Source: Chloroflexota bacterium
GTDB lineage: Bacteria; Chloroflexota; Dehalococcoidia; Tepidiformales; Tepidiformaceae
Direction: 5' to 3'
DNA length: 64,000 nt
Assembly: GCA_026710655.1 (NCBI GenBank)
Contig: JAPOQN010000005.1
Location: forward strand, 186,001-250,000
Shown: piece by piece, positions 1-64,000 of the stretch
Numbering within the stretch: the stretch's first letter is position 1
Layout: each line of letters begins with the position of its first letter
The notes under the pieces: generated by a model
What the model was told of the DNA's origin: nothing
Seen by the model: only the letters and a program-made list of their open reading frames with translations
The model's database searches: none
Translations under genes and position numbers: made by a program

Positions 1-128
1 GCGTCGAGGCCCTTGCCTTGCCCGAGCGTGGCCGTGACCTCGCGAATCACGGTGCTGCGCCAGTCGACGACGGTGCCAAAGACATCGAAGGTGAGGGCTT
101 GAACGTCGGGAAGCGGCGTGGAAGTCAT
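1..128 (-). CDS. haloacid dehalogenase type II-like HAD hydrolase (N-terminal fragment)
   Basis: Only the first 42 codons are inside the window; the gene runs off the left edge. The translation begins MTSTPLPDVQALTFDVFG and contains the HAD motif I (D15-V-F-G-T), in which D15 would be the phosphoaspartate/ester-forming nucleophile. The following V-V-D-W-R is typical of type II 2-haloacid dehalogenase-like proteins, which hydrolyse halogenated or phosphorylated small molecules in the cytoplasm. Motifs II-IV lie outside the window, so substrate cannot be judged. It lies 28 bases downstream of the MFS transporter stop and on the same strand, so the two may be co-transcribed. Confidence 0.75.
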   Translation of the reverse strand, partial: MTSTPLPDVQALTFDVFGTVVDWRSTVIREVTATLGQGKGLD

Positions 129-156
129 GGGGCGATTCTGCCAGAAGCGGGCGGGG

Positions 157-1494
157 TCAGGAGGGGTCGGGAGGTTCGCCCTCGGGCGGGGTCCAGGTCA
201 CAAGGGGGTTGCTGTCGCTGCCGAGCGTGACGAGGGGGCGGACGAAGATGAGCATGAGGATGAGGAGGCCAAAGGGGATGGCGCCCATGATGAGGAGCGC
301 CTCCCGGTCTCCGATGCCGTCGGCGAGGGCGCCCGAATAGACCCAGTTGAGCTGCATGAACTGCAGGACCATGAAGTAGACGGCGAGGACGCGGCTCCGC
401 AACTCGGCGGGTACGCGGATCTGGAGGATGGTCATCATGGCGACCATCCAGAAGGGCGAACTGATCCCCATGAAGAACTCCACCGCCAGGGTGAGCTCAA
501 ACCAGGGGGAGATGGAGTAGACGATCATGCAGGCGCACCAGTCGAGGGGTGCGATCAGCAAGGTGAGCCCTTTCAACTTGAGGCGCTCGCCGAGGGCCAC
601 GACGACGATGGAGCCGGCGAAACTACCGGCGCCGAAGGCGGCATTGAGCCAGCCAAAGCCGGATGCGCCAACATTCAGCACATCGTCGGCAAAGACGGGC
701 CGCAGAATGAGGATGGCGCCGGCGAAGAGGGTGATGAAGGTCGCGGGCATCAGTATCCAGACGAGGAGGCGGTCGCGGCGGAGGTGGCGGGCCGTCTCGA
801 CGATGTCGGCGGTGAAGGAGAGCGTGGAGGCGACGGCGACCTCGGTCTTGCCTCTGATGGGGATGGCCAGCAGGAGAATGGCGCCGATGACGAAGCCGGC
901 GCCACCGATGAGGTAGGTCGCCTGGGCGCCGACGGTGGCGATAAGGGGGCCGCCCAGGGAGGGTCCGGCTATTCCCAGCACGCCCGTCACCATGGCGATC
1001 AGGGCAACTGCCGTGGGCAGGCGGCGGGGACCCACCAGGTCGTAGACGTAGCTCTGCGTAGCGGGCTGGCTGAGAGCAAGGAAGGCCGCCTCGAATCCCA
1101 CGGCAACGAGCACAATCCAGACCTGGGCGGCGCCCATGGCAACGACGATGCCCATGGCGATGGCGACGCCAGCGAGGCCAACTCGTCCGGCGATCAACAG
1201 GTCGCGTCTGGCCGTGCGATCGGCGATGACGCCGCCGTAGGGGGACAACGCGATGACGATGACCGCGTGGATACCGCCCATCAGCCCGAGGACGGTGCGG
1301 GAGTCGGTGAGCTCCTTGAGCAGCCACTGGGCCCCCAGCAGGATGAGCCCCTGACCAACGAAAAAGAGGGCGTTGCTCCAGAAGTAGCGGGCGAAGCCGC
1401 GATCCTGGAACGCGTCACCGGCAGCGCGAAAGGTGTCGCGCAGACCAAGGGGTTGCGGGGTGTCGGGAGAGGCCGCTGCTTCAGCCACCAGCAC
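157..1494 (-). CDS. MFS transporter, EntS-like exporter family
   Basis: A 445-residue integral membrane protein with about twelve hydrophobic segments, the normal size of a major facilitator. The loop between helices 2 and 3 carries the MFS motif A-like sequence G-G-V-I-A-D-R-T-A-R-R at residues 87-97. Sequence style (MFS_3, enterobactin-exporter type) suggests proton-driven efflux of a small molecule; the substrate is unknown. The start used is GTG at 1494, because no in-frame ATG precedes the first helix; the true start could differ by some codons. It is transcribed towards the HAD fragment and is divergent from the flavin-binding protein starting at 1626. Confidence 0.8.
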   Translation of the reverse strand: MLVAEAAASPDTPQPLGLRDTFRAAGDAFQDRGFARYFWSNALFFVGQGLILLGAQWLLKELTDSRTVLGLMGGIHAVIVIALSPYGGVIADRTARRDLLIAGRVGLAGVAIAMGIVVAMGAAQVWIVLVAVGFEAAFLALSQPATQSYVYDLVGPRRLPTAVALIAMVTGVLGIAGPSLGGPLIATVGAQATYLIGGAGFVIGAILLLAIPIRGKTEVAVASTLSFTADIVETARHLRRDRLLVWILMPATFITLFAGAILILRPVFADDVLNVGASGFGWLNAAFGAGSFAGSIVVVALGERLKLKGLTLLIAPLDWCACMIVYSISPWFELTLAVEFFMGISSPFWMVAMMTILQIRVPAELRSRVLAVYFMVLQFMQLNWVYSGALADGIGDREALLIMGAIPFGLLILMLIFVRPLVTLGSDSNPLVTWTPPEGEPPDPS

Positions 1495-1561
1495 ATCCTT
1501 GGTCGGGGTGGGGCTTCCGCATCATAGGGGAGTGTGGGGCGCGAGGGCGGGGATGGACGGG

Positions 1562-1567
1562 TATCAT
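1562..1567 (+). promoter_or_regulatory. probable -10 element TATCAT
   Basis: The decamer GTATCATCGC at 1561-1570 contains a good TAnnnT hexamer. It lies about 60 bases before the start of the split-barrel flavin protein gene. The same decamer lies about 50 bases before both tandem cyclase genes (16401-16410 and 17444-17453), which supports a promoter role. No convincing -35 hexamer is visible. Confidence 0.4.
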
Positions 1568-1625
1568 CGCGAGCCGCCGGAGGCCCCCAGGGCCGCCACG
1601 AACAGACCACGACGAGGTGACGGAG

Positions 1626-2222
1626 ATGCCAGAGCCAGAGGTGATGAAGGACCACGAGATCGTCTCGATCTTCCCCTTCAGCGACGACGAGATCGACGAG
1701 ATGCTGACGGACGCGCGGGAGTGCGTGCTGATGTGGGGCACCAAGGACGGGTGGCCCGTGGGGGTGCTGCACCAGTTCTTCTGGAAGGACGGGAAGTTCT
1801 GGATCACGTGCACGGCGAACCGCCACCGGGTGGCGGCGATCAAGCGCGACCCGCGCGTCTCGGTGTCGGTGAGCGCGATGGTAGCGTTCAACTTCGAGCA
1901 GCGCGGGGCCGTGACGGCGAAGGGACGCGCGGTGGTTCGCGAGGACCGGGAGACGAAGGACTGGTTCTACCCCGCACTCGCGACGAAGGCGCTGGGCGAC
2001 GACGCGGATGCCGTGGCGGCGTTCGTCGAGCGGCTGGACTCGCCCCTGCGGATCGTGATCGAGGTGACGCCCGAGAAGTGGATCACGTTCAACGGGTCGA
2101 AGGCGGACCGGATGGTGCGGGGCGAGCTGCCGGCGGAGGAGATGGGTCCGCGGCTCAGCTCGGACTCGGAGCGGATGCGCAAGGCGCGCGAGGAGCGGGG
2201 GCTGGACCCGGAGGGCCGCTAG
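1626..2222 (+). CDS. pyridoxamine 5'-phosphate oxidase-family (split beta-barrel) protein
   Basis: A 198-residue protein resembling the FMN/F420-binding split beta-barrel family. Conserved stretches include ITCTANRHRVAAIKRDPRVS, typical of the nucleotide-binding strand and following helix. Members reduce or oxidise small molecules with FMN or F420 or act as deazaflavin-dependent reductases; the substrate here is unknown. I prefer ATG 1626 because a strong Shine-Dalgarno GAGGTGA sits just upstream (1615-1621) and pairs with the CACCTCC of the 16S 3' end seen at the end of this window. An in-frame GTG at 1617 overlaps that site. It lies 1 base before the VOC gene, so both are probably one operon. 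Confidence 0.75.
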   Translation: MPEPEVMKDHEIVSIFPFSDDEIDEMLTDARECVLMWGTKDGWPVGVLHQFFWKDGKFWITCTANRHRVAAIKRDPRVSVSVSAMVAFNFEQRGAVTAKGRAVVREDRETKDWFYPALATKALGDDADAVAAFVERLDSPLRIVIEVTPEKWITFNGSKADRMVRGELPAEEMGPRLSSDSERMRKAREERGLDPEGR

Positions 2223-2223
2223 G

Positions 2224-2718
2224 GTGGCCATCGATCCGATGACCGGGGGGCTTTCACCAGCCTCCTACGAGAACCTGTACCACATGGGAATCGTGGTGCC
2301 GGAGCTGGCCCCGGCGATGTCGGAGATGAGCGAGCAGATGGGGCTCACATGGGCTCCAGCGCGTGCTTTCCCGGTGAACATCCACGAGGACGGCGAGCTG
2401 CGTTCCTACAACGTGCTGGCGACCTACTCACGGGAGGGCCCGCCGTATTTCGAGCTGATCGAGGCGATCGGCGAGAGCGTGTGGAGCCCAGCGATGGCCG
2501 ACGGCGGCCTGCACCACATCGGTGTGCTGGCGGCCGACCCGCTGGCCGAGATCGCACGGCTGGAGGCGGCGGGCTTCGAGGTCGAGGTGCAGGCGGTCAC
2601 GCGGGACGGGGTCGTGACCGGCCCGACCTACCTGGTCAACCGCTTCGGCGTGCGGGTGGAGGTCAACGGGGAGGCGGCGCGGGACATGGTCCTGGAGTGG
2701 GTGGCGGCGACGGACTAA
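2224..2718 (+). CDS. VOC superfamily protein (glyoxalase/epimerase-like)
   Basis: A 164-residue protein with the two beta-alpha-beta-beta-beta repeats of the vicinal oxygen chelate fold. Likely metal ligands are H20 (L-Y-H-M-G-I-V-V), E76 (Y-F-E-L-I-E), H97 (G-L-H-H-I-G-V-L) and E145 (V-R-V-E-V), a complete H-E-H-E set like methylmalonyl-CoA epimerase or glyoxalase I. The reaction cannot be named. The start is GTG 2224, directly after the TAG of the preceding gene; ATG 2239 is an alternative. Another VOC gene lies convergently just downstream. Confidence 0.75.
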   Translation: MAIDPMTGGLSPASYENLYHMGIVVPELAPAMSEMSEQMGLTWAPARAFPVNIHEDGELRSYNVLATYSREGPPYFELIEAIGESVWSPAMADGGLHHIGVLAADPLAEIARLEAAGFEVEVQAVTRDGVVTGPTYLVNRFGVRVEVNGEAARDMVLEWVAATD

Positions 2719-2735
2719 ACGCCAGGGCGTTCGCG

Positions 2736-3317
2736 CTAGTCGTCGAGGGGTGGGAAGGCCTGTATCCATTCCTCCATGCCCTCGAGGGGGCCGCCGCGGT
2801 AGATGACGTCGTGGACGAAGGGGCCAAGGAGCTCGATGGTCGTGCCGCCTTCCTTGATGTCGAGGTAGCTGAGGCCGTTCTGGGGGACGGCCTCCATGAG
2901 CTCCTCGACGGGTGAGGCGACGGTGAGCTGGGCGGCAGCGTTGAACGCCTCGGGGTCGTGGTCCTCCTGCGCGTAGACCCAGGTGAGCCGGGCGCCCTTG
3001 GCAATCATGTCGGCGGTCGCCTTCTTCACGTCGGGAACCCAGATGCCGAGGTGCTGGATGCCCTCGCCGTGCTCCCGGAGGAAGGTGGCGTGGGGGGTCT
3101 CGCCCTCGAAGGGTTCGATGATCTCGATGGCGATGCCGGCGAAGGCGCCGTAGTAGACCTTGAGCTTGGCGGGGCGGTTGTAGATGTCCTGCAGCTCGTA
3201 GATGGGCTGGAGCTTGAACTTCGCGCCGAGCATCTGCTCGTAGCGGGCGGCGGTCACGTCGGCGTCGTAGACGGCCCAGCCGAGATGGTGGGCGATTGGC
3301 TCGTCGAAGGCGGTCAT
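2736..3317 (-). CDS. VOC superfamily protein, methylmalonyl-CoA epimerase-like
   Basis: A 193-residue protein with two VOC modules. Candidate metal ligands are H11 (A-H-H-L-G-W-A-V), an acidic residue in A-I-E-I-I-E-P (E65/E68), H89 (G-I-Q-H-L-G-I-W-V) and E162 (T-I-E-L-L-G-P). The spacing and the phrase IQHLGIWV resemble methylmalonyl-CoA epimerases and related dioxygenases. The start ATG at 3317 is supported by a strong GAGGAG Shine-Dalgarno on the minus strand immediately upstream. The long open stretch upstream in this frame is only GC-rich non-coding frame. It is downstream of, and on the same strand as, the hydrolase at 3377-4207. Confidence 0.8.
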   Translation of the reverse strand: MTAFDEPIAHHLGWAVYDADVTAARYEQMLGAKFKLQPIYELQDIYNRPAKLKVYYGAFAGIAIEIIEPFEGETPHATFLREHGEGIQHLGIWVPDVKKATADMIAKGARLTWVYAQEDHDPEAFNAAAQLTVASPVEELMEAVPQNGLSYLDIKEGGTTIELLGPFVHDVIYRGGPLEGMEEWIQAFPPLDD

Positions 3318-3376
3318 GGAGTTTCTCCTCGCGGGGAATTCACGCCGGATGATAGCGAGCGCGGAGCGCGGTGTGG

Positions 3377-4207
3377 CTAGAGGACGTCGTCGAGGAAGGC
3401 GATGATCTTCTCGGCGAGTTCGGCGGGGTTGTTCTGCCAGAAGTCGCGCTCGGGGCCGAGGTGGAGGCGGCAGTTGGGGATGTGCTCGGCGAGGAGGTTG
3501 GCGGAGCGGACGGGGTGGAGGGCGTCGTCGGGGTGGGCGAAGACGACGACGGGGACGCCGATGGCGGCGTACTCGGCGGGGTCGCGGGGGGTGTGCTCGT
3601 GGAGGCCGCGGATGATGGGGACGATGGTGCGGGGGTTCTGGGAGCGCAGGATCTCGGTCCCCCGGGGGCCGGCGGCAGCGGCGAAGGCGGGCATGTTGGC
3701 GGCCATGTCGGCGGTGCCGGAGAGGCCGAAGGAGTCGACGGCGCCAGCGAGGGTGGCGAGCATCTGGAGGGCCTGCGTCTCGGACTCGTCGCGGTCCTCG
3801 CGGGGACCGAGGGGCGGGGGCGCGATGAGCACGAGCGCGCGGACCGCCTCGGGGCGCTCGATGGCGCACCAGAGGGCGGCGGAGGCGCTCATGGAGGCGC
3901 CACCGAGGACGGGGCGGTCCTCCCCGGCAAGGGCGGCGAGAGCGAGCATCTCCTCGCCGAGGGCCTGCCAGGAGTAGCCCTCTGGCTGCTCGGGGCCCTC
4001 GGACTCGCCGTGGCCGCGGGCGTCGTAGAGGAGGATGCGGTAACGGCCGGCGAGCAGGTCGAGGCCCGCGGGGCGGTCGGCGTACTGGTCGAGGGAGGAG
4101 AAGATGCCGTGGCCAATGACGGCAAGGGGGGCGTCCTCGCTGCCGTAGAGGCGGTAGCGGAGCTCGAAGCCGTCGATCTCGGCGAACTGGTCTTCAGTGG
4201 TGGTCAT
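3377..4207 (-). CDS. alpha/beta-fold hydrolase
   Basis: A 276-residue alpha/beta hydrolase. It shows an oxyanion-loop H-G (V-I-G-H-G-I-F), a core D-A-R-G-H-G-E-S motif near residue 62-69, and the nucleophile elbow G103-A-S105-M-S-A. The acid residue is probably in F-A-H-P-D-D. The catalytic histidine normally found near the C-terminus is not obvious: the corresponding stretch reads G-P-E-R-D-F-W, so activity is uncertain. Such enzymes cleave esters or C-C bonds in the cytoplasm. The start ATG 4207 is the first that begins at the family's N-terminus. It is divergent from the N-acetyltransferase. Confidence 0.75.
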   Translation of the reverse strand: MTTTEDQFAEIDGFELRYRLYGSEDAPLAVIGHGIFSSLDQYADRPAGLDLLAGRYRILLYDARGHGESEGPEQPEGYSWQALGEEMLALAALAGEDRPVLGGASMSASAALWCAIERPEAVRALVLIAPPPLGPREDRDESETQALQMLATLAGAVDSFGLSGTADMAANMPAFAAAAGPRGTEILRSQNPRTIVPIIRGLHEHTPRDPAEYAAIGVPVVVFAHPDDALHPVRSANLLAEHIPNCRLHLGPERDFWQNNPAELAEKIIAFLDDVL

Positions 4208-4334
4208 GCGCCTGCCAGCGCGCCCAGTATGACCGGTTTGACAACCGCCCCCCGCGCTCGGAGCATGATCGCCATCCGAACCGAGGGCTGGCAACCTGCT
4301 GCAGCAACCTGCTGAAGCCCTTGGGGGCGATACG

Positions 4335-5162
4335 CTGGACGCATACCTGGAACGAATCGGACTGGACAGACGTCCGGCGGCGGACGAAGACGGCCTGCGC
4401 GTGGTCCACCGGGCGCACCACTTTTCGATTCCGTTCGAGAACCTCGACATCCACCTGGGACGGGGGTACTCGTTCGCAACGGCGCACCTGGTGGCGAAGA
4501 TGGTCGCCCGCCGCCGGGGCGGGTTCTGCTACGAACTCAACCTGCTGCTGGCGGCGGCGCTGCGGGGGCTGGGATTCGAGGTGGATGTGCTGGAGGGGCA
4601 GATGCGGCGGCGGGAGGGCGGCTTCGGGGCGCCTTTCGACCACATGACGCTGCGAGTCGCCATGCCAGACCAGGACTGGATCGCGGACGTGGGCAACGGC
4701 GAGACGTTCCAGCAGCCGCTGCCCTGGGACGGGAGCTGGGCTCCGCAGGAGCGTGGCGGGGCGTACCGAGTGGTGCGTCGCGAGGACGGGGAGCCACCCG
4801 ACCAACCACGGGCGGACTCGGCGAAGGCGTGGCAGGTGGAGTTCCAGGCGAACGAGGAGGCGGAGCGGGAGGTGGTGTACCACTTCCGCTCGGCGCCGAG
4901 GACGGCGGCGGGGTTCCTGCCGATGCTGGCCTTCCACACAACCTCTGTGAACTCGCAGTTCACGAAGGGGTGGATCGTGACGCGGCCGCTGGAGGGCGGG
5001 GGGCGGATCACGGCGGCGCGGGGACTCCTGATGACCACCCGCGAGGGGAAGATGGAGCGGCACGCGATCCGCTCGGCGAGCGAGCTGGAGGGGATCCTGG
5101 CGGAGGATTTTGGGATGCTGCCGGTGGCCGTGCCGCCGTCGTGGTTCAGCCGGGGGGGCTAA
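4335..5162 (+). CDS. nat: arylamine N-acetyltransferase
   Basis: The catalytic triad of the NAT family is visible: Cys in R-R-G-G-F-C-Y-E-L, His in F-D-H-M-T-L-R-V and Asp in I-A-D-V-G-N-G. The enzyme transfers an acetyl group from acetyl-CoA to arylamines or hydrazines. The start is unusual. The reading frame carries the conserved N-terminal phrase L-D-A-Y-L-E-R-I-G-L before any ATG or GTG, and the frame is closed by a stop at 4266. I therefore place the start at CTG 4335, preceded by GGGGG at 4323-4327, giving 275 residues, the family's normal size. The next in-frame GTG (4401) would delete part of the first helix. The TAA stop overlaps the convergent MOSC stop by 4 bases. Confidence 0.8.
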   Translation: MDAYLERIGLDRRPAADEDGLRVVHRAHHFSIPFENLDIHLGRGYSFATAHLVAKMVARRRGGFCYELNLLLAAALRGLGFEVDVLEGQMRRREGGFGAPFDHMTLRVAMPDQDWIADVGNGETFQQPLPWDGSWAPQERGGAYRVVRREDGEPPDQPRADSAKAWQVEFQANEEAEREVVYHFRSAPRTAAGFLPMLAFHTTSVNSQFTKGWIVTRPLEGGGRITAARGLLMTTREGKMERHAIRSASELEGILAEDFGMLPVAVPPSWFSRGG

Positions 5163-5635
5163 CCCGGGGGCAAAAGCTCGACAGCGTCGCCGGGGAGGAG
5201 GGGGCCGCCCTCGAGGACGCGGGCGTAGGCGCGGCTCCAGCCGGGGTTGGTCTTCTGGTTGATGCGGTTGAAGTCGCCGTCCTCAAAGTTGGCGCTGATC
5301 TTGGTGCAGGGCGCGGTATGGCGCGTGATCTCGATGAGCACGGCTTCGCCGAGGCGCATTCGTGTTCCCGGACCGACAGCGTCCCAATCGAGGCCGGTGA
5401 TGGTGATGTTCTCGCCGGCGGTACCGGGCTCGATGGGGTGACCCTCGGCCCGCAGGGCTTCGATTATTTCCAGGGAAAAGAGACAGAGGGCGCGCTCGGG
5501 GCCGCCGTGGAACTCGGTGCTTTCCTGGCGGTCGCCCTCGACGCCGAGCGTCCCGATGACGGCGCTGAGAATGGGAAGCTTGGGCACGCCGCCGTTGGAG
5601 ACGTTGATGTGGGTGACGCGGGCTTCGGCCGTCAT
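5159..5635 (-). CDS. MOSC domain protein
   Basis: A 158-residue stand-alone MOSC domain (molybdenum cofactor sulfurase C-terminal). It has the typical G-V-P-K segment near residue 16, H-G-G-P-E-R-A-L near 43, G-E-N-I-T-I-T-G-L near 74, and the conserved Cys C110 in H-T-A-P-C that in this family carries persulfide or is near bound Moco. Its ATG overlaps the stop of the metallophosphoesterase as ATGA, implying translational coupling. A second MOSC gene at 27799-28341 is arranged the same way behind a flavoprotein. The target of the sulfur or molybdopterin transfer is not evident. Confidence 0.85.
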   Translation of the reverse strand: MTAEARVTHINVSNGGVPKLPILSAVIGTLGVEGDRQESTEFHGGPERALCLFSLEIIEALRAEGHPIEPGTAGENITITGLDWDAVGPGTRMRLGEAVLIEITRHTAPCTKISANFEDGDFNRINQKTNPGWSRAYARVLEGGPLLPGDAVELLPPG

Positions 5636-6219
5636 TCCACTACCCTGACGCGTCCGTTCTCGCGGACGATTTCGAGGGTGCTGGCGGTGCCGGGGTTGGG
5701 GGAGCCTTCGGTCTGACCGAGCAGCAGGATCTCGGCACGGATGCGGTCGCGCTCGATGTCGAGGATGGCGGCCGTGCCCAGGCGGTACTCCTTGTGGTGG
5801 GGCAGCGTGGGGCTGCCGGGGTTCACGAAGAGGACGTCGTCGCGGTACTCCAGGCGTTCGACGTGGGTGTCGCCCGCGATGAGGACGTCGACCCGCTCGC
5901 CGCCGAGCCCCTCCTTAAGGAGGACGGGGATGGGGCGGGACTCGGGGCGGAGCTCGTGGGTCATGCCGAGGCGCCAGCCTTCGAGGTCGAGCATCTGGCG
6001 GTGGGCGAGGCGGCGGTCCTCGAAAATGTCGTTGTTGCCCTGGGCGACGAGGACGGGGGCGAAGGCCTCGCACCAGTCGAGGACGCTCGGTGCGGTGACA
6101 TCGCCTGCGTGTAGAATCAGGTCCGCTGTCGCGAGCAGCTCGCGCGGGCCCGATCCGAGCTCATCAAGTTGACGGATGAGCGAGGGGAGATGGGTGTCGG
6201 CGATGAGCGCGACGCGCAC
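5632..6219 (-). CDS. metallophosphoesterase, YfcE/MJ0936-like phosphodiesterase
   Basis: A 195-residue calcineurin-like phosphoesterase with all metal-binding blocks: D8-T-H10, G-D40-V-T, G-N-N63-D, H88 in M-T-H-E and G-D-T-H119 near residues 117-119 (variant of GHTH). Such enzymes hydrolyse phosphodiesters with Mn2+ or Ni2+ in the cytoplasm. I choose GTG 6219, giving M-R-V-A-L-I-A-D-T-H at the N-terminus as in homologues; an in-frame ATG at 6255 would add 12 atypical residues. TACGGT at 6231-6226 on the minus strand lies 6 bases before this GTG, suggesting a leaderless message. The stop overlaps the MOSC start (ATGA). Confidence 0.8.
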   Translation of the reverse strand: MRVALIADTHLPSLIRQLDELGSGPRELLATADLILHAGDVTAPSVLDWCEAFAPVLVAQGNNDIFEDRRLAHRQMLDLEGWRLGMTHELRPESRPIPVLLKEGLGGERVDVLIAGDTHVERLEYRDDVLFVNPGSPTLPHHKEYRLGTAAILDIERDRIRAEILLLGQTEGSPNPGTASTLEIVRENGRVRVVE

Positions 6220-6302
6220 GCGCGCACCGTACGGGACGCGCGGGCGCTGGCGCAAACGACAGCAGGCGCATATTCCACCGCAATCGCGATCGAGGAGGAA
6301 CG

Positions 6303-7487
6303 ATGGCGCAAGAACGGGCGGCGGCGATCGTCGGCATTCACGAGTACCCCTTGCGGGTGGCTCCGGGAGTCTCGGCGATGAACGTCAAAGTCGATTCGAT
6401 ACGGGCGGCGCTGGACGACGCCGGGCTCAAGTGGAGCGACATCGACGCGATCTACGACGCGCAGGACGGGGAAGCGGGCGGGGGGCTGCAGCTTGCGGCC
6501 TACCTGGGCCTTCGCCCGACCGTGCTCGACACGACGCAGGTGGGCGGCTCCTCGTACGAGTTCCAGGCGGCGCACGCGATGCGCGACATCGCCGCGGGCA
6601 AGTGCAACGTGGCGGTGCTGAGCTACGGCTCGACCTCGGCCTCGAACCGTGTCGCGATCGGCACGGGGGGGCGCGGCGGTCCGGCGACATGGGCGACGAA
6701 CATGGAGGCTCCCTTCGGGGCCACCCTGATCGCGAATTACGCGATGGTGAAGCAGCGCCACCAGTTCGAGTACGGCACGACGGACGAGCAGTTCGCGGGC
6801 ATCTCGGTGGCGACGCGGCACCACGCGATGCGGAATCCCGAGGCCGTGAAGGCGATGACGGACCTGCAGTTCGTCGGGGTGAACGAGATCACGCCGCAGG
6901 ACGTGCTTGACTCACGCATTGTGGCGGACCCGCTGCACCTGCTAGAGTGCTGCATGATCAGCGACGGCGGCGGGGCGCTCATCATCGCCTCGGCGGACGT
7001 GGCGCGCGACTGCAAGAAGCCGCCCGTCTGGCTGATCGGCGGGGGCGAAGGAACGAAGTACCGCGAGAACGGCGGCGACATCACGACGAGCGCGGGCGCG
7101 CAGAGCGGGCCGATCGCGTTCGCCGAGGCGGGCGTGACGCCGGACGAGATCGACATCGCGATGATCTACGACTCGTTCACGATCACCGTGGCGGTCTGCC
7201 TGGAAGACCTCGGCTTCTGCCCCAAGGGCGAAGTGGGGGCGTACGTGGAGGGCGGACGGCTCGCCTTCGACAGTGGCGAAGGGCCGGCGCTCAACACGGA
7301 CGGCGGGGGGCTCTCCTCCAACCATCCGGGCATGCGCGGCATCTTCCTGCTGCTGGAGTCGGCGCGGCAGCTGCGGGGGGAATCGACCTCGCAGGTGCCG
7401 GACGCGCAGCTGGCCGTGGCCCACGGGAACGGTGGTCTGCTGGGCGGCACGCACACCGGCGGCACCGTGATTCTGGCGAAGGATTAG
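6303..7487 (+). CDS. thiolase-fold protein lacking the catalytic Cys (Ltp2-type aldolase-like)
   Basis: A 394-residue protein with the SCP2/lipid-transfer thiolase fold (A-A-I-V-G-I start, C-terminal A-V-A-H-G-N-G-G-L-L-G-G). The position of the nucleophilic cysteine in true thiolases (C-A-T-G-S) reads Q79-V-G-G-S-S here, and the C-terminal Cys-x-Gly is H-G-N-G-G. It therefore cannot run normal thiolase chemistry. In steroid side-chain degradation, Cys-less Ltp2-like proteins pair with a DUF35 protein to form a retro-aldolase that releases a short acyl-CoA. The adjacent DUF35 gene 4 bases downstream fits such a complex, which is inference. The ATG 6303 has an excellent GAGGAGG ribosome-binding site. 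Confidence 0.75.
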   Translation: MAQERAAAIVGIHEYPLRVAPGVSAMNVKVDSIRAALDDAGLKWSDIDAIYDAQDGEAGGGLQLAAYLGLRPTVLDTTQVGGSSYEFQAAHAMRDIAAGKCNVAVLSYGSTSASNRVAIGTGGRGGPATWATNMEAPFGATLIANYAMVKQRHQFEYGTTDEQFAGISVATRHHAMRNPEAVKAMTDLQFVGVNEITPQDVLDSRIVADPLHLLECCMISDGGGALIIASADVARDCKKPPVWLIGGGEGTKYRENGGDITTSAGAQSGPIAFAEAGVTPDEIDIAMIYDSFTITVAVCLEDLGFCPKGEVGAYVEGGRLAFDSGEGPALNTDGGGLSSNHPGMRGIFLLLESARQLRGESTSQVPDAQLAVAHGNGGLLGGTHTGGTVILAKD

Positions 7488-7491
7488 GACG

Positions 7492-7905
7492 ATGGCGAAC
7501 CGACCACAACCGCGATTCCCCGAGCCCCACACCGAGCCGTTTTGGGAGGGCGCCCAGCAGGGCGAACTGCGCTACCAGAAGTGCAACGACTGCGACGACG
7601 TGGTGTTCTACCCACGGCATCACTGCCCCGCGTGCGGCTGCAACAACCTCGACTGGCACGTCTCCGCAGGCGAGGGAACTGTCTACACGTTCTCGGTGGT
7701 GCGGCAGAACCGGATGCCGGGCTTCATCGACCTGGGCGCGTACTCCGTGGCCTACATCGACCTGGACGAGGGCTTCCGCATGATGAGCAGCGTCGTCGGG
7801 GTCGACAACCCGACGGAGGACATCCACATCGGCCAGCGCGTGCGCGTCGAGTTCGAGGACCAGGAAGAGGGCGACTACCCGATTCCCGTGTTCCGCCCGA
7901 TCTAG
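7492..7905 (+). CDS. Zn-ribbon/OB-fold (DUF35) acyl-CoA-associated protein
   Basis: A 137-residue protein in two parts: a rubredoxin-like zinc ribbon with C-N-D-C (near residue 31) and C-P-A-C (near 47), then an OB-fold domain (R-M-P-G-F-I, Y-S-V-A-Y-I-D-L, G-Q-R-V-R-V-E-F). DUF35 proteins act as partners of thiolase-like enzymes and acyl-CoA hydratases, binding the CoA substrate. It follows the thiolase-like gene by 4 bases, so the two are very probably subunits of one complex in the cytoplasm. It is followed by a small ABM protein. Confidence 0.85.
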   Translation: MANRPQPRFPEPHTEPFWEGAQQGELRYQKCNDCDDVVFYPRHHCPACGCNNLDWHVSAGEGTVYTFSVVRQNRMPGFIDLGAYSVAYIDLDEGFRMMSSVVGVDNPTEDIHIGQRVRVEFEDQEEGDYPIPVFRPI

Positions 7906-7917
7906 AGGAGGGCCATC

Positions 7918-8202
7918 ATGCCGACGACGCTTTGGCGGCTGAAGGTCGCCCCGGAGAAGCAGGAGCAATTCGAGCGGCTCACGTCGCAGCTCGTGCGCGA
8001 CGTGGCCGAAAACGAGCCCGGGAACGTGTTCGAGTACCGCCGGGGGGTCGAGGACCCGCTGACGTACGTGCTGTTCCTGTCGTTCGACGACCTGGACGCG
8101 TTCCAGCGCTACTCGACTGCGGACTACCACACGGGGGCTTCGGGCCAGATCATGGAGTGCCTGGCGGAGCCGCCGATCGGGGACGAACTCGAACGGTTCT
8201 AG
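7918..8202 (+). CDS. antibiotic-biosynthesis-monooxygenase (ABM) domain protein
   Basis: A 94-residue protein of the dimeric alpha+beta barrel type. The pattern E-P-G-N-V-F-E-Y-R-R followed by S-F-D-D-L-D-A-F-Q-R-Y and a late Y-H-T resembles ABM/YgiN-like quinol monooxygenases and small stress proteins. No cofactor is required in this family, so active-site identification is weak. The start ATG 7918 is preceded by GAGGAGG. It is the last gene of the thiolase-like/DUF35 operon, and its TAG stop shares the tetranucleotide CTAG with the convergent flavoprotein gene. Confidence 0.65.
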   Translation: MPTTLWRLKVAPEKQEQFERLTSQLVRDVAENEPGNVFEYRRGVEDPLTYVLFLSFDDLDAFQRYSTADYHTGASGQIMECLAEPPIGDELERF

Positions 8203-9620
8203 GCCCGGGCGGCGGCCTCGCGGCCGGCGATGCGCCCGAAGACGGCGCCGCGGATGACGGAGCTGGCGCCGGGGTAGTTGTCGTAGAAGAACTCGCCCAT
8301 GGGCTCGCCCGCGGCGTAGAGGCCGGGGATGGGGTGGCCAGCGGTGTGGCGCACGCGGGCGCGGGTATCGCAGCCGAGGCCGCCGAAGGTGAAGGTGATG
8401 CCACCCGTGACGGGGATGGCGAGGTAGGGCGGTGAGTCGAGGGGCAGGGCCCAGTTGCTCTTGGGGGGCGTGATGCCACGCGTGCCCTTGCCGTCGAGCC
8501 GGTCGAGGTCGTACTCGCCGTCGACGACGGCGGCGTTGTAGGCGGCGACGGTTTCGAGCAGGTCCTCGCCGGGCACGTCTATTTCGCGGGCGAGGTCGGT
8601 GAGGGTGTTGGCTTCGAACGGGGGGCCGACGGGGCGCCAGGCGCGGGCGAACTCCTCGCGCTGGTAGGCGCGCTGGTCGAAGAGGCACCAGGCGCGGCCA
8701 CCGGCCTCTTCGATGATGCGCTTGCTGAACTTCACGTAGGTGTGGTCGCGGAAGTCCTCGCCCTCATCGATGAACCGGCGGCCGCGAGAGTCGACGAAGA
8801 TACCCATCTGGTAGTTGTAGAGGGCGGTGACGCCGCACTCGATGGCGGGGGAGCGGGCGTCGAGGACGGCGGAGTGGTAGTCGCCCCACTGGCCGGCGGG
8901 GGCGGCCCCGGCGGCGAGCGCCATCGTCAGGCCCTCGCCGGTGTTGTAGCGGGAGCCGCGGAGGATGAGGGAATCGGCGAAGCGTCCGAGGTAGCGGACG
9001 CGCATCTCGACGTTCGCCTGGAAGCCGCCGCAGGCGAGGATTACGCCGCCCGACGCTTCGACATCGGCGATGCCCTCGGGGGAGGTGCAGCGAACGCCGC
9101 AGACGGAACCGTCGGGGTCGAGGATGAGGTCGGCTGCGGCGGTCTGGTAGCTCACCGGGACGTTCAGGCCCTCGAGGCGGCGATAGAGGAGATCGACGAG
9201 GCCCTGGCCACCCGACTTCGGCATGCGGCGGTAGCCAGCGGTGTGGGGGTAGCCCTGCTCCCACTCGACGCCATAGCCGGTGAGCCACTCGATGGCGCCC
9301 GCGGCCTGGTCGCACAGGGTTCGGATGAGGTCGGGGTTGGCGCGGCCGCTGGAGATACGCATGAGGTCGTCGAACATCTCGTCGGCGGTGTAGCGGCGCT
9401 GGCCGAACTCGTCGGGCTCGTGGGGGAAGCGCATCTGGGCGTCGGCGAAGCGGGTGTTGCCGCCGCGTTCGGGCATGGGCGCCTTCTCGACAAGGACGGC
9501 GCGGGCACCCGCCTCGGTCGCGCTGAGGGCGGCGGAGAGGCCGGCGATGCCGCCGCCCACCACGACGACGTCGAACTCGTACCGCTGGGCCGCGCCGGGG
9601 GCGCCGCGGGCGACTGACAT
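8199..9620 (-). CDS. FAD-dependent dehydrogenase, tricarballylate dehydrogenase (TcuA)-like
   Basis: A 473-residue flavoprotein of the fumarate reductase/succinate dehydrogenase flavoprotein family. It has the FAD-binding G22-G-G-I-A-G dinucleotide fold, the acidic residue at the end of strand 2 (V-L-V-E-K) and a C-terminal FAD-binding segment (G-L-Y-A-A-G-E-P-M-G-E-F). The F-T-F-G-G-L-G and N-Y-P-G-A-S-S signatures resemble TcuA and 3-ketosteroid-dehydrogenase-like enzymes. It probably desaturates a carboxylic acid or related substrate in the cytoplasm. It stands alone, convergent with the thiolase-like operon and divergent from the ATP-grasp operon. Confidence 0.8.
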   Translation of the reverse strand: MSVARGAPGAAQRYEFDVVVVGGGIAGLSAALSATEAGARAVLVEKAPMPERGGNTRFADAQMRFPHEPDEFGQRRYTADEMFDDLMRISSGRANPDLIRTLCDQAAGAIEWLTGYGVEWEQGYPHTAGYRRMPKSGGQGLVDLLYRRLEGLNVPVSYQTAAADLILDPDGSVCGVRCTSPEGIADVEASGGVILACGGFQANVEMRVRYLGRFADSLILRGSRYNTGEGLTMALAAGAAPAGQWGDYHSAVLDARSPAIECGVTALYNYQMGIFVDSRGRRFIDEGEDFRDHTYVKFSKRIIEEAGGRAWCLFDQRAYQREEFARAWRPVGPPFEANTLTDLAREIDVPGEDLLETVAAYNAAVVDGEYDLDRLDGKGTRGITPPKSNWALPLDSPPYLAIPVTGGITFTFGGLGCDTRARVRHTAGHPIPGLYAAGEPMGEFFYDNYPGASSVIRGAVFGRIAGREAAARA

Positions 9621-9708
9621 GGGGGGACTCTACGGACCGCCAGTGGCGCTCGCCAGACGCGCCGAAGCCCGAAACCCTGCTGTAACCTAGGCCCCCTAGG
9701 GTGTGAGT

Positions 9709-11169
9709 ATGGCGAGAGGCGAGCTCTTTCGCGGCTACGAGGCGGACGCCCCCGACGACGAGATGTTCGACGCGGTGGGGGAACTGTGGCCCGCCTACCG
9801 TGAGTTGGCCGGGACGCTCGCTGGGTGGTCGCTGGAGGACTACGAGCAGCGCAAGGCGCGGGCGGACCTCGCGCTCCTGAGCGCCGGCATCACGTTCAAC
9901 GTCTACTCCGAGGAGGAAGGGACGGAGCGGATCTTTCCGTTTTCGCTGATCCCGCGGGTCGTGGGGGCGAGCGAGTGGGAGAGCGTGGACGAGGGCCTGA
10001 AGCAGCGACTGAGGGCGCTCAACCTGTTCCTGGAGGACCTGTACGGGGAGCAGCGCATCCTCAAGGAGAAGGTGGTTCCCGAGGAGATCGTGCTCAGCTC
10101 GCCGGGATACAAGCCGGAGATGGAGGGTTTCCGGCCGCCGCTGGGGGTGTACGCGCACATCGCGGGCTGCGACCTGGTGCGCGACGAGAGCCGCGAGTTC
10201 GTGGTGCTGGAGGACAACCTGCGGACCCCCTCGGGGGTCTCGTACGTGCTCGAGAACCGGACGGTCATGCTGCGGGTGGTTCCCGACCTGTTCCCGCGAC
10301 AGGGCGTGCAGGCGGTGACGGACTATCCGAACCAGCTTCTGGCGACGCTGCTCTCGTCGCGGCCGGAGGCGAGCGAGGATGCTCCTCGCGCGGTGCTGCT
10401 GACGCCCGGCATCTACAACTCGGCGTACTTCGAGCACTCGTTCCTGAGCAAGCAGATGGGGATCGCACTGGTGGAGGGCAGCGACCTGACCGTGGGGGAC
10501 GATAACTGCGTCTACCTGCGTTCGACGACAGGGCTGGAGCGGGTGGACGTGGTCTACCGGCGCATCGATGACGAATTCCTGGACCCGCTGGTGTACCGGC
10601 CAGACTCGCAGCTGGGGGTGCCGGGACTGATGCGGGCCTACCTGGCGGGCAACGTGACGCTGGCGAACGCGCCGGGCGCGGGCGTGGCGGACGACAAGGT
10701 GGTGTACCGCTGGGTGCCGGAGATGATTCGCTTCTACCTGAGGGAGGAGCCGATCCTGCAGAACGTGGAGACGTTCTCGGCGTTGATTCCCTCCGAGCGG
10801 GACCACATCAGGAAGCACGCGAGAGAGCTGGTGCTGAAGCCGGCGAATGCGTCGGGCGGGTACGGGGTGCTCATCGGCGAGCAGGCAACGGAGGCGGAGC
10901 TGGAGGAGACGCTGGCGCAGGTGGAGGCCGAGCCGAGGAACTGGATCGCGCAGCCACTGCTTCACTTCAGCACGATTCCCACGTTCGACAGCGACCGGCT
11001 GAAGCCGCGGCGGGCGGACCTGCGGCCGTTCGTGCTCTCGGGGGAGGAAACGTGGGTGATCCCGGGTGGGCTGACGCGGGTGGCGCTGCGGGAGGGTTCG
11101 TACGTGGTCAACTCGTCGCAGGGGGGTGGCAGCAAGGACACCTGGGTGCTGAACGAGGAGCGCTACTGA
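9709..11169 (+). CDS. circularly permuted ATP-grasp type 2 ligase (DUF404/DUF407)
   Basis: A 486-residue protein of the circularly permuted ATP-grasp family: N-terminal block with N-V-Y-S-E-E-E-G-T-E-R, central D-L-V-R-D and V-L-E-D-N-L-R-T-P-S-G, and the glycine-rich ATP loop K-P-A-N-A-S-G-G-Y-G-V-L-I-G at about residue 380. It presumably ligates amino acids or peptides using ATP. It overlaps the alpha-E gene and is followed by an Anbu gene, a known conserved neighbourhood thought to make or handle a short peptide. GTG 9703 is an alternative start. A TAACCT -10-like hexamer (9683-9688) lies just upstream, and C-C-T-A-G-G repeats flank three C at 9686-9700. Confidence 0.9.
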   Translation: MARGELFRGYEADAPDDEMFDAVGELWPAYRELAGTLAGWSLEDYEQRKARADLALLSAGITFNVYSEEEGTERIFPFSLIPRVVGASEWESVDEGLKQRLRALNLFLEDLYGEQRILKEKVVPEEIVLSSPGYKPEMEGFRPPLGVYAHIAGCDLVRDESREFVVLEDNLRTPSGVSYVLENRTVMLRVVPDLFPRQGVQAVTDYPNQLLATLLSSRPEASEDAPRAVLLTPGIYNSAYFEHSFLSKQMGIALVEGSDLTVGDDNCVYLRSTTGLERVDVVYRRIDDEFLDPLVYRPDSQLGVPGLMRAYLAGNVTLANAPGAGVADDKVVYRWVPEMIRFYLREEPILQNVETFSALIPSERDHIRKHARELVLKPANASGGYGVLIGEQATEAELEETLAQVEAEPRNWIAQPLLHFSTIPTFDSDRLKPRRADLRPFVLSGEETWVIPGGLTRVALREGSYVVNSSQGGGSKDTWVLNEERY

Positions 11170-12134
11170 TGCTAAGCCGCGTGGCCGAGAACCTTTACTG
11201 GCTGGGCCGCTACCTGGAACGGACGGAGAACATCGCTCGGATGGCTCACGTCGAGCACGAGGTCTCGCTGGAGGGCGGGCAGGAAGTGTGGCACAGCCTG
11301 GTCAGCACGACCGCCTCGAACGAGCTGTACTGGGAGGCGCTGGTGGAGTCGCCGGGGCTGACGCATTCGGAGTTCCTGCTGTTCTCGATGCTGAACCCGG
11401 GGTCGCTGCGGGCCACGTTCGCGCGGGCGCGGGAGCTGGCGCGGGGCCTGCGGGAGCACATCTCGCGCGAGGTGTGGGGGGAGATCAACGCGCTGTACCT
11501 GTTCCTCGGGGACCGGAGGCAGTACATCGCGAGCGACGTCCACGAACTCTGCACGGAAACGCAGCGGCGCACGCAGACAATCCTCGGGTTGTACGACAAC
11601 ACGGTGCTGCGGGACGAGGGGCGGGAGTGGTTCCGCTGCGGCATGTACCTGGAGCGGGCGGATATGACGAGCCGCATCGTCGACGCGAAGTACCACATCC
11701 TGTTGCCCCCCGCGGATCGGGTTGGGGGACCGTTCGACCGGTTCCAGTGGGTGGCGGTGCTGCGCTCGGCCTCGGCGAGGGAGGCCTACGGGCAGCTGGG
11801 GTACAGCGAGGTGGACGGCACGCTGGTGGCGCACCTGCTGCTCTTCTCGCAGGAGTTTCCCCGCAGCCTCGCGTTCTGCGTGCAGGCGCTGGGGCGGCAC
11901 TACGGGCAGGCGACGGCGGAGACTCCGAAACGGCGGCGGGCACGGGCGGAGCGGCAGGTGGCACTGCTCCACCTGGACCTGGGGGCTTCGGACATCGACG
12001 AGATCATCGACGACGGGCTGCACGAGTTCCTTGACGGGTTCCAGGCTCAGCTGATCGAGGTTGACCGAGCCATCACGGAAGATATCTTCGGCGGGGAGCC
12101 GAGCCGCCCGCTGGTTCGGCTGGTTGAGGGCTGA
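11169..12134 (+). CDS. alpha-E domain protein (DUF403)
   Basis: A 321-residue, mostly helical protein beginning M-L-S-R-V-A-E-N-L-Y-W-L-G-R-Y-L-E-R, the hallmark of the alpha-E family, with a second block A-D-M-T-S-R-I-V-D. Alpha-E proteins are genomically tied to circularly permuted ATP-grasp ligases and transglutaminase-like proteases. Their biochemical role is unknown, but a peptide-ligation function has been proposed. Its ATG overlaps the preceding TGA (TGATG), so it is translationally coupled to the ATP-grasp gene. Anbu starts 1 base after its stop. Confidence 0.9.
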   Translation: MLSRVAENLYWLGRYLERTENIARMAHVEHEVSLEGGQEVWHSLVSTTASNELYWEALVESPGLTHSEFLLFSMLNPGSLRATFARARELARGLREHISREVWGEINALYLFLGDRRQYIASDVHELCTETQRRTQTILGLYDNTVLRDEGREWFRCGMYLERADMTSRIVDAKYHILLPPADRVGGPFDRFQWVAVLRSASAREAYGQLGYSEVDGTLVAHLLLFSQEFPRSLAFCVQALGRHYGQATAETPKRRRARAERQVALLHLDLGASDIDEIIDDGLHEFLDGFQAQLIEVDRAITEDIFGGEPSRPLVRLVEG

Positions 12135-12135
12135 C

Positions 12136-12870
12136 ATGACATTTTGCCTGGGGATGAAGTGCGAAAGCGGCCTCGTCGCGATCGCCGATACGCGCATAAC
12201 GAGCGGGTCGGAGGTTTCGACGGCGAAGAAGATCGCCGTGCACCAGGGTGAACGCCGCGCGATGTTCGTGCTCACGAGCGGGCTGCGCTCGGTGCGGGAC
12301 AAGGCGATCACCTATTTCGAGGAACGGCTGCAGAACAACGGGGCAGAGATGGGGCGCGCCTACCAGGTCGTGAACGCGCTGGCCGCAGACATCCGGCGGG
12401 CGCACGAGGAAGACAACGAGTGGCTGATCAAGGCCGGCCTGTGGTTCGACCTGCACTGCATCGTGGGCGGCCAGCTGGCCGAGGACGACTCGCCCCACCT
12501 GTACCTGGTGTATCCGCAAGGGAACTGGGTAGAGGTCTCGGCGGGTACGCCATACGTGATCATCGGCGATACGCGCTACGGCAAGCCGATCCTGGACCGC
12601 ACGCTGCGGCACGAGGCCACCCTCGAGAAGGCGCTCCGGGTGGGCCTGCTCTCGTTCAACTCGACGCAGGCGAGCTCGACGGACGTGGGGCCGCCGGTCG
12701 ATGCCGTGGTCTACGCCCGGGACTCGTTCACGATGCAGGAGCGCCGGTTCAACGCGGAGGAGCTGGAACCAGTGGGGGAGTTCTGGCAGCGCTCAATTGA
12801 GAACGCGGTCGAGGACGCCGCCGTACCGGTCGCCCCTCTCGCGAGCGCCCTGGGCATCTATCCGACCTGA
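12136..12870 (+). CDS. Anbu proteasome-like peptidase
   Basis: A 244-residue Ntn-hydrolase of the Anbu (ancestral beta-subunit) type. After removal of Met the N-terminus would be Thr1, with Asp17 (I-A-D-T-R) and Lys30/31 (T-A-K-K) at proteasome-like positions. Anbu forms open ring or helical assemblies and is presumed to be a threonine peptidase or hydrolase, though activity has been hard to show. It is the third gene of the ATP-grasp/alpha-E operon, 1 base after the alpha-E stop. The transglutaminase-like protease usually found in this operon is absent here. Confidence 0.9.
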   Translation: MTFCLGMKCESGLVAIADTRITSGSEVSTAKKIAVHQGERRAMFVLTSGLRSVRDKAITYFEERLQNNGAEMGRAYQVVNALAADIRRAHEEDNEWLIKAGLWFDLHCIVGGQLAEDDSPHLYLVYPQGNWVEVSAGTPYVIIGDTRYGKPILDRTLRHEATLEKALRVGLLSFNSTQASSTDVGPPVDAVVYARDSFTMQERRFNAEELEPVGEFWQRSIENAVEDAAVPVAPLASALGIYPT

Positions 12871-12873
12871 GCC

Positions 12874-15800
12874 CTACCAGGTATCGATGTTCTGGCGCTT
12901 CTTGCCCTCGCGGCGCGGCGGGGCGGGGACGGAGCGCAGGGCGGCACTAATCCAGAGGCGTGAATCCATCGGGTCGATGACGTCGTCGAGGCCGAAGGCG
13001 ACACCCTGGTTGAGCGCCTTGCCGCGCTCGTAGGCGCGCTCGACGAGGTCCTCGTAGCGGCGCATGCGCTCCTCGGGATCCTCGATGGCGGCGAGCTCGT
13101 TGCGGTAGCCGAGCTTGACCTGGCCCTCAAGGCCCATGCCGCCGAACTCGCCGGTGGGCCAGGCAGCGGCGAAGAAGGGCTCCTTGGTGTTGCCTCCGAC
13201 CATGGCCTGGGCGCCGAGGCCGTAGCCCTTGCGGATGAAGATGGCGACGTGCGGGACCGTGAGGTTCGCGCCGGTGACGAAGAGGCGGGCGGAGTGGCGG
13301 GCGAGGGCGGTTTTCTCGACCTCGGGGCCGACCATCATGCCGGGCGTATCGACGAGGAAGAGGATGGGGATGTCGAAGGCGTCGCAGATCTGCATGAAGC
13401 GGGCGCCCTTGTCGGCGCCGTCGCTATCGACGGCGCCGCCGAGGTGGACGGCGTTGTTGGCGATCACGCCGATGGGGCGGCCCTCGATGCGGATCAGGGA
13501 CGTGATCATGCCGATGCCAAACTGCGGGCGCAGCTCGAGCACGGAGCCGCTGTCGGCCATGGTCTCGATGATGGCTCGGATGTCGTAGGCGCGGAGGCGG
13601 TTCTCGGGAACGAGGGTGCGGAGGATGCGTTGGTCGGCACAATCCCACTCATCGATGGGCCCCTGGAAGTAGGAGAGGTACTGCTTCGCGGCCTCGACGG
13701 CCTCCTCCTCGTCCTCGACGGCGATATCGACGACGCCGTTGGGGACCTGCACGTCCATGGGGCCGATCTCCTCGGGGGTGAAGACGCCGAGGCCGCCGCC
13801 CTCAACCATGGCCGGGCCACCGAGTCCGATGTTGGAGTTGGCGGTCGCGATGATGATGTCGCAGCAGCCGAGGAGGACGGCGTTCCCGGCGAAGCAACGT
13901 CCGGAGGTGACGCCGACGAGGGGAACGAGCCCGCTGAGCTTGGCCATGGTGGCGAAGGTGGGTGTGTCGAGGGGTCGGTAGCCGCCGATCTGGGGGGCTT
14001 CGGCGGCGGCCTGGCCGCCCTCGCGGCGGCCGCCGGTGCCGGCGCGCCCGCCGCCGCCTTCGGTAAAGAAGACGACGGGGCGGCGCCACTTGCCGGCGAG
14101 CTCGAGCATGCGGTCGGTCTTGGGGTGGTTGACGGCGCCCTGGGTGCCGGCGAGCACGGTGTAGTCGTAGGCGAGGACGACGGTGCGGGCGTCCTCGTCC
14201 TCGAAGTGCTCGCCGTTGACGGATCCGACGCCGGTGATCATGCCGTCGGTGGGGAAGCGGCGGATAACCTCCTCGAGGGAAAGGCCGGTGCCGGGGGTGA
14301 GGGCGAGCGAGCCGTGCTCGACGAAGGTGCCGGGGTCGCAGAGGTGGTCGACGTTCTCGCGGGCGGTGCGCTGCTTCGTGCGGCGGCGGCGGGCGATGGC
14401 GTCGGGGCGGTTCTCGTCGAGGGTGGCGGCGTGGCGCTCGTGCACCTCGGCGAGGTCGGGGCGGACGAAGTCGAGGTCGATCTCCTCGGCGACGGCCTCG
14501 CCGGAGGCGTCGATTTCGGCCTCGTCGATGAGAATGACGGGGTGGCCCTCGTAGATGGTGTCGCCGGCGGAGACGGTGACCTCGCGGACGATGCCGCTGG
14601 CCTGGGCATGGACCTCGTGCTCCATCTTCATGGCGTTCATGACGAGGAGGAGCTGACCCTCGCGGACGGCATCGCCGGCGGCCACGTCGATGGTCACGAT
14701 CGTGCCCTGGAGGGGCGCGCGGACGGCGTGCACACCTTCAGGCACGTCGACATCGGGGAGGATGTCGGCTTCGGGCGTAGGGGCTCCCGCCGGGGCGGGG
14801 CCGCCCTCCTTGCCGTGGAGGAGCACGGCGAGGGGGTCGCTCCGGTCGACGGTGACGCCGGCCTGGCCGCTGGCGGGGGCGGCGGGGGCAGCGCGCTCGA
14901 AGAAGCGGCGGGGGTGGGTCGCATTGATGGGGTCGACGAGGGCGGCCACGTGGTCGTCGACGAAGCGGGTGTAGACGTTGCCGGTGGCGAGGTCGGGGTG
15001 GGCGAGGATGGTCTGGAGGAGGTCGACGTTGGTGGCGACGCCCTCGATGCGGAAGTCGGAGAGGGCGCGGGAGGTGCGGTGAAGGGCGTCGGCGAGGCTG
15101 GGGGAGGGGGAGAAGCCGATGACCTTGGCGAGGAGCGAGTCGAAGCTGGGGCTGGTGCGGTAGCCCGCATAGCCGAAGGTATCGGTGCGGACGCCGGGGC
15201 CTGAGGGGACGTCGAAGGCGGCCAGGGTCCCGCCGGAGGGGCGGGTGGAGCCGTCGGCGGCCATCGTCTCCATGTTGACGCGGGCCTGGACGGCGAAGCC
15301 GCGTGGGGAGGGCGCGTCTTCCTGCGACAGGCCAAGGTCCGCGAGGGACTCGCCCGAGGCGAGGCGGAGCTGGAGCTGGACGAGGTCGACGCCCGTGACT
15401 TCCTCGGTGACCGTGTGCTCGACCTGGAGGCGGGCGTTCGTCTCAATAAACCAGAATTCGCCATCGGCATCGTCGCCGGCATCGACGATGAATTCGAAGG
15501 TGCCGAGGTTGTGATAGCCGCTGGCCTTCGCGAGGCGCACGGCGGCGGCGGTGATGCGCTCGCGGAGTTCGGGGGCGAGGTTAGGGGCGGGGGCGATCTC
15601 GATGAGCTTCTGGTGGCGGCGCTGGATGCTGCAGTCGCGCTCACCGAAGTGGGTGACGGCGCCAGACTCGTCGCCCGCTATCTGCACCTCGACGTGGCGG
15701 GCGCGGGGCACCCAGCGCTCAACGTAGAGGCTGGGGTCGCCGAAGGCCTGCCCGGCCTCGGAGGCGCAGCGCTCGAAGGCGGCATCGATCTCCCCGGCCT

Positions 15801-16320
15801 CGGAGATGGTGCGCATGCCCCGTCCGCCGCCGCCGGCGACGGCCTTGATGATCATGCCGGCACCCTCGGGGAGATCGGCGAAGAAGGCGTGCGCCTCCTC
15901 GATGTTGACGGCGTGGGAGAGGCCGGGGACGACGGGGACGCCCTTGTCCTGGGCGAGGGCGCGGGCCTGGGTCTTGGTGCCAAAGAGGTCGAGGGTTTCG
16001 GGCCGGGGTCCGACCCACGTGAGGCCCGCTTGTTCGCAGGCGCGGGCGAGGGCGGGGCTTTCGGCCAGGAAGCCGTAGCCGGGGTGAACGGCGTCGCAGC
16101 CGGCTCGTTTGGCGGCGGCGACGATCTGCTCGATATCGAGGTAGGGGGCGACGCCGCGGCCCTCGAGGGGGCGGACGGCATCGGCCTTGCGGGTGTGGAG
16201 GCTGCGGGCGTCGTCCTCGGAGTGGACGGCGACGGTGCGGATGCCGAGATCAGCGGCCGCACGCATGATGCGGATGGCGATCTCCCCACGGTTCGCGACG
16301 AGCAGATTCTCGATGGGCAC
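12874..16320 (-). CDS. single-chain biotin-dependent acyl-CoA carboxylase (BC-BCCP-CT fusion)
   Basis: One 1148-residue polypeptide holds all activities. Residues 1-450 are biotin carboxylase (start I-E-N-L-L-V-A-N-R-G-E-I-A-I-R, ATP loop G-G-G-G-R-G-M-R). A biotinyl domain follows with A-M-K-M-E at about residue 560, where Lys carries biotin. Residues about 640-1148 are the carboxyltransferase (start R-T-K-Q-R-T-A-R-E-N-V-D, later D-T-P-G-M-M-V-G). It carboxylates acetyl-, propionyl- or another acyl-CoA. Single-chain enzymes of this order are known as LCC-type carboxylases. A glycine-rich insert lies near residue 760. The start is GTG 16320. It is convergent with Anbu with a 3-base gap. Confidence 0.9.
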   Translation of the reverse strand: MPIENLLVANRGEIAIRIMRAAADLGIRTVAVHSEDDARSLHTRKADAVRPLEGRGVAPYLDIEQIVAAAKRAGCDAVHPGYGFLAESPALARACEQAGLTWVGPRPETLDLFGTKTQARALAQDKGVPVVPGLSHAVNIEEAHAFFADLPEGAGMIIKAVAGGGGRGMRTISEAGEIDAAFERCASEAGQAFGDPSLYVERWVPRARHVEVQIAGDESGAVTHFGERDCSIQRRHQKLIEIAPAPNLAPELRERITAAAVRLAKASGYHNLGTFEFIVDAGDDADGEFWFIETNARLQVEHTVTEEVTGVDLVQLQLRLASGESLADLGLSQEDAPSPRGFAVQARVNMETMAADGSTRPSGGTLAAFDVPSGPGVRTDTFGYAGYRTSPSFDSLLAKVIGFSPSPSLADALHRTSRALSDFRIEGVATNVDLLQTILAHPDLATGNVYTRFVDDHVAALVDPINATHPRRFFERAAPAAPASGQAGVTVDRSDPLAVLLHGKEGGPAPAGAPTPEADILPDVDVPEGVHAVRAPLQGTIVTIDVAAGDAVREGQLLLVMNAMKMEHEVHAQASGIVREVTVSAGDTIYEGHPVILIDEAEIDASGEAVAEEIDLDFVRPDLAEVHERHAATLDENRPDAIARRRRTKQRTARENVDHLCDPGTFVEHGSLALTPGTGLSLEEVIRRFPTDGMITGVGSVNGEHFEDEDARTVVLAYDYTVLAGTQGAVNHPKTDRMLELAGKWRRPVVFFTEGGGGRAGTGGRREGGQAAAEAPQIGGYRPLDTPTFATMAKLSGLVPLVGVTSGRCFAGNAVLLGCCDIIIATANSNIGLGGPAMVEGGGLGVFTPEEIGPMDVQVPNGVVDIAVEDEEEAVEAAKQYLSYFQGPIDEWDCADQRILRTLVPENRLRAYDIRAIIETMADSGSVLELRPQFGIGMITSLIRIEGRPIGVIANNAVHLGGAVDSDGADKGARFMQICDAFDIPILFLVDTPGMMVGPEVEKTALARHSARLFVTGANLTVPHVAIFIRKGYGLGAQAMVGGNTKEPFFAAAWPTGEFGGMGLEGQVKLGYRNELAAIEDPEERMRRYEDLVERAYERGKALNQGVAFGLDDVIDPMDSRLWISAALRSVPAPPRREGKKRQNIDTW

Positions 16321-16395
16321 GGGCGTTCCTCCGGGACGACTTTCCAGCAGCGTTCGATCCTACACGCCAGCGATGGGGCGCTCAGGCCAGGGGCA

Positions 16396-16441
16396 GCGAC
16401 GTATCATCGCGGCGAGCGGCGCAGCCAGCGAGCCGCGCCCG
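16396..16441 (+). repeat. 46-base leader repeat, copy 1 (upstream of cyclase 1)
   Basis: This 46-base stretch is identical to 17439-17484. It contains the TATCAT -10-like hexamer at 16402-16407 and ends 15 bases before the ATG of the first cyclase. It is part of a tandem duplication that carried the promoter along with the gene. Confidence 0.9.
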
Positions 16442-16456
16442 TGGAGAGTGCTGGCG

Positions 16457-17389
16457 ATGACGGATGCAATCGCAACACCCACCTCCGACGACCTGGTGCG
16501 CATGGCGGTCGAACTGCGCAACTGGGGGCGCTGGGGGGAAGATGACGAGCGGGGCGCGCTCAACCTGATCACGGAGAAGAAACGCGCGCAGGCGGCGGCG
16601 CTGGTGCGGGAAGGGCTCTCGGTCAGCTGCGCTGGCGCCCTGCCGGTATCGCGGGGGCTGGAGCCGAGACCCGGACAGCACTACATGATCACGGGCGGGG
16701 ACCAGGTAAGCGAGGAGGCTCGCTTCGCGTTCTGCCTGGACTCCTTCTCGATCGCGCCCCACGGACCGGCGACGACGCACCTGGACGCGCTCTGCCACAT
16801 GTTCTACGAGGGCAAGATCTACAACGGCTACAGCAAGGACGAGGTGCGGACGGATGGGGCGCAGAAGGACAGCATCATGGCGGGGGCGGACGGCATCGTG
16901 AGTCGCGGCGTCCTGCTCGATATTCCCGCGCTGCGGGGGGTGGATTGGCTGGAGCCAGGTGAGCGCATCACCATCGCGCAAGTGGAGGCAGCGGAGGAGC
17001 GGGAGGGAGTGCGGGTGGAATCGGGCGACATCCTGCTAGTGGCAACCGGGCGGGAGGCGCGGGCGGAGTCGAGGGGGCCGGGGGCGCCCTGGGACGGGCT
17101 GGCGGGGTTGGACGCGAGCTGTCTGCCGTGGCTGCGGGAGCGGGACGTGGCCGTGGTCGGCTGCGACGGCATCACGGATGCAACCCCAAGCGGCATCGAC
17201 GAGTGGCCGATGCCGCTTCATCAGGTCCTGATCGCGAACATGGGCGTGCACCTGATCGACAACGTATCGATCGAGCGGCTGGTGGCGGCCTGCCGCGAGC
17301 GGAACCGCTACGAATTCCTGTTCGCGATTGCGCCGCTGCGGCTGGAGGGCGGCACGGCCTCGCCGGTGAACCCGCTGGCGATCTTCTAG
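16457..17389 (+). CDS. cyclase family protein (metal-dependent hydrolase, PF04199-like), copy 1
   Basis: A 310-residue protein of the cyclase/kynurenine-formamidase-like family. The metal-binding signature is P-H102-G-P-A-T-T-H108-L-D110-A-L-C-H114. Family members hydrolyse cyclic amides, imides or formamides with Zn2+ or Mn2+. The substrate is unknown; the larger 310-residue subfamily is common in actinobacterial and chloroflexotal catabolic clusters. The next gene is a close paralogue of the same length with a duplicated leader. Start ATG 16457. Confidence 0.85.
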   Translation: MTDAIATPTSDDLVRMAVELRNWGRWGEDDERGALNLITEKKRAQAAALVREGLSVSCAGALPVSRGLEPRPGQHYMITGGDQVSEEARFAFCLDSFSIAPHGPATTHLDALCHMFYEGKIYNGYSKDEVRTDGAQKDSIMAGADGIVSRGVLLDIPALRGVDWLEPGERITIAQVEAAEEREGVRVESGDILLVATGREARAESRGPGAPWDGLAGLDASCLPWLRERDVAVVGCDGITDATPSGIDEWPMPLHQVLIANMGVHLIDNVSIERLVAACRERNRYEFLFAIAPLRLEGGTASPVNPLAIF

Positions 17390-17438
17390 GTGGCCGGTGG
17401 TTGGAGGGCGATGGTCGGTAGCTAGCAGGCGGGTCGTG

Positions 17439-17484
17439 GCGACGTATCATCGCGGCGAGCGGCGCAGCCAGCGAGCCGCGCCCG
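17439..17484 (+). repeat. 46-base leader repeat, copy 2 (upstream of cyclase 2)
   Basis: Identical to 16396-16441, with TATCAT at 17445-17450. It ends 15 bases before ATG 17500, the same spacing as copy 1, so the promoter region was duplicated together with the coding region. The 15 bases to the ATG differ at several positions between copies. Confidence 0.9.
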
Positions 17485-17499
17485 CGGGGAGCGTCGGCG

Positions 17500-18435
17500 A
17501 TGACAGATGCAACGGGAACACCAACCTCGGACGACCTGGCCCGGATGGCGGTCGAGCTACGGAACTGGGGGCGCTGGGGGGACGACGACGAGCGGGGTGC
17601 GCTCAACCTGATCACCAACGAGAAGCGCGCGCAGGCGGTGGCGCTCGCACGGGAGGGATTCTCGGTGAGTTGCGCACGTTCGCTGCCGGTGACCCCGTCA
17701 ATGGAAAACATGACACCCGTGCAACACCACATGGTCGCGGGCGGGGACCAGGTGAGCGAAGAGAGCCGCTTCGCCTTCGCCGCCGACTACATCGGGATCG
17801 CGCCGCACGGGATGGCGACCACGCACCTCGACGCGCTTTGCCACATCTTTTACGAGGGCAAGATCTACAACGGCTACAGCAAGGACGAGGTACGAACGGA
17901 CGGCGCGCACAAGAACAGCATCATGGCGGGGGCGGATGGCATCGTGAGCCGAGGGGTCCTGCTCGACATCCCCCCGGTACGGCACGCGCAATGGCTGGAG
18001 CCGATGCAGAACATCACGACCGCGGAGATGGAGGCGGCGGAAGCGCGGCAGGGGGTGCGGGTGGAGTCGGGCGACATCCTGCTGGTGGCGACGGGGCGTG
18101 ATCCGCGCAAGGAGTCGAAGGGCCCGGGGGGGCAATTCGACGGTCTGGCGGGGCTCGACGCGAGCTGCCTGCCCTGGGTGCGGGAGCGGGACGTGGCCGT
18201 CATCGGGTGCGACGGCGTAACCGATGCCATGCCGAGCGGCGTCGAGGGGTGGCCGATGCCGTTCCACCAGGTCGCCATCGCGAACATGGGCGTCCACCTG
18301 ATCGATAACATGAACCTGGAGCGCCTGGTGGCGGCCTGCCGCGAGCGGAACCGCTACGAGTTCCTGTTCACGCTGGCGCCGCTGAGGCTGGAGAAGGGCA
18401 CGGCCTCGCCGCTAAACCCGCTGGCGATCTTCTAG
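17500..18435 (+). CDS. cyclase family protein, copy 2 (tandem paralogue)
   Basis: A 311-residue paralogue of the preceding gene with the same metal motif (P-H-G-M-A-T-T-H-L-D-A-L-C-H) and near-identical N- and C-termini (E-L-R-N-W-G-R-W-G and N-P-L-A-I-F). The most diverged part is around residues 60-100, just before the metal motif, where the sequence reads M-E-N-M-T-P-V-Q-H-H-M instead of L-E-P-R-P-G-Q-H-Y-M. This suggests different substrate preference rather than simple dosage. Conserved metal residues imply it is active. The broken peptidase-like gene starts 9 bases downstream. Confidence 0.85.
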   Translation: MTDATGTPTSDDLARMAVELRNWGRWGDDDERGALNLITNEKRAQAVALAREGFSVSCARSLPVTPSMENMTPVQHHMVAGGDQVSEESRFAFAADYIGIAPHGMATTHLDALCHIFYEGKIYNGYSKDEVRTDGAHKNSIMAGADGIVSRGVLLDIPPVRHAQWLEPMQNITTAEMEAAEARQGVRVESGDILLVATGRDPRKESKGPGGQFDGLAGLDASCLPWVRERDVAVIGCDGVTDAMPSGVEGWPMPFHQVAIANMGVHLIDNMNLERLVAACRERNRYEFLFTLAPLRLEKGTASPLNPLAIF

Positions 18436-18444
18436 GAGGCGAGC

Positions 18445-19334
18445 ATGGTCCTGAGCCGCCCGGGGGTCGCGAGCCTCGCCGTGCTGGCGGGCGCGCTCGT
18501 GTTCGGGGTGGTATTCGGGCTCGTCCTGGCATTCGGGTCGAGCGAGTCGCCCTCGTTCGAGGAGCGCTGGACGGAGCTGGGCGTGCCCGAGGCGGAGTTC
18601 GTGTTCGGGGGAGACTTCACGCCCACCGAGGAGGAGTCGGCCAGGCTCGAATTGAAGATCGCGCAGGTGGTGTACGCAGAGCACTTCGGGGTCGTGACCT
18701 CAGACCTTACCGTCTACGTTGTCTCCAACGACCTCTTTGAAGACTACGAAGAGCAAGTCGTTTCGGTCCTTGGCGCAGGGCATGGCTTTGAGTCGACGTG
18801 CGGGATCGTTCCACCAGACGAACCCGCGATTGTGGTCCCCAAGGACTGCCCGGAAACCCGGTCGCAGGGTGCATTCCTGGCACACGAGTACTTCCGTGTC
18901 CTCCAACGGGAGGAAGGCGGGCTCGCCTGGAGGCGCCAGGTCGGAACCGTCAGGCAGATGGCCTGGCTAGACTGGATCGAGGCGGGGTCGGCGGTCTATG
19001 CGACCGCCCTGGTAAGCGATGCAAGGCCAAACCCCCGCTTGATGTGCGGCGTGACAGTGTGCGGGCGGCCTGGGCGGCGGCGGAGCAACCATTTCCGGGG
19101 GGCCCGGCGGACCTCGCCGACGCCGAGCAGGAGTCCTTCTTCGCCTACGACGTGGGATTCCTGGCTACGGAGTGGCTCGTGGAGCGGGCGGGGCCGGAAG
19201 CAGTTCTCGACTTCTTCCGCTTCGGCGGGCATAGCGCGGCGTTTGAGGCAGCCTTTGGCATGACCCTCGACGAATTCCACGCTGCCTTCGAGCAGCACCG
19301 GCTGGAGGTCGCCACTCCGTTCGAGCAACGCTAG
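18445..19334 (+). pseudogene. membrane-anchored metallopeptidase-like protein, frameshifted
   Basis: The N-terminal half reads in one frame: a signal anchor at residues 8-30, then H147-E-Y-F-R151 and W-I-E180-A-G-S-A-V-Y. This resembles gluzincin peptidases (HExxH plus a downstream Glu), but the second His is Arg. After about residue 190-205 (positions 19012-19060) the sensible protein continues in the next frame as S-V-R-A-A-W-A-A-A-E-Q-P-F and ends with F-H-A-A-F-E-Q-H-R at 19334. The shift fits loss of one base, possibly in the run of five C near 19030. It is either a decaying gene or an assembly error. It probably sat outside the membrane. Confidence 0.65.
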
Positions 19335-20158
19335 GCGCGCAGCATGCGGCCGGCTTCGCGGATTTCATCGAGGTAGTAAGGCGGGGCGGTGAGGAGGATG
19401 AGGCGGTCGACGCCCTTGTGTTCGAGGGCGGCGCGGGCGGAGCCGTCGGCGCGGACGTAGGGCTCGCTGAGGCCCGCGAAGACGGTCAAGAGGAAGTCGT
19501 CGGGGTTGCGGCCGGAGGCGGCGTGCTCGCGGCGGGCGACTTCGGCGAACGACTCGAGCTGGGGGTGGCCGGCCTGCGTGTTGAAGCCGTCGGCGTGGCG
19601 GCCGGCGATCCCGGCCATGCGCGGTCCCCACCCGCCGACGATGACGGGCGGGGGGACCTCGGGGCGGGGGTAGCCGTGGGCGTTGCGGAGCTGGAAGTGC
19701 TCGCCGTCGAAGCTGGCGCGCTCGCCCGACCAGAGGTGGCGCAGCACCTGGGCGGCCTCGGCGACCTGGGCGGCGCGGACGCGGTCGGGGGGAACGGGGC
19801 GGCCGATCATGGTCTGCTCGGGGGCGTAGGGGAGGGAGGGGCCACCGCCCGCGCCGAGGCCGAGGATGAAGCGGTTGCCACTGACCTCCTGGAGGGTGGC
19901 GGCCATGTTGGCGAGGAGGCCGGGGTGGCGGTTCGCCACGTTGAGGACGAGGGTGCCGAGCATGACGCGGGAGGTGGCCTCGGCGATTCCGGTGAGTGTG
20001 ACGAGGGCCTCGGGGACGCGGCCGCTGTTGTAGTCGGCGTCGCGGAGATGGTCCCAGGTCCAGATGCCGTCGAAGCCGGCGTCTTCGGCAACGACGGCAG
20101 CCTCGCGCATCTGTGCGTAGGTCGCGCCGAAGGGCATCAGGAGGAGGTCGGTGTGCAC
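19331..20158 (-). CDS. LLM-class F420-dependent oxidoreductase
   Basis: A 275-residue luciferase-like TIM-barrel protein. It has the N-terminal strand L-L-L-M-P-F-G-A, G-I-W-T-W-D-H-L-R-D (substrate/F420 pocket), L-G-T-L-V-L-N-V-A-N-R-H-P and the phosphate-binding L-G-L-G-A-G-G-G. These fit the F420H2-dependent subfamily. The substrate is unknown. The start is GTG 20158; TATCCT on the minus strand (20170-20165) lies 6 bases before it, so the mRNA may be leaderless. Its stop shares CTAG with the preceding pseudogene, and it is divergent from the selenoprotein gene. Confidence 0.85.
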   Translation of the reverse strand: MHTDLLLMPFGATYAQMREAAVVAEDAGFDGIWTWDHLRDADYNSGRVPEALVTLTGIAEATSRVMLGTLVLNVANRHPGLLANMAATLQEVSGNRFILGLGAGGGPSLPYAPEQTMIGRPVPPDRVRAAQVAEAAQVLRHLWSGERASFDGEHFQLRNAHGYPRPEVPPPVIVGGWGPRMAGIAGRHADGFNTQAGHPQLESFAEVARREHAASGRNPDDFLLTVFAGLSEPYVRADGSARAALEHKGVDRLILLTAPPYYLDEIREAGRMLRA

Positions 20159-20195
20159 GGGGGCAGGATAGCGGAGACGGGCGGGGGCGCGTTCG

Positions 20196-20201
20196 TACAA
20201 T
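20196..20201 (+). promoter_or_regulatory. probable -10 element TACAAT of the selenoprotein gene
   Basis: TACAAT is a near-consensus -10 hexamer. Transcription from about 20208 would give an 11-base leader containing the AGGAGG ribosome-binding site at 20209-20214. No clear -35 element is seen. Confidence 0.45.
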
Positions 20202-20218
20202 GGCCGCAGGAGGATGCC

Positions 20219-20875
20219 ATGGCGGACGACAGGCTTCTTGACGACGAACTGAAGGTGCTGCGCGACGGCTTCGCGGAGCGGGCGCCGCAACTGATCGAGA
20301 CGGTGGAGGCGGCGATCGAGGAGATCGAGGCGGCCACCATCGAGCGAGCGCTCGACGTGGGCGCGCAAGCGCCTGACTTCCAGCTTCGGGATGTGACGCA
20401 CGGTCGCGACGTGAGTCTGAGCGAGGCACTCAGGGATGGGCCGGCGGTCGTCTCGTTCTACCGGGGCGAGTGGTGACCGTTCTGCAACATCGAGCTGCAG
20501 GGTCTGCAGCGACGGTACGGCGAGCTCCGGGAGCTGGGCGCAGAGCTGTTCTTCATCGGTCCCGAGACGGAGGAGGACGCGGGCAAGCTGCTGGGGAAGA
20601 ACGAGACGGACATCCCCGTCCTGACCGACAGTGATGGCGCCGTGATGGACGCCTACGGCATCAGCTTTGAGCTGCCCGAGCGTCTGAAGGCGGGGTACAC
20701 ACGATTGGGCTTCCCCGACCGCAATCCTGCGACGGGGTGGCGGCTGCCAACGCCGGCCACGTTCGTGGTCGACACCGGGGGGGTGATCCGTTCGCGACAC
20801 TGCCTGTCGGACTATCGCTACCGGATGGAGCCGCGCGGCATCATCGAGGCGGTCGAAGCGCTGAGGACACGGTGA
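20219..20875 (+). CDS. peroxiredoxin/thioredoxin-like selenoprotein with U-x-x-C motif
   Basis: A 218-residue AhpC/TSA-like protein if the in-frame TGA at 20474-20476 is read as selenocysteine. Before the TGA: A-P-D-F-Q-L-R-D near residue 50 and V-V-S-F-Y-R-G-E-W ending at 85. After it the same frame continues P-F-C-N-I-E-L-Q-G-L and runs to V-E-A-L-R-T-R. Cysteine homologues have F-Y-R-G-G-W-C-P-Y-C-N here, so Sec86 replaces the first Cys of CxxC, leaving Cys89 as partner. An SECIS-like hairpin follows. It would reduce peroxides or disulfides in the cytoplasm. ATG 20219 has AGGAGG upstream. Its final TGA overlaps the GTG of the K+ channel. Automated tools will split it into two hypothetical fragments. 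Confidence 0.85.
20474..20510 (+). promoter_or_regulatory. bacterial SECIS-like element (UGA plus hairpin)
   Basis: Starting at the TGA, the mRNA can form a perfect 7-base-pair stem GCTGCAG (20494-20500) with CTGCAGC (20504-20510), closed by the loop GGT. Outer pairing of CCGT (20477-20480) with ACGG (20512-20515) is possible. The loop is about 24 bases after the UGA, inside the bacterial SECIS range. The core TGCAGGGTCTGCA differs from the E. coli fdhF SECIS core TGCAGGTCTGCA, as I recall it, by one inserted G. The element would bind SelB and recruit Sec-tRNA. Confidence 0.75.
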
Positions 20876-21615
20876 GCATCCCGGAGATGCTCCGCGTGGA
20901 GCAGAGCGAGGAGCGCCTGAAGCGAATCGAGCGGGCAACGGAGCTGCCGATGCTCGCCCTCGCGCTGCTGATGGTACCGCTGCTCATCCTGCCGTTTACC
21001 ACCGAACTGTCGGCGGGGGCCGACCAGTGGTTCCTGATCGCGGACTACGCGATCTGGGCCGCCTTCACGATCGAGTTCGGGGCGAAGCTGCTGGTGGCGC
21101 CCCGCCGCCTGGCATACATCCGCTCCCATCCGCTCGAGGCGGCGATGGTGGTCGTGCCCTTCCTGCGGCCCCTGCGAGTGATGCGGCTGCTCATGTTTCT
21201 GCGGCTGGCGGTGGCGCTGGGATTGAACACCCGCCTCATCCGTACGTTCTTCCTGCGGCGCGGAACGGGCTTCGTGATTGCCTGCCTGCTCATCGCGGTG
21301 GTCGGCGGCGGCACGCTCGTCTTTGTCGCCGAGCACAACCACGCGGGCAGCCAGATCACGTCGCTCGGCGACTCGTACTGGTGGGCGATGGTGACGATGA
21401 CGACGGTGGGCTACGGCGACTACGCGCCGGTCACGCCGATGGGACGCGGTGTTGCTGGCTTTCTCATGGTCTTCGGCATCGCGGCGCTCTCGATCACGAC
21501 CGCCTCGGTCGCGACACTGATGACGCGACAGCCCCAAACGCCTGCGCGGAGCGTGTCGCTGCGGGAGTTCCGAATCAAGCAGCGCCAGTTGCGCACCCGC
21601 CGCTTCGCTCGCTGA
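20872..21615 (+). CDS. voltage-gated-like potassium channel (6TM)
   Basis: A 247-residue inner-membrane protein with a voltage-sensor-like domain. The S4-like segment R-P-L-R-V-M-R-L-L-M-F-L-R-L lies near residue 100-113. A pore domain follows with the K+ selectivity filter T177-T-V-G-Y-G-D183. The C-terminus is short and basic with no RCK domain. The start GTG 20872 overlaps the stop of the selenoprotein (GTGA), implying translational coupling; ATG 20887 is an alternative. Conductance should be K+-selective. Coupling to a redox enzyme is unusual and suggests shared stress physiology, which is inference. Confidence 0.85.
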   Translation: MSIPEMLRVEQSEERLKRIERATELPMLALALLMVPLLILPFTTELSAGADQWFLIADYAIWAAFTIEFGAKLLVAPRRLAYIRSHPLEAAMVVVPFLRPLRVMRLLMFLRLAVALGLNTRLIRTFFLRRGTGFVIACLLIAVVGGGTLVFVAEHNHAGSQITSLGDSYWWAMVTMTTVGYGDYAPVTPMGRGVAGFLMVFGIAALSITTASVATLMTRQPQTPARSVSLREFRIKQRQLRTRRFAR

Positions 21616-21636
21616 GGCGAGTGCGGGGGCGGGCGC

Positions 21637-21674
21637 GCGCGGGTATGCTCCCGCGGCTGGAGGGCGTATGCCGC
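21637..21674 (+). repeat. 38-base promoter/RBS/start module, copy 1
   Basis: Identical to 22554-22591. It contains GGGTATGCTCCC (TATGCT as -10), the GGAGGG ribosome-binding site and an ATG. In this copy the ATG (21668) opens only a 12-codon reading frame before the channel gene. Confidence 0.9.
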
Positions 21675-21706
21675 TGGCGGCCGTCAGGGACATGGCGAAC
21701 GGCTGA
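21668..21706 (+). CDS. 12-codon upstream reading frame (leader peptide candidate)
   Basis: ATG 21668 with a good GGAGGG site encodes M-P-L-A-A-V-R-D-M-A-N-G followed by TGA, ending 3 bases before the ATG of the sodium-channel-like gene, which has no Shine-Dalgarno of its own. Ribosomes finishing this frame could reinitiate at 21710. It looks like a by-product of duplicating the start region of the gene at 22585 and may set channel expression. It has no similarity to a known regulatory peptide. Confidence 0.45.
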   Translation: MPLAAVRDMANG

Positions 21707-21709
21707 GAA

Positions 21710-22525
21710 ATGCGGGAACTTGCCGGACGCATCACGCGGTCCAACCGCTTCGAGTACTTCATCATCGCGCTGATCCTCGGGAACGGCGCGCTGCTGGGGA
21801 TTGAGACAGTCCCCAGCATCAAGGAGGGGTACACGGCCTGGCTCAACGCCGGCCACTGGATCACGATCGGCATCTTCATCGTCGAGGCGGCGCTCAAACT
21901 GTTCGCCCTGGCGCCGCGATCGGAACGCTATTTCCGCGACAACTGGAACGTCTTCGACTTCACGATAATCGTGCTGTCGCTCATTCCCGCGGTAGGGACG
22001 TTCGCCATCATCGCGCGGATGGCGCGGTTGATGCGTCTGCTGCGGCTCGTCTCCGCGGTGCCGGAGCTTCGCCTGATCGTGACGACGTTGGTGCGATCGA
22101 TCCCGGGCATGCTGCACATCGTGGCGGTCATGAGCGTGCTGTCCTACATCTACGCAATCCTCGGCTACGAGTTCTTCCACGAGCACGACCCGGAGCACTG
22201 GAACAACCTCGGGACCTCGCTGCTGTCGCTCTTCCGGGTGGTCACACTGGAGGACTGGACGGACATCATGTACGTGGCCATGGAGCTGCACTCGTTCGCC
22301 TGGATCTACTTTGTGAGCTACGTCGTGCTGGGTTCGTTCGTGACGATCAACCTCTTCATCGCCGTCGTCATCAGCAACCTGGACGAAGCGAAGCAGGAGC
22401 GTCTGCGGCAGCTGGAGCGGGTGGGGACGCGGGACGAACTGATCGACGAGCTGCGAGCGGCTCGGGAGTCGCTGAGCCGGCTGGAGCGGCGGCTCTCGCA
22501 GGATGAGGGCGCCCCGGACCGCTAA
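21710..22525 (+). CDS. NaChBac-like voltage-gated cation channel with acidic filter
   Basis: A 271-residue single-domain six-helix channel. The S1-S4 sensor ends with R-M-A-R-L-M-R-L-L-R-L near residues 102-112. The pore helix and filter read F-R-V-V-T179-L-E181-D182-W-T-D185, then S6 and a C-terminal coiled coil (heptad-like E-L-R-A-A-R-E-S-L-S-R-L-E-R-R-L), as in tetrameric BacNav channels. Na+-selective members have T-L-E-S-W; here S is replaced by D and a second D follows at +4 from E, resembling the engineered Ca2+-selective L-D-D-W-A-D filter. It may therefore conduct Ca2+. It follows the K+ channel by 94 bases and sits behind a 12-codon leader frame. Confidence 0.85.
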   Translation: MRELAGRITRSNRFEYFIIALILGNGALLGIETVPSIKEGYTAWLNAGHWITIGIFIVEAALKLFALAPRSERYFRDNWNVFDFTIIVLSLIPAVGTFAIIARMARLMRLLRLVSAVPELRLIVTTLVRSIPGMLHIVAVMSVLSYIYAILGYEFFHEHDPEHWNNLGTSLLSLFRVVTLEDWTDIMYVAMELHSFAWIYFVSYVVLGSFVTINLFIAVVISNLDEAKQERLRQLERVGTRDELIDELRAARESLSRLERRLSQDEGAPDR

Positions 22526-22553
22526 CAGGCTCCGGGAGTGCGGCGGGAGGCGG

Positions 22554-22591
22554 GCGCGGGTATGCTCCCGCGGCTGGAGGGCGTATGCCGC
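22554..22591 (+). repeat. 38-base promoter/RBS/start module, copy 2
   Basis: Identical to 21637-21674. Here the ATG (22585) is the true start of the first CoA transferase, so this is the likely original. Similarity continues imperfectly some 15-20 bases upstream (shared GAGTGCGG). Confidence 0.9.
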
Positions 22592-23820
22592 AGGCACTCT
22601 CGCATCTGCGTATCTGCGACTTCACGGGTCAGCTGGCAGGTGCGGGGGCGACCCGCTTCCTGGCGGCCTTCGGGGCGCAGGTCATCCGCATCGAGGACCC
22701 GGTCAACCAGGGGCGGTGGGACATCCTGCGGGGGATGCCGCCGTACGTGGACGAGCGGCGGGGGGTCGAGTTCGGCGGACCATTCAACAACCACAACGTC
22801 GAGAAGCTGGGGGTCACGCTGAACCTGCGGACGGAGCGGGGGAAGGAGCTGCTGCGCGAGCTGGTCAAGGTCTCGGACGTGGTGGCGGAGAACTTCTCGG
22901 CGGGGGTGATGGAGCGGTGGGGGGTCGGCTACGAGGAATTGCAGGCTCTGCGCGAGGACATCATCTACGTCTCGAACTGCGGGTTCGGGCACCGGGGGCC
23001 GTACCGCTCCTTCAAGACGTGGGGACCGATCGTTCAGGCGGTGTCTGGGCTGACCTTCAGCTCGGGGCTCCCCGACCAGCCACCGGCGGGGGGGGGCTAC
23101 TCGTACATGGACCACACAGGCGCCTACTACATGGCGATCGCGATCCTGATGGCGCTTCGCCACCGGAACCGGACGGGCGAGGGGCAGTGGGTCGACCTGG
23201 GGTGCACGGAGGCGGGCGCGAGCCTGACCGGTCCGGCAATACTCGACTACACAGTGAACGGTCGACCCCTGCGGCGGGACGGGAGCCCGAACAGCAATCG
23301 CAGCCAGCACCCGGCGATGGCGCCGCACGGCATCTACCCCTCGCAGGAGGAGGACACGTGGGTGGCAATCTCCTGTCGGGACGAGCGCGACTGGGAGGCG
23401 TTCGGGGAGGTTACGGGGGAGGAGTGGACGGAGGAGGGGCGGTTCTCGGACCTGCGGGGGCGGCTCGTGGCGGAGGACGCGCTGGACGAGCTGGTGGCGG
23501 GGTGGACACGGACGCGGGGCAACTTCGAGGCGGCGGCGCTGCTGCAGGGGGCGGGGGTCCCGGCGACAGCGGTGCAGCGTCCGCAGGAGCGCATCGACCA
23601 GGACCCGAACACGGCGGCGTGGGGGCTGTGGCCGACCGTGAAGCACCGGGACATGGGCGATGTGCGCGTGGACGGGCTGCCGGTGCACTTCTCGGAGACG
23701 GACTGGCGGATGGAGCGGGGCGGTCCCTGCCTGGGGGAGCACAACGAGGAGGTGTTCGGGGGATTGCTGGGGCTGGGCGCGGACGAGATCGCGTCGCTGA
23801 CGGAGGAGGGGGTGCTGTGA
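22585..23820 (+). CDS. class III CoA transferase (CaiB/BaiF), catalytic subunit candidate
   Basis: A 411-residue family III CoA transferase. It has the N-terminal L-R-I-C-D-F-T-G-Q-L-A-G-A-G-A-T-R and G-A-Q-V-I-R-I-E-D-P motifs. The catalytic aspartate is D176 in S-Y-M-D-H-T-G-A, which forms the acyl-aspartyl-CoA anhydride. It transfers CoA between carboxylic acids in the cytoplasm. The last codon overlaps the GTG start of a paralogue (GTGA). That pairing of a complete and an Asp-less subunit resembles heteromeric enzymes such as benzylsuccinate CoA transferase. Substrates unknown. Confidence 0.9.
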   Translation: MPQALSHLRICDFTGQLAGAGATRFLAAFGAQVIRIEDPVNQGRWDILRGMPPYVDERRGVEFGGPFNNHNVEKLGVTLNLRTERGKELLRELVKVSDVVAENFSAGVMERWGVGYEELQALREDIIYVSNCGFGHRGPYRSFKTWGPIVQAVSGLTFSSGLPDQPPAGGGYSYMDHTGAYYMAIAILMALRHRNRTGEGQWVDLGCTEAGASLTGPAILDYTVNGRPLRRDGSPNSNRSQHPAMAPHGIYPSQEEDTWVAISCRDERDWEAFGEVTGEEWTEEGRFSDLRGRLVAEDALDELVAGWTRTRGNFEAAALLQGAGVPATAVQRPQERIDQDPNTAAWGLWPTVKHRDMGDVRVDGLPVHFSETDWRMERGGPCLGEHNEEVFGGLLGLGADEIASLTEEGVL

Positions 23821-25049
23821 CGGGGCCGGGGGCGCTGGAGGGGGTCCGGGTCGTCGAGCTGTGCGACGAGTTGGGGATGTTCGCGGGGAAGCTGCTGGCG
23901 GACATGGGGGCGGACGTGGTCAAGGTGGAGCCGCCAGAGGGCGATCGGACTCGCACGTACCCGCCCTTCGCCGACGACGAGCCGGGGCAGGAGCGGAGCC
24001 TCTTCTTCTGGCACTACAACACGAGCAAGGCGAGCGTGACGCTCGACCTGGAGGCGGCACCGGACCGGGAGCGGCTGCGGGAGCTGATCGACCGGGCCGA
24101 CATCCTGCTGCAGAGCGGGGAGGCGGGGGCGGACCTCGACTACGAGTCGCTGCGGGAGACGAACGCGGGGCTGATCATAGTCACGCTGAGCCCGTTCGGG
24201 CGGGGGATGCCGCGCGAGGACGAGGCAGCGACAGACCTGACGATCCTGGCGGGGGGCGGGCCGGTCTGGAACTGCGGCTACGACGACCACTCGCTGCCGC
24301 CGGTGCGGGGCGGAGGGAACCAGGGCTACCACACGGCCAGCCACTTCGGGGTGATGTCGGCGCTGGTGGCGCTGCTCTACCGGGACGAGACGGGGCGGGG
24401 CCAGCACATCGACGTGAACGCACACGCGGCCGCGAACGTCACGACGGAGGCGGGGACGTACACGTGGCTGGTGGCGCAGGACACGGTGCAGCGCCAGACG
24501 GGACGCCACGCGGCGGTGAACCCCTCTATGCCCTCGCAGGTGCTGTGCAAGGACGGAAAGCACGTGAACACGGGCATCCCGCCGAGGCGGCCGGAGTCGT
24601 TCGGGGCGGTCTGCGAGTGGCTCACGACGCTGGGCCTGGCGGAGGAGTTCCTGGAGTTCCCGCTGCTGGAGGAGGGGATGCGGAGGGAGCGCTTCGACAT
24701 GTCCATGCTGCAGCAGGACGAGGAGCTGATGGCGATTTTCGGGGCGGGCCGGGCGGCCATGAATTTCCTGGCGGAGCGGCTGACGGCGTACGAGTTCTTC
24801 ACGGGCGGTCAGCAGCGGGGGTTCCAGATCGGGATCATCTACTCGCCCGAGGAGGTGCTGGAGGACCCGCACTTCATCGAGCGCGGGTTCCCGGTGGAAG
24901 TCGAGCACCCGGAGCTGGAGCGGACGGTCACGTATCCGGGGGCGCCGTACCAGCTTCTCGGATCGCCGTGGCGTATCCGGCGGCGGGCGCCCCTGCTGGG
25001 GGAGGACAACGAGCGCGTGTTCGCGGAGCTGGCGGGGGACGCAGGGTAG
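23817..25049 (+). CDS. class III CoA transferase paralogue lacking the catalytic Asp
   Basis: A 410-residue CaiB/BaiF-family protein: V-R-V-V-E-L-C-D-E-L-G-M-F-A-G-K-L-L-A-D-M-G-A-D-V-V-K-V-E at the N-terminus. At the position of the catalytic Asp it has Tyr171 (G-N-Q-G-Y-H-T-A-S-H) when aligned to Y-M-D-H-T-G-A of the upstream gene. It is thus probably a non-catalytic partner subunit that shapes the substrate site of a heterodimer. The GTG start 23817 overlaps the preceding TGA, so synthesis is coupled. It is convergent with the GPH symporter. Confidence 0.85.
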   Translation: MTGPGALEGVRVVELCDELGMFAGKLLADMGADVVKVEPPEGDRTRTYPPFADDEPGQERSLFFWHYNTSKASVTLDLEAAPDRERLRELIDRADILLQSGEAGADLDYESLRETNAGLIIVTLSPFGRGMPREDEAATDLTILAGGGPVWNCGYDDHSLPPVRGGGNQGYHTASHFGVMSALVALLYRDETGRGQHIDVNAHAAANVTTEAGTYTWLVAQDTVQRQTGRHAAVNPSMPSQVLCKDGKHVNTGIPPRRPESFGAVCEWLTTLGLAEEFLEFPLLEEGMRRERFDMSMLQQDEELMAIFGAGRAAMNFLAERLTAYEFFTGGQQRGFQIGIIYSPEEVLEDPHFIERGFPVEVEHPELERTVTYPGAPYQLLGSPWRIRRRAPLLGEDNERVFAELAGDAG

Positions 25050-25061
25050 GGGCGGGGCCGG

Positions 25062-26417
25062 TCAGGAAGGGCGGGCCGCCTCCACGGACTCCTCGGTGAC
25101 GTTGTCGGGCAGCCAGTAACGCCGGAAGACGACGTATCCGGTCAGCGCCAGAATGCCGGCGACGGGCCCGACGAGGCGGATGCCGAGAGGGTCATCCTCA
25201 GTGCTGCCGAGGGCGAGGAGGGCGATGAGGATGCCGGGCCCGGCAGCGCCGGCGATCTTCTCCAGGGTTTGCTGGGTGGCGTAGTACACCGCCTCACGGC
25301 GCTGATCCGTACGCACCGTGTCGTAGTCGGTGATGTCGGCGATGAGGGCGTTGGGGAAGGTCTGGACGGGGGCCAGTGCGAACCCCAGGAAGAGGGCGTA
25401 GGCGATGCCCTGGGCCACGACCGGAATCCCCGGCAGGAACCCCGCGAAGACGAACAGCGGGAAGTAGAGGCCGGCGAAGAGCATGCCCCCGCCGTACACC
25501 TGCCTCTTCGAGCGGCGGCGGGCCACCAGGATTACAACGGGCAGGACGAGCGTGAGAGCGCCGAGGGCGGTGCCGCTGAGGACAGCAACCATCGTGCCGG
25601 GTTCGTCGCGGCCGAGGACGGCCTCGACGTAAAAGGGGAGCACGCCGGTGATGACCTGGGCGCCCACGCTGTAGAGGACGAACGACGGGAGGAAGACGAG
25701 GAACTGGTCGTTGCGGAGGCAGGTGGTGATGGAATTCCAGACGGAGAGGCGTTCGACCGCCTGGTCCTGCGCGTAGATTTCCCGTGAGGCTTCGATGGAG
25801 CGGCGCCACGCGCCAGTGAGCGCGATGTAGCGCGAGGCGAAGGCGACCGCGGCGACGATGATCGCCATGGCCACGAAGCCGAAGGCATCGACAAGGAGGC
25901 CGCTTCCGATGAAGGCGATGGCGGTGCCCACGACGCCGAAGGCGACCTGCCAGCCAACGATGCTGAGGCGGTCGTCGTTGCGGCGGGCGATCTCGGGCAG
26001 AAGCGACTCCATGGGGCCGCCGGAGAGCGTTGAGAAGAGGTTGAAGAACCAGAAGATGGCGAAGAGGAAGAAGACGTTGCCGAGGGTCTCGCCGGGGTTT
26101 GGGGGAATCCAGAGGAGGACGAAGAAGATGGCCATGAACGGGGTGGCGGCGAGGACGAAGGGGATGCGGCGGCCCCAGCGGGAACGGGTGCGGTCGCTCC
26201 AGTAGCCAATGAGGGGGTCGTCGAAGGCCTCGATGAGGCGGCCGATGACGAGCACGGCGCCGATGGCAAAGGCCGCGCCCCGGCGCTCGACGTCGCCATC
26301 GTCATCGCCTAGGTAGAAGAAGATGAGCCAGAGGTCGCGGCTGCGCCCGAGGGCGTTCCCGCCGAGGGATCCAGAGGCGTAGATGAGGCGCGCAGCGAGC
26401 GGCATGCGGCCTTCCAT
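25062..26417 (-). CDS. GPH-family (MelB-like) sodium/solute symporter
   Basis: A 451-residue membrane protein with about twelve helices. The glycoside-pentoside-hexuronide signature D-P-L-I-G-Y-W-S-D-R-T-R-S-R-W-G-R-R is clear near residue 67-84. Family members import sugars or other organic acids with Na+ or H+. In this catabolic setting the cargo might be a carboxylate used by the CoA transferases, which is inference. The start ATG 26417 may be a few codons early, since M-P-L-A-A-R-L-I-Y is the conserved beginning. Confidence 0.85.
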   Translation of the reverse strand: MEGRMPLAARLIYASGSLGGNALGRSRDLWLIFFYLGDDDGDVERRGAAFAIGAVLVIGRLIEAFDDPLIGYWSDRTRSRWGRRIPFVLAATPFMAIFFVLLWIPPNPGETLGNVFFLFAIFWFFNLFSTLSGGPMESLLPEIARRNDDRLSIVGWQVAFGVVGTAIAFIGSGLLVDAFGFVAMAIIVAAVAFASRYIALTGAWRRSIEASREIYAQDQAVERLSVWNSITTCLRNDQFLVFLPSFVLYSVGAQVITGVLPFYVEAVLGRDEPGTMVAVLSGTALGALTLVLPVVILVARRRSKRQVYGGGMLFAGLYFPLFVFAGFLPGIPVVAQGIAYALFLGFALAPVQTFPNALIADITDYDTVRTDQRREAVYYATQQTLEKIAGAAGPGILIALLALGSTEDDPLGIRLVGPVAGILALTGYVVFRRYWLPDNVTEESVEAARPS

Positions 26418-26474
26418 GCGACGCCTCCAGCAGGTGGAGTTACGCCGCAGACGATACAGGAATGGGGTAGGGGG

Positions 26475-27686
26475 CTAGGGGAGGGCCAGCATCCGTTCGA
26501 GGGCGACGAGGGACCACTCGCGGGTCTCGTCGTCGACCTTCACACGGTTCACGACGTGGCCCTGGACGAGCCCCTCGAGGGTCCAGGCGAGGTAGGCGGG
26601 ATGGATGCGGTACATGGTGCTGCAGGGGCAGACGACGGGGTCGAGGCAGAAGACGGTCTTGTCGGGATTCTCGTCGTTGAGGCGCTTGACGAGGTTGATC
26701 TCGGTGCCAACGCCCCAGGTCGAGCCGGCGGGCGCGGCGTTCACGGCCTTGATGATGCGCTCGGTGGAGCCGCTGGCGCCGGCGGCCTGGACGACTTCCC
26801 AGGAGCACTCGGGGTGAACGATGACGTTGAGGTCGGGGTGCTCGGCGCGGGCCTCTTCGATCTGCTCGACGGAGAAGCGCTGGTGGGTGCTGCAGTGGCC
26901 CTTCCAGAGGATGACGCGGGCTCGCTCAAGCTGTTCCTGCGTGAGTCCGCCGAGGGGCTGGCGCCAATCCCAGGTAACCATCTCCTCGAGGGGGATGCCC
27001 ATCTCGTAGCCGGTGTTGCGACCGAGGTGCTGGTCGGGGAAGAAGAGCACCTTCTCGCCGCGCTCGAAGGCGTACTCGAAGGTCTTGGGGGCGTTGCTGG
27101 AGGTGCAGACGATGCCCTCGCGCTTCCCGACGAAGCCCTTGAGGCTGGCGGCGCTGTTCATGTAGGTGATGGGGATGATGCGGGTGGCGGGGTCGAGGGC
27201 GGCGGTCATCTCGTCCCAGGCCGCGTAGACGTCGCCGGGGTCGGCCATATCGGCCATGGAGCAGCCGGCGGCCATGTTGGGGAGGACCACGGAGACCTCG
27301 GGGGGCGTGAGGATGTCGGCGGACTCGGCCATGAAGTGGACGCCGCAGAAGAGGACGAACTCGACGCCCTGCTGGTCGGCGGCGTGCTGGGCGAGCTTGA
27401 AGCTGTCGCCGGTGAAGTCGGCGTACTGGATGACCTCGTCGCGCTGGTAGTGATGGCCAAGGATGACGAGGCGCTCGCCGAGGGCGGCGCGAGCGGCGCG
27501 GATACGCTGGTCGACTTCCTCCGGGGGGAGGCCGAGGTAGCTGCGGGGGATGTCCTGCTGCCAGCTGACGAACGCCGGCTCCTCGACCAGGGGGAGGGGC
27601 TCAAGGCGGTCGGTGGGGCAGGTGTCGGGGTCCGAGTACAGCTCAAGCAGGGCCGCGCGGTCAGAGGAGGGGGCGGTAGCGGTCAT
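26475..27686 (-). CDS. nadA: quinolinate synthase NadA
   Basis: A 403-residue NadA of the long type. It condenses iminoaspartate with dihydroxyacetone phosphate to quinolinate in de novo NAD synthesis. Visible motifs: G-H78... more exactly L-G-H-H-Y-Q near residues 76-81, F-C114-G-V-H-F-M-A-E, G-I-V-C194-T-S-S-N and D-P-V-V-C353-P-C; these cysteines include the [4Fe-4S] ligands. NadB and NadC are not in the window. The gene is preceded by a perfect 10-base inverted repeat 28 bases before the ATG, likely an operator, so it is probably controlled by an NAD-responsive or similar repressor. Confidence 0.95.
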   Translation of the reverse strand: MTATAPSSDRAALLELYSDPDTCPTDRLEPLPLVEEPAFVSWQQDIPRSYLGLPPEEVDQRIRAARAALGERLVILGHHYQRDEVIQYADFTGDSFKLAQHAADQQGVEFVLFCGVHFMAESADILTPPEVSVVLPNMAAGCSMADMADPGDVYAAWDEMTAALDPATRIIPITYMNSAASLKGFVGKREGIVCTSSNAPKTFEYAFERGEKVLFFPDQHLGRNTGYEMGIPLEEMVTWDWRQPLGGLTQEQLERARVILWKGHCSTHQRFSVEQIEEARAEHPDLNVIVHPECSWEVVQAAGASGSTERIIKAVNAAPAGSTWGVGTEINLVKRLNDENPDKTVFCLDPVVCPCSTMYRIHPAYLAWTLEGLVQGHVVNRVKVDDETREWSLVALERMLALP

Positions 27687-27713
27687 CGGACCATCCCTTC
27701 GGTTGGGAGGCGG

Positions 27714-27740
27714 TACTTAGTGTACTTTCGACACTAAGTA
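27714..27740. promoter_or_regulatory. perfect inverted repeat upstream of nadA (operator candidate)
   Basis: TACTTAGTGT (27714-27723) and ACACTAAGTA (27731-27740) are exact reverse complements separated by 7 bases. The site is strikingly AT-rich for this genome and starts 28 bases upstream of the nadA ATG. NAD-metabolism repressors such as NrtR or NiaR bind palindromes of this kind, but I cannot assign which one. The alternative is an unrelated TetR-like site. Confidence 0.75.
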
Positions 27741-27798
27741 GGAGGGGTAACTTTGCCACAAGGGGGCCCCGATCGTCAACGATGGGGGCGGCCCTGGT

Positions 27799-28341
27799 TC
27801 AGTCGGCGGAGGGCGGACGCCAGCGGATGGTCGTGGGCTGGGTACGCTCGATGCGTTCGGCGGTGCTGCTCGCGAGGAGCTCGACGGCGTCGCCGGGGCG
27901 AAGGTCGCCGCCTTCGAGGACACGCGCGTAGAGGCGGCTGAATCCGGGGCGCGTTTCCTGGCCCATGGCGCTGAAGTCGCCATCGAGGAACCACTGGGCG
28001 TTCTTCCAGCAGGGTTCGGTGTAGCCGGTGACCTCGATAAGCACGCTCTCGCCGAGACGGAGGCGGGAGCCGGGGACGACGCGGTCCCAGTCGATGCCCT
28101 GGGTGGTGACGTTCTCGCCGGTGGCGCCGGGCCCGATGGGGTGGCCCTCGGCGGCCAGCGTCTCGATGCGCTCGAGGGCGAAGAGGCAGAGGGCGCGCCG
28201 GGGGCCGCCGTGGGCGCGGCGGTCGGCCTGGCGGTCGACGGTGATGCCGTTGGCATCGACGGTGGCCTCGGCGAGGGGCAGCTTGGGGACGCCCCCGTTG
28301 GAAGCGCTGAGCTGGACGATGCGCCCGGGAGCGTCGCTCAT
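27799..28341 (-). CDS. MOSC domain protein (second copy)
   Basis: A 180-residue MOSC protein paralogous to the one at 5159-5635: same G-G-V-P-K-L-P, H-G-G-P-R-R-A-L-C-L-F-A-L-E and G-E-N-V-T-T-Q-G-I blocks, and the conserved Cys in Y-T-E-P-C. A C-terminal tail of about 20 residues is extra. Its ATG overlaps the stop of the halogenase-like flavoprotein (ATGA), so the two are co-translated. Stand-alone MOSC proteins may move sulfur or bind molybdopterin; a link to the flavoprotein is unproven. Confidence 0.85.
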   Translation of the reverse strand: MSDAPGRIVQLSASNGGVPKLPLAEATVDANGITVDRQADRRAHGGPRRALCLFALERIETLAAEGHPIGPGATGENVTTQGIDWDRVVPGSRLRLGESVLIEVTGYTEPCWKNAQWFLDGDFSAMGQETRPGFSRLYARVLEGGDLRPGDAVELLASSTAERIERTQPTTIRWRPPSAD

Positions 28342-29984
28342 GCCTCGACCCTCTCCGTGAACTCGGCGATGACGCCCTCCACGTGGAGCAGGCGCAGGGC
28401 TTGCGCGATACCCGGGCGGAGCCGGTCGAGGGTCTCGGGGGGGAGGCGCGAGCCGAGGCGGTCGAAGAGGTCGCCGACGGAACGGCGGCCGTCGATCTGA
28501 ACGAGGACGAGGGCGACGAGGTCGCTGACCGGGACGCCTTCGGCACGCTCGGGCGTAACGATGACCTGGCCCCACGTGAATTCGCCCTCGCCAACAACGG
28601 GTTTGCGCTCGATGCGGGCCTCGGGAACGAGGGAGGGGACGGCGGAGAGGAGGCGGGGGAGGCGGGCGCCGAAGCGCTCGTCGAAGGCGGTGGCACGAGC
28701 TTCGCGACGGCTCTCGACGGCGCTCACGGCCTCGGCAAAGCTGCGGGGCGTTTCGCCGTGGGCAAGGACGGCGCGCTCGTAGCCAGCGGGGGGCTGGCCG
28801 GCAACGGCGCGGACGAAGGCGAGCCGGGCGGGCGTGGACTCTTCGGCGCCGGTGATGCGGCGGGCTTCCCAGAAGTAGGAGTCGACGGTGCGGTTACTGG
28901 CGTAGAAGAGGCGGGCCAGCTCGCGGAAGTGCTCGTACTGCTGCCGGTACTGCTCGGAGTAGACGGCGGCGGCGGCGCGACCGAGCTCGGGGTCGTTGAG
29001 GGCTGACGTCACGTAGGCGGCGGCAAGCACGCCTGAGGAGAGGGCCAGGTGCACCCCTGAGGAAAAGAGGGGATCGACAAAGCAGGCGGCGTCGCCGGCG
29101 AGGACGAAGCTCTCGCCGGCGAGTTCGCGGGAGGAGTAGGACCAGTCGCGGACGATGGTGGGAGCGCCGGTGAGGGTTGCTCCCTGGAGCAGGGCGGAGA
29201 TGTGGGATCCGCTGGCGATGCGCTCGCGGAAGAAGGCCTCAGGACCGATTGCGGCGATGCCCTCACCCCCGGTGGCGCTGTCGACGACAACGCCCGTGCT
29301 GACGAGGCCGGTGTGGAGGGGAATGGCCCAGAGCCAGCCGTCCTCGATGGACTCGATGAGGATGTTGTTGGTGTCGGGCTCGGGGAGGCGGGAACCGCCG
29401 GCGTAGTAGCCGTAGACGGCGAGGTTGCGAAAGAAGGGGTCGGACTCCCGGAGGGAGCGGTCGCGACCGATCAATCCGGCCTGACCGCTCGCGTCGACGA
29501 TGAAGCGTGCGCGAGCGGTGTGCGGGCGGCCCTCGGCGTCCTCGACGGTGAGGGAGGCGCCGGCGGGGCCGGCACCCGCATCGAGGACACGGTGGCCTTC
29601 GCGCACATCGACGCCTTCGCCCGCAGCGTTGCGGAGGAGAATCTCGTCGAACTGGGCGCGGACGACCTGGTAGGCGTGCGGGTAGCGGGGGCTGGACTCG
29701 GCGAAGGACCAGCTCCAGGGGTCGGGGTCGCGGCCCCAGACCATGGTGGCGCCGTACTTGGGGAGGAAACCGGCGGCCTCGACGGCGGGGAGCACGCCGA
29801 GCTCGGCGAGGACGGGCATGGAGGCGGGGAGGAGCGACTCGCCGACGTGCTCGCGGGGGAAGCGGTCGCGCTCGTAGAGGCGCACGCGCCAGCCCTTGCG
29901 GACGAGCATGGTGGCGGCGGCGGAGCCGGCCGGTCCGCCACCCACGACCACAACATCGGCATCGAATGCGGCGTCGCTGGGCAT
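28338..29984 (-). CDS. flavin-dependent halogenase-like FAD oxidoreductase
   Basis: A 548-residue FAD protein: G15-G-G-P-A-G dinucleotide fold, F-L-P-K76-Y-G-A loop (possible catalytic Lys), W217-L-W-A-I-P222, which matches the WxWxIP motif of flavin-dependent halogenases, and V-L-A-G-D-A-A-C-F-V-D-P-L-F-S-S-G. The C-terminal 80 residues look like a PqqD-like winged helix (L-V-A-L-V-L-V-Q-I-D-G). It may halogenate or hydroxylate a carrier- or peptide-bound aromatic, but no such partner is nearby, so plain monooxygenation or geranylgeranyl-reductase-like activity remains possible. Start ATG 29984; stop overlaps the MOSC start. Confidence 0.75.
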   Translation of the reverse strand: MPSDAAFDADVVVVGGGPAGSAAATMLVRKGWRVRLYERDRFPREHVGESLLPASMPVLAELGVLPAVEAAGFLPKYGATMVWGRDPDPWSWSFAESSPRYPHAYQVVRAQFDEILLRNAAGEGVDVREGHRVLDAGAGPAGASLTVEDAEGRPHTARARFIVDASGQAGLIGRDRSLRESDPFFRNLAVYGYYAGGSRLPEPDTNNILIESIEDGWLWAIPLHTGLVSTGVVVDSATGGEGIAAIGPEAFFRERIASGSHISALLQGATLTGAPTIVRDWSYSSRELAGESFVLAGDAACFVDPLFSSGVHLALSSGVLAAAYVTSALNDPELGRAAAAVYSEQYRQQYEHFRELARLFYASNRTVDSYFWEARRITGAEESTPARLAFVRAVAGQPPAGYERAVLAHGETPRSFAEAVSAVESRREARATAFDERFGARLPRLLSAVPSLVPEARIERKPVVGEGEFTWGQVIVTPERAEGVPVSDLVALVLVQIDGRRSVGDLFDRLGSRLPPETLDRLRPGIAQALRLLHVEGVIAEFTERVEA

Positions 29985-30043
29985 GTCCCGATCGTCGCAC
30001 ACCGGGGCGGCAGGGGCGCGCCTGTGAGCCCACCGATGCCTGT

Positions 30044-30370
30044 CTACCGCGGCCTTCGCTTTCCGCGCTCGATCTCCGTCTCCAGCGCGTCGAGCTTCGG
30101 TTCCCAGAACGGCCGGAACCGCACCAGCCACGCATCAACATCCCTCAGCGGTTCCGGGTCGACGGCGTAGATGCGCCGGGCGCCGTCGACCCGCACGGTC
30201 GCGAAGCCGCTGTCGCGCAGGACCTTGAGGTGCTGGGAGACGGCGGCCTGGGTGATGCCGAACTCGCGCCGGATGACGTCGGCGACGGCGCCGGCGGGGT
30301 GCTCCTCACCGGCGAGCAGCTCGAGGATTCGTCGCCGGACGGGGTCGCGGAGGACGTCGAAGGCGTGCAT
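30044..30370 (-). CDS. ArsR-family transcriptional regulator
   Basis: A 108-residue winged helix-turn-helix protein: D-P-V-R-R-R-I-L-E-L-L, recognition helix region I-T-Q-A-A-V-S-Q-H-L-K-V-L-R-D-S-G-F, then wing A-R-R-I-Y-A-V. It lacks metal-binding cysteines, like the PadR/SmtB-type regulators that are paired with SRPBCC proteins. Its ATG overlaps the stop of the SRPBCC gene (TGATG). The regulator is thus second in the operon and translationally coupled. It probably autoregulates the promoter at 31038-31067. Confidence 0.9.
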   Translation of the reverse strand: MHAFDVLRDPVRRRILELLAGEEHPAGAVADVIRREFGITQAAVSQHLKVLRDSGFATVRVDGARRIYAVDPEPLRDVDAWLVRFRPFWEPKLDALETEIERGKRRPR

Positions 30371-31011
30371 CAGGCGGGCGCTTCCGGCTCACCCGTGTAG
30401 AACGCGGTCGTCCGCCGGGCTGCGGCACGGGCGGCAGCGGGGTCGCTGCCGGACGCGACGGCGGCCTCGCCCCACGCCTCGCTGCTGCCGGCATAGAACG
30501 CCTTCCCGTCTTCGGATGCGGTGAAGGCGGCTTCATCCGGCGCGGGCTCGTCCGGCCTCTCGATGTGGAGCGCGAGTCCCAGGAGGCCTCCCTCCCAGCC
30601 GACGCCCGTGGCGCCCGGGCCGTAGGTCTCCCACTGGTCGGACATGCGCATCGTGTGCGTCAGCGTGAGGCGCGCACGACCGGGTCCGTCCTCGGAGAGG
30701 CGCACCTCGACCCAGCTCACGTCTCCGCCGAACTCCCAGGTGAGGGCGAGGAGCGACGGGCGCTCACATTCCGTGATCACCCCGCCTGCGTTGCCCTCGA
30801 ACTGGTAGCGTCCGCCGAGGGCGAGCTCCCCGCTGATGGGGAGGAACCAGCGCGGGATACGCTCGCCGTTCGTCACGGCGTCCCACAGGTCGTCGACGGT
30901 CGTCGCGAAGGTGCGGGCAATGGTGACCGCGCGAGCGGTCTGCCCCTCGACCTCCAGCTCCGACACGGAGCGCTCGACGGCGCCGAGGTAGCCTGCGATG
31001 TCGATTTCCAT
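30370..31011 (-). CDS. SRPBCC (AHSA1-like) domain protein
   Basis: A 213-residue START-like beta-grasp protein: T-I-A-R-T-F-A-T-T-V-D-D-L-W-D-A-V-T-N-G, R-I-P-R-W-F-L-P-I-S-G, and L-A-L-T-W-E-F-G. AHSA1-type proteins bind hydrophobic ligands and are often encoded with ArsR regulators. The C-terminal 50 residues carry an Ala-rich extra helix. Function beyond ligand binding is unknown. The ATG at 31011 is preceded by CCTCC-complementary GGGGGAGG. A good promoter with an AT-rich spacer lies upstream. Confidence 0.85.
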   Translation of the reverse strand: MEIDIAGYLGAVERSVSELEVEGQTARAVTIARTFATTVDDLWDAVTNGERIPRWFLPISGELALGGRYQFEGNAGGVITECERPSLLALTWEFGGDVSWVEVRLSEDGPGRARLTLTHTMRMSDQWETYGPGATGVGWEGGLLGLALHIERPDEPAPDEAAFTASEDGKAFYAGSSEAWGEAAVASGSDPAAARAAARRTTAFYTGEPEAPA

Positions 31012-31037
31012 GGCCTCCCCCTCTTCAAGGAGGCTCT

Positions 31038-31067
31038 AATATAAGTTTTTCCTTAAATCATGTGCAA
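31038..31067 (-). promoter_or_regulatory. sigma70-like promoter of the SRPBCC-arsR operon
   Basis: On the minus strand TTGCAC (31067-31062) and TATATT (31043-31038) are separated by 18 bases. The spacer is the most AT-rich stretch nearby and contains an imperfect dyad (ATAAG with CTTAA), a plausible ArsR operator. Confidence 0.55.
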
Positions 31068-31080
31068 CACAGACAAAGAA

Positions 31081-31105
31081 GGGCGCCGCACGATGTGCGG
31101 CGCCC
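31081..31105 (-). terminator. perfect 11-bp hairpin, terminator of the LLM oxidoreductase gene
   Basis: GGGCGCCGCAC (31081-31091) pairs exactly with GTGCGGCGCCC (31095-31105) around a 3-base loop. Read on the minus strand, the hairpin lies 26 bases after the stop at 31131 and is followed by TTCTTTGTCTG, a moderately U-rich tail. This is the clearest intrinsic terminator in the window. Confidence 0.75.
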
Positions 31106-31130
31106 TTCAGGCTGTGCCAGGTTGGACGGG

Positions 31131-32441
31131 CTACTGTCCACCGGCGGGGATGGCCTCGCCCTCCTCGATAGGCTCGTTCGTCTTGGTGTCCATCTCGAAG
31201 GGACCCTTGAGGTCGAACTCCTTTGCCATCTCGCGGGTGGCGGGAATGATCTCCTCGCCCATGAGGCGAAGGCTGCGCATGGCGTCGTCGTGATCCATGG
31301 CGCCGTCGCCGTCCCAGAAGAAGATGCTGCCGGGGCGCAGGTACTCGAGCACGTGACGGATCTTGGGGATAACCGTCTTGGGCGTGCCCGTGATGATGGA
31401 CATGCGCTCTTTCTGCGACTCGTAGCTTGAGTAGTCCTCGGGGACCTGACTGCCGTCCTTGCCGGTGGCTTCCTGGTGCGCGACCTGGCGCCCGCGGGCG
31501 GCGGATTGCGTGAAGCTGGTCACCGTGGGGAGCAGGTTCGTGCGGGAGGTCATGCCGGGGAGATTCTGGAGGTAGGGCCGTACGATTCCCTGGTTGCCCT
31601 CGAGGAAGGGGTTGCTGGGCCCTTCGACGTACTTGCGGGCAGCCTGGTCAGCGAGCTCCTCGGTCTCATCGACGTGGACCTTGAAGAGGTAGCTGCGGTG
31701 CTGGGTGCCGGCTTCGTAGCCGTTCTCCTTGGCGACATCGGTGTAGTAGTCGTAGGAGTTCTTGGTGGGCTCCAGCTCGGTTGCGAGCATGACGTACGGG
31801 TAGCGGTGCTCGGCGGCCCACTTGACGGTGTTGCGGCTCATGACACCGGGAATCCAGATCTGGGGATGGGGCTGCTGGTAGGTCTTCGCCCAGGGATTCA
31901 CGTAGCGGTAGTTGTAGTGCTCGCCTTCCCAGCGGAAGGGGCCGGGCTTGGTCCAGGCGGCGAGGACGAGGTCGTGGGCCTCCTGGAAGCGCTCCCAGTT
32001 GAAGGGCGCCTGGGCGTTGTGGGCGACGCTCTCGCGGCCGGTGCGGCGAACCCAGCCGGTGACGAGGCGGCCACGAGAGATCATGTCGATCTCGGCGAGC
32101 TCTTCGGCGAGCCACAGCGGGTCTTCCCAGATGGGGAGGACGTTGCCGAGGATGACGATCTTCACGCGCTGGGTAATGCGCGAGAGGATCGCAGCTTCGA
32201 CGTTGACCACGCCGCCCATACAGAACGGGGGGCTGTGGTGCTCGTTGAGCATGACACCATCGAACCCCATCTCCTCGGCGTAGACCTTCTCGTCGAGGTA
32301 GCGGTTGTACAAGTCCGAGCCGAGGCGCGGGTTGTACTCGCGGTTGCTGATGCCGAGGTCGGCGATATCGCGACCGGTGGAGCCGAAGTAGCCGGACTCC
32401 TGGTCCTGGTAGGGCCTCTCGGTGAAGTAGCCGATGAACAT
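31131..32441 (-). CDS. LLM-class flavin-dependent monooxygenase/oxidoreductase
   Basis: A 436-residue bacterial luciferase-like protein: F-I-G-Y-F-T-E-R-P-Y-Q at the start, N-E-H-H-S-P-P in the active-site region, I-L-G-N-V-L-P-I-W-E-D-P-L and L-A-E-E-L-A-E-I-D-M-I-S-R-G-R. It likely binds FMN or F420 and oxidises an unknown small molecule. ATG 32441 is chosen because F-I-G-Y-F is the strand-1 start; an earlier in-frame ATG at 32468 adds 9 basic residues. It ends in a strong terminator. The next gene upstream on the same strand is an alpha/beta-fold protein. Confidence 0.85.
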   Translation of the reverse strand: MFIGYFTERPYQDQESGYFGSTGRDIADLGISNREYNPRLGSDLYNRYLDEKVYAEEMGFDGVMLNEHHSPPFCMGGVVNVEAAILSRITQRVKIVILGNVLPIWEDPLWLAEELAEIDMISRGRLVTGWVRRTGRESVAHNAQAPFNWERFQEAHDLVLAAWTKPGPFRWEGEHYNYRYVNPWAKTYQQPHPQIWIPGVMSRNTVKWAAEHRYPYVMLATELEPTKNSYDYYTDVAKENGYEAGTQHRSYLFKVHVDETEELADQAARKYVEGPSNPFLEGNQGIVRPYLQNLPGMTSRTNLLPTVTSFTQSAARGRQVAHQEATGKDGSQVPEDYSSYESQKERMSIITGTPKTVIPKIRHVLEYLRPGSIFFWDGDGAMDHDDAMRSLRLMGEEIIPATREMAKEFDLKGPFEMDTKTNEPIEEGEAIPAGGQ

Positions 32442-32554
32442 GCACTGCCTCCGCACCCGCACGCTCAAGGCGCGGGGGCACTTGGTGGGCGCATCATACC
32501 GCCTTCGACAAGGCGGTGAGGGCGCCTGTAGAGGAACTTTGGCGTTTGGTTCGG

Positions 32555-33343
32555 CTAGGCCCCGGCGTGCGAGGTGATGAGGGCGGCGAGCGCCTCGGGT
32601 TCCTCGTAGTCGACCAGGTGGCCGGCGCCCTGGACGACCTCAAGGGTGGCGTTCGGGAGGGCGGCGGCGTACTGGCGCGCGCAGCTGAGGGGAACCACCT
32701 TCTCCTCGCTACCAGCCACGACCAGCGTGGGCGTCTGCACCTCGCCGAGCACGGGGGCCAGGCGGCGGTTGAACATGTAGGGCTTCCAGCTGAGGCGGGC
32801 GGTCATCTCGCGGCTGAAGTCCCAGAGCTCGCGGACCTCCGGGGCGACCTCTTCGCCAAAGATCTCCTGGAAGTGAGCTTCGTCGCGGAAGCCGGCGGTC
32901 ATGTACTCGCCGTAGCTGACGAGCATCTGGTCGAGGATCTCACCCTCATCGGGCTGCAGGCCGGCAGCGCCGACAAGCACCAGGGAGCCGATGCGGTCCT
33001 GGTTGATGGCGGCGAGTTCGGCGGCGATGAAGCCGCCGAAGCCGAGGCCGACCAGGGTGGGGCTATCGGGGGCGACACGCGTAAGGAAGTGGCTCATGAG
33101 GATGGCGATGTCACGGGCGTCGCGCGCCCACGCGGGCCGTTCGGACTGGCCGTAGCCGGGGAGGTCGGGGACGGTGACGGTGAAATTCTGGGCGAGCGCC
33201 TCGTAGAAGGGGACCCAGCCGATGTTGCCCGTGGAGTGGTGAAGGACGACCGCGGCGGGACCGCTCCCTCCCTGCAGGTAGCGAACGCTGAGGCCCGCAA
33301 CCTCGGTGGTGGATTCGGTCCAGGTCTGCTCGGCTGTCGTCAT
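32555..33343 (-). CDS. alpha/beta-hydrolase-fold protein without nucleophile serine
   Basis: A 262-residue alpha/beta-fold protein. H-H-S-T-G-N forms the oxyanion loop, D-L-P-G-Y-G-Q-S follows strand 4 and G-A-G-H-L-V-D-Y carries the usual histidine. The nucleophile elbow is G99-L-G101-F-G-G, with Gly where Ser is expected, and the acid site reads G-S-E-E-K. So classical ester hydrolysis is unlikely; it could be a lyase, cofactor-free enzyme or binding protein. A TATTAT -10 on the minus strand (33383-33378) lies upstream. It precedes the LLM gene on the same strand. Confidence 0.75.
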   Translation of the reverse strand: MTTAEQTWTESTTEVAGLSVRYLQGGSGPAAVVLHHSTGNIGWVPFYEALAQNFTVTVPDLPGYGQSERPAWARDARDIAILMSHFLTRVAPDSPTLVGLGFGGFIAAELAAINQDRIGSLVLVGAAGLQPDEGEILDQMLVSYGEYMTAGFRDEAHFQEIFGEEVAPEVRELWDFSREMTARLSWKPYMFNRRLAPVLGEVQTPTLVVAGSEEKVVPLSCARQYAAALPNATLEVVQGAGHLVDYEEPEALAALITSHAGA

Positions 33344-33440
33344 GGTGGCTCCTCGGGCGCTGGGTGCGTAGCGCCGCATAATACGCGAGCCCACCATTGA
33401 AAGGCTGCGGCCACCGCTGGCCCGGTCCGGACCGCATCTG

Positions 33441-33446
33441 TACGCT
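33441..33446 (+). promoter_or_regulatory. -10-like TACGCT, near-leaderless start
   Basis: TACGCT ends 7 bases before the ATG of the dehydrogenase gene at 33454, so transcription would start at or next to the A of the ATG. The same hexamer is the -10 of topA in this window. Confidence 0.4.
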
Positions 33447-33453
33447 CTCCCGC

Positions 33454-34458
33454 ATGTCTGAACCGTACCTGGTGGTCCATGTCGACAAGCGCCCAAACGT
33501 CTCGTTCGAGATCGAACAGAGCATCATCGAAGGCGGTGGCGGCCGGTTCGTCGCGACCAGCTCCTTGAGCGAGGACGAGTTGATCGCGAACGTGAAGGAG
33601 GCCGACGCGATCCTGGTGTCGTCGGCGCAGATCACGCGGCGGGTGGTGGAGTCGATGTCGAAGTGCAAGCTCATCATTCGCTACGGGGTGGGGCTGGACA
33701 CGCTCGATATTCCGGCGGCGACGGACCACGGGATCGTGGTGGCGCACTTCCCCGACTTCTGCCAGCCGGAGGTGGCCAACCAGGCGATGTTGCTGCTGCT
33801 GGCCTGTGCGAAGAAGCTGCCGCTGCTGGACGCAGCCGTGCGCGACGGCACGTGGCGACCGGGCCCTCTGGGGCCGATGGGGCCCATTGGGGGGGAGACG
33901 CTGGGGTTGGTGGCGCTGGGAAACATCGCGCGGGCGGTGGTGCCGCGGGCGCAGGCGTTCGGACTCAACGTGATCGCGTACGACCCCTACCTGGGCGAGG
34001 GCGTGTTCCGCGCCTACGGCGTGGAGCGGGTGGAGTCGCTGCACGAACTGCTGGGGCGCTCCGATTACGTGTCCGTGCACACGCCGCTGAATCCGGAGAC
34101 TCGCCACCTGATCGGCGAAGCGGAGCTGGCGGCGATGAAGCCGACCGCCTACCTGATCAACACGGCGCGGGGGCCGGTGGTGGACCAGGAAGCGCTGATC
34201 GCGGCGCTCGACGGGGGCCAGATCGCGGGGGCGGGACTGGACGTGTTCGAACGCGAACCGCTGGAGGCGGAGTCGCCGCTGGCCCGCATGGAGAACGTGG
34301 TGCTGATGCCGCACTCGGCCTCGTACTCGGACCAGTCGTTCGAGAGCATGCGCCGCCGGGTGGGGGAGACGGTGGTGGGGTTGATGGAGGGGCGCTGGCC
34401 ACAGTTCGTGGCGAATCCGCGGGTCCAGCCGCGCGCTTCGTTGCCCGCGAGGGACTGA
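33454..34458 (+). CDS. D-2-hydroxyacid dehydrogenase (CtBP/phosphoglycerate-dehydrogenase-like)
   Basis: A 334-residue NAD-dependent dehydrogenase. It has R-Y-G-V-G-L-D-T-L-D, a nucleotide fold L-G-L-V-A-L-G-N-I-A-R ending in D177 (A-Y-D-P-Y), and the catalytic set R239 (N-T-A-R-G-P), E268 (V-F-E-R-E-P) and H287 (M-P-H-S-A). The Asp after strand 2 indicates NAD rather than NADP. It interconverts a 2-ketoacid and D-2-hydroxyacid. There is no serine-pathway C-terminal ACT domain. The ADH gene follows 43 bases later on the same strand. Confidence 0.9.
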   Translation: MSEPYLVVHVDKRPNVSFEIEQSIIEGGGGRFVATSSLSEDELIANVKEADAILVSSAQITRRVVESMSKCKLIIRYGVGLDTLDIPAATDHGIVVAHFPDFCQPEVANQAMLLLLACAKKLPLLDAAVRDGTWRPGPLGPMGPIGGETLGLVALGNIARAVVPRAQAFGLNVIAYDPYLGEGVFRAYGVERVESLHELLGRSDYVSVHTPLNPETRHLIGEAELAAMKPTAYLINTARGPVVDQEALIAALDGGQIAGAGLDVFEREPLEAESPLARMENVVLMPHSASYSDQSFESMRRRVGETVVGLMEGRWPQFVANPRVQPRASLPARD

Positions 34459-34501
34459 CGCGCGGCGTAGAGTAGGCGCACTTTCCGCGAGGAGGGGCGC
34501 C

Positions 34502-35584
34502 ATGAAAGCCGCTGTATTCCACGGGCCGCACCAGCCACTCACGATCGAGGAAGTCGCGATCGACGATCCGGGACCGCGCGAGGTCGTCGTGAAGACGGCC
34601 GCGAGCGGCGTCTGCCACAGCGACCTGCACTTCGTGGACGGGTTCTACCCGTTCGATGCGCCGGCGATCCTCGGGCACGAGGCGGCGGGAATCGTCGAGT
34701 CGGTGGGCGAGCAGGTGACGTACGTGCAGCCGGGTGACCACGTGATCTGCTGCCTCTCGGTGTTCTGCGGGATGTGCGAGCGGTGCATGACCGGTCAGCC
34801 GTACGCCTGCGACCGCGAAGCGGTGACGCGAGGCGCGGACGAGCCGCCGAAGTACACGTGGAACGGTCAGGCGGTGGCGCAGTTCGCCAACCTCTCGAGC
34901 TATGCCGAGAAGATGCTGGTCCACGAGAACGCCGTGGTCGCCATCCGCACCGACATGCCGCTGGACGCGGCGGCGCTCATCGGCTGCGGGGTGACGACGG
35001 GGTTCGGGGCGGCGGTGAACACGGCCAAGGTAGCGCCCGGCTCAACGGTGGCGGTGTTCGGCGTGGGCGGCGTGGGGCTGGCGGCGGTGCAGGGCTCGCT
35101 GGTGGCGGGGGCGCGCATGATCATCGCCGTGGATATGGTCGAGTCGAAGCTGGCCAAGGCGCGGGAGCTGGGTGCGACGCACGTCGTGGACGCCTCTTCG
35201 GGGGACCCGGTGGAACGAATCCATGAACTGACCGGGGGCGGGGTCGACTACGCGTTCGAGGCCATCGGGCTGAAGTCGGCGGCGGAGCAGGCGTACGAGG
35301 CGCTGCGCCGCGGCGGGACGGCGACGGTGATCGGGATGATCCCGGTGGGACAGAAGGTCGAGATCGACGGGCGCTCACTGCTGAGCGAGAAGAAGCTGCA
35401 GGGCAGCTCGATGGGGTCGAACCGCTTCCGCGTGGACATGCCGCGTTACATCGACTTCTACATGCAGGGCCGGCTGAAGCTGGACGAGATGATCACCCGC
35501 CGGATGCGGCTGGAGGACGTGAACGAGGCCTTCCGCGCGATGAAGGCGGGCGAGGTCGCGCGTTCGGTGCTGATGTTCGACTAG
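34502..35584 (+). CDS. zinc-dependent alcohol dehydrogenase
   Basis: A 360-residue medium-chain dehydrogenase/reductase. Catalytic zinc ligands C38 (G-V-C-H-S-D) and H59-E60 (G-H-E-A-A-G) are present, as are the four structural-zinc cysteines C89, C92, C95, C103. The NAD fold is F-G-V-G-G-V-G and the acidic residue follows in V-D-M. It resembles class III/NDMA-dependent enzymes and oxidises an alcohol or aldehyde adduct. A TAGAGT -10 and a GAGGAGGGG ribosome-binding site precede the ATG. Confidence 0.9.
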   Translation: MKAAVFHGPHQPLTIEEVAIDDPGPREVVVKTAASGVCHSDLHFVDGFYPFDAPAILGHEAAGIVESVGEQVTYVQPGDHVICCLSVFCGMCERCMTGQPYACDREAVTRGADEPPKYTWNGQAVAQFANLSSYAEKMLVHENAVVAIRTDMPLDAAALIGCGVTTGFGAAVNTAKVAPGSTVAVFGVGGVGLAAVQGSLVAGARMIIAVDMVESKLAKARELGATHVVDASSGDPVERIHELTGGGVDYAFEAIGLKSAAEQAYEALRRGGTATVIGMIPVGQKVEIDGRSLLSEKKLQGSSMGSNRFRVDMPRYIDFYMQGRLKLDEMITRRMRLEDVNEAFRAMKAGEVARSVLMFD

Positions 35585-35590
35585 GCGGGG

Positions 35591-36301
35591 CTAGGCCTCC
35601 TCGCGGGGCCGGGTGAAGCCACCGCGGAAGCGTTCGAGGAGGCCCTCGCGGGTGAACTCCGGTGACTTGGCGTAGTCGATGATGACGCGCTCGCGGTCCT
35701 CCACCATTTGTGCGGCGGCAGGGACGTCGGCGGCAATGTCGTGGGGGATGGAGATGCAGCCGTGCAGGTCGGCGTGGAGGAGGTCGCCGGGATTGACGGT
35801 GATGCCGCCGACCGTGACGGGGCCACCGACCTCGATCTGGTGGACGTAGGCGTGGGAGACGAGCACTTCCTTCGCGAGGAACTGAAAACCGAGCTCGCGG
35901 ACTTCTTCCATGTCGCGCACACCGCCGTTCGTGACGACGCCAAGGCAGCCGAAGGCGCGGTGGATGTTGCCGTTGACCTCGCCCCAGAAGGAGCCGAGGG
36001 GAGGATCGTCCATATCTTCGATGACGACGATGCGGGGGGCGGGGATGGACTCGATGTGGTCGTACCAGGCGCCCCGCTCGACGTTGGCTTCGGGGTCCTG
36101 GTCGACGGGCACGCTGGCGCGAATCTTGCAGGTGACGGCGTAGCCGACGATGGGGTCCATCTCTGGGAAGTGGCAGCGGATGTCGGGAGTCATGGCGCCG
36201 TAGTTGCGTGCGCGCACTCCGAACGTCTCGATGGCGTTGGAGATGGCGGGGGAGGGCCAGGCGCGCAGGGCGGCGAGTTGCTCTTCGGTGAGGGGCTCCA
36301 T
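35591..36301 (-). CDS. RraA-like aldolase/dimethylmenaquinone-methyltransferase-family protein
   Basis: A 236-residue member of the RraA family: S-P-A-I-S-N-A-I-E, a central G-V-V-T-N-G-G-V-R-D motif whose Arg and Asp bind substrate and metal in HMG/OAA aldolases, and a G-D-L-L-H-A-D segment. Such proteins cleave 4-hydroxy-4-methyl-2-oxoglutarate or related acids, or are regulators in E. coli. The metal-binding Arg-Asp suggests an active aldolase or decarboxylase. The start ATG 36301 gives the family-typical N-terminus. It is convergent with the ADH gene. Confidence 0.8.
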   Translation of the reverse strand: MEPLTEEQLAALRAWPSPAISNAIETFGVRARNYGAMTPDIRCHFPEMDPIVGYAVTCKIRASVPVDQDPEANVERGAWYDHIESIPAPRIVVIEDMDDPPLGSFWGEVNGNIHRAFGCLGVVTNGGVRDMEEVRELGFQFLAKEVLVSHAYVHQIEVGGPVTVGGITVNPGDLLHADLHGCISIPHDIAADVPAAAQMVEDRERVIIDYAKSPEFTREGLLERFRGGFTRPREEA

Positions 36302-36369
36302 GGGCACGGCTCCAGTTGAAGGTGAGGCGATCCTAGGGGTGGGCGGGCGGCGGCGCCACGGGGGCCGGG

Positions 36370-37362
36370 TCAGGGGGAGGGCCGGAGTTCCTTCACGAAC
36401 CAGGGATCGCCGCGTTCGAGCGGCACGACCGTGGCGTCGAAGCGGGCCTGGATGGCGGGGCCAAGGCCCTCCGGGAGTACGACTTCGAGGGTGCGCGCAC
36501 CCAGAACGGAGCCTTCGCGGGCGGCGACGGCAATGAGGTCGGAGACGTAGGCGGCGTCGCCGGCCAGGTAGGGGTCGACGTAGAGGTCGGCCCACGCGAC
36601 CTCGGGGTCGCGCCACCTCCAGTTGGTGACCAGCACGTTGGCGGACGGTCGCCCGGAGAGCGTGATGCTCCGGCCCGAGAACGCGACATCGGTCGGGAAG
36701 TCGGACTGCTCGGGGGTCAGGGCGGGGCGCCAGAGGTAGCGCCAGCGGTAGGCGGCGGACTCGCGGTGGTCGAGCGCGAGCAGGTGCGAGGCCTCACGGT
36801 CGTAGTCGCCATCGAGAGGCGCCGCGTGGAAGGTGGGGGGTTCCATGCGATCCAAGTTCCCGACGGTCAGCCAGGCGTTGCGCCAACGCTCGGTGTAGCC
36901 GCGAGCGGCAAGGACGTCCCAGCTTCCGCCGGAACCGACGGGGCGGCACCAGAAGCGGTCGAAGCCGCGCTCGCGGGCGCGGTCCTCGCACTGGTCGAGA
37001 ACCCAGTGCTCGACTTCGGGGAGGTCGAGGTCTTCGGCGAGCTCCAGGATTTCGAGGTGGGCGTAGCGGCCGAACGGTTCGGGTTCGGTCGCGTAGAGAA
37101 CCTCGACGCTGCCGGCGATTGCCTCACCGTTGCGTTCGAGCACCCAGCAGTCCCAGCCGAGATCGCGGTATGCCTGGATGTGGCGCACGCAGAAGTGCTC
37201 GTGCATCCAGGGGCCACCCGTGCGGAACCACTCGACGGGGGAGGGGTCGCCTCCCACTTCCCGGTGGAGGGCGGTAAGGGCGGGGGCGTCGGCGGGGGTG
37301 GCGGGCCGGAGGGTGAGGCGTTGGCCGCGCCAGTCGAGGTCGGCAAACGCGGGAGGGGCCAT
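36370..37362 (-). CDS. GNAT-fold N-acetyltransferase
   Basis: A 330-residue protein whose first part shows the GNAT pattern (L-R-P-A-T-P-A-D-A-P-A-L-T-A-L-H, later A-H-L-E-I-L-E-L-A-E-D-L-D-L). A second GNAT-like half follows from about residue 180 (S-H-L-L-A-L-D-H, W-A-D-L-Y-V-D-P-Y-L-A-G). The classical Q/R-x-x-G-x-G/A acetyl-CoA loop is not obvious in either half, so acetyl-CoA binding is uncertain. The substrate is unknown. It follows the DUF6159-like membrane protein gene by 5 bases, so both may be co-transcribed. Confidence 0.65.
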   Translation of the reverse strand: MAPPAFADLDWRGQRLTLRPATPADAPALTALHREVGGDPSPVEWFRTGGPWMHEHFCVRHIQAYRDLGWDCWVLERNGEAIAGSVEVLYATEPEPFGRYAHLEILELAEDLDLPEVEHWVLDQCEDRARERGFDRFWCRPVGSGGSWDVLAARGYTERWRNAWLTVGNLDRMEPPTFHAAPLDGDYDREASHLLALDHRESAAYRWRYLWRPALTPEQSDFPTDVAFSGRSITLSGRPSANVLVTNWRWRDPEVAWADLYVDPYLAGDAAYVSDLIAVAAREGSVLGARTLEVVLPEGLGPAIQARFDATVVPLERGDPWFVKELRPSP

Positions 37363-37367
37363 GCCTC

Positions 37368-38213
37368 TTACACGATGCCCCTGAGGTTTCCGCCGGTCCG
37401 GGGTCCGTAGGCGTTCTGGAGAGCGGCGCGGTCGAAGCCGTGGGGGTCCCTGCCGATGGCGAAGTCGTAGAGGGCGGCCTTGAAGATGCCCTCAAGGGCG
37501 GTGACGGTCGCCCAGGCCAGGCCGACCAGGGGGATACCGATGGCGATTCCCAGCAGCGGGTGGACGAGCGCCAGCAGCAGGCCGGGAATGGCGGCGACGA
37601 TGATGGCGCCAATGGTGACGAGGCCGAAGCCGAAGCTGGCGGCGATCTGACGGCCCCATGTCTCGCGAAGCAGGGACGAGGAACGCCGAATCGCCTCGAT
37701 GGGACCAATCCCCTCCGCGACCAGGAGGGGGATGACGAAGAAGGTAGCGAGGCTCCAGGCGATGCCTCCCAGCCAGGAGGCAACCTGCCCGGCGATGCCA
37801 CCGCGCTCGCGGAGGGCCTGCAGGATGAGGGTGACGATGGTGGTGATGAGCGCCCACGCCAGTATCTGGGGGATGTGGGCGGAGGCGGCTTTCAGGCCAG
37901 AGGCGACGTTCGGGTCGCCGCCGCGGAGACGCTCAAGGGCGGCCGCGACCAGCGCCGAGTTGAAGAAGATGATGACAAAGGAGGAGCCGAAGGCGAGGAG
38001 GAGCGCCAGGGCCAGATCGCCCGCCGATCCCTCGCCACCCTCTTCGGCAAGGCCGAAGGCGCCGCCGAGGAGGCCTCCGGCGAAGATGGCCGCCGCCAGC
38101 ACCACGAGGGCCGCTACCGACATGATGGGAAAGAAGACGAGTTCGCGGTCGAGCATGAGCACGCGCCAGCTCATCTTCATCAACTCAAAGGTGTGGCCGA
38201 TCGTGTGGAACAT
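37368..38213 (-). CDS. integral membrane protein, DUF6159-like
   Basis: A 281-residue protein with about six membrane helices grouped in two blocks (residues 25-50 and 80-100; then 115-140, 145-165, 190-245). It starts with T-F-E-L-M-K-M-S-W-R-V-L, the usual beginning of this family, and ends in a cytoplasmic G-R-D-P-H-G-F-D. No catalytic motif is seen. I cannot assign a function. It is the first gene of a pair with the GNAT protein. Confidence 0.7.
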   Translation of the reverse strand: MFHTIGHTFELMKMSWRVLMLDRELVFFPIMSVAALVVLAAAIFAGGLLGGAFGLAEEGGEGSAGDLALALLLAFGSSFVIIFFNSALVAAALERLRGGDPNVASGLKAASAHIPQILAWALITTIVTLILQALRERGGIAGQVASWLGGIAWSLATFFVIPLLVAEGIGPIEAIRRSSSLLRETWGRQIAASFGFGLVTIGAIIVAAIPGLLLALVHPLLGIAIGIPLVGLAWATVTALEGIFKAALYDFAIGRDPHGFDRAALQNAYGPRTGGNLRGIV

Positions 38214-38267
38214 GGGCTCGCTCTCCTCCGGATGTGAAGCGTACAGGACGCCGGTGAGCAGTCAGCG

Positions 38268-38642
38268 TCAGCCGACGTGCTGGCGGAGCTCGAAGCCGTT
38301 GCCGTCGGGATCGGCGACTTCGGCGACGCGTATGGGGACGCCGCCGCCGGCCTCGTGGAGCGCTCGCAACTCGCCCCCGGCGGCCCGTAACTCCTCGACC
38401 GCTGTGTCGAGGTCGTCGACTTGCAGGTTGAGTCCAGCATGGGGCATGGGGCCCTCGGCGGAGTCCCCGGCGGGGAGAATGTGGAGGGCGAGGATGAGGC
38501 CGTCACAGTCGAATGTGTTCCAGCTGGGGGAGGCGGACCCCGGGGTGGGCGCTTCCGGCAGGCCCAGCGCGTCGCAGTAGAAGGCGCAGGCGCGGTCCAT
38601 GTCGCGCACGTAGTGGATGACCATGGGGTTGCGAACCTGCAC
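38268..38642 (-). CDS. VOC superfamily protein (glyoxalase/bleomycin-resistance-like)
   Basis: A 124-residue single-domain VOC protein: I-H-Y-V-R-D-M-D-R-A-C-A-F-Y at the start, H-A-G-L-N-L-Q-V-D-D-L in the middle and A-E-V-A-D-P-D-G-N-G-F-E-L at the end. H10, H69 region and the final E of F-E-L are candidate ligands. It would work as a dimer. The start is GTG 38642; ATG 38624 (M-V-I-H-Y-V) is an equally plausible start. It lies 14 bases after the zinc-ribbon gene. Confidence 0.75.
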   Translation of the reverse strand: MQVRNPMVIHYVRDMDRACAFYCDALGLPEAPTPGSASPSWNTFDCDGLILALHILPAGDSAEGPMPHAGLNLQVDDLDTAVEELRAAGGELRALHEAGGGVPIRVAEVADPDGNGFELRQHVG

Positions 38643-38656
38643 GGGCGATCGAACGG

Positions 38657-39013
38657 CTAGTCGCGCTGAATCCAGGTGCGGCGCACGAAGTGGGATTCGC
38701 TGACGACCGTGCTCTCGCGCTCGCGGCGGGCGAGGGCGCGGTTGGAGGCCTTATTGGCGGCGCGCTGGGCGAGCAGCTTCCCAACGATGTTCGCCGTTAT
38801 CTTCAGAGCGGTGCCGAGCACGATGGCGGTGGCGGCGCGGCGGATGGGAGTGGGGAGGGCGGGCCGGCGAACCTCGAGCGCGGCGGCGGGGCGAGCGACA
38901 GGCAAGCGATGGTCGCGGAGGAACATGCCGCAGTTGCGGCAGTAGTTATCGATGGCATCGTGGGGTTCGGCGCAGTCGGGACAGGCGAGAGTGAGGGGCG
39001 CCGCATCGACCAT
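38657..39013 (-). CDS. small zinc-ribbon protein with membrane-associated segment
   Basis: A 118-residue protein with an N-terminal zinc ribbon (C-P-D-C near residue 11 and C-R-N-C near 30). It is followed by a hydrophobic-amphipathic stretch (A-T-A-I-V-L-G-T-A-L-K-I-T-A-N-I-V-G-K-L-L) at about 62-82 that may touch the membrane, and a basic C-terminus. No function is recognised. It follows the formyltransferase gene by 8 bases in the same direction. Confidence 0.6.
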   Translation of the reverse strand: MVDAAPLTLACPDCAEPHDAIDNYCRNCGMFLRDHRLPVARPAAALEVRRPALPTPIRRAATAIVLGTALKITANIVGKLLAQRAANKASNRALARRERESTVVSESHFVRRTWIQRD

Positions 39014-39021
39014 GGCCGGGA

Positions 39022-39801
39022 TTATACGTCGCGGGAGAGGGCGGATTCGACCTCGGTGGTGAGGTCGAGGGGCCGGGCCGCGGGCACGGTCAGGCGGCCC
39101 TCCTGCAGGGCGCGCAGCGTCTCGGTCAGGAAGGGGCGCTCGCGGGCGACGCCGCGGGCGCGGATGTCGTCGTAGAGGGGGAGGGCCTCGATGTCGGCGC
39201 GGGTGGCGCCGGAGGGGACGTGGGCGGAGGGGTCGGCGGGGATGGGGAAGCGGCAGTAGCTGAGGACGGGGCCGCGGTCGAGGTCGCCGGTGACGAGGTG
39301 GTACATGCAGCCGGACTCGCGGGCGCCGCCGGCGATGAGTTGGAGGATGACCTCCTGGTAGGTCCCGGTGGGGCCGTCGGGGAGGGCGGGGTGGTCGTTG
39401 ATGATGGGGAAGCGGTCGTAAAGGGACTCCGTGGCGATGAGCATGTAGCCAAACATGACGGCGAGGTCGAAGGAGTGGCGGCCGAGGCGTTCGGCGACTT
39501 GGTCGTCGAAGGCGCGGCGCCAGGGGGGGAGGGGCTCGCCGGGGCGGGAACGGCGTCCGCCCTGCTCCTTGCGGAAGCGCACGGAGGAGAGCGTCTCGAC
39601 CGGGACACGGTGACCTTCGAGGAGGTCGAGAAGACGGTCGGTGGCCTCGAACTCACCCCGCTCGCGGTTGACGAACGCGACGGCAAGCTTGACGGGGAGG
39701 CGGGCGTCGATGGCGTCGCAGAGCGCTTCGAGAGCGCCGTAGGAACCGGGCCCGCGCCCGGTCGTGAGCCAGGCGACGCGCAGGGGCTCAGCCGGCGTCA
39801 T
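39022..39801 (-). CDS. formyltransferase-family protein (PurN-like)
   Basis: A 259-residue protein with the formyltransferase core: V-A-W-L-T-T-G-R-G-P-G near the start, I-I-N-D-H-P-A-L-P carrying the catalytic N-x-H pair, and T-G-D-L-D-R-G-P-V-L carrying the catalytic Asp. It resembles phosphoribosylglycinamide formyltransferase but lacks the exact GAR-binding loop, so another acceptor is possible. It probably uses 10-formyltetrahydrofolate. Its ATG (39801) lies 14 bases inside the end of xseB, a long overlap, indicating coupled translation. Confidence 0.75.
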   Translation of the reverse strand: MTPAEPLRVAWLTTGRGPGSYGALEALCDAIDARLPVKLAVAFVNRERGEFEATDRLLDLLEGHRVPVETLSSVRFRKEQGGRRSRPGEPLPPWRRAFDDQVAERLGRHSFDLAVMFGYMLIATESLYDRFPIINDHPALPDGPTGTYQEVILQLIAGGARESGCMYHLVTGDLDRGPVLSYCRFPIPADPSAHVPSGATRADIEALPLYDDIRARGVARERPFLTETLRALQEGRLTVPAARPLDLTTEVESALSRDV

Positions 39802-40048
39802 TGGAGGCTGCGGCCTCGTCGTAGGACTCGGGCTCCTCGCGGAAGGCGGCGCCCTCCTGGAGGTTGTCCTGGAGGCGCTGGACGCGGAGCTCAGCGTCGC
39901 CAAGGAGCTTGCGCAGTTGCTCGACGAGGGCGGCTCCCTCCTCGTAGGTGGCGATGGACTCCTCGAGGGGGATGTTGCCGGCCTCGAGCTTCCGGGCGCG
40001 CTCCTCAAGCTGGGCGACGAGCTCCTCGAAGGACTGCCGCTCGGCCAT
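39788..40048 (-). CDS. xseB: exodeoxyribonuclease VII small subunit
   Basis: An 86-residue helical protein: S-F-E-E-L-V-A-Q-L-E-E-R-A-R-K-L-E and P-L-E-E-S-I-A-T-Y-E-E-G, the XseB signature. It wraps the long helices of XseA in the ExoVII complex, which degrades single-stranded DNA into short oligonucleotides. Its ATG overlaps the stop of xseA (TGATG), and its end overlaps the formyltransferase start. An acidic C-terminal tail of 15 residues is extra. Confidence 0.9.
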   Translation of the reverse strand: MAERQSFEELVAQLEERARKLEAGNIPLEESIATYEEGAALVEQLRKLLGDAELRVQRLQDNLQEGAAFREEPESYDEAAASNDAG

Positions 40049-41226
40049 CAGTTGACCTCCGCCCAGAAGGCGCCGTCGCCGACGGAGACGGCGACGCGGT
40101 TGCCGGCCTTGACGTCGCGGACGCGGCGGACGACGCGACGCCGGCGCCCGAGGCGCTCGACGATGGCGTAGCCCCGGGCAAGGGTGGTGGCGGGGTTGAG
40201 GGCGGTGATCTGGGCGCCGACGCGGTCGAGGTCGGCGCGTTCGGCAGCGAGGCGGGTGCTGAGGATCTGGCCCATGCGGGCGCCGAGCGACTCGACCTGC
40301 TCGGCGGCGCGGGTGGGGCGGGGGGCGGCGTGGCGGAGGCCTGCGGTCAGGTTGTGGAGGCGGGCGGCGCCGGCCTCGATGCGTCCGCGGGCGGCCATGG
40401 CCATCGCGCGTTCCATCGAGGCGAGGCGGGCGGCGACCTCGGCGGCGTCGGGGGTGGCGCGCTCGGCGGCGGCGCTGGGGGTGGGGGCGCGGAGGTCGGC
40501 GGCGAGGTCGGCGAGGGAGGTATCGGTCTCGTGGCCGATGCCGGTCACGACCGGCACAGGGAATCCGAAGACGGCGCGGACGACGCCCTCGTCGTTGAAG
40601 GCGGAGAGGTCATCGGCAGCGCCACCACCGCGGACGACGAGGGCGAGGTCGAGGGCTTCGTCGGAGGCGAGGGCGCGGAGGGCGGCGCCGATGCTGGCGG
40701 GGGCCTGGTCGCCCTGCACGAGGGCGGGGGAGACGACGAGCTCGGCGAGGGGCCAGCGGCGAGCGAGGACATCGCGAACGTCCTGGATGGCGGCGCCGGA
40801 GGGGGAGGTGACGAGGCCAATGCGGCGAGGGTAGGCGGGGAGGGGACGCTTGCGGGAGGGCTCGAAGATGCCCTCCTCCTCCAGCTGCTCGCGCAGGCGC
40901 GCGAGGCGTGCGGCCTCGATGCCGACCCCCTCGGGGCGGAAGAAGTCGCAGACGAACTGGAGCTCGCCGCGCTGGGGGTAGATGGTCACGCGGCCGTGGG
41001 CGAGAACACGCTCGCCTGCGGGAACCTCGGCGCCGGGCATGTCGTCGCGGAAAAGGACGGCGCGGAGGGCGCCATCGCCGTCGCGCAGGGAGAAGTAGCG
41101 GTGGCCGAGGCGGGAGCGAGTGGCATCGGCGACTTCCCCCACGACCCAGAGATCGGAGAGCAGCTCGCTGCCCTCAAGCATGTCCTTGAGGAGGTAGACG
41201 AGCTGGGAGACGCGGATTGGGTCCAC
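40048..41226 (-). CDS. xseA: exodeoxyribonuclease VII large subunit
   Basis: A 392-residue XseA: N-terminal OB domain (L-W-V-V-G-E-V-A-D-A), central nuclease domain (P-R-R-I-G-L-V-T-S-P-S-G-A-A-I-Q-D, V-V-R-G-G-G, G-I-G-H-E-T-D-T-S-L-A-D) and a long helical C-terminus. With XseB it forms ExoVII for mismatch repair and protein-DNA adduct removal. The start is GTG 41226, overlapping the TAG stop of efp (TAGTG), so the two are coupled. Confidence 0.92.
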   Translation of the reverse strand: MDPIRVSQLVYLLKDMLEGSELLSDLWVVGEVADATRSRLGHRYFSLRDGDGALRAVLFRDDMPGAEVPAGERVLAHGRVTIYPQRGELQFVCDFFRPEGVGIEAARLARLREQLEEEGIFEPSRKRPLPAYPRRIGLVTSPSGAAIQDVRDVLARRWPLAELVVSPALVQGDQAPASIGAALRALASDEALDLALVVRGGGAADDLSAFNDEGVVRAVFGFPVPVVTGIGHETDTSLADLAADLRAPTPSAAAERATPDAAEVAARLASMERAMAMAARGRIEAGAARLHNLTAGLRHAAPRPTRAAEQVESLGARMGQILSTRLAAERADLDRVGAQITALNPATTLARGYAIVERLGRRRRVVRRVRDVKAGNRVAVSVGDGAFWAEVN

Positions 41227-41792
41227 TAGTTGGCTCGCTCGATGTACTCGCCCGTCTCGGTGTTGACGCGGATGACCTCGCCCTCGCTGATGAAGAGGGG
41301 CACCTGCACGATGAGGCCGGTTTCGAGGGTGGCGGGCTTGGTGCCGCCCTGGGCCGTATCGCCGCGCACGCCCGGGTCGGTGGTGGCGACGGCGAGGGCG
41401 ACGGAGCCAGGAAGCTCGACGGAGATGACCTCCTCGCCGTACATGGCCACTTCGCAGATGTCGTTCTCCTTGAGGAACTTCGTCGCATCGCCGACCTTGG
41501 CGGCATCGACGGGGATCTGGTCGTAGGTCTCGGTGTTCATGAAGTAGTAGAAGTCCTCGTCGGAGTAGAGGTACTGCATGTCGCGGCGGTCGACACGGGC
41601 GCGGTCGAAGCGGGTTCCGGCCTGGACGGTGTGCTCGATGATGGCGCCGCTGCGCACGTCGCGCAGCTTCATCCGGACCTGGGCGGAGCCGCGGGCCGTC
41701 TTGTTGTGCTCGTAGCTGAGGACGGCGTAGAGCTTGTCGTTCATCTCGATGGTGACGCCGCGGCGAAATTCGGCGGTGGAAATCTGGCTCAA
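41226..41792 (-). CDS. efp: translation elongation factor P
   Basis: A 188-residue EF-P with three beta-barrel domains: I-S-T-A-E-F-R-R-G, the loop H-N-K-T-A-R34-G-S-A, and C-terminal I-R-V-N-T-E-T-G-E-Y-I-E-R. It binds stalled ribosomes at polyproline stretches. The residue at the modification tip is Arg34, where E. coli has beta-lysylated Lys34. Arg-type EF-Ps are rhamnosylated by EarP in other phyla, or may be unmodified. Its ATG overlaps the peptidase stop (ATGA), and its stop overlaps the xseA start. Confidence 0.95.
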   Translation of the reverse strand: MSQISTAEFRRGVTIEMNDKLYAVLSYEHNKTARGSAQVRMKLRDVRSGAIIEHTVQAGTRFDRARVDRRDMQYLYSDEDFYYFMNTETYDQIPVDAAKVGDATKFLKENDICEVAMYGEEVISVELPGSVALAVATTDPGVRGDTAQGGTKPATLETGLIVQVPLFISEGEVIRVNTETGEYIERAN

Positions 41793-42940
41793 GGCTGGGC
41801 TCCTGCTGGAAGTGTTGAGTCGAGGTGGCTGAGCTGGCGGGCGCGGCCGTCTTCAAGGGTCACGATATCCTCGATGCGGACACCGCCCCAGCCGGGGAGG
41901 TAGATGCCGGGTTCGATGGTGAAGACCATGCCGTCTTCGAGCACGTCTTCGGAGGTGGGGCCGAGGTAGGGCGGGTAGTCGTGCACGTCGAGGCCGACGC
42001 CGTGCCCGAGGCCGTGGGTGAAGGCATCGCCGTAGCCGTGCTCCTCGATGACCGAGGCGGCGAGGGTGTGAGCGTCGGCGCCGGTCATGCCCGCTTCGAC
42101 GCGTTCGATGGCGGCCTGCTGGGCCTCGCGAACGACCTCGTAGACGCCACGGAAGCGCTCGGGTTCGGGGCCGAGGTAGAAGGTGCGGGTGAGGTCGCTG
42201 CAGTAGCCGGAAAGCTCGGCGCCCCAGTCGACGATGATGGGCTCACCGGCGCCGAAGGGGCGGTCCGAAAGGTCGGCGTGGGGCATGGCCCCGCGTTCGC
42301 CGCCGGCGACGATGGGTTCGAAGGAGAGGCCGCGGGCGCCGTGCTTCTTGACGGCAGCGTCGAGGGAGGCGGCGAAACCGCGCTCGGTGACTCCCGGCTC
42401 GAGAGTGGCGGTCACGTCGAGGAAGGCGCGCTCGGCGATGGCGATGGCCTCCTCAAGGAGGGCGAGCTCCTCGGCGTCCTTGCGGGCGCGGAGGCGTTCA
42501 ACGATGGGAGGGGCGGGGACGAGGTCGGGGCGGTCGGCCTCGGGCATCCGCTCAACGGCCTCGCGCAGTGTCAGGAAATCGCCGTAGCTGAGGTCGGAGC
42601 GGGAGAGGCCGACTCGCTTGCCGGCGAGGCCGGCGGCGGCGACGAACTCGGGGAGCCAGGCAGCCTGGGGACCCTTCGTATCGAAGATGGAGAAGCCGCG
42701 GGGCTCGGCCTCGCGGCGGGCCTGGGCGCCGTAGCGCGAGTCGACGGCGAGGAACGCTTCGGTCGCTGAGATTGCGGCGTAGCCGGTCGAACCGGAGAAG
42801 CCCGTCAGGTAGCGGCGATTGGCGGAGTGGCGGTGATTGACGTCGTCGACGGGGCTGGCGACGTAGAGGCCATCGAGTCCGGCTTCGTCGAGGGCGGCGC
42901 GGACGCGATCGAGTCGCTGGGCGGGGAGGGCGGCGGTCAC
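41789..42940 (-). CDS. pepQ: Xaa-Pro aminopeptidase/prolidase-like M24 metallopeptidase
   Basis: A 383-residue M24B peptidase with creatinase N-domain (residues 1-130) and pita-bread domain. All five metal ligands are visible: D in V-D-W-G-A-E, D in C-S-D-L-T-R-T-F, H in G-L-G-H-G-V-G-L-D-V-H, E in F-T-I-E-P-G and E in V-R-I-E-D-I-V. It cleaves Xaa-Pro bonds in the cytoplasm. Coupling to efp, the polyproline-relief factor, is a common arrangement. The gene symbol is by similarity. Confidence 0.88.
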   Translation of the reverse strand: MTAALPAQRLDRVRAALDEAGLDGLYVASPVDDVNHRHSANRRYLTGFSGSTGYAAISATEAFLAVDSRYGAQARREAEPRGFSIFDTKGPQAAWLPEFVAAAGLAGKRVGLSRSDLSYGDFLTLREAVERMPEADRPDLVPAPPIVERLRARKDAEELALLEEAIAIAERAFLDVTATLEPGVTERGFAASLDAAVKKHGARGLSFEPIVAGGERGAMPHADLSDRPFGAGEPIIVDWGAELSGYCSDLTRTFYLGPEPERFRGVYEVVREAQQAAIERVEAGMTGADAHTLAASVIEEHGYGDAFTHGLGHGVGLDVHDYPPYLGPTSEDVLEDGMVFTIEPGIYLPGWGGVRIEDIVTLEDGRARQLSHLDSTLPAGAQP

Positions 42941-42972
42941 GGGGTCAGTGTAGCGCTCGCCGATTCTCGGGG

Positions 42973-43431
42973 TTAGTCGGAGGCCTCGAGGTGGTCGAGA
43001 AGGAGGTTGGCGGCGACGCCATAGCCGGCGCGCCCGAGCCCGGCGACCTGACCGATGCAGGCGGCGGCGATGACGGAGCGACGACGGAACTCCTCGCGGG
43101 CGTGGATGTTGGAGAGGTGCACCTCGACGGCGGGGAGGGCGATGGATTCGAGGGCGTCGTGGAGGGCGATGGAGGTATGCGTGTAGGCGCCGGCGTTGAG
43201 GATGACGCCACTGGCGCGACGGCGGTGCTCGTGGAGGAAGTCGATGAGGGCGCCCTCGTGGTTGCTCTGGAAGCTGAGGACGGTGGCGCCGCGGGCGTTG
43301 GCGGCGGCGGCGACATCGGCCTCGATTTCGGGGAGGGTGTCGCGGCCGTAGATCTCGGGGCGGCGCTCGCCGAGCAGGTTGAGGTTGGGACCGTTCACGA
43401 GGAGGAGCAGGGGGGCGGGCTGGTCGCTCAT
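42973..43431 (-). CDS. aroQ: 3-dehydroquinate dehydratase, type II
   Basis: A 152-residue type II dehydroquinase: V-N-G-P-N-L-N-L-L-G-E-R-R-P-E-I-Y-G (Tyr is the catalytic base) and I-L-N-A-G-A-Y-T-H-T-S-I-A-L-H-D-A-L, then E-V-H-L-S-N-I-H-A-R-E. It dehydrates dehydroquinate to dehydroshikimate in the shikimate pathway. Its ATG overlaps the xerD stop (ATGA). The rest of the pathway is 5-8 kb upstream on the same strand. Confidence 0.95.
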   Translation of the reverse strand: MSDQPAPLLLLVNGPNLNLLGERRPEIYGRDTLPEIEADVAAAANARGATVLSFQSNHEGALIDFLHEHRRRASGVILNAGAYTHTSIALHDALESIALPAVEVHLSNIHAREEFRRRSVIAAACIGQVAGLGRAGYGVAANLLLDHLEASD

Positions 43432-44381
43432 GAGACGTTTCGCTTCGAACGGGCGCGTTCGAGCGCCTTCACGCCGACTTCCTGCCAGGCCTTCTCGGTG
43501 ACCTCGGCCTGACGGGCGCGGCTGACGTGGGTGTAGATCTGAGTGGTGTTGGCGGAGGTGTGGCCGAGCAGGTCCTGGACGATGCGGATGTCGGCGCCGC
43601 CGTCGAGGAGGTGGGTGGCGAAGGAGTGGCGGAGGAGGGGGGGGTGGACATCCTCGGGGATGCCGGCGGCGAGGGCGTAGCGGCGCACGGCGTACTGGAC
43701 GGAGCGGGCGCTGAGTCGCTTGCCGTTGCGGTTCAGGAAGAGGGCCTCTTCCGGGCCAGCGGCCAGTTCGGGACGGCCGACGGTGAGGTAGGCCTGGAGG
43801 GCGCGGACGGCGGGTTCCCCGAAGAGGACGGCGCGCTCCTTATCGCCCTTGCCGCGGACGATGGCCTGGCCGCCGACGAGGTCGAGGCTGGCGACATCGA
43901 GGCCGACGAGCTCGGAGATGCGCAGGCCACCACCGTAGAGCAGCTCGAGGATGGCGCGGTCGCGCAGGCCGCCGGGAGTGTCCGTGTCGGGCGCCTCGAT
44001 GAGGGCCTGGAGGTGGGGCGGCTCGATCACCTTCGGTAGACGCTTGGGCTTCTTGGGGAGGGCAACGCCGTAGAGGAGGTCGCGGTCGGTGGCGCCTTCG
44101 CGCTGGAGGTAGCGGTAGAAGCCATGGACGGTGGTCGTGCGGCGGGTGACGGAGGCGGCGGCGATTCCCGCCTCGCGCAACATGCCGAGGTAGGTGCGGA
44201 AGGTCGCGCGAGTGATGGCGAGGGGCTCGATAGCGGCCTCGTCGCAGAAGCGGAGGAAGTGGCCGATATCGCTGCGGTAGTTGCGGATGGTGTAGGGCGA
44301 GCGGCCCCCGAGGCTCTGCAGTTCGCGCAGGTAGGCGTCGAGGAAGGCCTCGGCTGTTTTGTGGGCGGGCGGGGAGGCCAT
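43428..44381 (-). CDS. xerD: site-specific tyrosine recombinase XerC/XerD
   Basis: A 317-residue tyrosine recombinase with SAM-like N-domain (S-P-Y-T-I-R-N-Y-R-S-D-I) and catalytic domain. The active-site set is R in G-G-L-R-I-S-E-L, K in G-K-G-D-K-E-R, H-P-P-L-L-R-H and H-T-S-A-N-T-T-Q-I-Y, whose Tyr is the nucleophile. It resolves chromosome dimers at dif. The nucleoprotein context is housekeeping (between topA and aroQ), so it is a Xer rather than an integron integrase. Whether it is XerC or XerD cannot be settled. Confidence 0.9.
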   Translation of the reverse strand: MASPPAHKTAEAFLDAYLRELQSLGGRSPYTIRNYRSDIGHFLRFCDEAAIEPLAITRATFRTYLGMLREAGIAAASVTRRTTTVHGFYRYLQREGATDRDLLYGVALPKKPKRLPKVIEPPHLQALIEAPDTDTPGGLRDRAILELLYGGGLRISELVGLDVASLDLVGGQAIVRGKGDKERAVLFGEPAVRALQAYLTVGRPELAAGPEEALFLNRNGKRLSARSVQYAVRRYALAAGIPEDVHPPLLRHSFATHLLDGGADIRIVQDLLGHTSANTTQIYTHVSRARQAEVTEKAWQEVGVKALERARSKRNVS

Positions 44382-44431
44382 ATCGACAGAATACGACAGG
44401 AGACGTAAAGGGCGATGCCGCCCAGAAGGGG

Positions 44432-46837
44432 CTAGCTGGCGCGGCGGCGGCGGGTCGTGGAGCCGCGGCGGGGCGTGCGCTTTCCCTTGCTCGCCCGGGC
44501 CTTCGCCTTCTCGGCGGCGGCCTCGCGCTCCTCGGCGGTACGCACGGGGGAAAGCTTGCCGGGCTCGATGCTGCCGGTGGTGTAGGTGCAGTCAGGGTAG
44601 TTCCAGCAGCCGTAGAAGGTGCGGCGGCGGGCGCGCTTGGCGACGAGCTGGCCGGTCTCGGGCTCCTCGGGGCAGGGGATGTCGACGGGCTTGCTGGAGC
44701 GGAAGTCGCAGTCCTTGGACTCGCGGCGGACGCAGTCGATGTACTCGCCGTAGGGGCCGTGCTTCAGCTCGGTGCCAGCGCCGCAGCGGGGGCACTTCCA
44801 ATCGGTTGGCTGGGGCTCCGGCAGCGGCTGGGGCTCGCCTTCCTCGGTGAGGGGCATGGCGTTCTTGCACTCGGGGAAGCCGGAGCAGCCGAGGAACTTC
44901 CCGTTGCGGCTCCAGCGAACGACCATCTTCCGCTCGTTGCACTTGGAGCAGACGATGTCGGTCTCCTCGACCTGCTTGCGGGCGTCCTTCTTGGCGGTTT
45001 CGAGGGCAGTGTTGAAGGGCTCCCAGAAGCCGCGGACGACATCGGCGTAGTCGCGTTCGCCGGAGGCGATCTCGTCCAGCTCGCCCTCAAGCTCGCTGGT
45101 GAAGGGCACGGCGACATAGCGGTCCATGTGCTGGACGAGGAGGTCGTTGACGGCGAAGCCGAGCTCCTGGGGAACGAGCGCGCGTCCTTCGCGAACGACG
45201 TAGGCGCGGTTGAGCACGGTCTGGACGATGGAGGCGTAGGTGCTGGGGCGGCCGATGCCCTCCTCCTCGAGGGCCTTCACGAGGGAGGCCTCGGTGAAGC
45301 GGGGCGGGGGCTCGGTGAAGTGCTGCTCGCCATCGACGGAGCGGCGGTCGAGAGCGTCGCCCTCGGCCAACTCGGGGAGGGCGTCGACAGTTTCGGGCCC
45401 GTCGCGGTCAGCGTTGGAGGTGGCGGCTTGCTCCTCGGTGGCGTCGATGCCGAGGGCGGCGAGGTGGCCGGCGAAGATGAGTCGCTGGGCGTTGGAGCGG
45501 AAGGAGCCGCGCAACTCGCCGGCCTCGCGGGCGTCGATATCGACGGCGACGGTGGCATAGCGGGCGTCGGCGAGCTGGCTGGCCATGAAGCGCTGCCAGA
45601 TGAGGGTATAGGCGCGGAGCTGATCGCGGTTAAGCACGTCGCGGAGGGAATCGGGGGTGCGGAAGGCGGAGGTGGGGCGGATGGCCTCGTGGGCCTCCTG
45701 GGCGCCGCGTGCGCGGGAGCGGTAGACGCGCTCCTTTTCGGGAACGTGGTCCTCGCCCCAGCGGCCGGTGGCGAAGCGGCGGGCCTCGCGGCGAGCGACG
45801 GGGGAGATGCTGAGGGAGTCGGTGCGCATGTAGGTGATGAGGCCGACGGCGCCCTCGCCGGGGATGGTGACGCCTTCGTAGAGCTGCTGGGCAAGGGCCA
45901 TGGAGCGCTGGGCGCCGAGGCCGAGGCGGTTGTTCGCGGCCTGCTGGTAGCTGCTGGTGGTGAATGGCGGAGCAGGACGGCGCTTGCGCTCGCCCTTCTT
46001 GACCGACTTCACGGAGAAGTCAGAGCGGCGGAGGGAGTCGAGGAGAGCGTTTGCGGTCGCTTCGTCCGGGAGGTCGCGCTTCTCATCGAGCTTGCGCACG
46101 CCGGGGAGGCCGGTGAGCTTCGCGCCGAACTCCTCGCCGTCCTTCGCGACCCGCGCATGGACGGTCCAGTACTCCTGTGGGGTGAAGGCCTCGATCGCGC
46201 GCTCGCGCTCGACGATGACACGAAGGGCGACGCTCTGGACGCGGCCGGCGCTGGCGCTGCGGGCGACCTTGCCCTGTACGAACCAGCTGAGGGGGTACCC
46301 GATGAGTCGGTCGAGGACGCGGCGGGTCTCCTGGGCCTCGATCAGCTCGCGATTGAGCTCGCCGGGGTGCTGGAAGGCGGCCTCGATGGCCGGCTTCGTG
46401 ATCTCGTGAAAGACAACGCGCTGGGTCTTGTCGGCGGGGATGCCCGCGGCCTCGAGGATGTGCCAGGAGATGGCCTCGCCCTCACGGTCGGGGTCGGTGG
46501 AGAGGAAGACACGCTCGGCCTTGCCGGCGGCCGACTTGATCTCCTTGACGACGTCCCTCTTGTCCTTGAGGACCTCGTAGGTGGGCTGGAAGGAGCCGCC
46601 CTTCACGTCCACGCCATAGCCGTAGTTGGGCAGGTCGCGGACGTGGCCGACGGAGGCAATGACGCGGTACTCGTCGCCGAGGATGCCCTCGATGGTGCGG
46701 GCCTTGGCGGGGGACTCGACGATGACGAGGTCCTTGCCGCCACCGGCGCGCGAGGTCCTGGCGCCGCCTTTTGTGGTGGCGCGTTTCGCGGCCTTCTTGC
46801 GACCAGTACCGGTGGCGGTGGCGGTTCTTTTCGGCAT
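44432..46837 (-). CDS. topA: DNA topoisomerase I
   Basis: An 801-residue type IA topoisomerase: TOPRIM domain (V-I-V-E-S-P-A-K-A-R-T-I-E-G-I-L-G, D-P-D-R-E-G-E-A-I), catalytic Tyr in I-T-Y-M-R-T-D-S near residue 335, then three C-terminal zinc ribbons (C-S-K-C, C-P-R-C and a partly degenerate one) and a very basic tail (T-P-R-R-G-S-T-T-R-R-R-R). It removes negative supercoils. The N-terminal 35 residues are also basic. A clean promoter (TCGACA, 18 bases, TACGCT) lies upstream, so it begins its own unit. Confidence 0.95.
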   Translation of the reverse strand: MPKRTATATGTGRKKAAKRATTKGGARTSRAGGGKDLVIVESPAKARTIEGILGDEYRVIASVGHVRDLPNYGYGVDVKGGSFQPTYEVLKDKRDVVKEIKSAAGKAERVFLSTDPDREGEAISWHILEAAGIPADKTQRVVFHEITKPAIEAAFQHPGELNRELIEAQETRRVLDRLIGYPLSWFVQGKVARSASAGRVQSVALRVIVERERAIEAFTPQEYWTVHARVAKDGEEFGAKLTGLPGVRKLDEKRDLPDEATANALLDSLRRSDFSVKSVKKGERKRRPAPPFTTSSYQQAANNRLGLGAQRSMALAQQLYEGVTIPGEGAVGLITYMRTDSLSISPVARREARRFATGRWGEDHVPEKERVYRSRARGAQEAHEAIRPTSAFRTPDSLRDVLNRDQLRAYTLIWQRFMASQLADARYATVAVDIDAREAGELRGSFRSNAQRLIFAGHLAALGIDATEEQAATSNADRDGPETVDALPELAEGDALDRRSVDGEQHFTEPPPRFTEASLVKALEEEGIGRPSTYASIVQTVLNRAYVVREGRALVPQELGFAVNDLLVQHMDRYVAVPFTSELEGELDEIASGERDYADVVRGFWEPFNTALETAKKDARKQVEETDIVCSKCNERKMVVRWSRNGKFLGCSGFPECKNAMPLTEEGEPQPLPEPQPTDWKCPRCGAGTELKHGPYGEYIDCVRRESKDCDFRSSKPVDIPCPEEPETGQLVAKRARRRTFYGCWNYPDCTYTTGSIEPGKLSPVRTAEEREAAAEKAKARASKGKRTPRRGSTTRRRRAS

Positions 46838-46883
46838 CGTTCCAGGTTCACCCTCGGCGCGGGAATGGCGCCGTCGGTTTCCG

Positions 46884-46913
46884 AGCGTAGAAGGGAGGAC
46901 GCGAGTTTGTCGA
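46884..46913 (-). promoter_or_regulatory. sigma70-like promoter of topA
   Basis: On the minus strand TCGACA (46913-46908) is followed after 18 bases by TACGCT (46889-46884). The predicted start site leaves a leader of about 40 bases to ATG 46837. The tgt gene ends only 8 bases upstream of the -35. Confidence 0.55.
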
Positions 46914-46920
46914 GCCGGGG

Positions 46921-48084
46921 TCAGGTGCGGGAGCGCGATCGCCAGCGCGTGCGCTGCTCCGTACGGACCGTTTCATCGGCGGGCTGGTAGCGGTCGAGGA
47001 ACTCCCCGGCGAAGGCGTCGAAGGCGCCTGCGAGCACTGCCTCGCGGAGGCGCTCGCAGAGGCGCTGGAGGTAGCGGAGGTTGTGGATGCTGGCGAGGCG
47101 ATAGGCGAGCAATTCCTCGTTGCGGAAGAGGTGGTGGAGGTAGGCGGGAGAGTAGCTGGCACAGAGGGCGCAGTCGCAGTCCGGGTCGAGGGGGGCGGTG
47201 CGCTCGCGGTAGCGGGCGCCCTTGATGTGGACGCGGCCATCGTCCGTGAAGAGCGAGCCGGTGCGCCCGAGGCGGGTGGGGAGGACGCAGTCGAACATGT
47301 CGACGCCCCGGGCGACAGCGTGGACGAGGTCCTCGGGACTGCCGACGCCCATGAGGTAGCGGGGACGGTCGGCGGGCAACTCTGCGCAGGCGACCTCGGT
47401 GTTGGCGTGCATCTCGGCCTTCGATTCGCCCACGGAGAGGCCGCCGATGGCGTAGCCGGGGGCCTCGCGGGCGCCAAGCTCGCGGGCGTGCCAGCGGCGC
47501 AACTCCTCATCGACGCCGCCCTGGACGATAGCGAAGAGGGCGGGGGACGGGTCGAGGGCCTGGGAGCGGTCGAACCAGCGGAGGGTGCGCTCGGCGGCCT
47601 CGCGCTGGTCGGGGGCGGGGGCGTCGCCGGGGAGGACGTGGTCGAGGGGCATGGCGATGTCGACGCCGAGGGCGCTCTGGACCTCGATCGCGAGCTCGGG
47701 GGTGTAGTGGTGCTCGGATCCGTCGAGGTGCGAGCGGAAGCGCACGCCTTCGTCGTCGACGCGCATCAGCTTCGCTAGGCTGAAGACCTGGTAACCGCCG
47801 CTGTCGGAGAGGATGGGTCCGTTCCAGCCCATGAACCGGTGGACGCCGCCGAGAGACTCGATGAGGCGGTGTCCGGGACGCAGGTAGAGGTGGTAGGCGT
47901 TGACGAGGGTGATACCGGCGCCGGTGGCGGCGACCTCGTCGGGGGTGAGTGCCTTGACGCTGGCGAGGGTGCCAACGGGCATGAAGGTGGGGGTGGGGAC
48001 AGCGCCCCGATCGGTGGTGAGGGTGCCCGCGCGGGGGGCGGCAGGGCCGTGGCCGCCGCCATCGAGCCGGAAAGAGAGCACCAT
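46921..48084 (-). CDS. tgt: tRNA-guanine transglycosylase
   Basis: A 387-residue Tgt: catalytic Asp in L-S-D-S-G-G-Y-Q-V-F and F-D-C-V-L-P-T-R, zinc site C-D-C-A-L-C-A-S-Y-S-P-A-Y-L-H-H-L near residue 300. It exchanges guanine 34 for preQ1 in tRNAs with GUN anticodons. It follows the fused aroK-aroB gene by 2 bases. The queA gene is not in the window. Confidence 0.93.
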   Translation of the reverse strand: MVLSFRLDGGGHGPAAPRAGTLTTDRGAVPTPTFMPVGTLASVKALTPDEVAATGAGITLVNAYHLYLRPGHRLIESLGGVHRFMGWNGPILSDSGGYQVFSLAKLMRVDDEGVRFRSHLDGSEHHYTPELAIEVQSALGVDIAMPLDHVLPGDAPAPDQREAAERTLRWFDRSQALDPSPALFAIVQGGVDEELRRWHARELGAREAPGYAIGGLSVGESKAEMHANTEVACAELPADRPRYLMGVGSPEDLVHAVARGVDMFDCVLPTRLGRTGSLFTDDGRVHIKGARYRERTAPLDPDCDCALCASYSPAYLHHLFRNEELLAYRLASIHNLRYLQRLCERLREAVLAGAFDAFAGEFLDRYQPADETVRTEQRTRWRSRSRT

Positions 48085-48086
48085 GC

Positions 48087-49700
48087 TCAGGCGAGGACGG
48101 CGTCGAGGGCGGCCTCGACGGCCTGGTCGGGTACGTCGCGGTGGACGGCGGCGTGGCCGATGGACTCAAGGAGCACCCAGGAGATGGCGCCCGCACGGAC
48201 CTTCTTGTCGCTGCGCATGGCGCTGACGACGGCACCGCGGTCGACGCCCTGGGCCTGCTCCGGGAGGCCGCAGGCGCGCAGGAGGGCCTGCTGGCGCTCG
48301 AGGGCGGCGGCGGGGAGGAGGCCGATCTCGCAGGCAATGCGTCCGGCGGCGTGCATGCCGATGGCGACGGCCTCGCCGTGGAGGTAGCCGCTGTAGGCGG
48401 CGGCCGCCTCGATACCGTGGCCGATGGTGTGACCGTAGTTGAGCAGGGTGCGCGCGCCCGCCTCGCGCTCGTCCTCGGAGACAACGCGAGCCTTGATGGC
48501 CGTGCTGCGGGCGATCAGCTCCTCGGTTGCGAGGGCGGCGGGGTCGCCCGCGCGGGCTTCGAGGAGCCGGACGAGCTCCTCGTCGAGGATGAAGCCGTGC
48601 TTGACGAGTTCGGCGAGGCCATTCCGGAGGTGGCGGGGAGGGAGGGTGGCGAGGAGGGCGGGGTCGCTGAGGACGAGGCGGGGCTGGGCGAAGGCGCCGA
48701 CGAGGTTCTTGCCAATGGCGTGGTCGACGCCGGTCTTCCCGCCGATGGCGGCATCGACCATGCCGAGGAGGCTGGTGGGGACGTGGACGAAGGGGATCCC
48801 GCGCAGGACGGTGGCGGCGGCATACCCGCCGAGGTCGGTGACGACGCCGCCGCCGAGGCAGACGACGAAGTCGCTGCGTTCGACGCGCTCGCCGAGGAGC
48901 CAGTCGTAGACGGTGGCGACGGTGGCGAGGGTTTTCTGCTCCTCGCCGCCAGGGATGGTCATGGTGGCAGCCTGGAAGCCAGCCGCGCGGAGCGAATCGA
49001 GCGCGGCGGTCGCGTACAGCGGGCCTGCGCCGTCGTCGGTAAGGACGAAGGCACGACCGGAGAGCTCCACGGAGACGCAGAGTTCGCCGAGGTCGGCAAG
49101 GGCGCCCTCGCGCACGACGATGGGGTAGCTGCCGCCGGGAGTGCTGACGGTAGCGGCGACGCCGGGAATCGCGTCGCCAGGGCCGGGGCTGTCGCCATCC
49201 CAGAGCCGCAGCACGGCGTCGCAGGCCTGCTCGGGGGTGAGGCCATCGACATCGACGGAGGCGTCGGCGCGGGCGTAGTCGTCACGGCGGGAGTCGAGGA
49301 GGGCTTCGAGGCGGGCGGGCGGGTCGCCGGCGAGGAGTGGGCGGGGTTCGTCATCGGGCTGCTGGGCGAGGCGTTCGGCGGCGACGGCGGGGTCGACGGC
49401 GAGCCAGACGGTGAAGCCGTCGGCGAGGATCTGGCGGCCGGCGTCGTGGGTGGGGACGCCACCGCCAGTAGCGATGACCACGCGGGTCGAGCGCGCCGCG
49501 CGAGCGAGGGCGCGGGCTTCCAGCTCGCGGAAGGCGGCTTCACCCTGCTCGCTGAAGATTGTGGGGATGGACTGGCCCGCGGCCTGCTCGATCAAGGTGT
49601 CGGTATCGGCGAACGACCAGCCGAGGCGATCGGCGAGAAGGCGTCCGACGGTTGACTTGCCGCTCCCGGAGAGGCCGACGAGGAAGATATGGTCAGGCAT
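48087..49700 (-). CDS. aroKB: bifunctional shikimate kinase / 3-dehydroquinate synthase (AroK-AroB fusion)
   Basis: A 537-residue fusion. Residues 1-170 are shikimate kinase (P-loop G9-L-S-G-S-G-K-S-T17, A-T-G-G-G-V, R-P-L-L). Residues about 185-537 are dehydroquinate synthase (G-G-E-E-Q-K, C-L-G-G-G-V-V-T-D-L-G-G-Y, K-T-G-V-D-H-A-I-G-K-N, zinc His in N-Y-G-H-T-I-G-H-G). The two steps are not consecutive in the pathway. It lies 5 bases after aroC. A few bacteria carry this fusion; here it is one unbroken frame. Confidence 0.95.
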   Translation of the reverse strand: MPDHIFLVGLSGSGKSTVGRLLADRLGWSFADTDTLIEQAAGQSIPTIFSEQGEAAFRELEARALARAARSTRVVIATGGGVPTHDAGRQILADGFTVWLAVDPAVAAERLAQQPDDEPRPLLAGDPPARLEALLDSRRDDYARADASVDVDGLTPEQACDAVLRLWDGDSPGPGDAIPGVAATVSTPGGSYPIVVREGALADLGELCVSVELSGRAFVLTDDGAGPLYATAALDSLRAAGFQAATMTIPGGEEQKTLATVATVYDWLLGERVERSDFVVCLGGGVVTDLGGYAAATVLRGIPFVHVPTSLLGMVDAAIGGKTGVDHAIGKNLVGAFAQPRLVLSDPALLATLPPRHLRNGLAELVKHGFILDEELVRLLEARAGDPAALATEELIARSTAIKARVVSEDEREAGARTLLNYGHTIGHGIEAAAAYSGYLHGEAVAIGMHAAGRIACEIGLLPAAALERQQALLRACGLPEQAQGVDRGAVVSAMRSDKKVRAGAISWVLLESIGHAAVHRDVPDQAVEAALDAVLA

Positions 49701-49705
49701 GGCCG

Positions 49706-50881
49706 TCAGCCTGAACTGGCGCGGGGGCCGAGGGTCTTGAGGTGGGTTTCGACGCTGGCGCGAATCTCGGCGAGGCTGTCGCCGCCGAACTTCTCGAGCC
49801 AGGCATCGGCGAGGACGATAGCGACCATCGCCTCCGCAACGACGCCGGCGGCGGGTACCACGCAGACATCGCTGCGCTCGTAGTGGGCGAGCACCTCCTC
49901 GCCGGTCTCGAGGTCCACAGAGGGGAGTGGGTGGGCGAGCGTGGGGATGGGCTTGACGGCGGCGCGCACGACGATGTCCTCGCCCGTGCTGATGCCTCCC
50001 TCGATGCCGCCGTGGCGGTTGGTGCCGTGGCGCCAGGGGCGCTCGCCCCACTGGTCGGCGGGGAGGATGACGTCGTGGGTCTGGGAACCACGCTGTTCGG
50101 TGGAGTCGAACCCGAGCCCGATGCCGACGCCCTTGAAGGCGTTGATGCTGGCGATGGCCTGGGCGATGCGGCCATCGAGCTTGCGATCCCACTGGACGTA
50201 GGAACCGAGCCCGAGGGGCACGCCGGAGACGCGCACCTCGACCTGGCCGCCAAGGGTATCGCCGTCGGACTTGGCGGCGTCGATGGCGGCGACCATGGCC
50301 TCGCTCGCGGCGGGGTCGCCGCAGCGCACCGGGTCGGCCTCGACGGCCTCCCAATCCACGGACTCCCCGACCTCGGAGCGGACACCACCGATGGCGAGGG
50401 TGTGGCTGTGGAAGGAGACGCCGAATTCGTCGAGGAGGCGTTTGGCGACGCCGGCGACGGCGACGCGGGCGGCGGTCTCACGGGCGCTGGCGCGCTCGAG
50501 GACGTTGCGAACGTCGTCGAAGCCGTACTTGATTGCGCCGGGGAGGTCGGCATGGCCGGGGCGGAGGCGGGTGACGCGCTCGATCTCGGCTTCGACGGGC
50601 TCGACGGCCATCCTCTCGGTCCAGTTCACCCAGTCGCGGTTCGTGATCCAGAGGGCGATGGGGGAGCCGAGGGTTAGGCCGTGGCGAACGCCGGCGGTGA
50701 TCTCGGCGCGGTCCTTCTCGATCTTCATGCGGCCGCCGCGGCCGTAGCCACCCTGGCGACGAGTCATATCGCGGGCGATGTCGTCCTCGGTGATGGGGAG
50801 GCCGGCGGGCAGGCCTTCGATGAGCGCAGTCAGGCCCTTGCCGTGGCTCTCTCCGGAGGTGAGGAAACGGAAGGCGCCCAT
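49706..50881 (-). CDS. aroC: chorismate synthase
   Basis: A 391-residue AroC: S-G-E-S-H-G-K-G-L-T near residue 9, R-R-Q-G-G-Y-G-R-G-G-R-M-K-I-E near 41, R-P-G-H-A-D-L and S-A-R-E-T-A-A-R-V-A, then N-R-H-G-G-I-E-G-G-I-S-T-G. It needs reduced FMN and converts EPSP to chorismate. Its ATG overlaps the stop of the small membrane-anchored gene (TGATG). Confidence 0.95.
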   Translation of the reverse strand: MGAFRFLTSGESHGKGLTALIEGLPAGLPITEDDIARDMTRRQGGYGRGGRMKIEKDRAEITAGVRHGLTLGSPIALWITNRDWVNWTERMAVEPVEAEIERVTRLRPGHADLPGAIKYGFDDVRNVLERASARETAARVAVAGVAKRLLDEFGVSFHSHTLAIGGVRSEVGESVDWEAVEADPVRCGDPAASEAMVAAIDAAKSDGDTLGGQVEVRVSGVPLGLGSYVQWDRKLDGRIAQAIASINAFKGVGIGLGFDSTEQRGSQTHDVILPADQWGERPWRHGTNRHGGIEGGISTGEDIVVRAAVKPIPTLAHPLPSVDLETGEEVLAHYERSDVCVVPAAGVVAEAMVAIVLADAWLEKFGGDSLAEIRASVETHLKTLGPRASSG

Positions 50882-51519
50882 CAGGAAGCCTCCCGATCCC
50901 GGCCCGGAGGGGAACCGGGGATGGGGGAAAGGGCAATGGGGGCGGCGAGGCCGCTCCCGGTGGCCTCCCAGGCGGTCTCGAAGCGTGCGAGCACCTCGGC
51001 TGGGGCGAGTTCGTCCCAGTCGATGCCGTCGGCGCCGGCGCGGTGGGCGGTGGTGGTGAGGATGGGTCTCTGCAAGGCCGCCCCGCCGTCCGCGGTGAAG
51101 GTGGAGTACACGTCCACGCGAACGCTCCCGAGGCTGAGATTGGGAACATCGTACAACATCATCTCCACGAGCCTTGCGGCGAGGGCGAGGGCTTCGTCGA
51201 GGGCGGAGGAGACCTGCTCGCGCCTTCCCTCGACGGTACGGAACTCGCCCTCGGCGGAGGACTGGACGACGGCCAGATCGGCGGTGGCGGCGGCGAGCTC
51301 GGCGCGCTGGACGCCGGCCCAGAGGTTGGCGGGGACGTCGCGGGGCGGGCGCGCCGAGCGCCACGCCGCCATCGCCTCGAGGATGAGCGCCTCGACGATC
51401 TCGTGGTCACCGGAGGCGACGCGCCTGCGCCACGCACGCTGCTGAAACATCTCGGTCGAGATGATCCAGCCGACGAACAGGAAGAAGGCGAGCCCGAGGA
51501 CCGTGCCGAGGATGATCAT
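50881..51519 (-). CDS. membrane-anchored hypothetical protein in aro cluster
   Basis: A 212-residue protein of unknown function. It begins with one hydrophobic segment (I-I-L-G-T-V-L-G-L-A-F-F-L-F-V-G-W-I-I) at residues 2-20, so it is probably an inner-membrane-anchored cytoplasmic protein. The rest is helical, then beta-rich (V-R-V-D-V-Y-S-T-F-T-A-D-G-G). It overlaps aroE upstream (ATGA) and aroC downstream (TGATG), so it is translated as part of the shikimate operon. No motif is recognised. Confidence 0.7.
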   Translation of the reverse strand: MIILGTVLGLAFFLFVGWIISTEMFQQRAWRRRVASGDHEIVEALILEAMAAWRSARPPRDVPANLWAGVQRAELAAATADLAVVQSSAEGEFRTVEGRREQVSSALDEALALAARLVEMMLYDVPNLSLGSVRVDVYSTFTADGGAALQRPILTTTAHRAGADGIDWDELAPAEVLARFETAWEATGSGLAAPIALSPIPGSPPGRDREAS

Positions 51520-52337
51520 GGTTCATTCCGGGAAAGGGCGGCACGGGCGGCCTCGCGCATAGCGTCGAGGGGGGCGGGGCGGCCCGTCCACAGTTCGAAG
51601 GCGAGGGCGCCCTGGTGGATGAGCATGGGCAAGCCGCGGAGGACGGGGCGGCCTGCCGCGCGGGCGGCGCGGAGGAGGGGGGTCTCCTCGGGAGCGTAGA
51701 CGATGTCGACGATGAGGGCGCCGGGGTCGGAGGCGGCGGGGTCGACGGGGAGGACGGTCTCGGCACCGGAGCCGTGCATCCCGGCGGAGGTGCAGTTCAC
51801 GACGCAGTCGTAGGGAGCGGGGGACGCGGCGAATGGGACGGCGCGAGCGCGGACGGCGCCGGCAAGGGCCTGCGCGCGCTCCGGCGTGCGGTTGGATATG
51901 GCGATGTCCGCGCCGGCGTGGCGGAGGGCGAAGGCGATGCCGCGGGCGGCTCCGCCCGCGCCCACGAGGAGGAAGCGCTTGCCGGAGGGGGTGAATCCCG
52001 CCTCTTCCAGGGCCGCGACGAAGCCGCCGCCGTCGGTGTTGTGACCGGCGAGGCGGCCGCCGTCGTTGACGATCGTGTTGACGGCGCCGATCCCGGCGGC
52101 AAGGGGGGCGACATCGTCGAGGAGGGAGAGGACGGCCTGCTTGTGGGGGATGGTGACGTTCGCGCCGAGGCAGTCGCGTTCGCGCAGGGAGGCGACGCGG
52201 GCGGGCAGGTCGTCGAGGGGGGTTTCCCAGCGCTCGTAAGTCGCATCGACGCCGGCGGCGCGGAGGGCTGCGCCCTGGATGGCAGGCGAGAGGGAGTGGG
52301 CGACCGGCGAGCCGACAATGCCGAGACGGGCAGTCAC
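51516..52337 (-). CDS. aroE: shikimate dehydrogenase
   Basis: A 273-residue AroE: L-G-I-V-G-S-P-V-A-H-S-L-S-P substrate loop, catalytic Lys in N-V-T-I-P-H-K and Asp in H-N-T-D-G-G-G-F, then the NADP fold V-G-A-G-G-A-A-R-G and N-R-T. It reduces dehydroshikimate with NADPH. The start is GTG 52337, overlapping the mltG stop (GTGA). Confidence 0.93.
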   Translation of the reverse strand: MTARLGIVGSPVAHSLSPAIQGAALRAAGVDATYERWETPLDDLPARVASLRERDCLGANVTIPHKQAVLSLLDDVAPLAAGIGAVNTIVNDGGRLAGHNTDGGGFVAALEEAGFTPSGKRFLLVGAGGAARGIAFALRHAGADIAISNRTPERAQALAGAVRARAVPFAASPAPYDCVVNCTSAGMHGSGAETVLPVDPAASDPGALIVDIVYAPEETPLLRAARAAGRPVLRGLPMLIHQGALAFELWTGRPAPLDAMREAARAALSRNEP

Positions 52338-53449
52338 CGGTCGATCCTCTGGCAGCGGTTGGGGTTGTCGTGCTCCTCGAAGGAGATGGCGAAGCAGTGC
52401 GAACCGTCGTCGCTGAAGATGTCGACGGCGTAGTAGTAGTAGTCCGTGTCCTCGGCGTAGACGACGGCCTCGATCGAGGCGAGTCCGGGGCTGGCGATGG
52501 GGCCGGGGGGCAGGCCGGCGTAGCGGCGGGTGTTGTAGGGCGAATCGCAGTCGAGATCGGCGAACGTGAGCTCGTCGCCAGGCTTCCACCAGCCGTAGGC
52601 CTCGACGCTGGCAGGGTCGCTGGCGATGCAGTACTGGGTGGTGGCATCGGCGCCGAGGCGGTCGAAGGCTTCGATGCGATTAAAGAAGACCCCCGCGACG
52701 ACGGCGCGCTCCTCGGGGACGAGGACCTCGCGTTCGACGATGGAAGCGAGCGTGAGCACCTCGTGCGGGGTGAGCCCGCGCCTGGCCGCAGCCTCCCGCA
52801 GGTCGGCGGAGAAGCGCAGATGGAGCGTCTCTGCCATGAGGGCGACAAGCTCGGCGGCGGTGGAGCCGAGGGGGACGATGTAGGTGTCGGGGAAGAGGTA
52901 ACCCTCGTGGCCCACGCCCTCGGGGAGCTCGACGGCGAGGGTGAGGGGCAGCTCGACATCGCGGGCGGCGGCGATGAACTCCTCGGCGGGGCCGAATCCG
53001 GCCTGCTGGGCGATCTCGGCCATCTCCTCGATACGCAGGCCCTCGGGGAAGGTGACGCGGATGGTGGGGACGTCCTCGCCGACGACGGTGATGCGGCGAA
53101 GGATGGCGATCGTGGATTCGCAGGGATGGAGCGTGTAGACGCCGGAGACAAGGCGGTTCTGCAGGCCCAGGAAGGAGGCGAGGACGTTGAACTGGACGGA
53201 GGAGCGGATGACGCCCAGCTCCTCGAGCTGGTCGGCGACGTCTTCGGCGGCGATGCCTTCGGAGAGGATGTAGCGCTGGGGGGAGCCGGTGCAGGTGGGC
53301 TCGGGCTCGAGGATGTCACCTTCGAGGGTGGCGCGGGGCGTGCCGGCGAGCAGGGCGGCTCCGACGATGACGCCGGCGATGACCAACCCGAAACCGAGTG
53401 CCATGAGCAGGGAGCGCCCGCTGAACAGCCAGCGGAGGAGCGGCATCAT
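52334..53449 (-). CDS. mltG: endolytic murein transglycosylase MltG
   Basis: A 371-residue membrane-anchored YceG family protein. One transmembrane helix (residues 14-36) is followed by a LysM-like part and the catalytic domain with H-E-G-Y-L-F-P-D-T-Y and L-A-S-I-V-E-R-E, in which the Glu is catalytic, then Y-N-T-R-R-Y-A-G-L-P-P-G-P-I. It cleaves nascent glycan strands and so ends peptidoglycan polymerisation. A peptidoglycan enzyme in a Chloroflexota-like genome argues that this lineage keeps a murein wall. It overlaps ruvX (4 bases) and aroE. Confidence 0.93.
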   Translation of the reverse strand: MMPLLRWLFSGRSLLMALGFGLVIAGVIVGAALLAGTPRATLEGDILEPEPTCTGSPQRYILSEGIAAEDVADQLEELGVIRSSVQFNVLASFLGLQNRLVSGVYTLHPCESTIAILRRITVVGEDVPTIRVTFPEGLRIEEMAEIAQQAGFGPAEEFIAAARDVELPLTLAVELPEGVGHEGYLFPDTYIVPLGSTAAELVALMAETLHLRFSADLREAAARRGLTPHEVLTLASIVEREVLVPEERAVVAGVFFNRIEAFDRLGADATTQYCIASDPASVEAYGWWKPGDELTFADLDCDSPYNTRRYAGLPPGPIASPGLASIEAVVYAEDTDYYYYAVDIFSDDGSHCFAISFEEHDNPNRCQRIDR

Positions 53450-53859
53450 TCGCCGGCACCGGCGCGGTGATCGAGGACTGCCTGGAGGAGGAGGGCGGCG
53501 GCGGCGGAATCGAGGGCGCCGTCGCGGTGCCGGTCGGAGGGCACGTAGCGGGCCGCCTCGACGGTGGTGAGGCGTTCGTCCCAGGTGGTCACGGGCACAT
53601 CGAGGCGTTCCCGGAGGCGCTCGACGAAGGCGCGCGTGGCGGCGGTCTGGGCGGAGTCCTCGCCGGCCAGGGTGAGGGGCAGGCCGACGATGACCTCATC
53701 GATGCCATCAGCCTCGACGAGCGGGGGGAGGGCGTGGAGGAGGGCGCGCGTGCCGCCCTTGAGGGCGGGGCGCGCATGGGCGTAGAGGCCGAGCTCGTCG
53801 CTTACGGCAACGCCCGTGCGGCGGGAGCCCACGTCAAGGGCCATCAGACGGACTGGCAT
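53446..53859 (-). CDS. ruvX: Holliday junction resolvase-like RuvX (YqgF)
   Basis: A 137-residue RNase-H-fold protein: A-L-D-V-G-S-R-R-T-G-V-A-V-S at the start, V-I-V-G-L-P-L-T, and W-D-E-R-L-T-T-V-E-A. Family members process 16S rRNA 3' ends and may resolve Holliday junctions. The start ATG 53859 gives the typical length and overlaps the preceding gene by 26 bases; ATG 53865 is possible. Its end overlaps mltG (ATGA). Confidence 0.9.
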   Translation of the reverse strand: MPVRLMALDVGSRRTGVAVSDELGLYAHARPALKGGTRALLHALPPLVEADGIDEVIVGLPLTLAGEDSAQTAATRAFVERLRERLDVPVTTWDERLTTVEAARYVPSDRHRDGALDSAAAALLLQAVLDHRAGAGE

Positions 53860-55450
53860 CGGCATCTGGCTCGGGTTCTGGGGGCTCGAAGGCGCGGCTT
53901 CCGAACTGGACATCGAGGCGGAACCCGAAGCGGGGGAGCCGCGGCGCCCAGCCCGGGGTGAGGTCGATCTCGACATCGTCAATACCATAGCGCGTTCCCA
54001 ACTCAGCTACCGCCGCGTCGGCGCCGCGGCCACCGACGGCGTCCTCGATCTCGGCGGGGGAGGGGCCTTCGGGGAATTCGCCGGTGAGCCTGAGCTCGGA
54101 CGTGAAAGAGCCGTCGGGATGGTCGATCTGACGACTGCCGGTCTCGACGCCGAGGACGGTTCCGGTGATGAGCTCGCCCATGCCTTCGGGGACGGTGAGG
54201 AGGGAGCGGCCAAGGGCTTCGAGCACGTCAGGGGCGATAGCCAGCGCTTCGATCGTGGTCTGAACCTGCATGAAGACCACGTCGGCGGCCGTGCCGGAGC
54301 GGGCGCTTGGTTCACCCAGCGTGACCTTGACCGTGGCGCTGCGGGCGATGATCCCGTAGCCCGGACGCGCGCTCGTAAGGAGGGAAGCGGGAGGAGGTCC
54401 GGCGCCGATGTCATTGGCGAGTGACTCCAGGGCGCGGAGGTCGGCGGGGGCGACGGCGCGGCGGGGTTCGTCGGCGCCGCCGGTGGCGGGGTCCTGGTTG
54501 GTGGCGGTGAGGACGGCGAGCTCGGTGCTGCGCCACTGGCTTATCGCGTCAGCGGGAACGTTGCCCTCGGAGCCGGGGGAGCGGGCGGTGACGGGGGCGA
54601 AGGCGTTACCGCCCGCAGGGACGATGACGGGAATGTCGACTTCGAAGGCGATGAAGTCGGGCACGGCGAAGATGACGGCGCCGGCAGGCACGGTAATGGC
54701 GCTCGCGGTGGAGTTTCCGAGCCGGAGGGTGGCGGTGGCGGGGGTGACGCCCTGAATGACCTCGCCGGTTGTGGGGACGGCGAGCAGCACCTCCCGTTCA
54801 ACGGTGATGACGGTGGCGGGGATGGTGCGCCGTTCGAGGTCCAGCTCCTCGACGCGGACGGAGGCGCGCACGACGGTGAGTCCCTCGACGGTCGTTGTGG
54901 GGGGATACACCCTGACGGTGGCGGACGGCCCCGCCGTGTAGAGGAGAGCGGCGACGGCGAGGATGAAGACGGTAAGCGCGATGTACTGGGAGTAGCGCCC
55001 GAGGGGTGGCACGAGCAGGGTGGTGAAGCCGAGGCGGACGACCACCCTGCCGCCGGAGCCCCAGTGCACGTTGCGCGGGTTGGAGGAGACGGGGACGCCC
55101 TGGGCGCGAGCGCGGCGGGCGAGCACGCCGGAGCGCGTGGCGACGGCGAAGAGGCGCCCCGAGGCCTCGACGTGGCGGGCGACGCGGCGCATGCCGAGCT
55201 CTTGCGACATGGCGCGGTTGCCGCTGGGGGCGTGGAGCACGACGGCAAGCGAAGGGGCGGCGTCGATGCGGCCGCAGATGCCATCGATAGGCTCGTGGCG
55301 ACCGATGGGGACGACGGACGCGAGGGCGCGCTCGGAAGGGGGGCCGCCGATCTCGGCAGCGGGCGGGGATTCGGGGGCCGGGGGCGGGGGCGGCTGCGGG
55401 GTCGCCGGTCCGGGGGTTTCGGACTCGGGGGAGCCCTCCATGTCGCTCAC
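53834..55450 (-). CDS. proline-rich, membrane-anchored unknown (baseplate-J-like extracellular domain)
   Basis: A 538-residue protein of unknown function. Residues 1-40 are proline- and glutamate-rich. Residues 45-150 form a small cytoplasmic domain (V-V-P-I-G-R-H-E, V-V-L-H-A-P-S-G-N). A single membrane helix spans about 154-174 and the rest is a beta-rich exported part (P-T-T-G-E-V-I-Q-G-V-T-P, R-S-P-G-S-E-G-N-V-P) resembling baseplate J/gp47-like proteins. Such proteins occur in this position between alaS and ruvX in Chloroflexota, I believe. The GTG start overlaps the alaS stop (GTGA). Confidence 0.65.
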   Translation of the reverse strand: MSDMEGSPESETPGPATPQPPPPPAPESPPAAEIGGPPSERALASVVPIGRHEPIDGICGRIDAAPSLAVVLHAPSGNRAMSQELGMRRVARHVEASGRLFAVATRSGVLARRARAQGVPVSSNPRNVHWGSGGRVVVRLGFTTLLVPPLGRYSQYIALTVFILAVAALLYTAGPSATVRVYPPTTTVEGLTVVRASVRVEELDLERRTIPATVITVEREVLLAVPTTGEVIQGVTPATATLRLGNSTASAITVPAGAVIFAVPDFIAFEVDIPVIVPAGGNAFAPVTARSPGSEGNVPADAISQWRSTELAVLTATNQDPATGGADEPRRAVAPADLRALESLANDIGAGPPPASLLTSARPGYGIIARSATVKVTLGEPSARSGTAADVVFMQVQTTIEALAIAPDVLEALGRSLLTVPEGMGELITGTVLGVETGSRQIDHPDGSFTSELRLTGEFPEGPSPAEIEDAVGGRGADAAVAELGTRYGIDDVEIDLTPGWAPRLPRFGFRLDVQFGSRAFEPPEPEPDADASPSDGP

Positions 55451-58098
55451 CGGTCCGCGAGGGCGGCGCTGGCGCGGCTGTGGCCCTCGGCAAGGGCGGC
55501 GTCGATGCCACCAGGGTCGCGGGCGCCCGCCTCGGCGAGGTCGGGGCGGCCACCGCCGCCACCGCCGGCGGCCTTCGCGACCTCACGCACGATGTTGCCG
55601 GCGTGAACGCCCGCATCGACGAGGTCGGGGGTGGCGGCGACAACGAAGGCGGGACGGTCGTCGATAACGGCGGCGAGGACGAGGAGAGAGGGGGAGAGCC
55701 GGCGGCGGAGGTCGTCGGCGAGCTCCTTGAGGGCCTCGCGGGAGGCGGCCTGGACGCGGGCCACGACGAGGTGGGCATCGCCGATGCGCTCGGCGGCATC
55801 GGCCAGCTCGACGCTCTGCTCGGCGGCCTGGGCGCGCTGCAGGTTGGCGACCTGGGAACGGAGCCCTGCAAGCTCCTCCTGGATGCTCTCGATGCGGGCC
55901 TCAAGGTCGGCGGGCGGGGTGGAGAGGCGCTCGGCGAGGCGCTGGAGGCGGGCGTGCTGGTCAAGGAGGAAGCGCTCGGCGGAGGCGCCGGAGAGCGCCT
56001 CGATGCGGCGGGTTCCGGCCGCGACGGCCGACTCGCGGAGGATATGGACGAGGCCCAGCTCGCCCGTGCTTTGCACGTGCGTGCCGCCGCAGAGTTCGGC
56101 GCTGAAGGGGGAGCCGTCGCCGCCGATCTCGACGACGCGCACCTCGGCGCCGTACTTGTCGCCGAAGAAGGCGAGAGCGCCATCGTCGATGGCCTGCTGG
56201 TAGGTGGTCATGCGCCACTCGACAGGCAGGTTGCGGCGGATGACGCCGTTCACAAGGGCTTCGACCTCGTCGAGGGTCTCGCGGGGGGCGCTCTCGAGGT
56301 GGGTGAAGTCGAAGCGCAGGCGTTCGTCGGCGACGAGGGAGCCCTGCTGGCGCACGTGCTGGCCGAGCGTGCCGCGGAGGCCGGCGTGGAGGAGGTGGGT
56401 GGCGGTGTGGTTGCGCGTGACGCCGCCACGCCAGGGGAGATCGACCTCGGCGCGGAGGGGGTCGTCGACGCGAAGCTCGCCCTCGGTGACCTTGCCGGAA
56501 TGGACGATGGCGCCGCTGGCGGCCTGCGTGTCCTCGACGGCGAAGAGGCCGCTGGGCGCGCGCAGGAGGCCGCGATCGCCGAGCTGGCCGCCGCCCTCGG
56601 GGTAGAAGGGGGTCGAGTCGAGGATGACCTCAGCTTCGCTGCCGGCGGGGACGATGTCGGCGGGGCGGCCATCGTGGAGGAGGGCGACGACACGGGCGTC
56701 GGCATCGACGTGGCGCCAGCCGACGAAGGCGCTGTGATCACCGCCGATCGCGGCGAGGGCGGGGCGGTCCTCGCCACCGAGGAGGGCAGCCGCCTCGCGC
56801 GCGCTGCGGCGCTGCGCTTCGAGGGCTGTCTCGAAGCCTTCGGTATCGACAGTGAAGCCGCGCGCGCCGGCGATCTCGTGCGTGAGCTCGATGGGGAGCC
56901 CGAAGGTGTCGTACAGGGAGAAAGCCTCCTCGCCGGGGAGGATGCTTTGGCCGGCTTTCTCAAGACGGTCGAGGACGAGGTCGAGGCGCTGGGAGGCGGC
57001 GGTGAGGGTGCGGAGGAAGCGGTCTTCTTCGCCGCCGATGGCGCGCAGGATGAAGTCGCGCTCCTGTTCGAGGTGGGGGTAGGCGGGGCCGAGCTTGCGA
57101 ATGGAGGCCTCGACGAGGCGGTGGAGGAAGGGTTCGCCAACGCCCTCACGGCGGGCCAGGTAGACGGCGCGGCGGAGGATGCGGCGGAGGACGTAGCCGC
57201 GGCCCTCGTTGCTGGGCACGACGCCGTCGCCCACGAGGAGTGTGGCGGCGCGGGCGTGGTCGGACATGGCGCGGATGGCGCGACCCTCGGAGGCGCTGGC
57301 GCGCCCGCCCAGGTAGTCGACGCCGACGACGCCGGCGGCCTCTTCGAGGATGGAGAGAAAGATGTCGGTCTCGAAGATGGAGCTCTTGCCCTGCTGGATG
57401 GCGGCGACGCGCTCGAGGCCGCTGCCCGTGTCGATGTTCTTCCGGGGGAGATCGGTGAGGGATCCGTCCTCGTGGCGGAAGTTCTGCATGAGGACGAGGT
57501 TCCAGTACTCGAGGAAGCGCTCACCGTCGGCGGCCGGGTCGGCGCCCTCGAGGCCACGCTCGGGGAAGTAGTCGTAGAAGATCTCGGTGTCGGGGCCGCA
57601 GGGACCGACGGGGCCGCTGTACCAGTAGTTCTCGGATTCGTCGTAACGGTGGATGCGCTCGTGGGGGAGGCCGGTATCGCGCCAGGCCTGGTAGGCCTCG
57701 TCGTCGTCGTCGTAGATGCTGACGTGGATGCGCTCGGGCGGGAGCTGGTAGACGCGGGTGCTGAGATCCCAGGCCCAGGCGATGGCCTCGGCCTTGAAGT
57801 AGTCGCCAAAGCTGAAGTTGCCGAGCATCTCGAAGGCGGTGCAGTGGCTGAAGTCGCCGACCTCCTCGATGTCGGTCACACGGAAGGCGCGTTGCACGGT
57901 GGTGGCGCGGGGGACGGGGGGCTCGGCCTGTCCGGTGAAGTAGGGCTTGAACTGCTGCATGCCGGCGGTGGTGAAGAGGGTGGTGGGGTCGCCCACGGGG
58001 ACGAGCGGCCAGGGGGGAAGCTGGCGGTGATCGCGTTCCGCGAAGAAGTCCACGAACGCAGCGCGAATCTCGTCGGAACTTCGTGGGGGGGAAGGCAT
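55447..58098 (-). CDS. alaS: alanyl-tRNA synthetase
   Basis: An 883-residue AlaRS: class II catalytic domain (T-L-F-T-T-A-G-M-Q-Q-F-K, N-F-S-F-G-D-Y-F-K), editing domain with H-T-A-T-H near residue 563 and C-G-G-T-H near 669, and C-terminal oligomerisation domain ending in G-G-G-G-G-R-P-D-L-A-E-A-G. It charges tRNA-Ala. A promoter with TAGCAT (58115-58110) gives a very short leader of about five bases. It is divergent from the glmU-like gene with its own promoter. Confidence 0.95.
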   Translation of the reverse strand: MPSPPRSSDEIRAAFVDFFAERDHRQLPPWPLVPVGDPTTLFTTAGMQQFKPYFTGQAEPPVPRATTVQRAFRVTDIEEVGDFSHCTAFEMLGNFSFGDYFKAEAIAWAWDLSTRVYQLPPERIHVSIYDDDDEAYQAWRDTGLPHERIHRYDESENYWYSGPVGPCGPDTEIFYDYFPERGLEGADPAADGERFLEYWNLVLMQNFRHEDGSLTDLPRKNIDTGSGLERVAAIQQGKSSIFETDIFLSILEEAAGVVGVDYLGGRASASEGRAIRAMSDHARAATLLVGDGVVPSNEGRGYVLRRILRRAVYLARREGVGEPFLHRLVEASIRKLGPAYPHLEQERDFILRAIGGEEDRFLRTLTAASQRLDLVLDRLEKAGQSILPGEEAFSLYDTFGLPIELTHEIAGARGFTVDTEGFETALEAQRRSAREAAALLGGEDRPALAAIGGDHSAFVGWRHVDADARVVALLHDGRPADIVPAGSEAEVILDSTPFYPEGGGQLGDRGLLRAPSGLFAVEDTQAASGAIVHSGKVTEGELRVDDPLRAEVDLPWRGGVTRNHTATHLLHAGLRGTLGQHVRQQGSLVADERLRFDFTHLESAPRETLDEVEALVNGVIRRNLPVEWRMTTYQQAIDDGALAFFGDKYGAEVRVVEIGGDGSPFSAELCGGTHVQSTGELGLVHILRESAVAAGTRRIEALSGASAERFLLDQHARLQRLAERLSTPPADLEARIESIQEELAGLRSQVANLQRAQAAEQSVELADAAERIGDAHLVVARVQAASREALKELADDLRRRLSPSLLVLAAVIDDRPAFVVAATPDLVDAGVHAGNIVREVAKAAGGGGGGRPDLAEAGARDPGGIDAALAEGHSRASAALADR

Positions 58099-58109
58099 GG
58101 CGCCTTCGG

Positions 58110-58139
58110 ATGCTACGAGCGCAACCCGCCGGGTGTCGA
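58110..58139 (-). promoter_or_regulatory. promoter of alaS
   Basis: On the minus strand TCGACA (58139-58134), 18 bases, TAGCAT (58115-58110). Transcription would start near 58103, only about five bases before ATG 58098. The hexamers match those of the divergent glmU promoter and of topA. Confidence 0.55.
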
Positions 58140-58160
58140 GCGGGAGCGGGTGCGGGCAGC

Positions 58161-58188
58161 TTGACATCGCCTTATGGCGCTCTAGCAT
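58161..58188 (+). promoter_or_regulatory. consensus sigma70-type promoter of the glmU-like gene
   Basis: TTGACA (58161-58166), a 16-base spacer and TAGCAT (58183-58188) make a near-consensus promoter. The start would be about 58195, giving a leader that includes the small reading frame at 58216. Confidence 0.75.
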
Positions 58189-58215
58189 GGGCCGCGCACA
58201 CCGCCAAAGACGCCT

Positions 58216-58311
58216 ATGAGCGACGATTCCGATCCCCACGAACGCAAGCCCATTCCACTAGCCGGCCTGACCGCGCGCGCCCGACGCCGGGCAGCGCCTT
58301 GCGCGCGATGA
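58216..58311 (+). CDS. 31-residue leader reading frame overlapping glmU-like start
   Basis: ATG 58216 opens a frame of 31 codons (M-S-D-D-S-D-P-H-E-R-K-P then an Arg/Ala-rich end A-R-A-R-R-R-A-A-P-C-A-R) that ends in TGA at 58309-58311, overlapping the glmU-like ATG 58308 as ATGA. It lies in the leader of a strong promoter. It may be a translational-coupling leader peptide, a degraded N-terminus, or chance. No homologue is recognised. Confidence 0.4.
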   Translation: MSDDSDPHERKPIPLAGLTARARRRAAPCAR

Positions 58312-59510
58312 GCGACAGGCTGGGCGTGGTCGTGCTCGCCGGGGAGCACAGCGAGGCCATGGTGTCGGACGTCGCGCCGGCGTTGCACCGCGTGGCGGGA
58401 ACGCCTGCTGCGCAGTACGTGATCGACGCCGCGCGGAGGCTCGACCCGGCGACCGTGGTGGTCGTGGGAGACGAGCGGGGACAGGGGCAGGAAGCCCTTG
58501 CCGGCGCGGACACGTTTCTAGCCGGACCGCGCGAACTGTTTCACTCCCTGGGGGGATGCGAGGTGACCCTGTTCGTCTGGGGCGACACGCCCCTGCTGGA
58601 TCCTTCCGCCATGCTGGCCGTGGTGAAACGGCGCGAGGAGACACGGGCGCGGCGGGCCTACCTCACCAGCGAGGATGGGGACGATGTGGGGGTGTGCGTA
58701 GAGACCGCCTGGCTCGTGGAGCAGGACCCGCGGGGCCAGAGCTTCGCGGCATGGCTGGTTGAGCGGGCCCAGTCGGACAGGAGCCCCGCGGCGACGGTGA
58801 AGGCGGGAGACCAGGCGAGCCTGCGGCTCGTGAACCGCCAGGCGCTGGCGCTGGCGGAGGGGCTCGTGCGGGAACAGCTCGTTGCCCGCCTCCAGGCGGC
58901 GGGCGTGAGCTTCCGCGACCCGTGGTCGGTCTACGTGGACCGCGACGTGCGGCTGGAGGCGGACGTCGTGGTCGAGCCGAACTGCTACCTGTACGGCGAG
59001 ACATCGGTGGCGACGGGCGCGGTGATCGGGCCGGGCGCGACCCTGCGGAATGCGAGCATCGGGGCGAACAGCCGCGTTGAGCATTCGGTGGTCGAGGACT
59101 CTTCGGTGGGGACGGGGACAACGGTGGGGCCATACGCACACGTACGGGGGGGCGCGGCCATCGGCGACGGCTGCGAGATTCACAACTACGCGGAGGTCAA
59201 GAACTCGGTGGTTGGGGATGGGGTGAAGATGCATCACTTCAGCTACCTCGGGGACGCGGACGTGGGCGAGGGGGCGAACATCGGGGCGGGTGCGGTGACG
59301 GTGAACTTCGACGGGAAGGACAAGCACCGGACGCACATCGGGGAAAGAGCGTTCGTGGGGTGCGACACGATGCTGATCGCGCCGGTCTCGGTGGGGGACG
59401 GCGCCTTCACAGCAGCGGGGGCGGTGGTGACGCGCGATGTGGGAGCGGGCATACGGGTGGCCGGGGTTCCCGCCCGTGAGCTTCCTGAAAAAGAGGAGGG
59501 GGAGGCGTAG
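58308..59510 (+). CDS. GlmU-like protein with degenerate uridylyltransferase domain and intact acetyltransferase
   Basis: A 400-residue protein, shorter than GlmU (about 450). The N-terminal domain keeps the fold (V-V-L-A-G at 8-12, W-G-D93-T-P-L) but the nucleotide loop L-A-A-G-x-G-T-R-M reads L-A-G-E-H-S-E-A-M and the conserved Lys of D-L-P-K reads D-V-A-P-A; the G-T-x-H-A loop is also missing. The left-handed beta helix retains R280, K298, H310, Y313, N333 and K339, matching catalytic residues of GlcN-1-P acetyltransferase. It probably acetylates glucosamine-1-phosphate but may not form UDP-GlcNAc. Overlapped by a 31-codon frame. Confidence 0.85.
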   Translation: MSDRLGVVVLAGEHSEAMVSDVAPALHRVAGTPAAQYVIDAARRLDPATVVVVGDERGQGQEALAGADTFLAGPRELFHSLGGCEVTLFVWGDTPLLDPSAMLAVVKRREETRARRAYLTSEDGDDVGVCVETAWLVEQDPRGQSFAAWLVERAQSDRSPAATVKAGDQASLRLVNRQALALAEGLVREQLVARLQAAGVSFRDPWSVYVDRDVRLEADVVVEPNCYLYGETSVATGAVIGPGATLRNASIGANSRVEHSVVEDSSVGTGTTVGPYAHVRGGAAIGDGCEIHNYAEVKNSVVGDGVKMHHFSYLGDADVGEGANIGAGAVTVNFDGKDKHRTHIGERAFVGCDTMLIAPVSVGDGAFTAAGAVVTRDVGAGIRVAGVPARELPEKEEGEA

Positions 59511-59512
59511 CG

Positions 59513-60757
59513 ATGGAGCTCGGGGAGATTATCGCGATCGTGGTGATCGTCGCAGCGACGGTGGTGCTGGCATTGGTGGCAGGGGCGGAGACGGCGCTGG
59601 AACGCACCAACGTGGCGCGCATCCAGGCGCTGGCGCGCCAGGGGAACGAGGCGGCACTGCGCATCGTGGGGACGGTGGAGCGTCCGCTGGAACCGCTGGG
59701 GCCGCTGACGACGGCGCGGATACTGGCGGCAGCCGCGGTCGTTTCGGCCTTCGCCTACATCGGGGCGGTGGAGCTGGGGACGGGCGGGGCCGCGTGGATC
59801 GGCATCGGAGGGGGCGCCTACGCGGCGCTCGTGCAGATGACCGTGGGCACGCTGGCGGCGCGTCGGCCGGAGTACTCGGTGCTGCAGTTGCACCGCGTGA
59901 TCGTGGCGGCCCGGCGCGTGTTCGCCGCGCCGGCGTGGGCGCTGAGCGTGCCAGCGCGGCTGATCGCGGCGCCGCTGCAAGGAGTCGGGCCGGGGTCGCA
60001 GAACGAGGACATCCTGGCGCTGCTCGAACGGGAGGAGGCGACCGGGGGCGTGGAGGAGGAGGAGGAGCGGATGATTCGCGGGATCATCGGGCTGGAAGAC
60101 AAGACGGCGCGCGAGGTGATGGTGCCGCGCATCGACATCGTGGCGACGGAGGTGGAGGCGAGCATCACGGAGGCGGCGCAACTGGCGACCGAGCGCGGCT
60201 TCAGCCGTATCCCCGCCTACGGCGAGAGCATCGATGACATTGCGGGGCTGGCCTACGCGAAGGACCTGCTCGATGCGCTGCTCTCGGGTGGGGACGGCTC
60301 GCTGCGGTCGCTGCTGCGGGAGGCGGTGTTCATCCCGGAGACGAAGCGGGCGGACCAGCTGCTGACAGAGATGCGGGCGAACCGCACGCACCTGGCAATC
60401 GTGGTGGACGAGTACGGGGGGACGGCGGGGCTGGTCACGATCGAGGATCTGATCGAGGAGATCGTGGGGGAGATCGAGGACGAGTACGACGTGGCGGGCC
60501 CGGCGATGGAGCAGATCTCGGAGGACGAGGTGCTGCTCGATGCGAGCATGCCGGCGGAAGTGCTCGAGGAGCTGTTCGACTACACGGCGGAGAGCGAAGA
60601 CTTCGACACGGTCGGGGGCTTCGTGATCCACGAGCTGGGGCGGCTGCCGGCGGTGGGGGATGAGGTGGAGGTGGACGGGCTGCGGCTGCGCGTGCTGAGC
60701 ATGTCGGGGCGGCGATTGCGGCGGTTGCGGGTGGCGCGGGAGAGCGTGAGCGCCTGA
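59513..60757 (+). CDS. CBS-domain CNNM/CorC-like membrane protein
   Basis: A 414-residue protein: an N-terminal membrane domain (DUF21-like, three or four helices in residues 5-130), a CBS pair (V-P-R-I-D-I-V-A-T near 202, V-D-E-Y-G-G-T-A-G-L-V near 302) and a C-terminal CorC/HlyC domain (F-D-T-V-G-G-F-V near 365). Members move or sense Mg2+/Co2+. It starts 2 bases after the glmU-like stop, so the two form an operon. Direction of ion transport is not known. Confidence 0.88.
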   Translation: MELGEIIAIVVIVAATVVLALVAGAETALERTNVARIQALARQGNEAALRIVGTVERPLEPLGPLTTARILAAAAVVSAFAYIGAVELGTGGAAWIGIGGGAYAALVQMTVGTLAARRPEYSVLQLHRVIVAARRVFAAPAWALSVPARLIAAPLQGVGPGSQNEDILALLEREEATGGVEEEEERMIRGIIGLEDKTAREVMVPRIDIVATEVEASITEAAQLATERGFSRIPAYGESIDDIAGLAYAKDLLDALLSGGDGSLRSLLREAVFIPETKRADQLLTEMRANRTHLAIVVDEYGGTAGLVTIEDLIEEIVGEIEDEYDVAGPAMEQISEDEVLLDASMPAEVLEELFDYTAESEDFDTVGGFVIHELGRLPAVGDEVEVDGLRLRVLSMSGRRLRRLRVARESVSA

Positions 60758-60772
60758 TTCGACGGAGCGTGC

Positions 60773-60778
60773 TAGAGT
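60773..60778 (+). promoter_or_regulatory. -10-like TAGAGT before dprA
   Basis: TAGAGT lies 10 bases before ATG 60789, so the message would have a leader of only a few bases. No -35 hexamer is evident. Confidence 0.35.
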
Positions 60779-60788
60779 CTCGCTCGCA

Positions 60789-61925
60789 ATGGTTGAGGCG
60801 AACACAGAGAGAGCGCAGTGGGTGGCCCTGCGGCGCGCGGGGCTGGGGTCGGAGAGCTTCCGCAGCCTGATCGCGTACTTCGGGAGCATCGCGGAGGCAT
60901 GGGAGGCGCCGTCGGGGGCGGGGCGGGAGGCGGGGTTGCGGGCGCAATACGTGCGCGGATTCGAGCGGGCGCGGCGGGAGTTCGCGCCCGAGCAGGAGTT
61001 GGAGGCGCTCGAGCAGCACGGCGTTCGCACCCTGACCTGGGAGGACGAGGCTTACCCGTCGCTGCTGCAGGAGATCCCGCAGAGCCCGCCGGTGCTGTTC
61101 GTGCGGGGAAGCTCGGGGCCACAGTTCGAGCAGGCGCTGGCGGTGGTGGGAACAAGGCGGGTGACGCCGTACGGGCGGGAAGTGTGCGAGCAGTACTGCG
61201 GGGCGGTGGCGCGGGCGGGGGTCGCGATCGTGAGCGGGCTGGCGCGGGGAATCGACTCGATCGCGCACCGGGTGGCAGTGGACGAGGGGGCGCCCACGGT
61301 GGCGGTGCTGGCGGGCGGCATCGACGGCATCTATCCGAAGGAGAACGCGGGCCTGGCGGAGCGGGTGATGGGGCAGGGGTGCGTCGTCTCGGAGTACCCG
61401 CCGGGGGTGAAGACGAGGGCGGACTACTTCCCGCGGCGCAACCGGATCATCTCGGGGTTGGCGCGGGCGACGCTGGTGATCGAAGCGGGGATGACGAGCG
61501 GGGCGCTGCACACGGCGCACCATGCGCTGGAGCAGAACCGGGAGGTGTTCGCGACGCCGGGGAGCGTGTTCTCGCAGCAGAGCGTGGGGACGAACCGGCT
61601 GATCCGGGAGAGCGCGGCGAAGCTGGTGGGGTCGGCGGAGGAGCTGTGCGAGGAGCTGAACCTGCTGAGCATCGGGCAGCAGTTGTCGCTGGGGGCGCCG
61701 CCGCCGGCAGAGGCACGGACGGACGCCGCTCCGAGCGCGCCGGTGGAGACGAGCACGGAGGAGGGGCGGGTGCTGCACTGGCTGGAGGAGGGTCCCCTGC
61801 ACGTGGACGAGGTGGCGCGACGGGCGGAGCTTCCGGTGCAGGTGGTGACGGGCGCACTGCTGACGCTGGAACTGCGCGGCCTGGTGCGGCAGCAGGAGCC
61901 GTTGACGTACCTGCGGATGCGGTAA
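60789..61925 (+). CDS. dprA: DNA-processing protein DprA
   Basis: A 378-residue DprA: helical N-terminus, Rossmann-like core with V-V-G-T-R-R-V-T-P-Y-G, S-G-L-A-R-G-I-D-S-I-A-H and F-P-R-R-N-R-I-I-S-G, and a C-terminal winged helix (V-L-H-W-L-E-E-G-P-L-H-V-D-E). It loads RecA on incoming single-stranded DNA in natural transformation, or acts in DNA protection. No other competence genes are near. Next downstream is the rRNA promoter. Confidence 0.95.
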   Translation: MVEANTERAQWVALRRAGLGSESFRSLIAYFGSIAEAWEAPSGAGREAGLRAQYVRGFERARREFAPEQELEALEQHGVRTLTWEDEAYPSLLQEIPQSPPVLFVRGSSGPQFEQALAVVGTRRVTPYGREVCEQYCGAVARAGVAIVSGLARGIDSIAHRVAVDEGAPTVAVLAGGIDGIYPKENAGLAERVMGQGCVVSEYPPGVKTRADYFPRRNRIISGLARATLVIEAGMTSGALHTAHHALEQNREVFATPGSVFSQQSVGTNRLIRESAAKLVGSAEELCEELNLLSIGQQLSLGAPPPAEARTDAAPSAPVETSTEEGRVLHWLEEGPLHVDEVARRAELPVQVVTGALLTLELRGLVRQQEPLTYLRMR

Positions 61926-61952
61926 TGGAGCAGGGATCTGCGCGTTTTCCGA

Positions 61953-61981
61953 TTGACATGGGAGGGGGGCGCGGCTATTGT
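61953..61981 (+). promoter_or_regulatory. rRNA operon promoter
   Basis: TTGACA (61953-61958), 17 bases, TATTGT (61976-61981). It is 28 bases downstream of dprA and about 110 bases before the 16S 5' end. It is the best consensus promoter in the window. Confidence 0.8.
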
Positions 61982-62070
61982 TGTCCGTCGGGCCTCATTC
62001 AGGTCCTGCGGACTTTAACAACTGGATAGCGGACGAAAGAGAACGTCTGGGAACCCGTCAAGGGAAATGA

Positions 62071-62088
62071 CTCAGCCTTCGGGTTGAG
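62071..62088 (+). other. leader hairpin with UUCG loop before 16S rRNA
   Basis: CTCAGCC (62071-62077) and GGTTGAG (62082-62088) form seven pairs, one of them G-U, around a TTCG tetraloop. It is just before the 16S 5' end and probably belongs to the precursor that is trimmed. Confidence 0.5.
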
Positions 62089-62092
62089 TGCT

Positions 62093-63592
<1,500 letters not shown>

Positions 63593-63892
63593 CTAGGGAT
63601 ACCACTGCCGGATGTTGTCTGGCCGCACGGTGTGCGGTCGGGCCCGGTACAGTACCCAGGTCGATCAGCTGCCGGTCGCTTCGGACGCCACGAGGATTCC
63701 TCGGGGCGTGCGGAGTTCGGGGTCGTGCGCGCCCCGGTTGACCGGAGTTGGTGATGCGCACCGCGCGTGGAATCGGCGCGCCGCTTCTGACTGCTATCCA
63801 ACGGTTGATGTGCCCGCGCCCTCGCCGCCCCGGTTGAGTCCTCGAGACTCAGGTCCCCAGGGACCAAGGGGCGGCGGTCTCCGGGCAGCGCC
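63593..63892 (+). other. 16S-tRNA internal spacer
   Basis: No gene is seen in these 300 bases; long open frames through it are chance. Two short hairpins stand out: GCCGCAC with GTGCGGT near 63622-63638 and GGTCC with GGACC at 63852-63865. These may be processing signals. Confidence 0.7.
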
Positions 63893-63969
63893 GGGCCATT
63901 AGCTCAGTTGGTTAGAGCGCAGTCCTGATAAGACTGAGGTCCCTGGTTCGAATCCAGGATGGCCCACCA
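63893..63969 (+). tRNA. tRNA-Ile (anticodon GAU)
   Basis: A complete 77-base cloverleaf including an encoded CCA. The acceptor is GGGCCAT with ATGGCCC. The D-arm is GCTC...GAGC. The anticodon stem is CAGTC/GACTG around CTGATAA, giving GAU. The T-arm is CTGG-TTCGAAT-CCAG. It lies in the spacer of the rRNA operon, the usual place for tRNA-Ile. A tRNA-Ala and 23S are expected beyond the window. Confidence 0.97.
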
Positions 63970-64000
63970 GCACCCGAACCGGCCGGACGCCGCCTCGAGC

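Follow-up and report, generated by a model that had tools for sequence, protein, structure and literature searches.

A very probable peroxiredoxin-like selenoprotein gene with conserved coupling to an ion-channel gene in a Chloroflexota bacterium

Does an in-frame TGA in a peroxiredoxin-like gene of a Chloroflexota bacterium end that gene, or does it encode selenocysteine (Sec)? The codon in question lies on contig JAPOQN010000005.1 of assembly GCA_026710655.1, in the 64,000-nucleotide stretch (contig positions 186,001 to 250,000) that was analyzed as a whole and that we call the window. Here, a plus-strand frame at 20219–20875 runs from an ATG to a terminal TGA (20873–20875) and would encode 218 amino acids including Sec86. 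Its sole internal stop is the TGA at 20474–20476 (+), codon 86, which occurs in the context FYRGEW-U-PFCN and gives the motif G-E-W-U-P-F-C, with the putative Sec in its W-U-P-F-C core. We propose that this is a functional selenoprotein gene in which UGA would be decoded as Sec to yield a peroxiredoxin-like oxidoreductase, and we put the probability of this reading at roughly 95%. The proposal is based on the Sec machinery of the genome, the conservation of the UGA, purifying selection downstream of it, the presence of Cys at the same site in 24 of the 25 best-scoring homologues fetched from the rest of the phylum, and a constrained hairpin.

The domain encoded by this frame is continuous across the TGA. 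With Sec written as Cys for the profile searches, the protein matches PF00578 (AhpC/TSA) at 94.1 bits (cut-off 26; E = 7.7e-27) over residues 47–192, which lie on both sides of the TGA and bear out the original prediction that a single frame encodes an AhpC/TSA-like domain broken just by this codon. The protein is also matched by PF08534, and among solved structures the ResA proteins come closest to it in sequence. A mechanical list of open reading frames gives this frame as two pieces, 19418–20476 and 20642–20875; gene finders would thus probably report two fragments, as was anticipated from the sequence. The locus is an instance of a selenoprotein that ORF calling cuts in two.

Viewed in one genome, a single in-frame stop would appear the same if the TGA were a true stop and the 3′ part of the gene were dead. 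Relatives from the same genus allow this possibility to be weighed. A search of 60 genomes, including the source genome, found orthologues (76–83% identical) in five of the eight same-genus relatives, and these five copies span 76–84% identity to that of the window. All six genus copies (that of the window and these five) have TGA at codon 86, and none of them has another in-frame stop. The mean pairwise dN/dS among the six copies is 0.249 for codons 1–85 and 0.247 for codons 100–216, and the equality of these values on either side of the TGA indicates that selection acts alike on the 3′ and 5′ parts. The overlap of the terminal stop with the start of the next gene is retained in all six copies as well. 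These observations agree with the earlier statements that the frame is conserved on both sides of the TGA and that a random nonsense mutation is unlikely, and they leave the pseudogene explanation with a negligible probability.

That explanation could also appeal to the three genus relatives, G003, G005, and G008, in which the genome search found no selenoprotein orthologue. The G003 contig (3,133 bases) breaks off within the second channel gene, toward where the selenoprotein gene would lie, and the missing gene is therefore uninformative there. G005 (one contig) and G008 have kept selA and the orthologue was not found in them, so these two seem to be true absences of the selenoprotein gene.

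The same comparison bears on the possibility that the conserved frame is that of the opposite strand, where a 535-aa ORF (19331–20938, −) is open throughout in the window. This minus-strand frame is stop-free across the gene in the window and in the genus copy L018, but it has stops in the other four of the six copies (in L017, at the first codon only). Its sole Pfam match, Bac_luciferase, covers residues 272–488, which is the portion beyond the selenoprotein gene, whereas in the forward frame dN/dS is 0.25 and Pfam finds a match. We find it barely conceivable that the minus strand accounts for the conservation, and we return to the forward frame and its selenoprotein reading.

Decoding of UGA as Sec calls on selA, selB, selC (tRNA-Sec), and selD, the four genes that the original prediction named as a check. 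All four are present above their cut-offs in the source genome (93% complete; 3.14 Mb in 71 contigs), which is Sec-utilizing: tRNA-Sec scores 71.1 bits (cut-off 47; ARAGORN calls it tRNA-SeC with anticodon TCA), SelA 517 bits (cut-off 268), SelB 300 bits (cut-off 242), and SelD 345 bits (cut-off 125). At a loose threshold, tRNA-Sec, SelB, and SelD find matches in all 14 control genomes, which is why we go by the cut-offs and by the four genes taken jointly. Above cut-off, tRNA-Sec matches in 5/14 controls, SelB in 2/14, SelD in 2/14, and SelA in 1/14; because five controls pass the tRNA-Sec cut-off and only one passes that of SelA, the tRNA score is weak by itself. Across the 60 genomes (source genome included), selA is above cut-off in 38, among them all nine members of the genus, again counting the source genome. 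No selA match was found in G058 (81% complete), though this genome has a UGA-type locus, L021. SelD of the source genome is itself a selenoprotein candidate (L012; G000:C8:56278-57213, −) with an in-frame TGA in CGGUASK, in agreement with the UxxK motif given for selenophosphate synthetase in Table 1 of PMC13188914. A Dehalogenimonas genome has been described (PMC4918011) with Sec machinery, selenophosphate synthase, and a formate dehydrogenase containing UGA.

Homologues from outside the genus show which residue usually stands at this site. When 400 genomes of the phylum were searched with a profile, 73 gave matches at E ≤ 1e-9. Among the best-scoring 25 fetched loci outside the genus (L045–L069), 24 have Cys at the motif site and one (L065) has UGA. 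In the 24 Cys homologues the motif reads W-C-P-[YF]-C or closely resembles it, and the Cys codon is TGC or TGT. Aligning the Cys homologues, as had been recommended, thus places the TGA where it was said to lie, at the first Cys of the homologues' redox motif, and the codons found at this site are not random. Among the weaker matches listed in the phylum, 30 more have a single in-frame TGA, and in the three in which the TGA was placed (L070, L071, and L073) it falls at the first motif position. Two further motif types were observed. One, also Prx-like, is F[YF]RSAxW-U-P-[FY]-C, with an in-frame TGA in L020, L021, and L070 (genomes G009, G058, and G136) and open frames of 335–341 aa; the other, U-P-H-C in L071 and L073, is nearer to the SelL-related model (the L073 fragment scores 80 bits vs a cut-off of 120).

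UGA forms of the Prx-like motif are not confined to this phylum. A scan of named genomes found them in at least 119 stretches from many phyla; the scan demanded TGA, and its count is accordingly no measure of how often Sec occurs. The family profile hits every one of the 119 listed motif loci at E ≤ 1e-5 (with those 119 as the search space), 112 of them have an open frame of at least 90 codons past the UGA, and 27 score more than 85 bits, including loci from Desulfoluna spongiiphila AA1 and Geomonas azotofigens Red51. Cys89 is invariant in the 20 rows of alignment A3, of which 19 came from the motif scan that demanded Cys89. The breadth of the UGA form also speaks to sequencing error, under which the real codon would be TGC or TGT, the very codons present in the Cys homologues. 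With TGA at codon 86 in six separate genus genomes and UGA at the same site in these 119 or more stretches, such an error is scarcely credible, and a genuine UGA at codon 86 remains our reading.

A tree built by a quick method places the gene among these homologues. Its 50 rows comprise the six genus copies, L065, the 24 Cys rows, and 19 of the 27 high-scoring UGA loci, namely those within the first 80 of the 119 listed; weak or partial rows (e.g. L070–L073) were excluded. The genus copies, six in all, group together in a single clade (SH-aLRT 96), which is adjoined, with weaker support, by Cys and Sec rows from other groups. Parsimony requires at least seven Sec/Cys changes on this tree, of which just one is forced by well-supported branches, and repeated gain or loss of Sec and Cys is suggested. 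A search of viral contigs confirmed no relatives, and a plasmid search returned 79 matching records, all below 60% identity.

A SECIS-like hairpin had been predicted to follow the UGA, and one does, at 20494–20510 (+). It consists of a 7-bp stem (20494–20500 paired with 20504–20510) and a GGU apical loop (20501–20503), with the start of the stem 17 nt and the loop 24 nt 3′ of the UGA. In place of bSECISearch, we used our own implementation of the bacterial SECIS model given in PMC13188914, which specifies a spacing of 16–37 nt, a loop of 3–9 nt, a stem of 4–16 bp, a G within the first two loop positions, and an MFE ≤ −7.5. The window hairpin conforms to this model (spacing 24 nt, GGU loop of 3 nt, stem of 7 bp, and, flanks included, −14.2 kcal/mol), but the rules discriminate weakly: the same gene, which is GC-rich, also has a rule-passing downstream hairpin at 106 of 192 further codons. 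Nor is the stability of a 60-nt fold of the hairpin region unusual (z = −0.18). Given these two results, the hairpin alone is no proof of Sec insertion, and because the free-energy z-score is not significant, we do not build the case on stability.

Within the genus, the sequence of the hairpin is identical in all six copies. Among these copies, dS is 0.443 for codons 1–85, 0.100 for codons 87–99, and 0.461 for codons 100–216, such that synonymous change is about fourfold lower over the 13 codons 3′ of codon 86. Synonymous codon identity is 0.935 in codons 87–99, a segment picked for the test after the alignment had been viewed, vs 0.729 elsewhere (columns 81–100 excluded; column permutation p = 0.0014). 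The codons immediately 5′ of the UGA are also unusually conserved, which means that the hairpin cannot account for all of this conservation. Across the wider family and among the matches listed, SECIS-like hairpins are present at 85/116 motif loci (the 119 listed minus three with short flanks) vs 261/1160 codon shuffles; a count on a partial set of the listed matches gave 55/76 vs 434/1640 shuffles. Under the same rules, 22 of the 27 high-scoring UGA relatives among the matches listed have a hairpin and five do not. Seven of the 24 Cys homologues have one at the Cys codon, and a single hairpin is common to three of these seven.

UGA is leaky in many bacteria, and codon 86 could in principle be read without Sec, either by near-cognate read-through or as Trp by recoding. 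Against this, the genome contains a complete Sec system, the UGA occupies the motif Cys site of the homologues, and a constrained hairpin lies 3′ of it. We judge a non-Sec reading to be very unlikely and propose instead that tRNA-Sec and SelB decode this UGA as Sec, directed by the downstream hairpin.

The chemistry of the product can be approached from its motif. PF00578 and the profile alignments predict a thioredoxin-fold, peroxiredoxin-like oxidoreductase. In the profile alignments, Sec86 stands opposite the Thr, and Cys89 (codon 20483–20485, +) opposite the Cys, of the TxxC in Bcp-type peroxiredoxins; in another, Sec86 and Cys89 together stand opposite the CxxC of a TlpA/ResA-type protein. 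Sec86 corresponds to the first-Cys position of thioredoxins and to the Thr of the peroxiredoxin TxxC, and Cys89 to the second-Cys position of thioredoxins and to the peroxidatic Cys position of peroxiredoxins. Taken together, these alignments favor a UxxC selenol/thiol pair. Most likely, going by the motif, Sec86 would be the nucleophile, with a peroxide or a disulfide as its target, and Cys89 would act as the resolving residue by forming a selenenylsulfide. A thioredoxin-type donor would then reduce the selenenylsulfide.

The gene is followed by two ion-channel genes on the same strand. Channel gene 1 (Ion_trans_2; 20872–21615, +; PF07885, 9.2e-17) begins with a GTG that overlaps the selenoprotein stop (GTGA), and channel gene 2 (Ion_trans; 21710–22525, +; PF00520, 2.9e-51) is a syntenic neighbor. 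The stop/start overlap between the selenoprotein gene and channel gene 1 is RTGA (GTGA or ATGA) in all six genus copies, so that the coupling of the real stop to the next gene, noted in the original prediction, holds throughout. All six also keep the order of a divergent luciferase-like oxidoreductase gene, the selenoprotein gene, channel gene 1, and channel gene 2. In the genus members in which no selenoprotein gene was found, a channel 1 match is absent from G003 and G008 and is just 45% in G005; the G003 contig ends at the locus, which makes its missing channel 1 uninformative. Matches to channel 1 are confined to the six genus-copy loci among 140 compared, many of which are only ~3 kb, so distant linkage would escape this comparison. 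Elsewhere in the window are a 16S rRNA gene (62093–63592) followed by a tRNA gene (63893–63966), as well as tandem plus-strand ORFs (16187–17389 and 17500–18435) whose translations have long common stretches, resembling a duplication.

This arrangement raises the speculative idea that the selenoprotein serves the coupled channel as its redox partner. UGA acts as a stop when selenium is lacking, and if ribosomes get to the RTGA start only when Sec is inserted at codon 86, channel synthesis would hang on selenium, and the UGA would make of the two genes a selenium-gated, redox-controlled ion-flux module. We consider this idea rather improbable. The conserved coupling does, however it is interpreted, offer a testable link between selenium supply and channel expression.

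How does this gene compare with selenoproteins already described? The original prediction called it undescribed, which stands for the individual member but not for the kind. In the literature on Chloroflexota and Dehalogenimonas, we met no earlier report of this individual member, by which we do not claim its absence from print. Prx-like UxxC selenoproteins, in contrast, have been published since 2005 or earlier: PMC1088965 counts 22 Prx-like sequences, 21 with UXXC; the GOS survey reports "Prx-like 1" (pfam00578, UxxC) with 225 Sec and 2,740 Cys sequences (PMC2398784); Table 1 of PMC13188914 lists Prx-like thiol:disulfide oxidoreductase selenoproteins (PF00578, UxxC/UxxU); and such UxxC proteins are also treated in PMC9312934. 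The UGA forms in the 119 or more stretches likewise tell against a new kind.

The window protein shares with this family, as described in PMC13188914 and PMC2398784, PF00578, a thioredoxin-like UxxC that opens with Sec, a SECIS-like hairpin immediately 3′, and many Cys homologues; it differs in the coupling of its gene to an ion-channel gene. Set beside the published descriptions only, its lineage may be a separate subclade of the family. Other known systems were compared as well. The cd02970 "Peroxiredoxin-like family protein" has the Sec motif UxxS according to Table 1 of PMC13188914, whereas the window protein has UxxC; a likeness to that family is seen in the product name "peroxiredoxin-like family protein" on six of the ten plasmid relatives listed, but the PF13911 match is weak, at 22.1 under the cut-off of 27. 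Matches to the SelL-related redox protein (NF040769; 32.6 bits over residues 50–149, cut-off 120) and to the thioredoxin-dependent peroxiredoxin PrxU, which belongs to the same PF00578 superfamily (NF040737; 30.6 bits, cut-off 270), are weak and far below their cut-offs, and the NCBIfam thiol peroxidase model gives a weak match that is also far under its cut-off. In the TxxU peroxiredoxins of PMC13188914, Sec closes the motif; the window protein instead has its Sec opposite the Thr and Cys89 opposite the Cys. The ResA/TlpA thiol-disulfide oxidoreductases have a CxxC that aligns with the UxxC of the window protein, at 42.9 bits for ResA vs a cut-off of 170. We conclude that the gene encodes a genuine selenoprotein of a kind already known; new are this individual member and the translational coupling, conserved in the six genus copies, of its gene to that of an ion channel.
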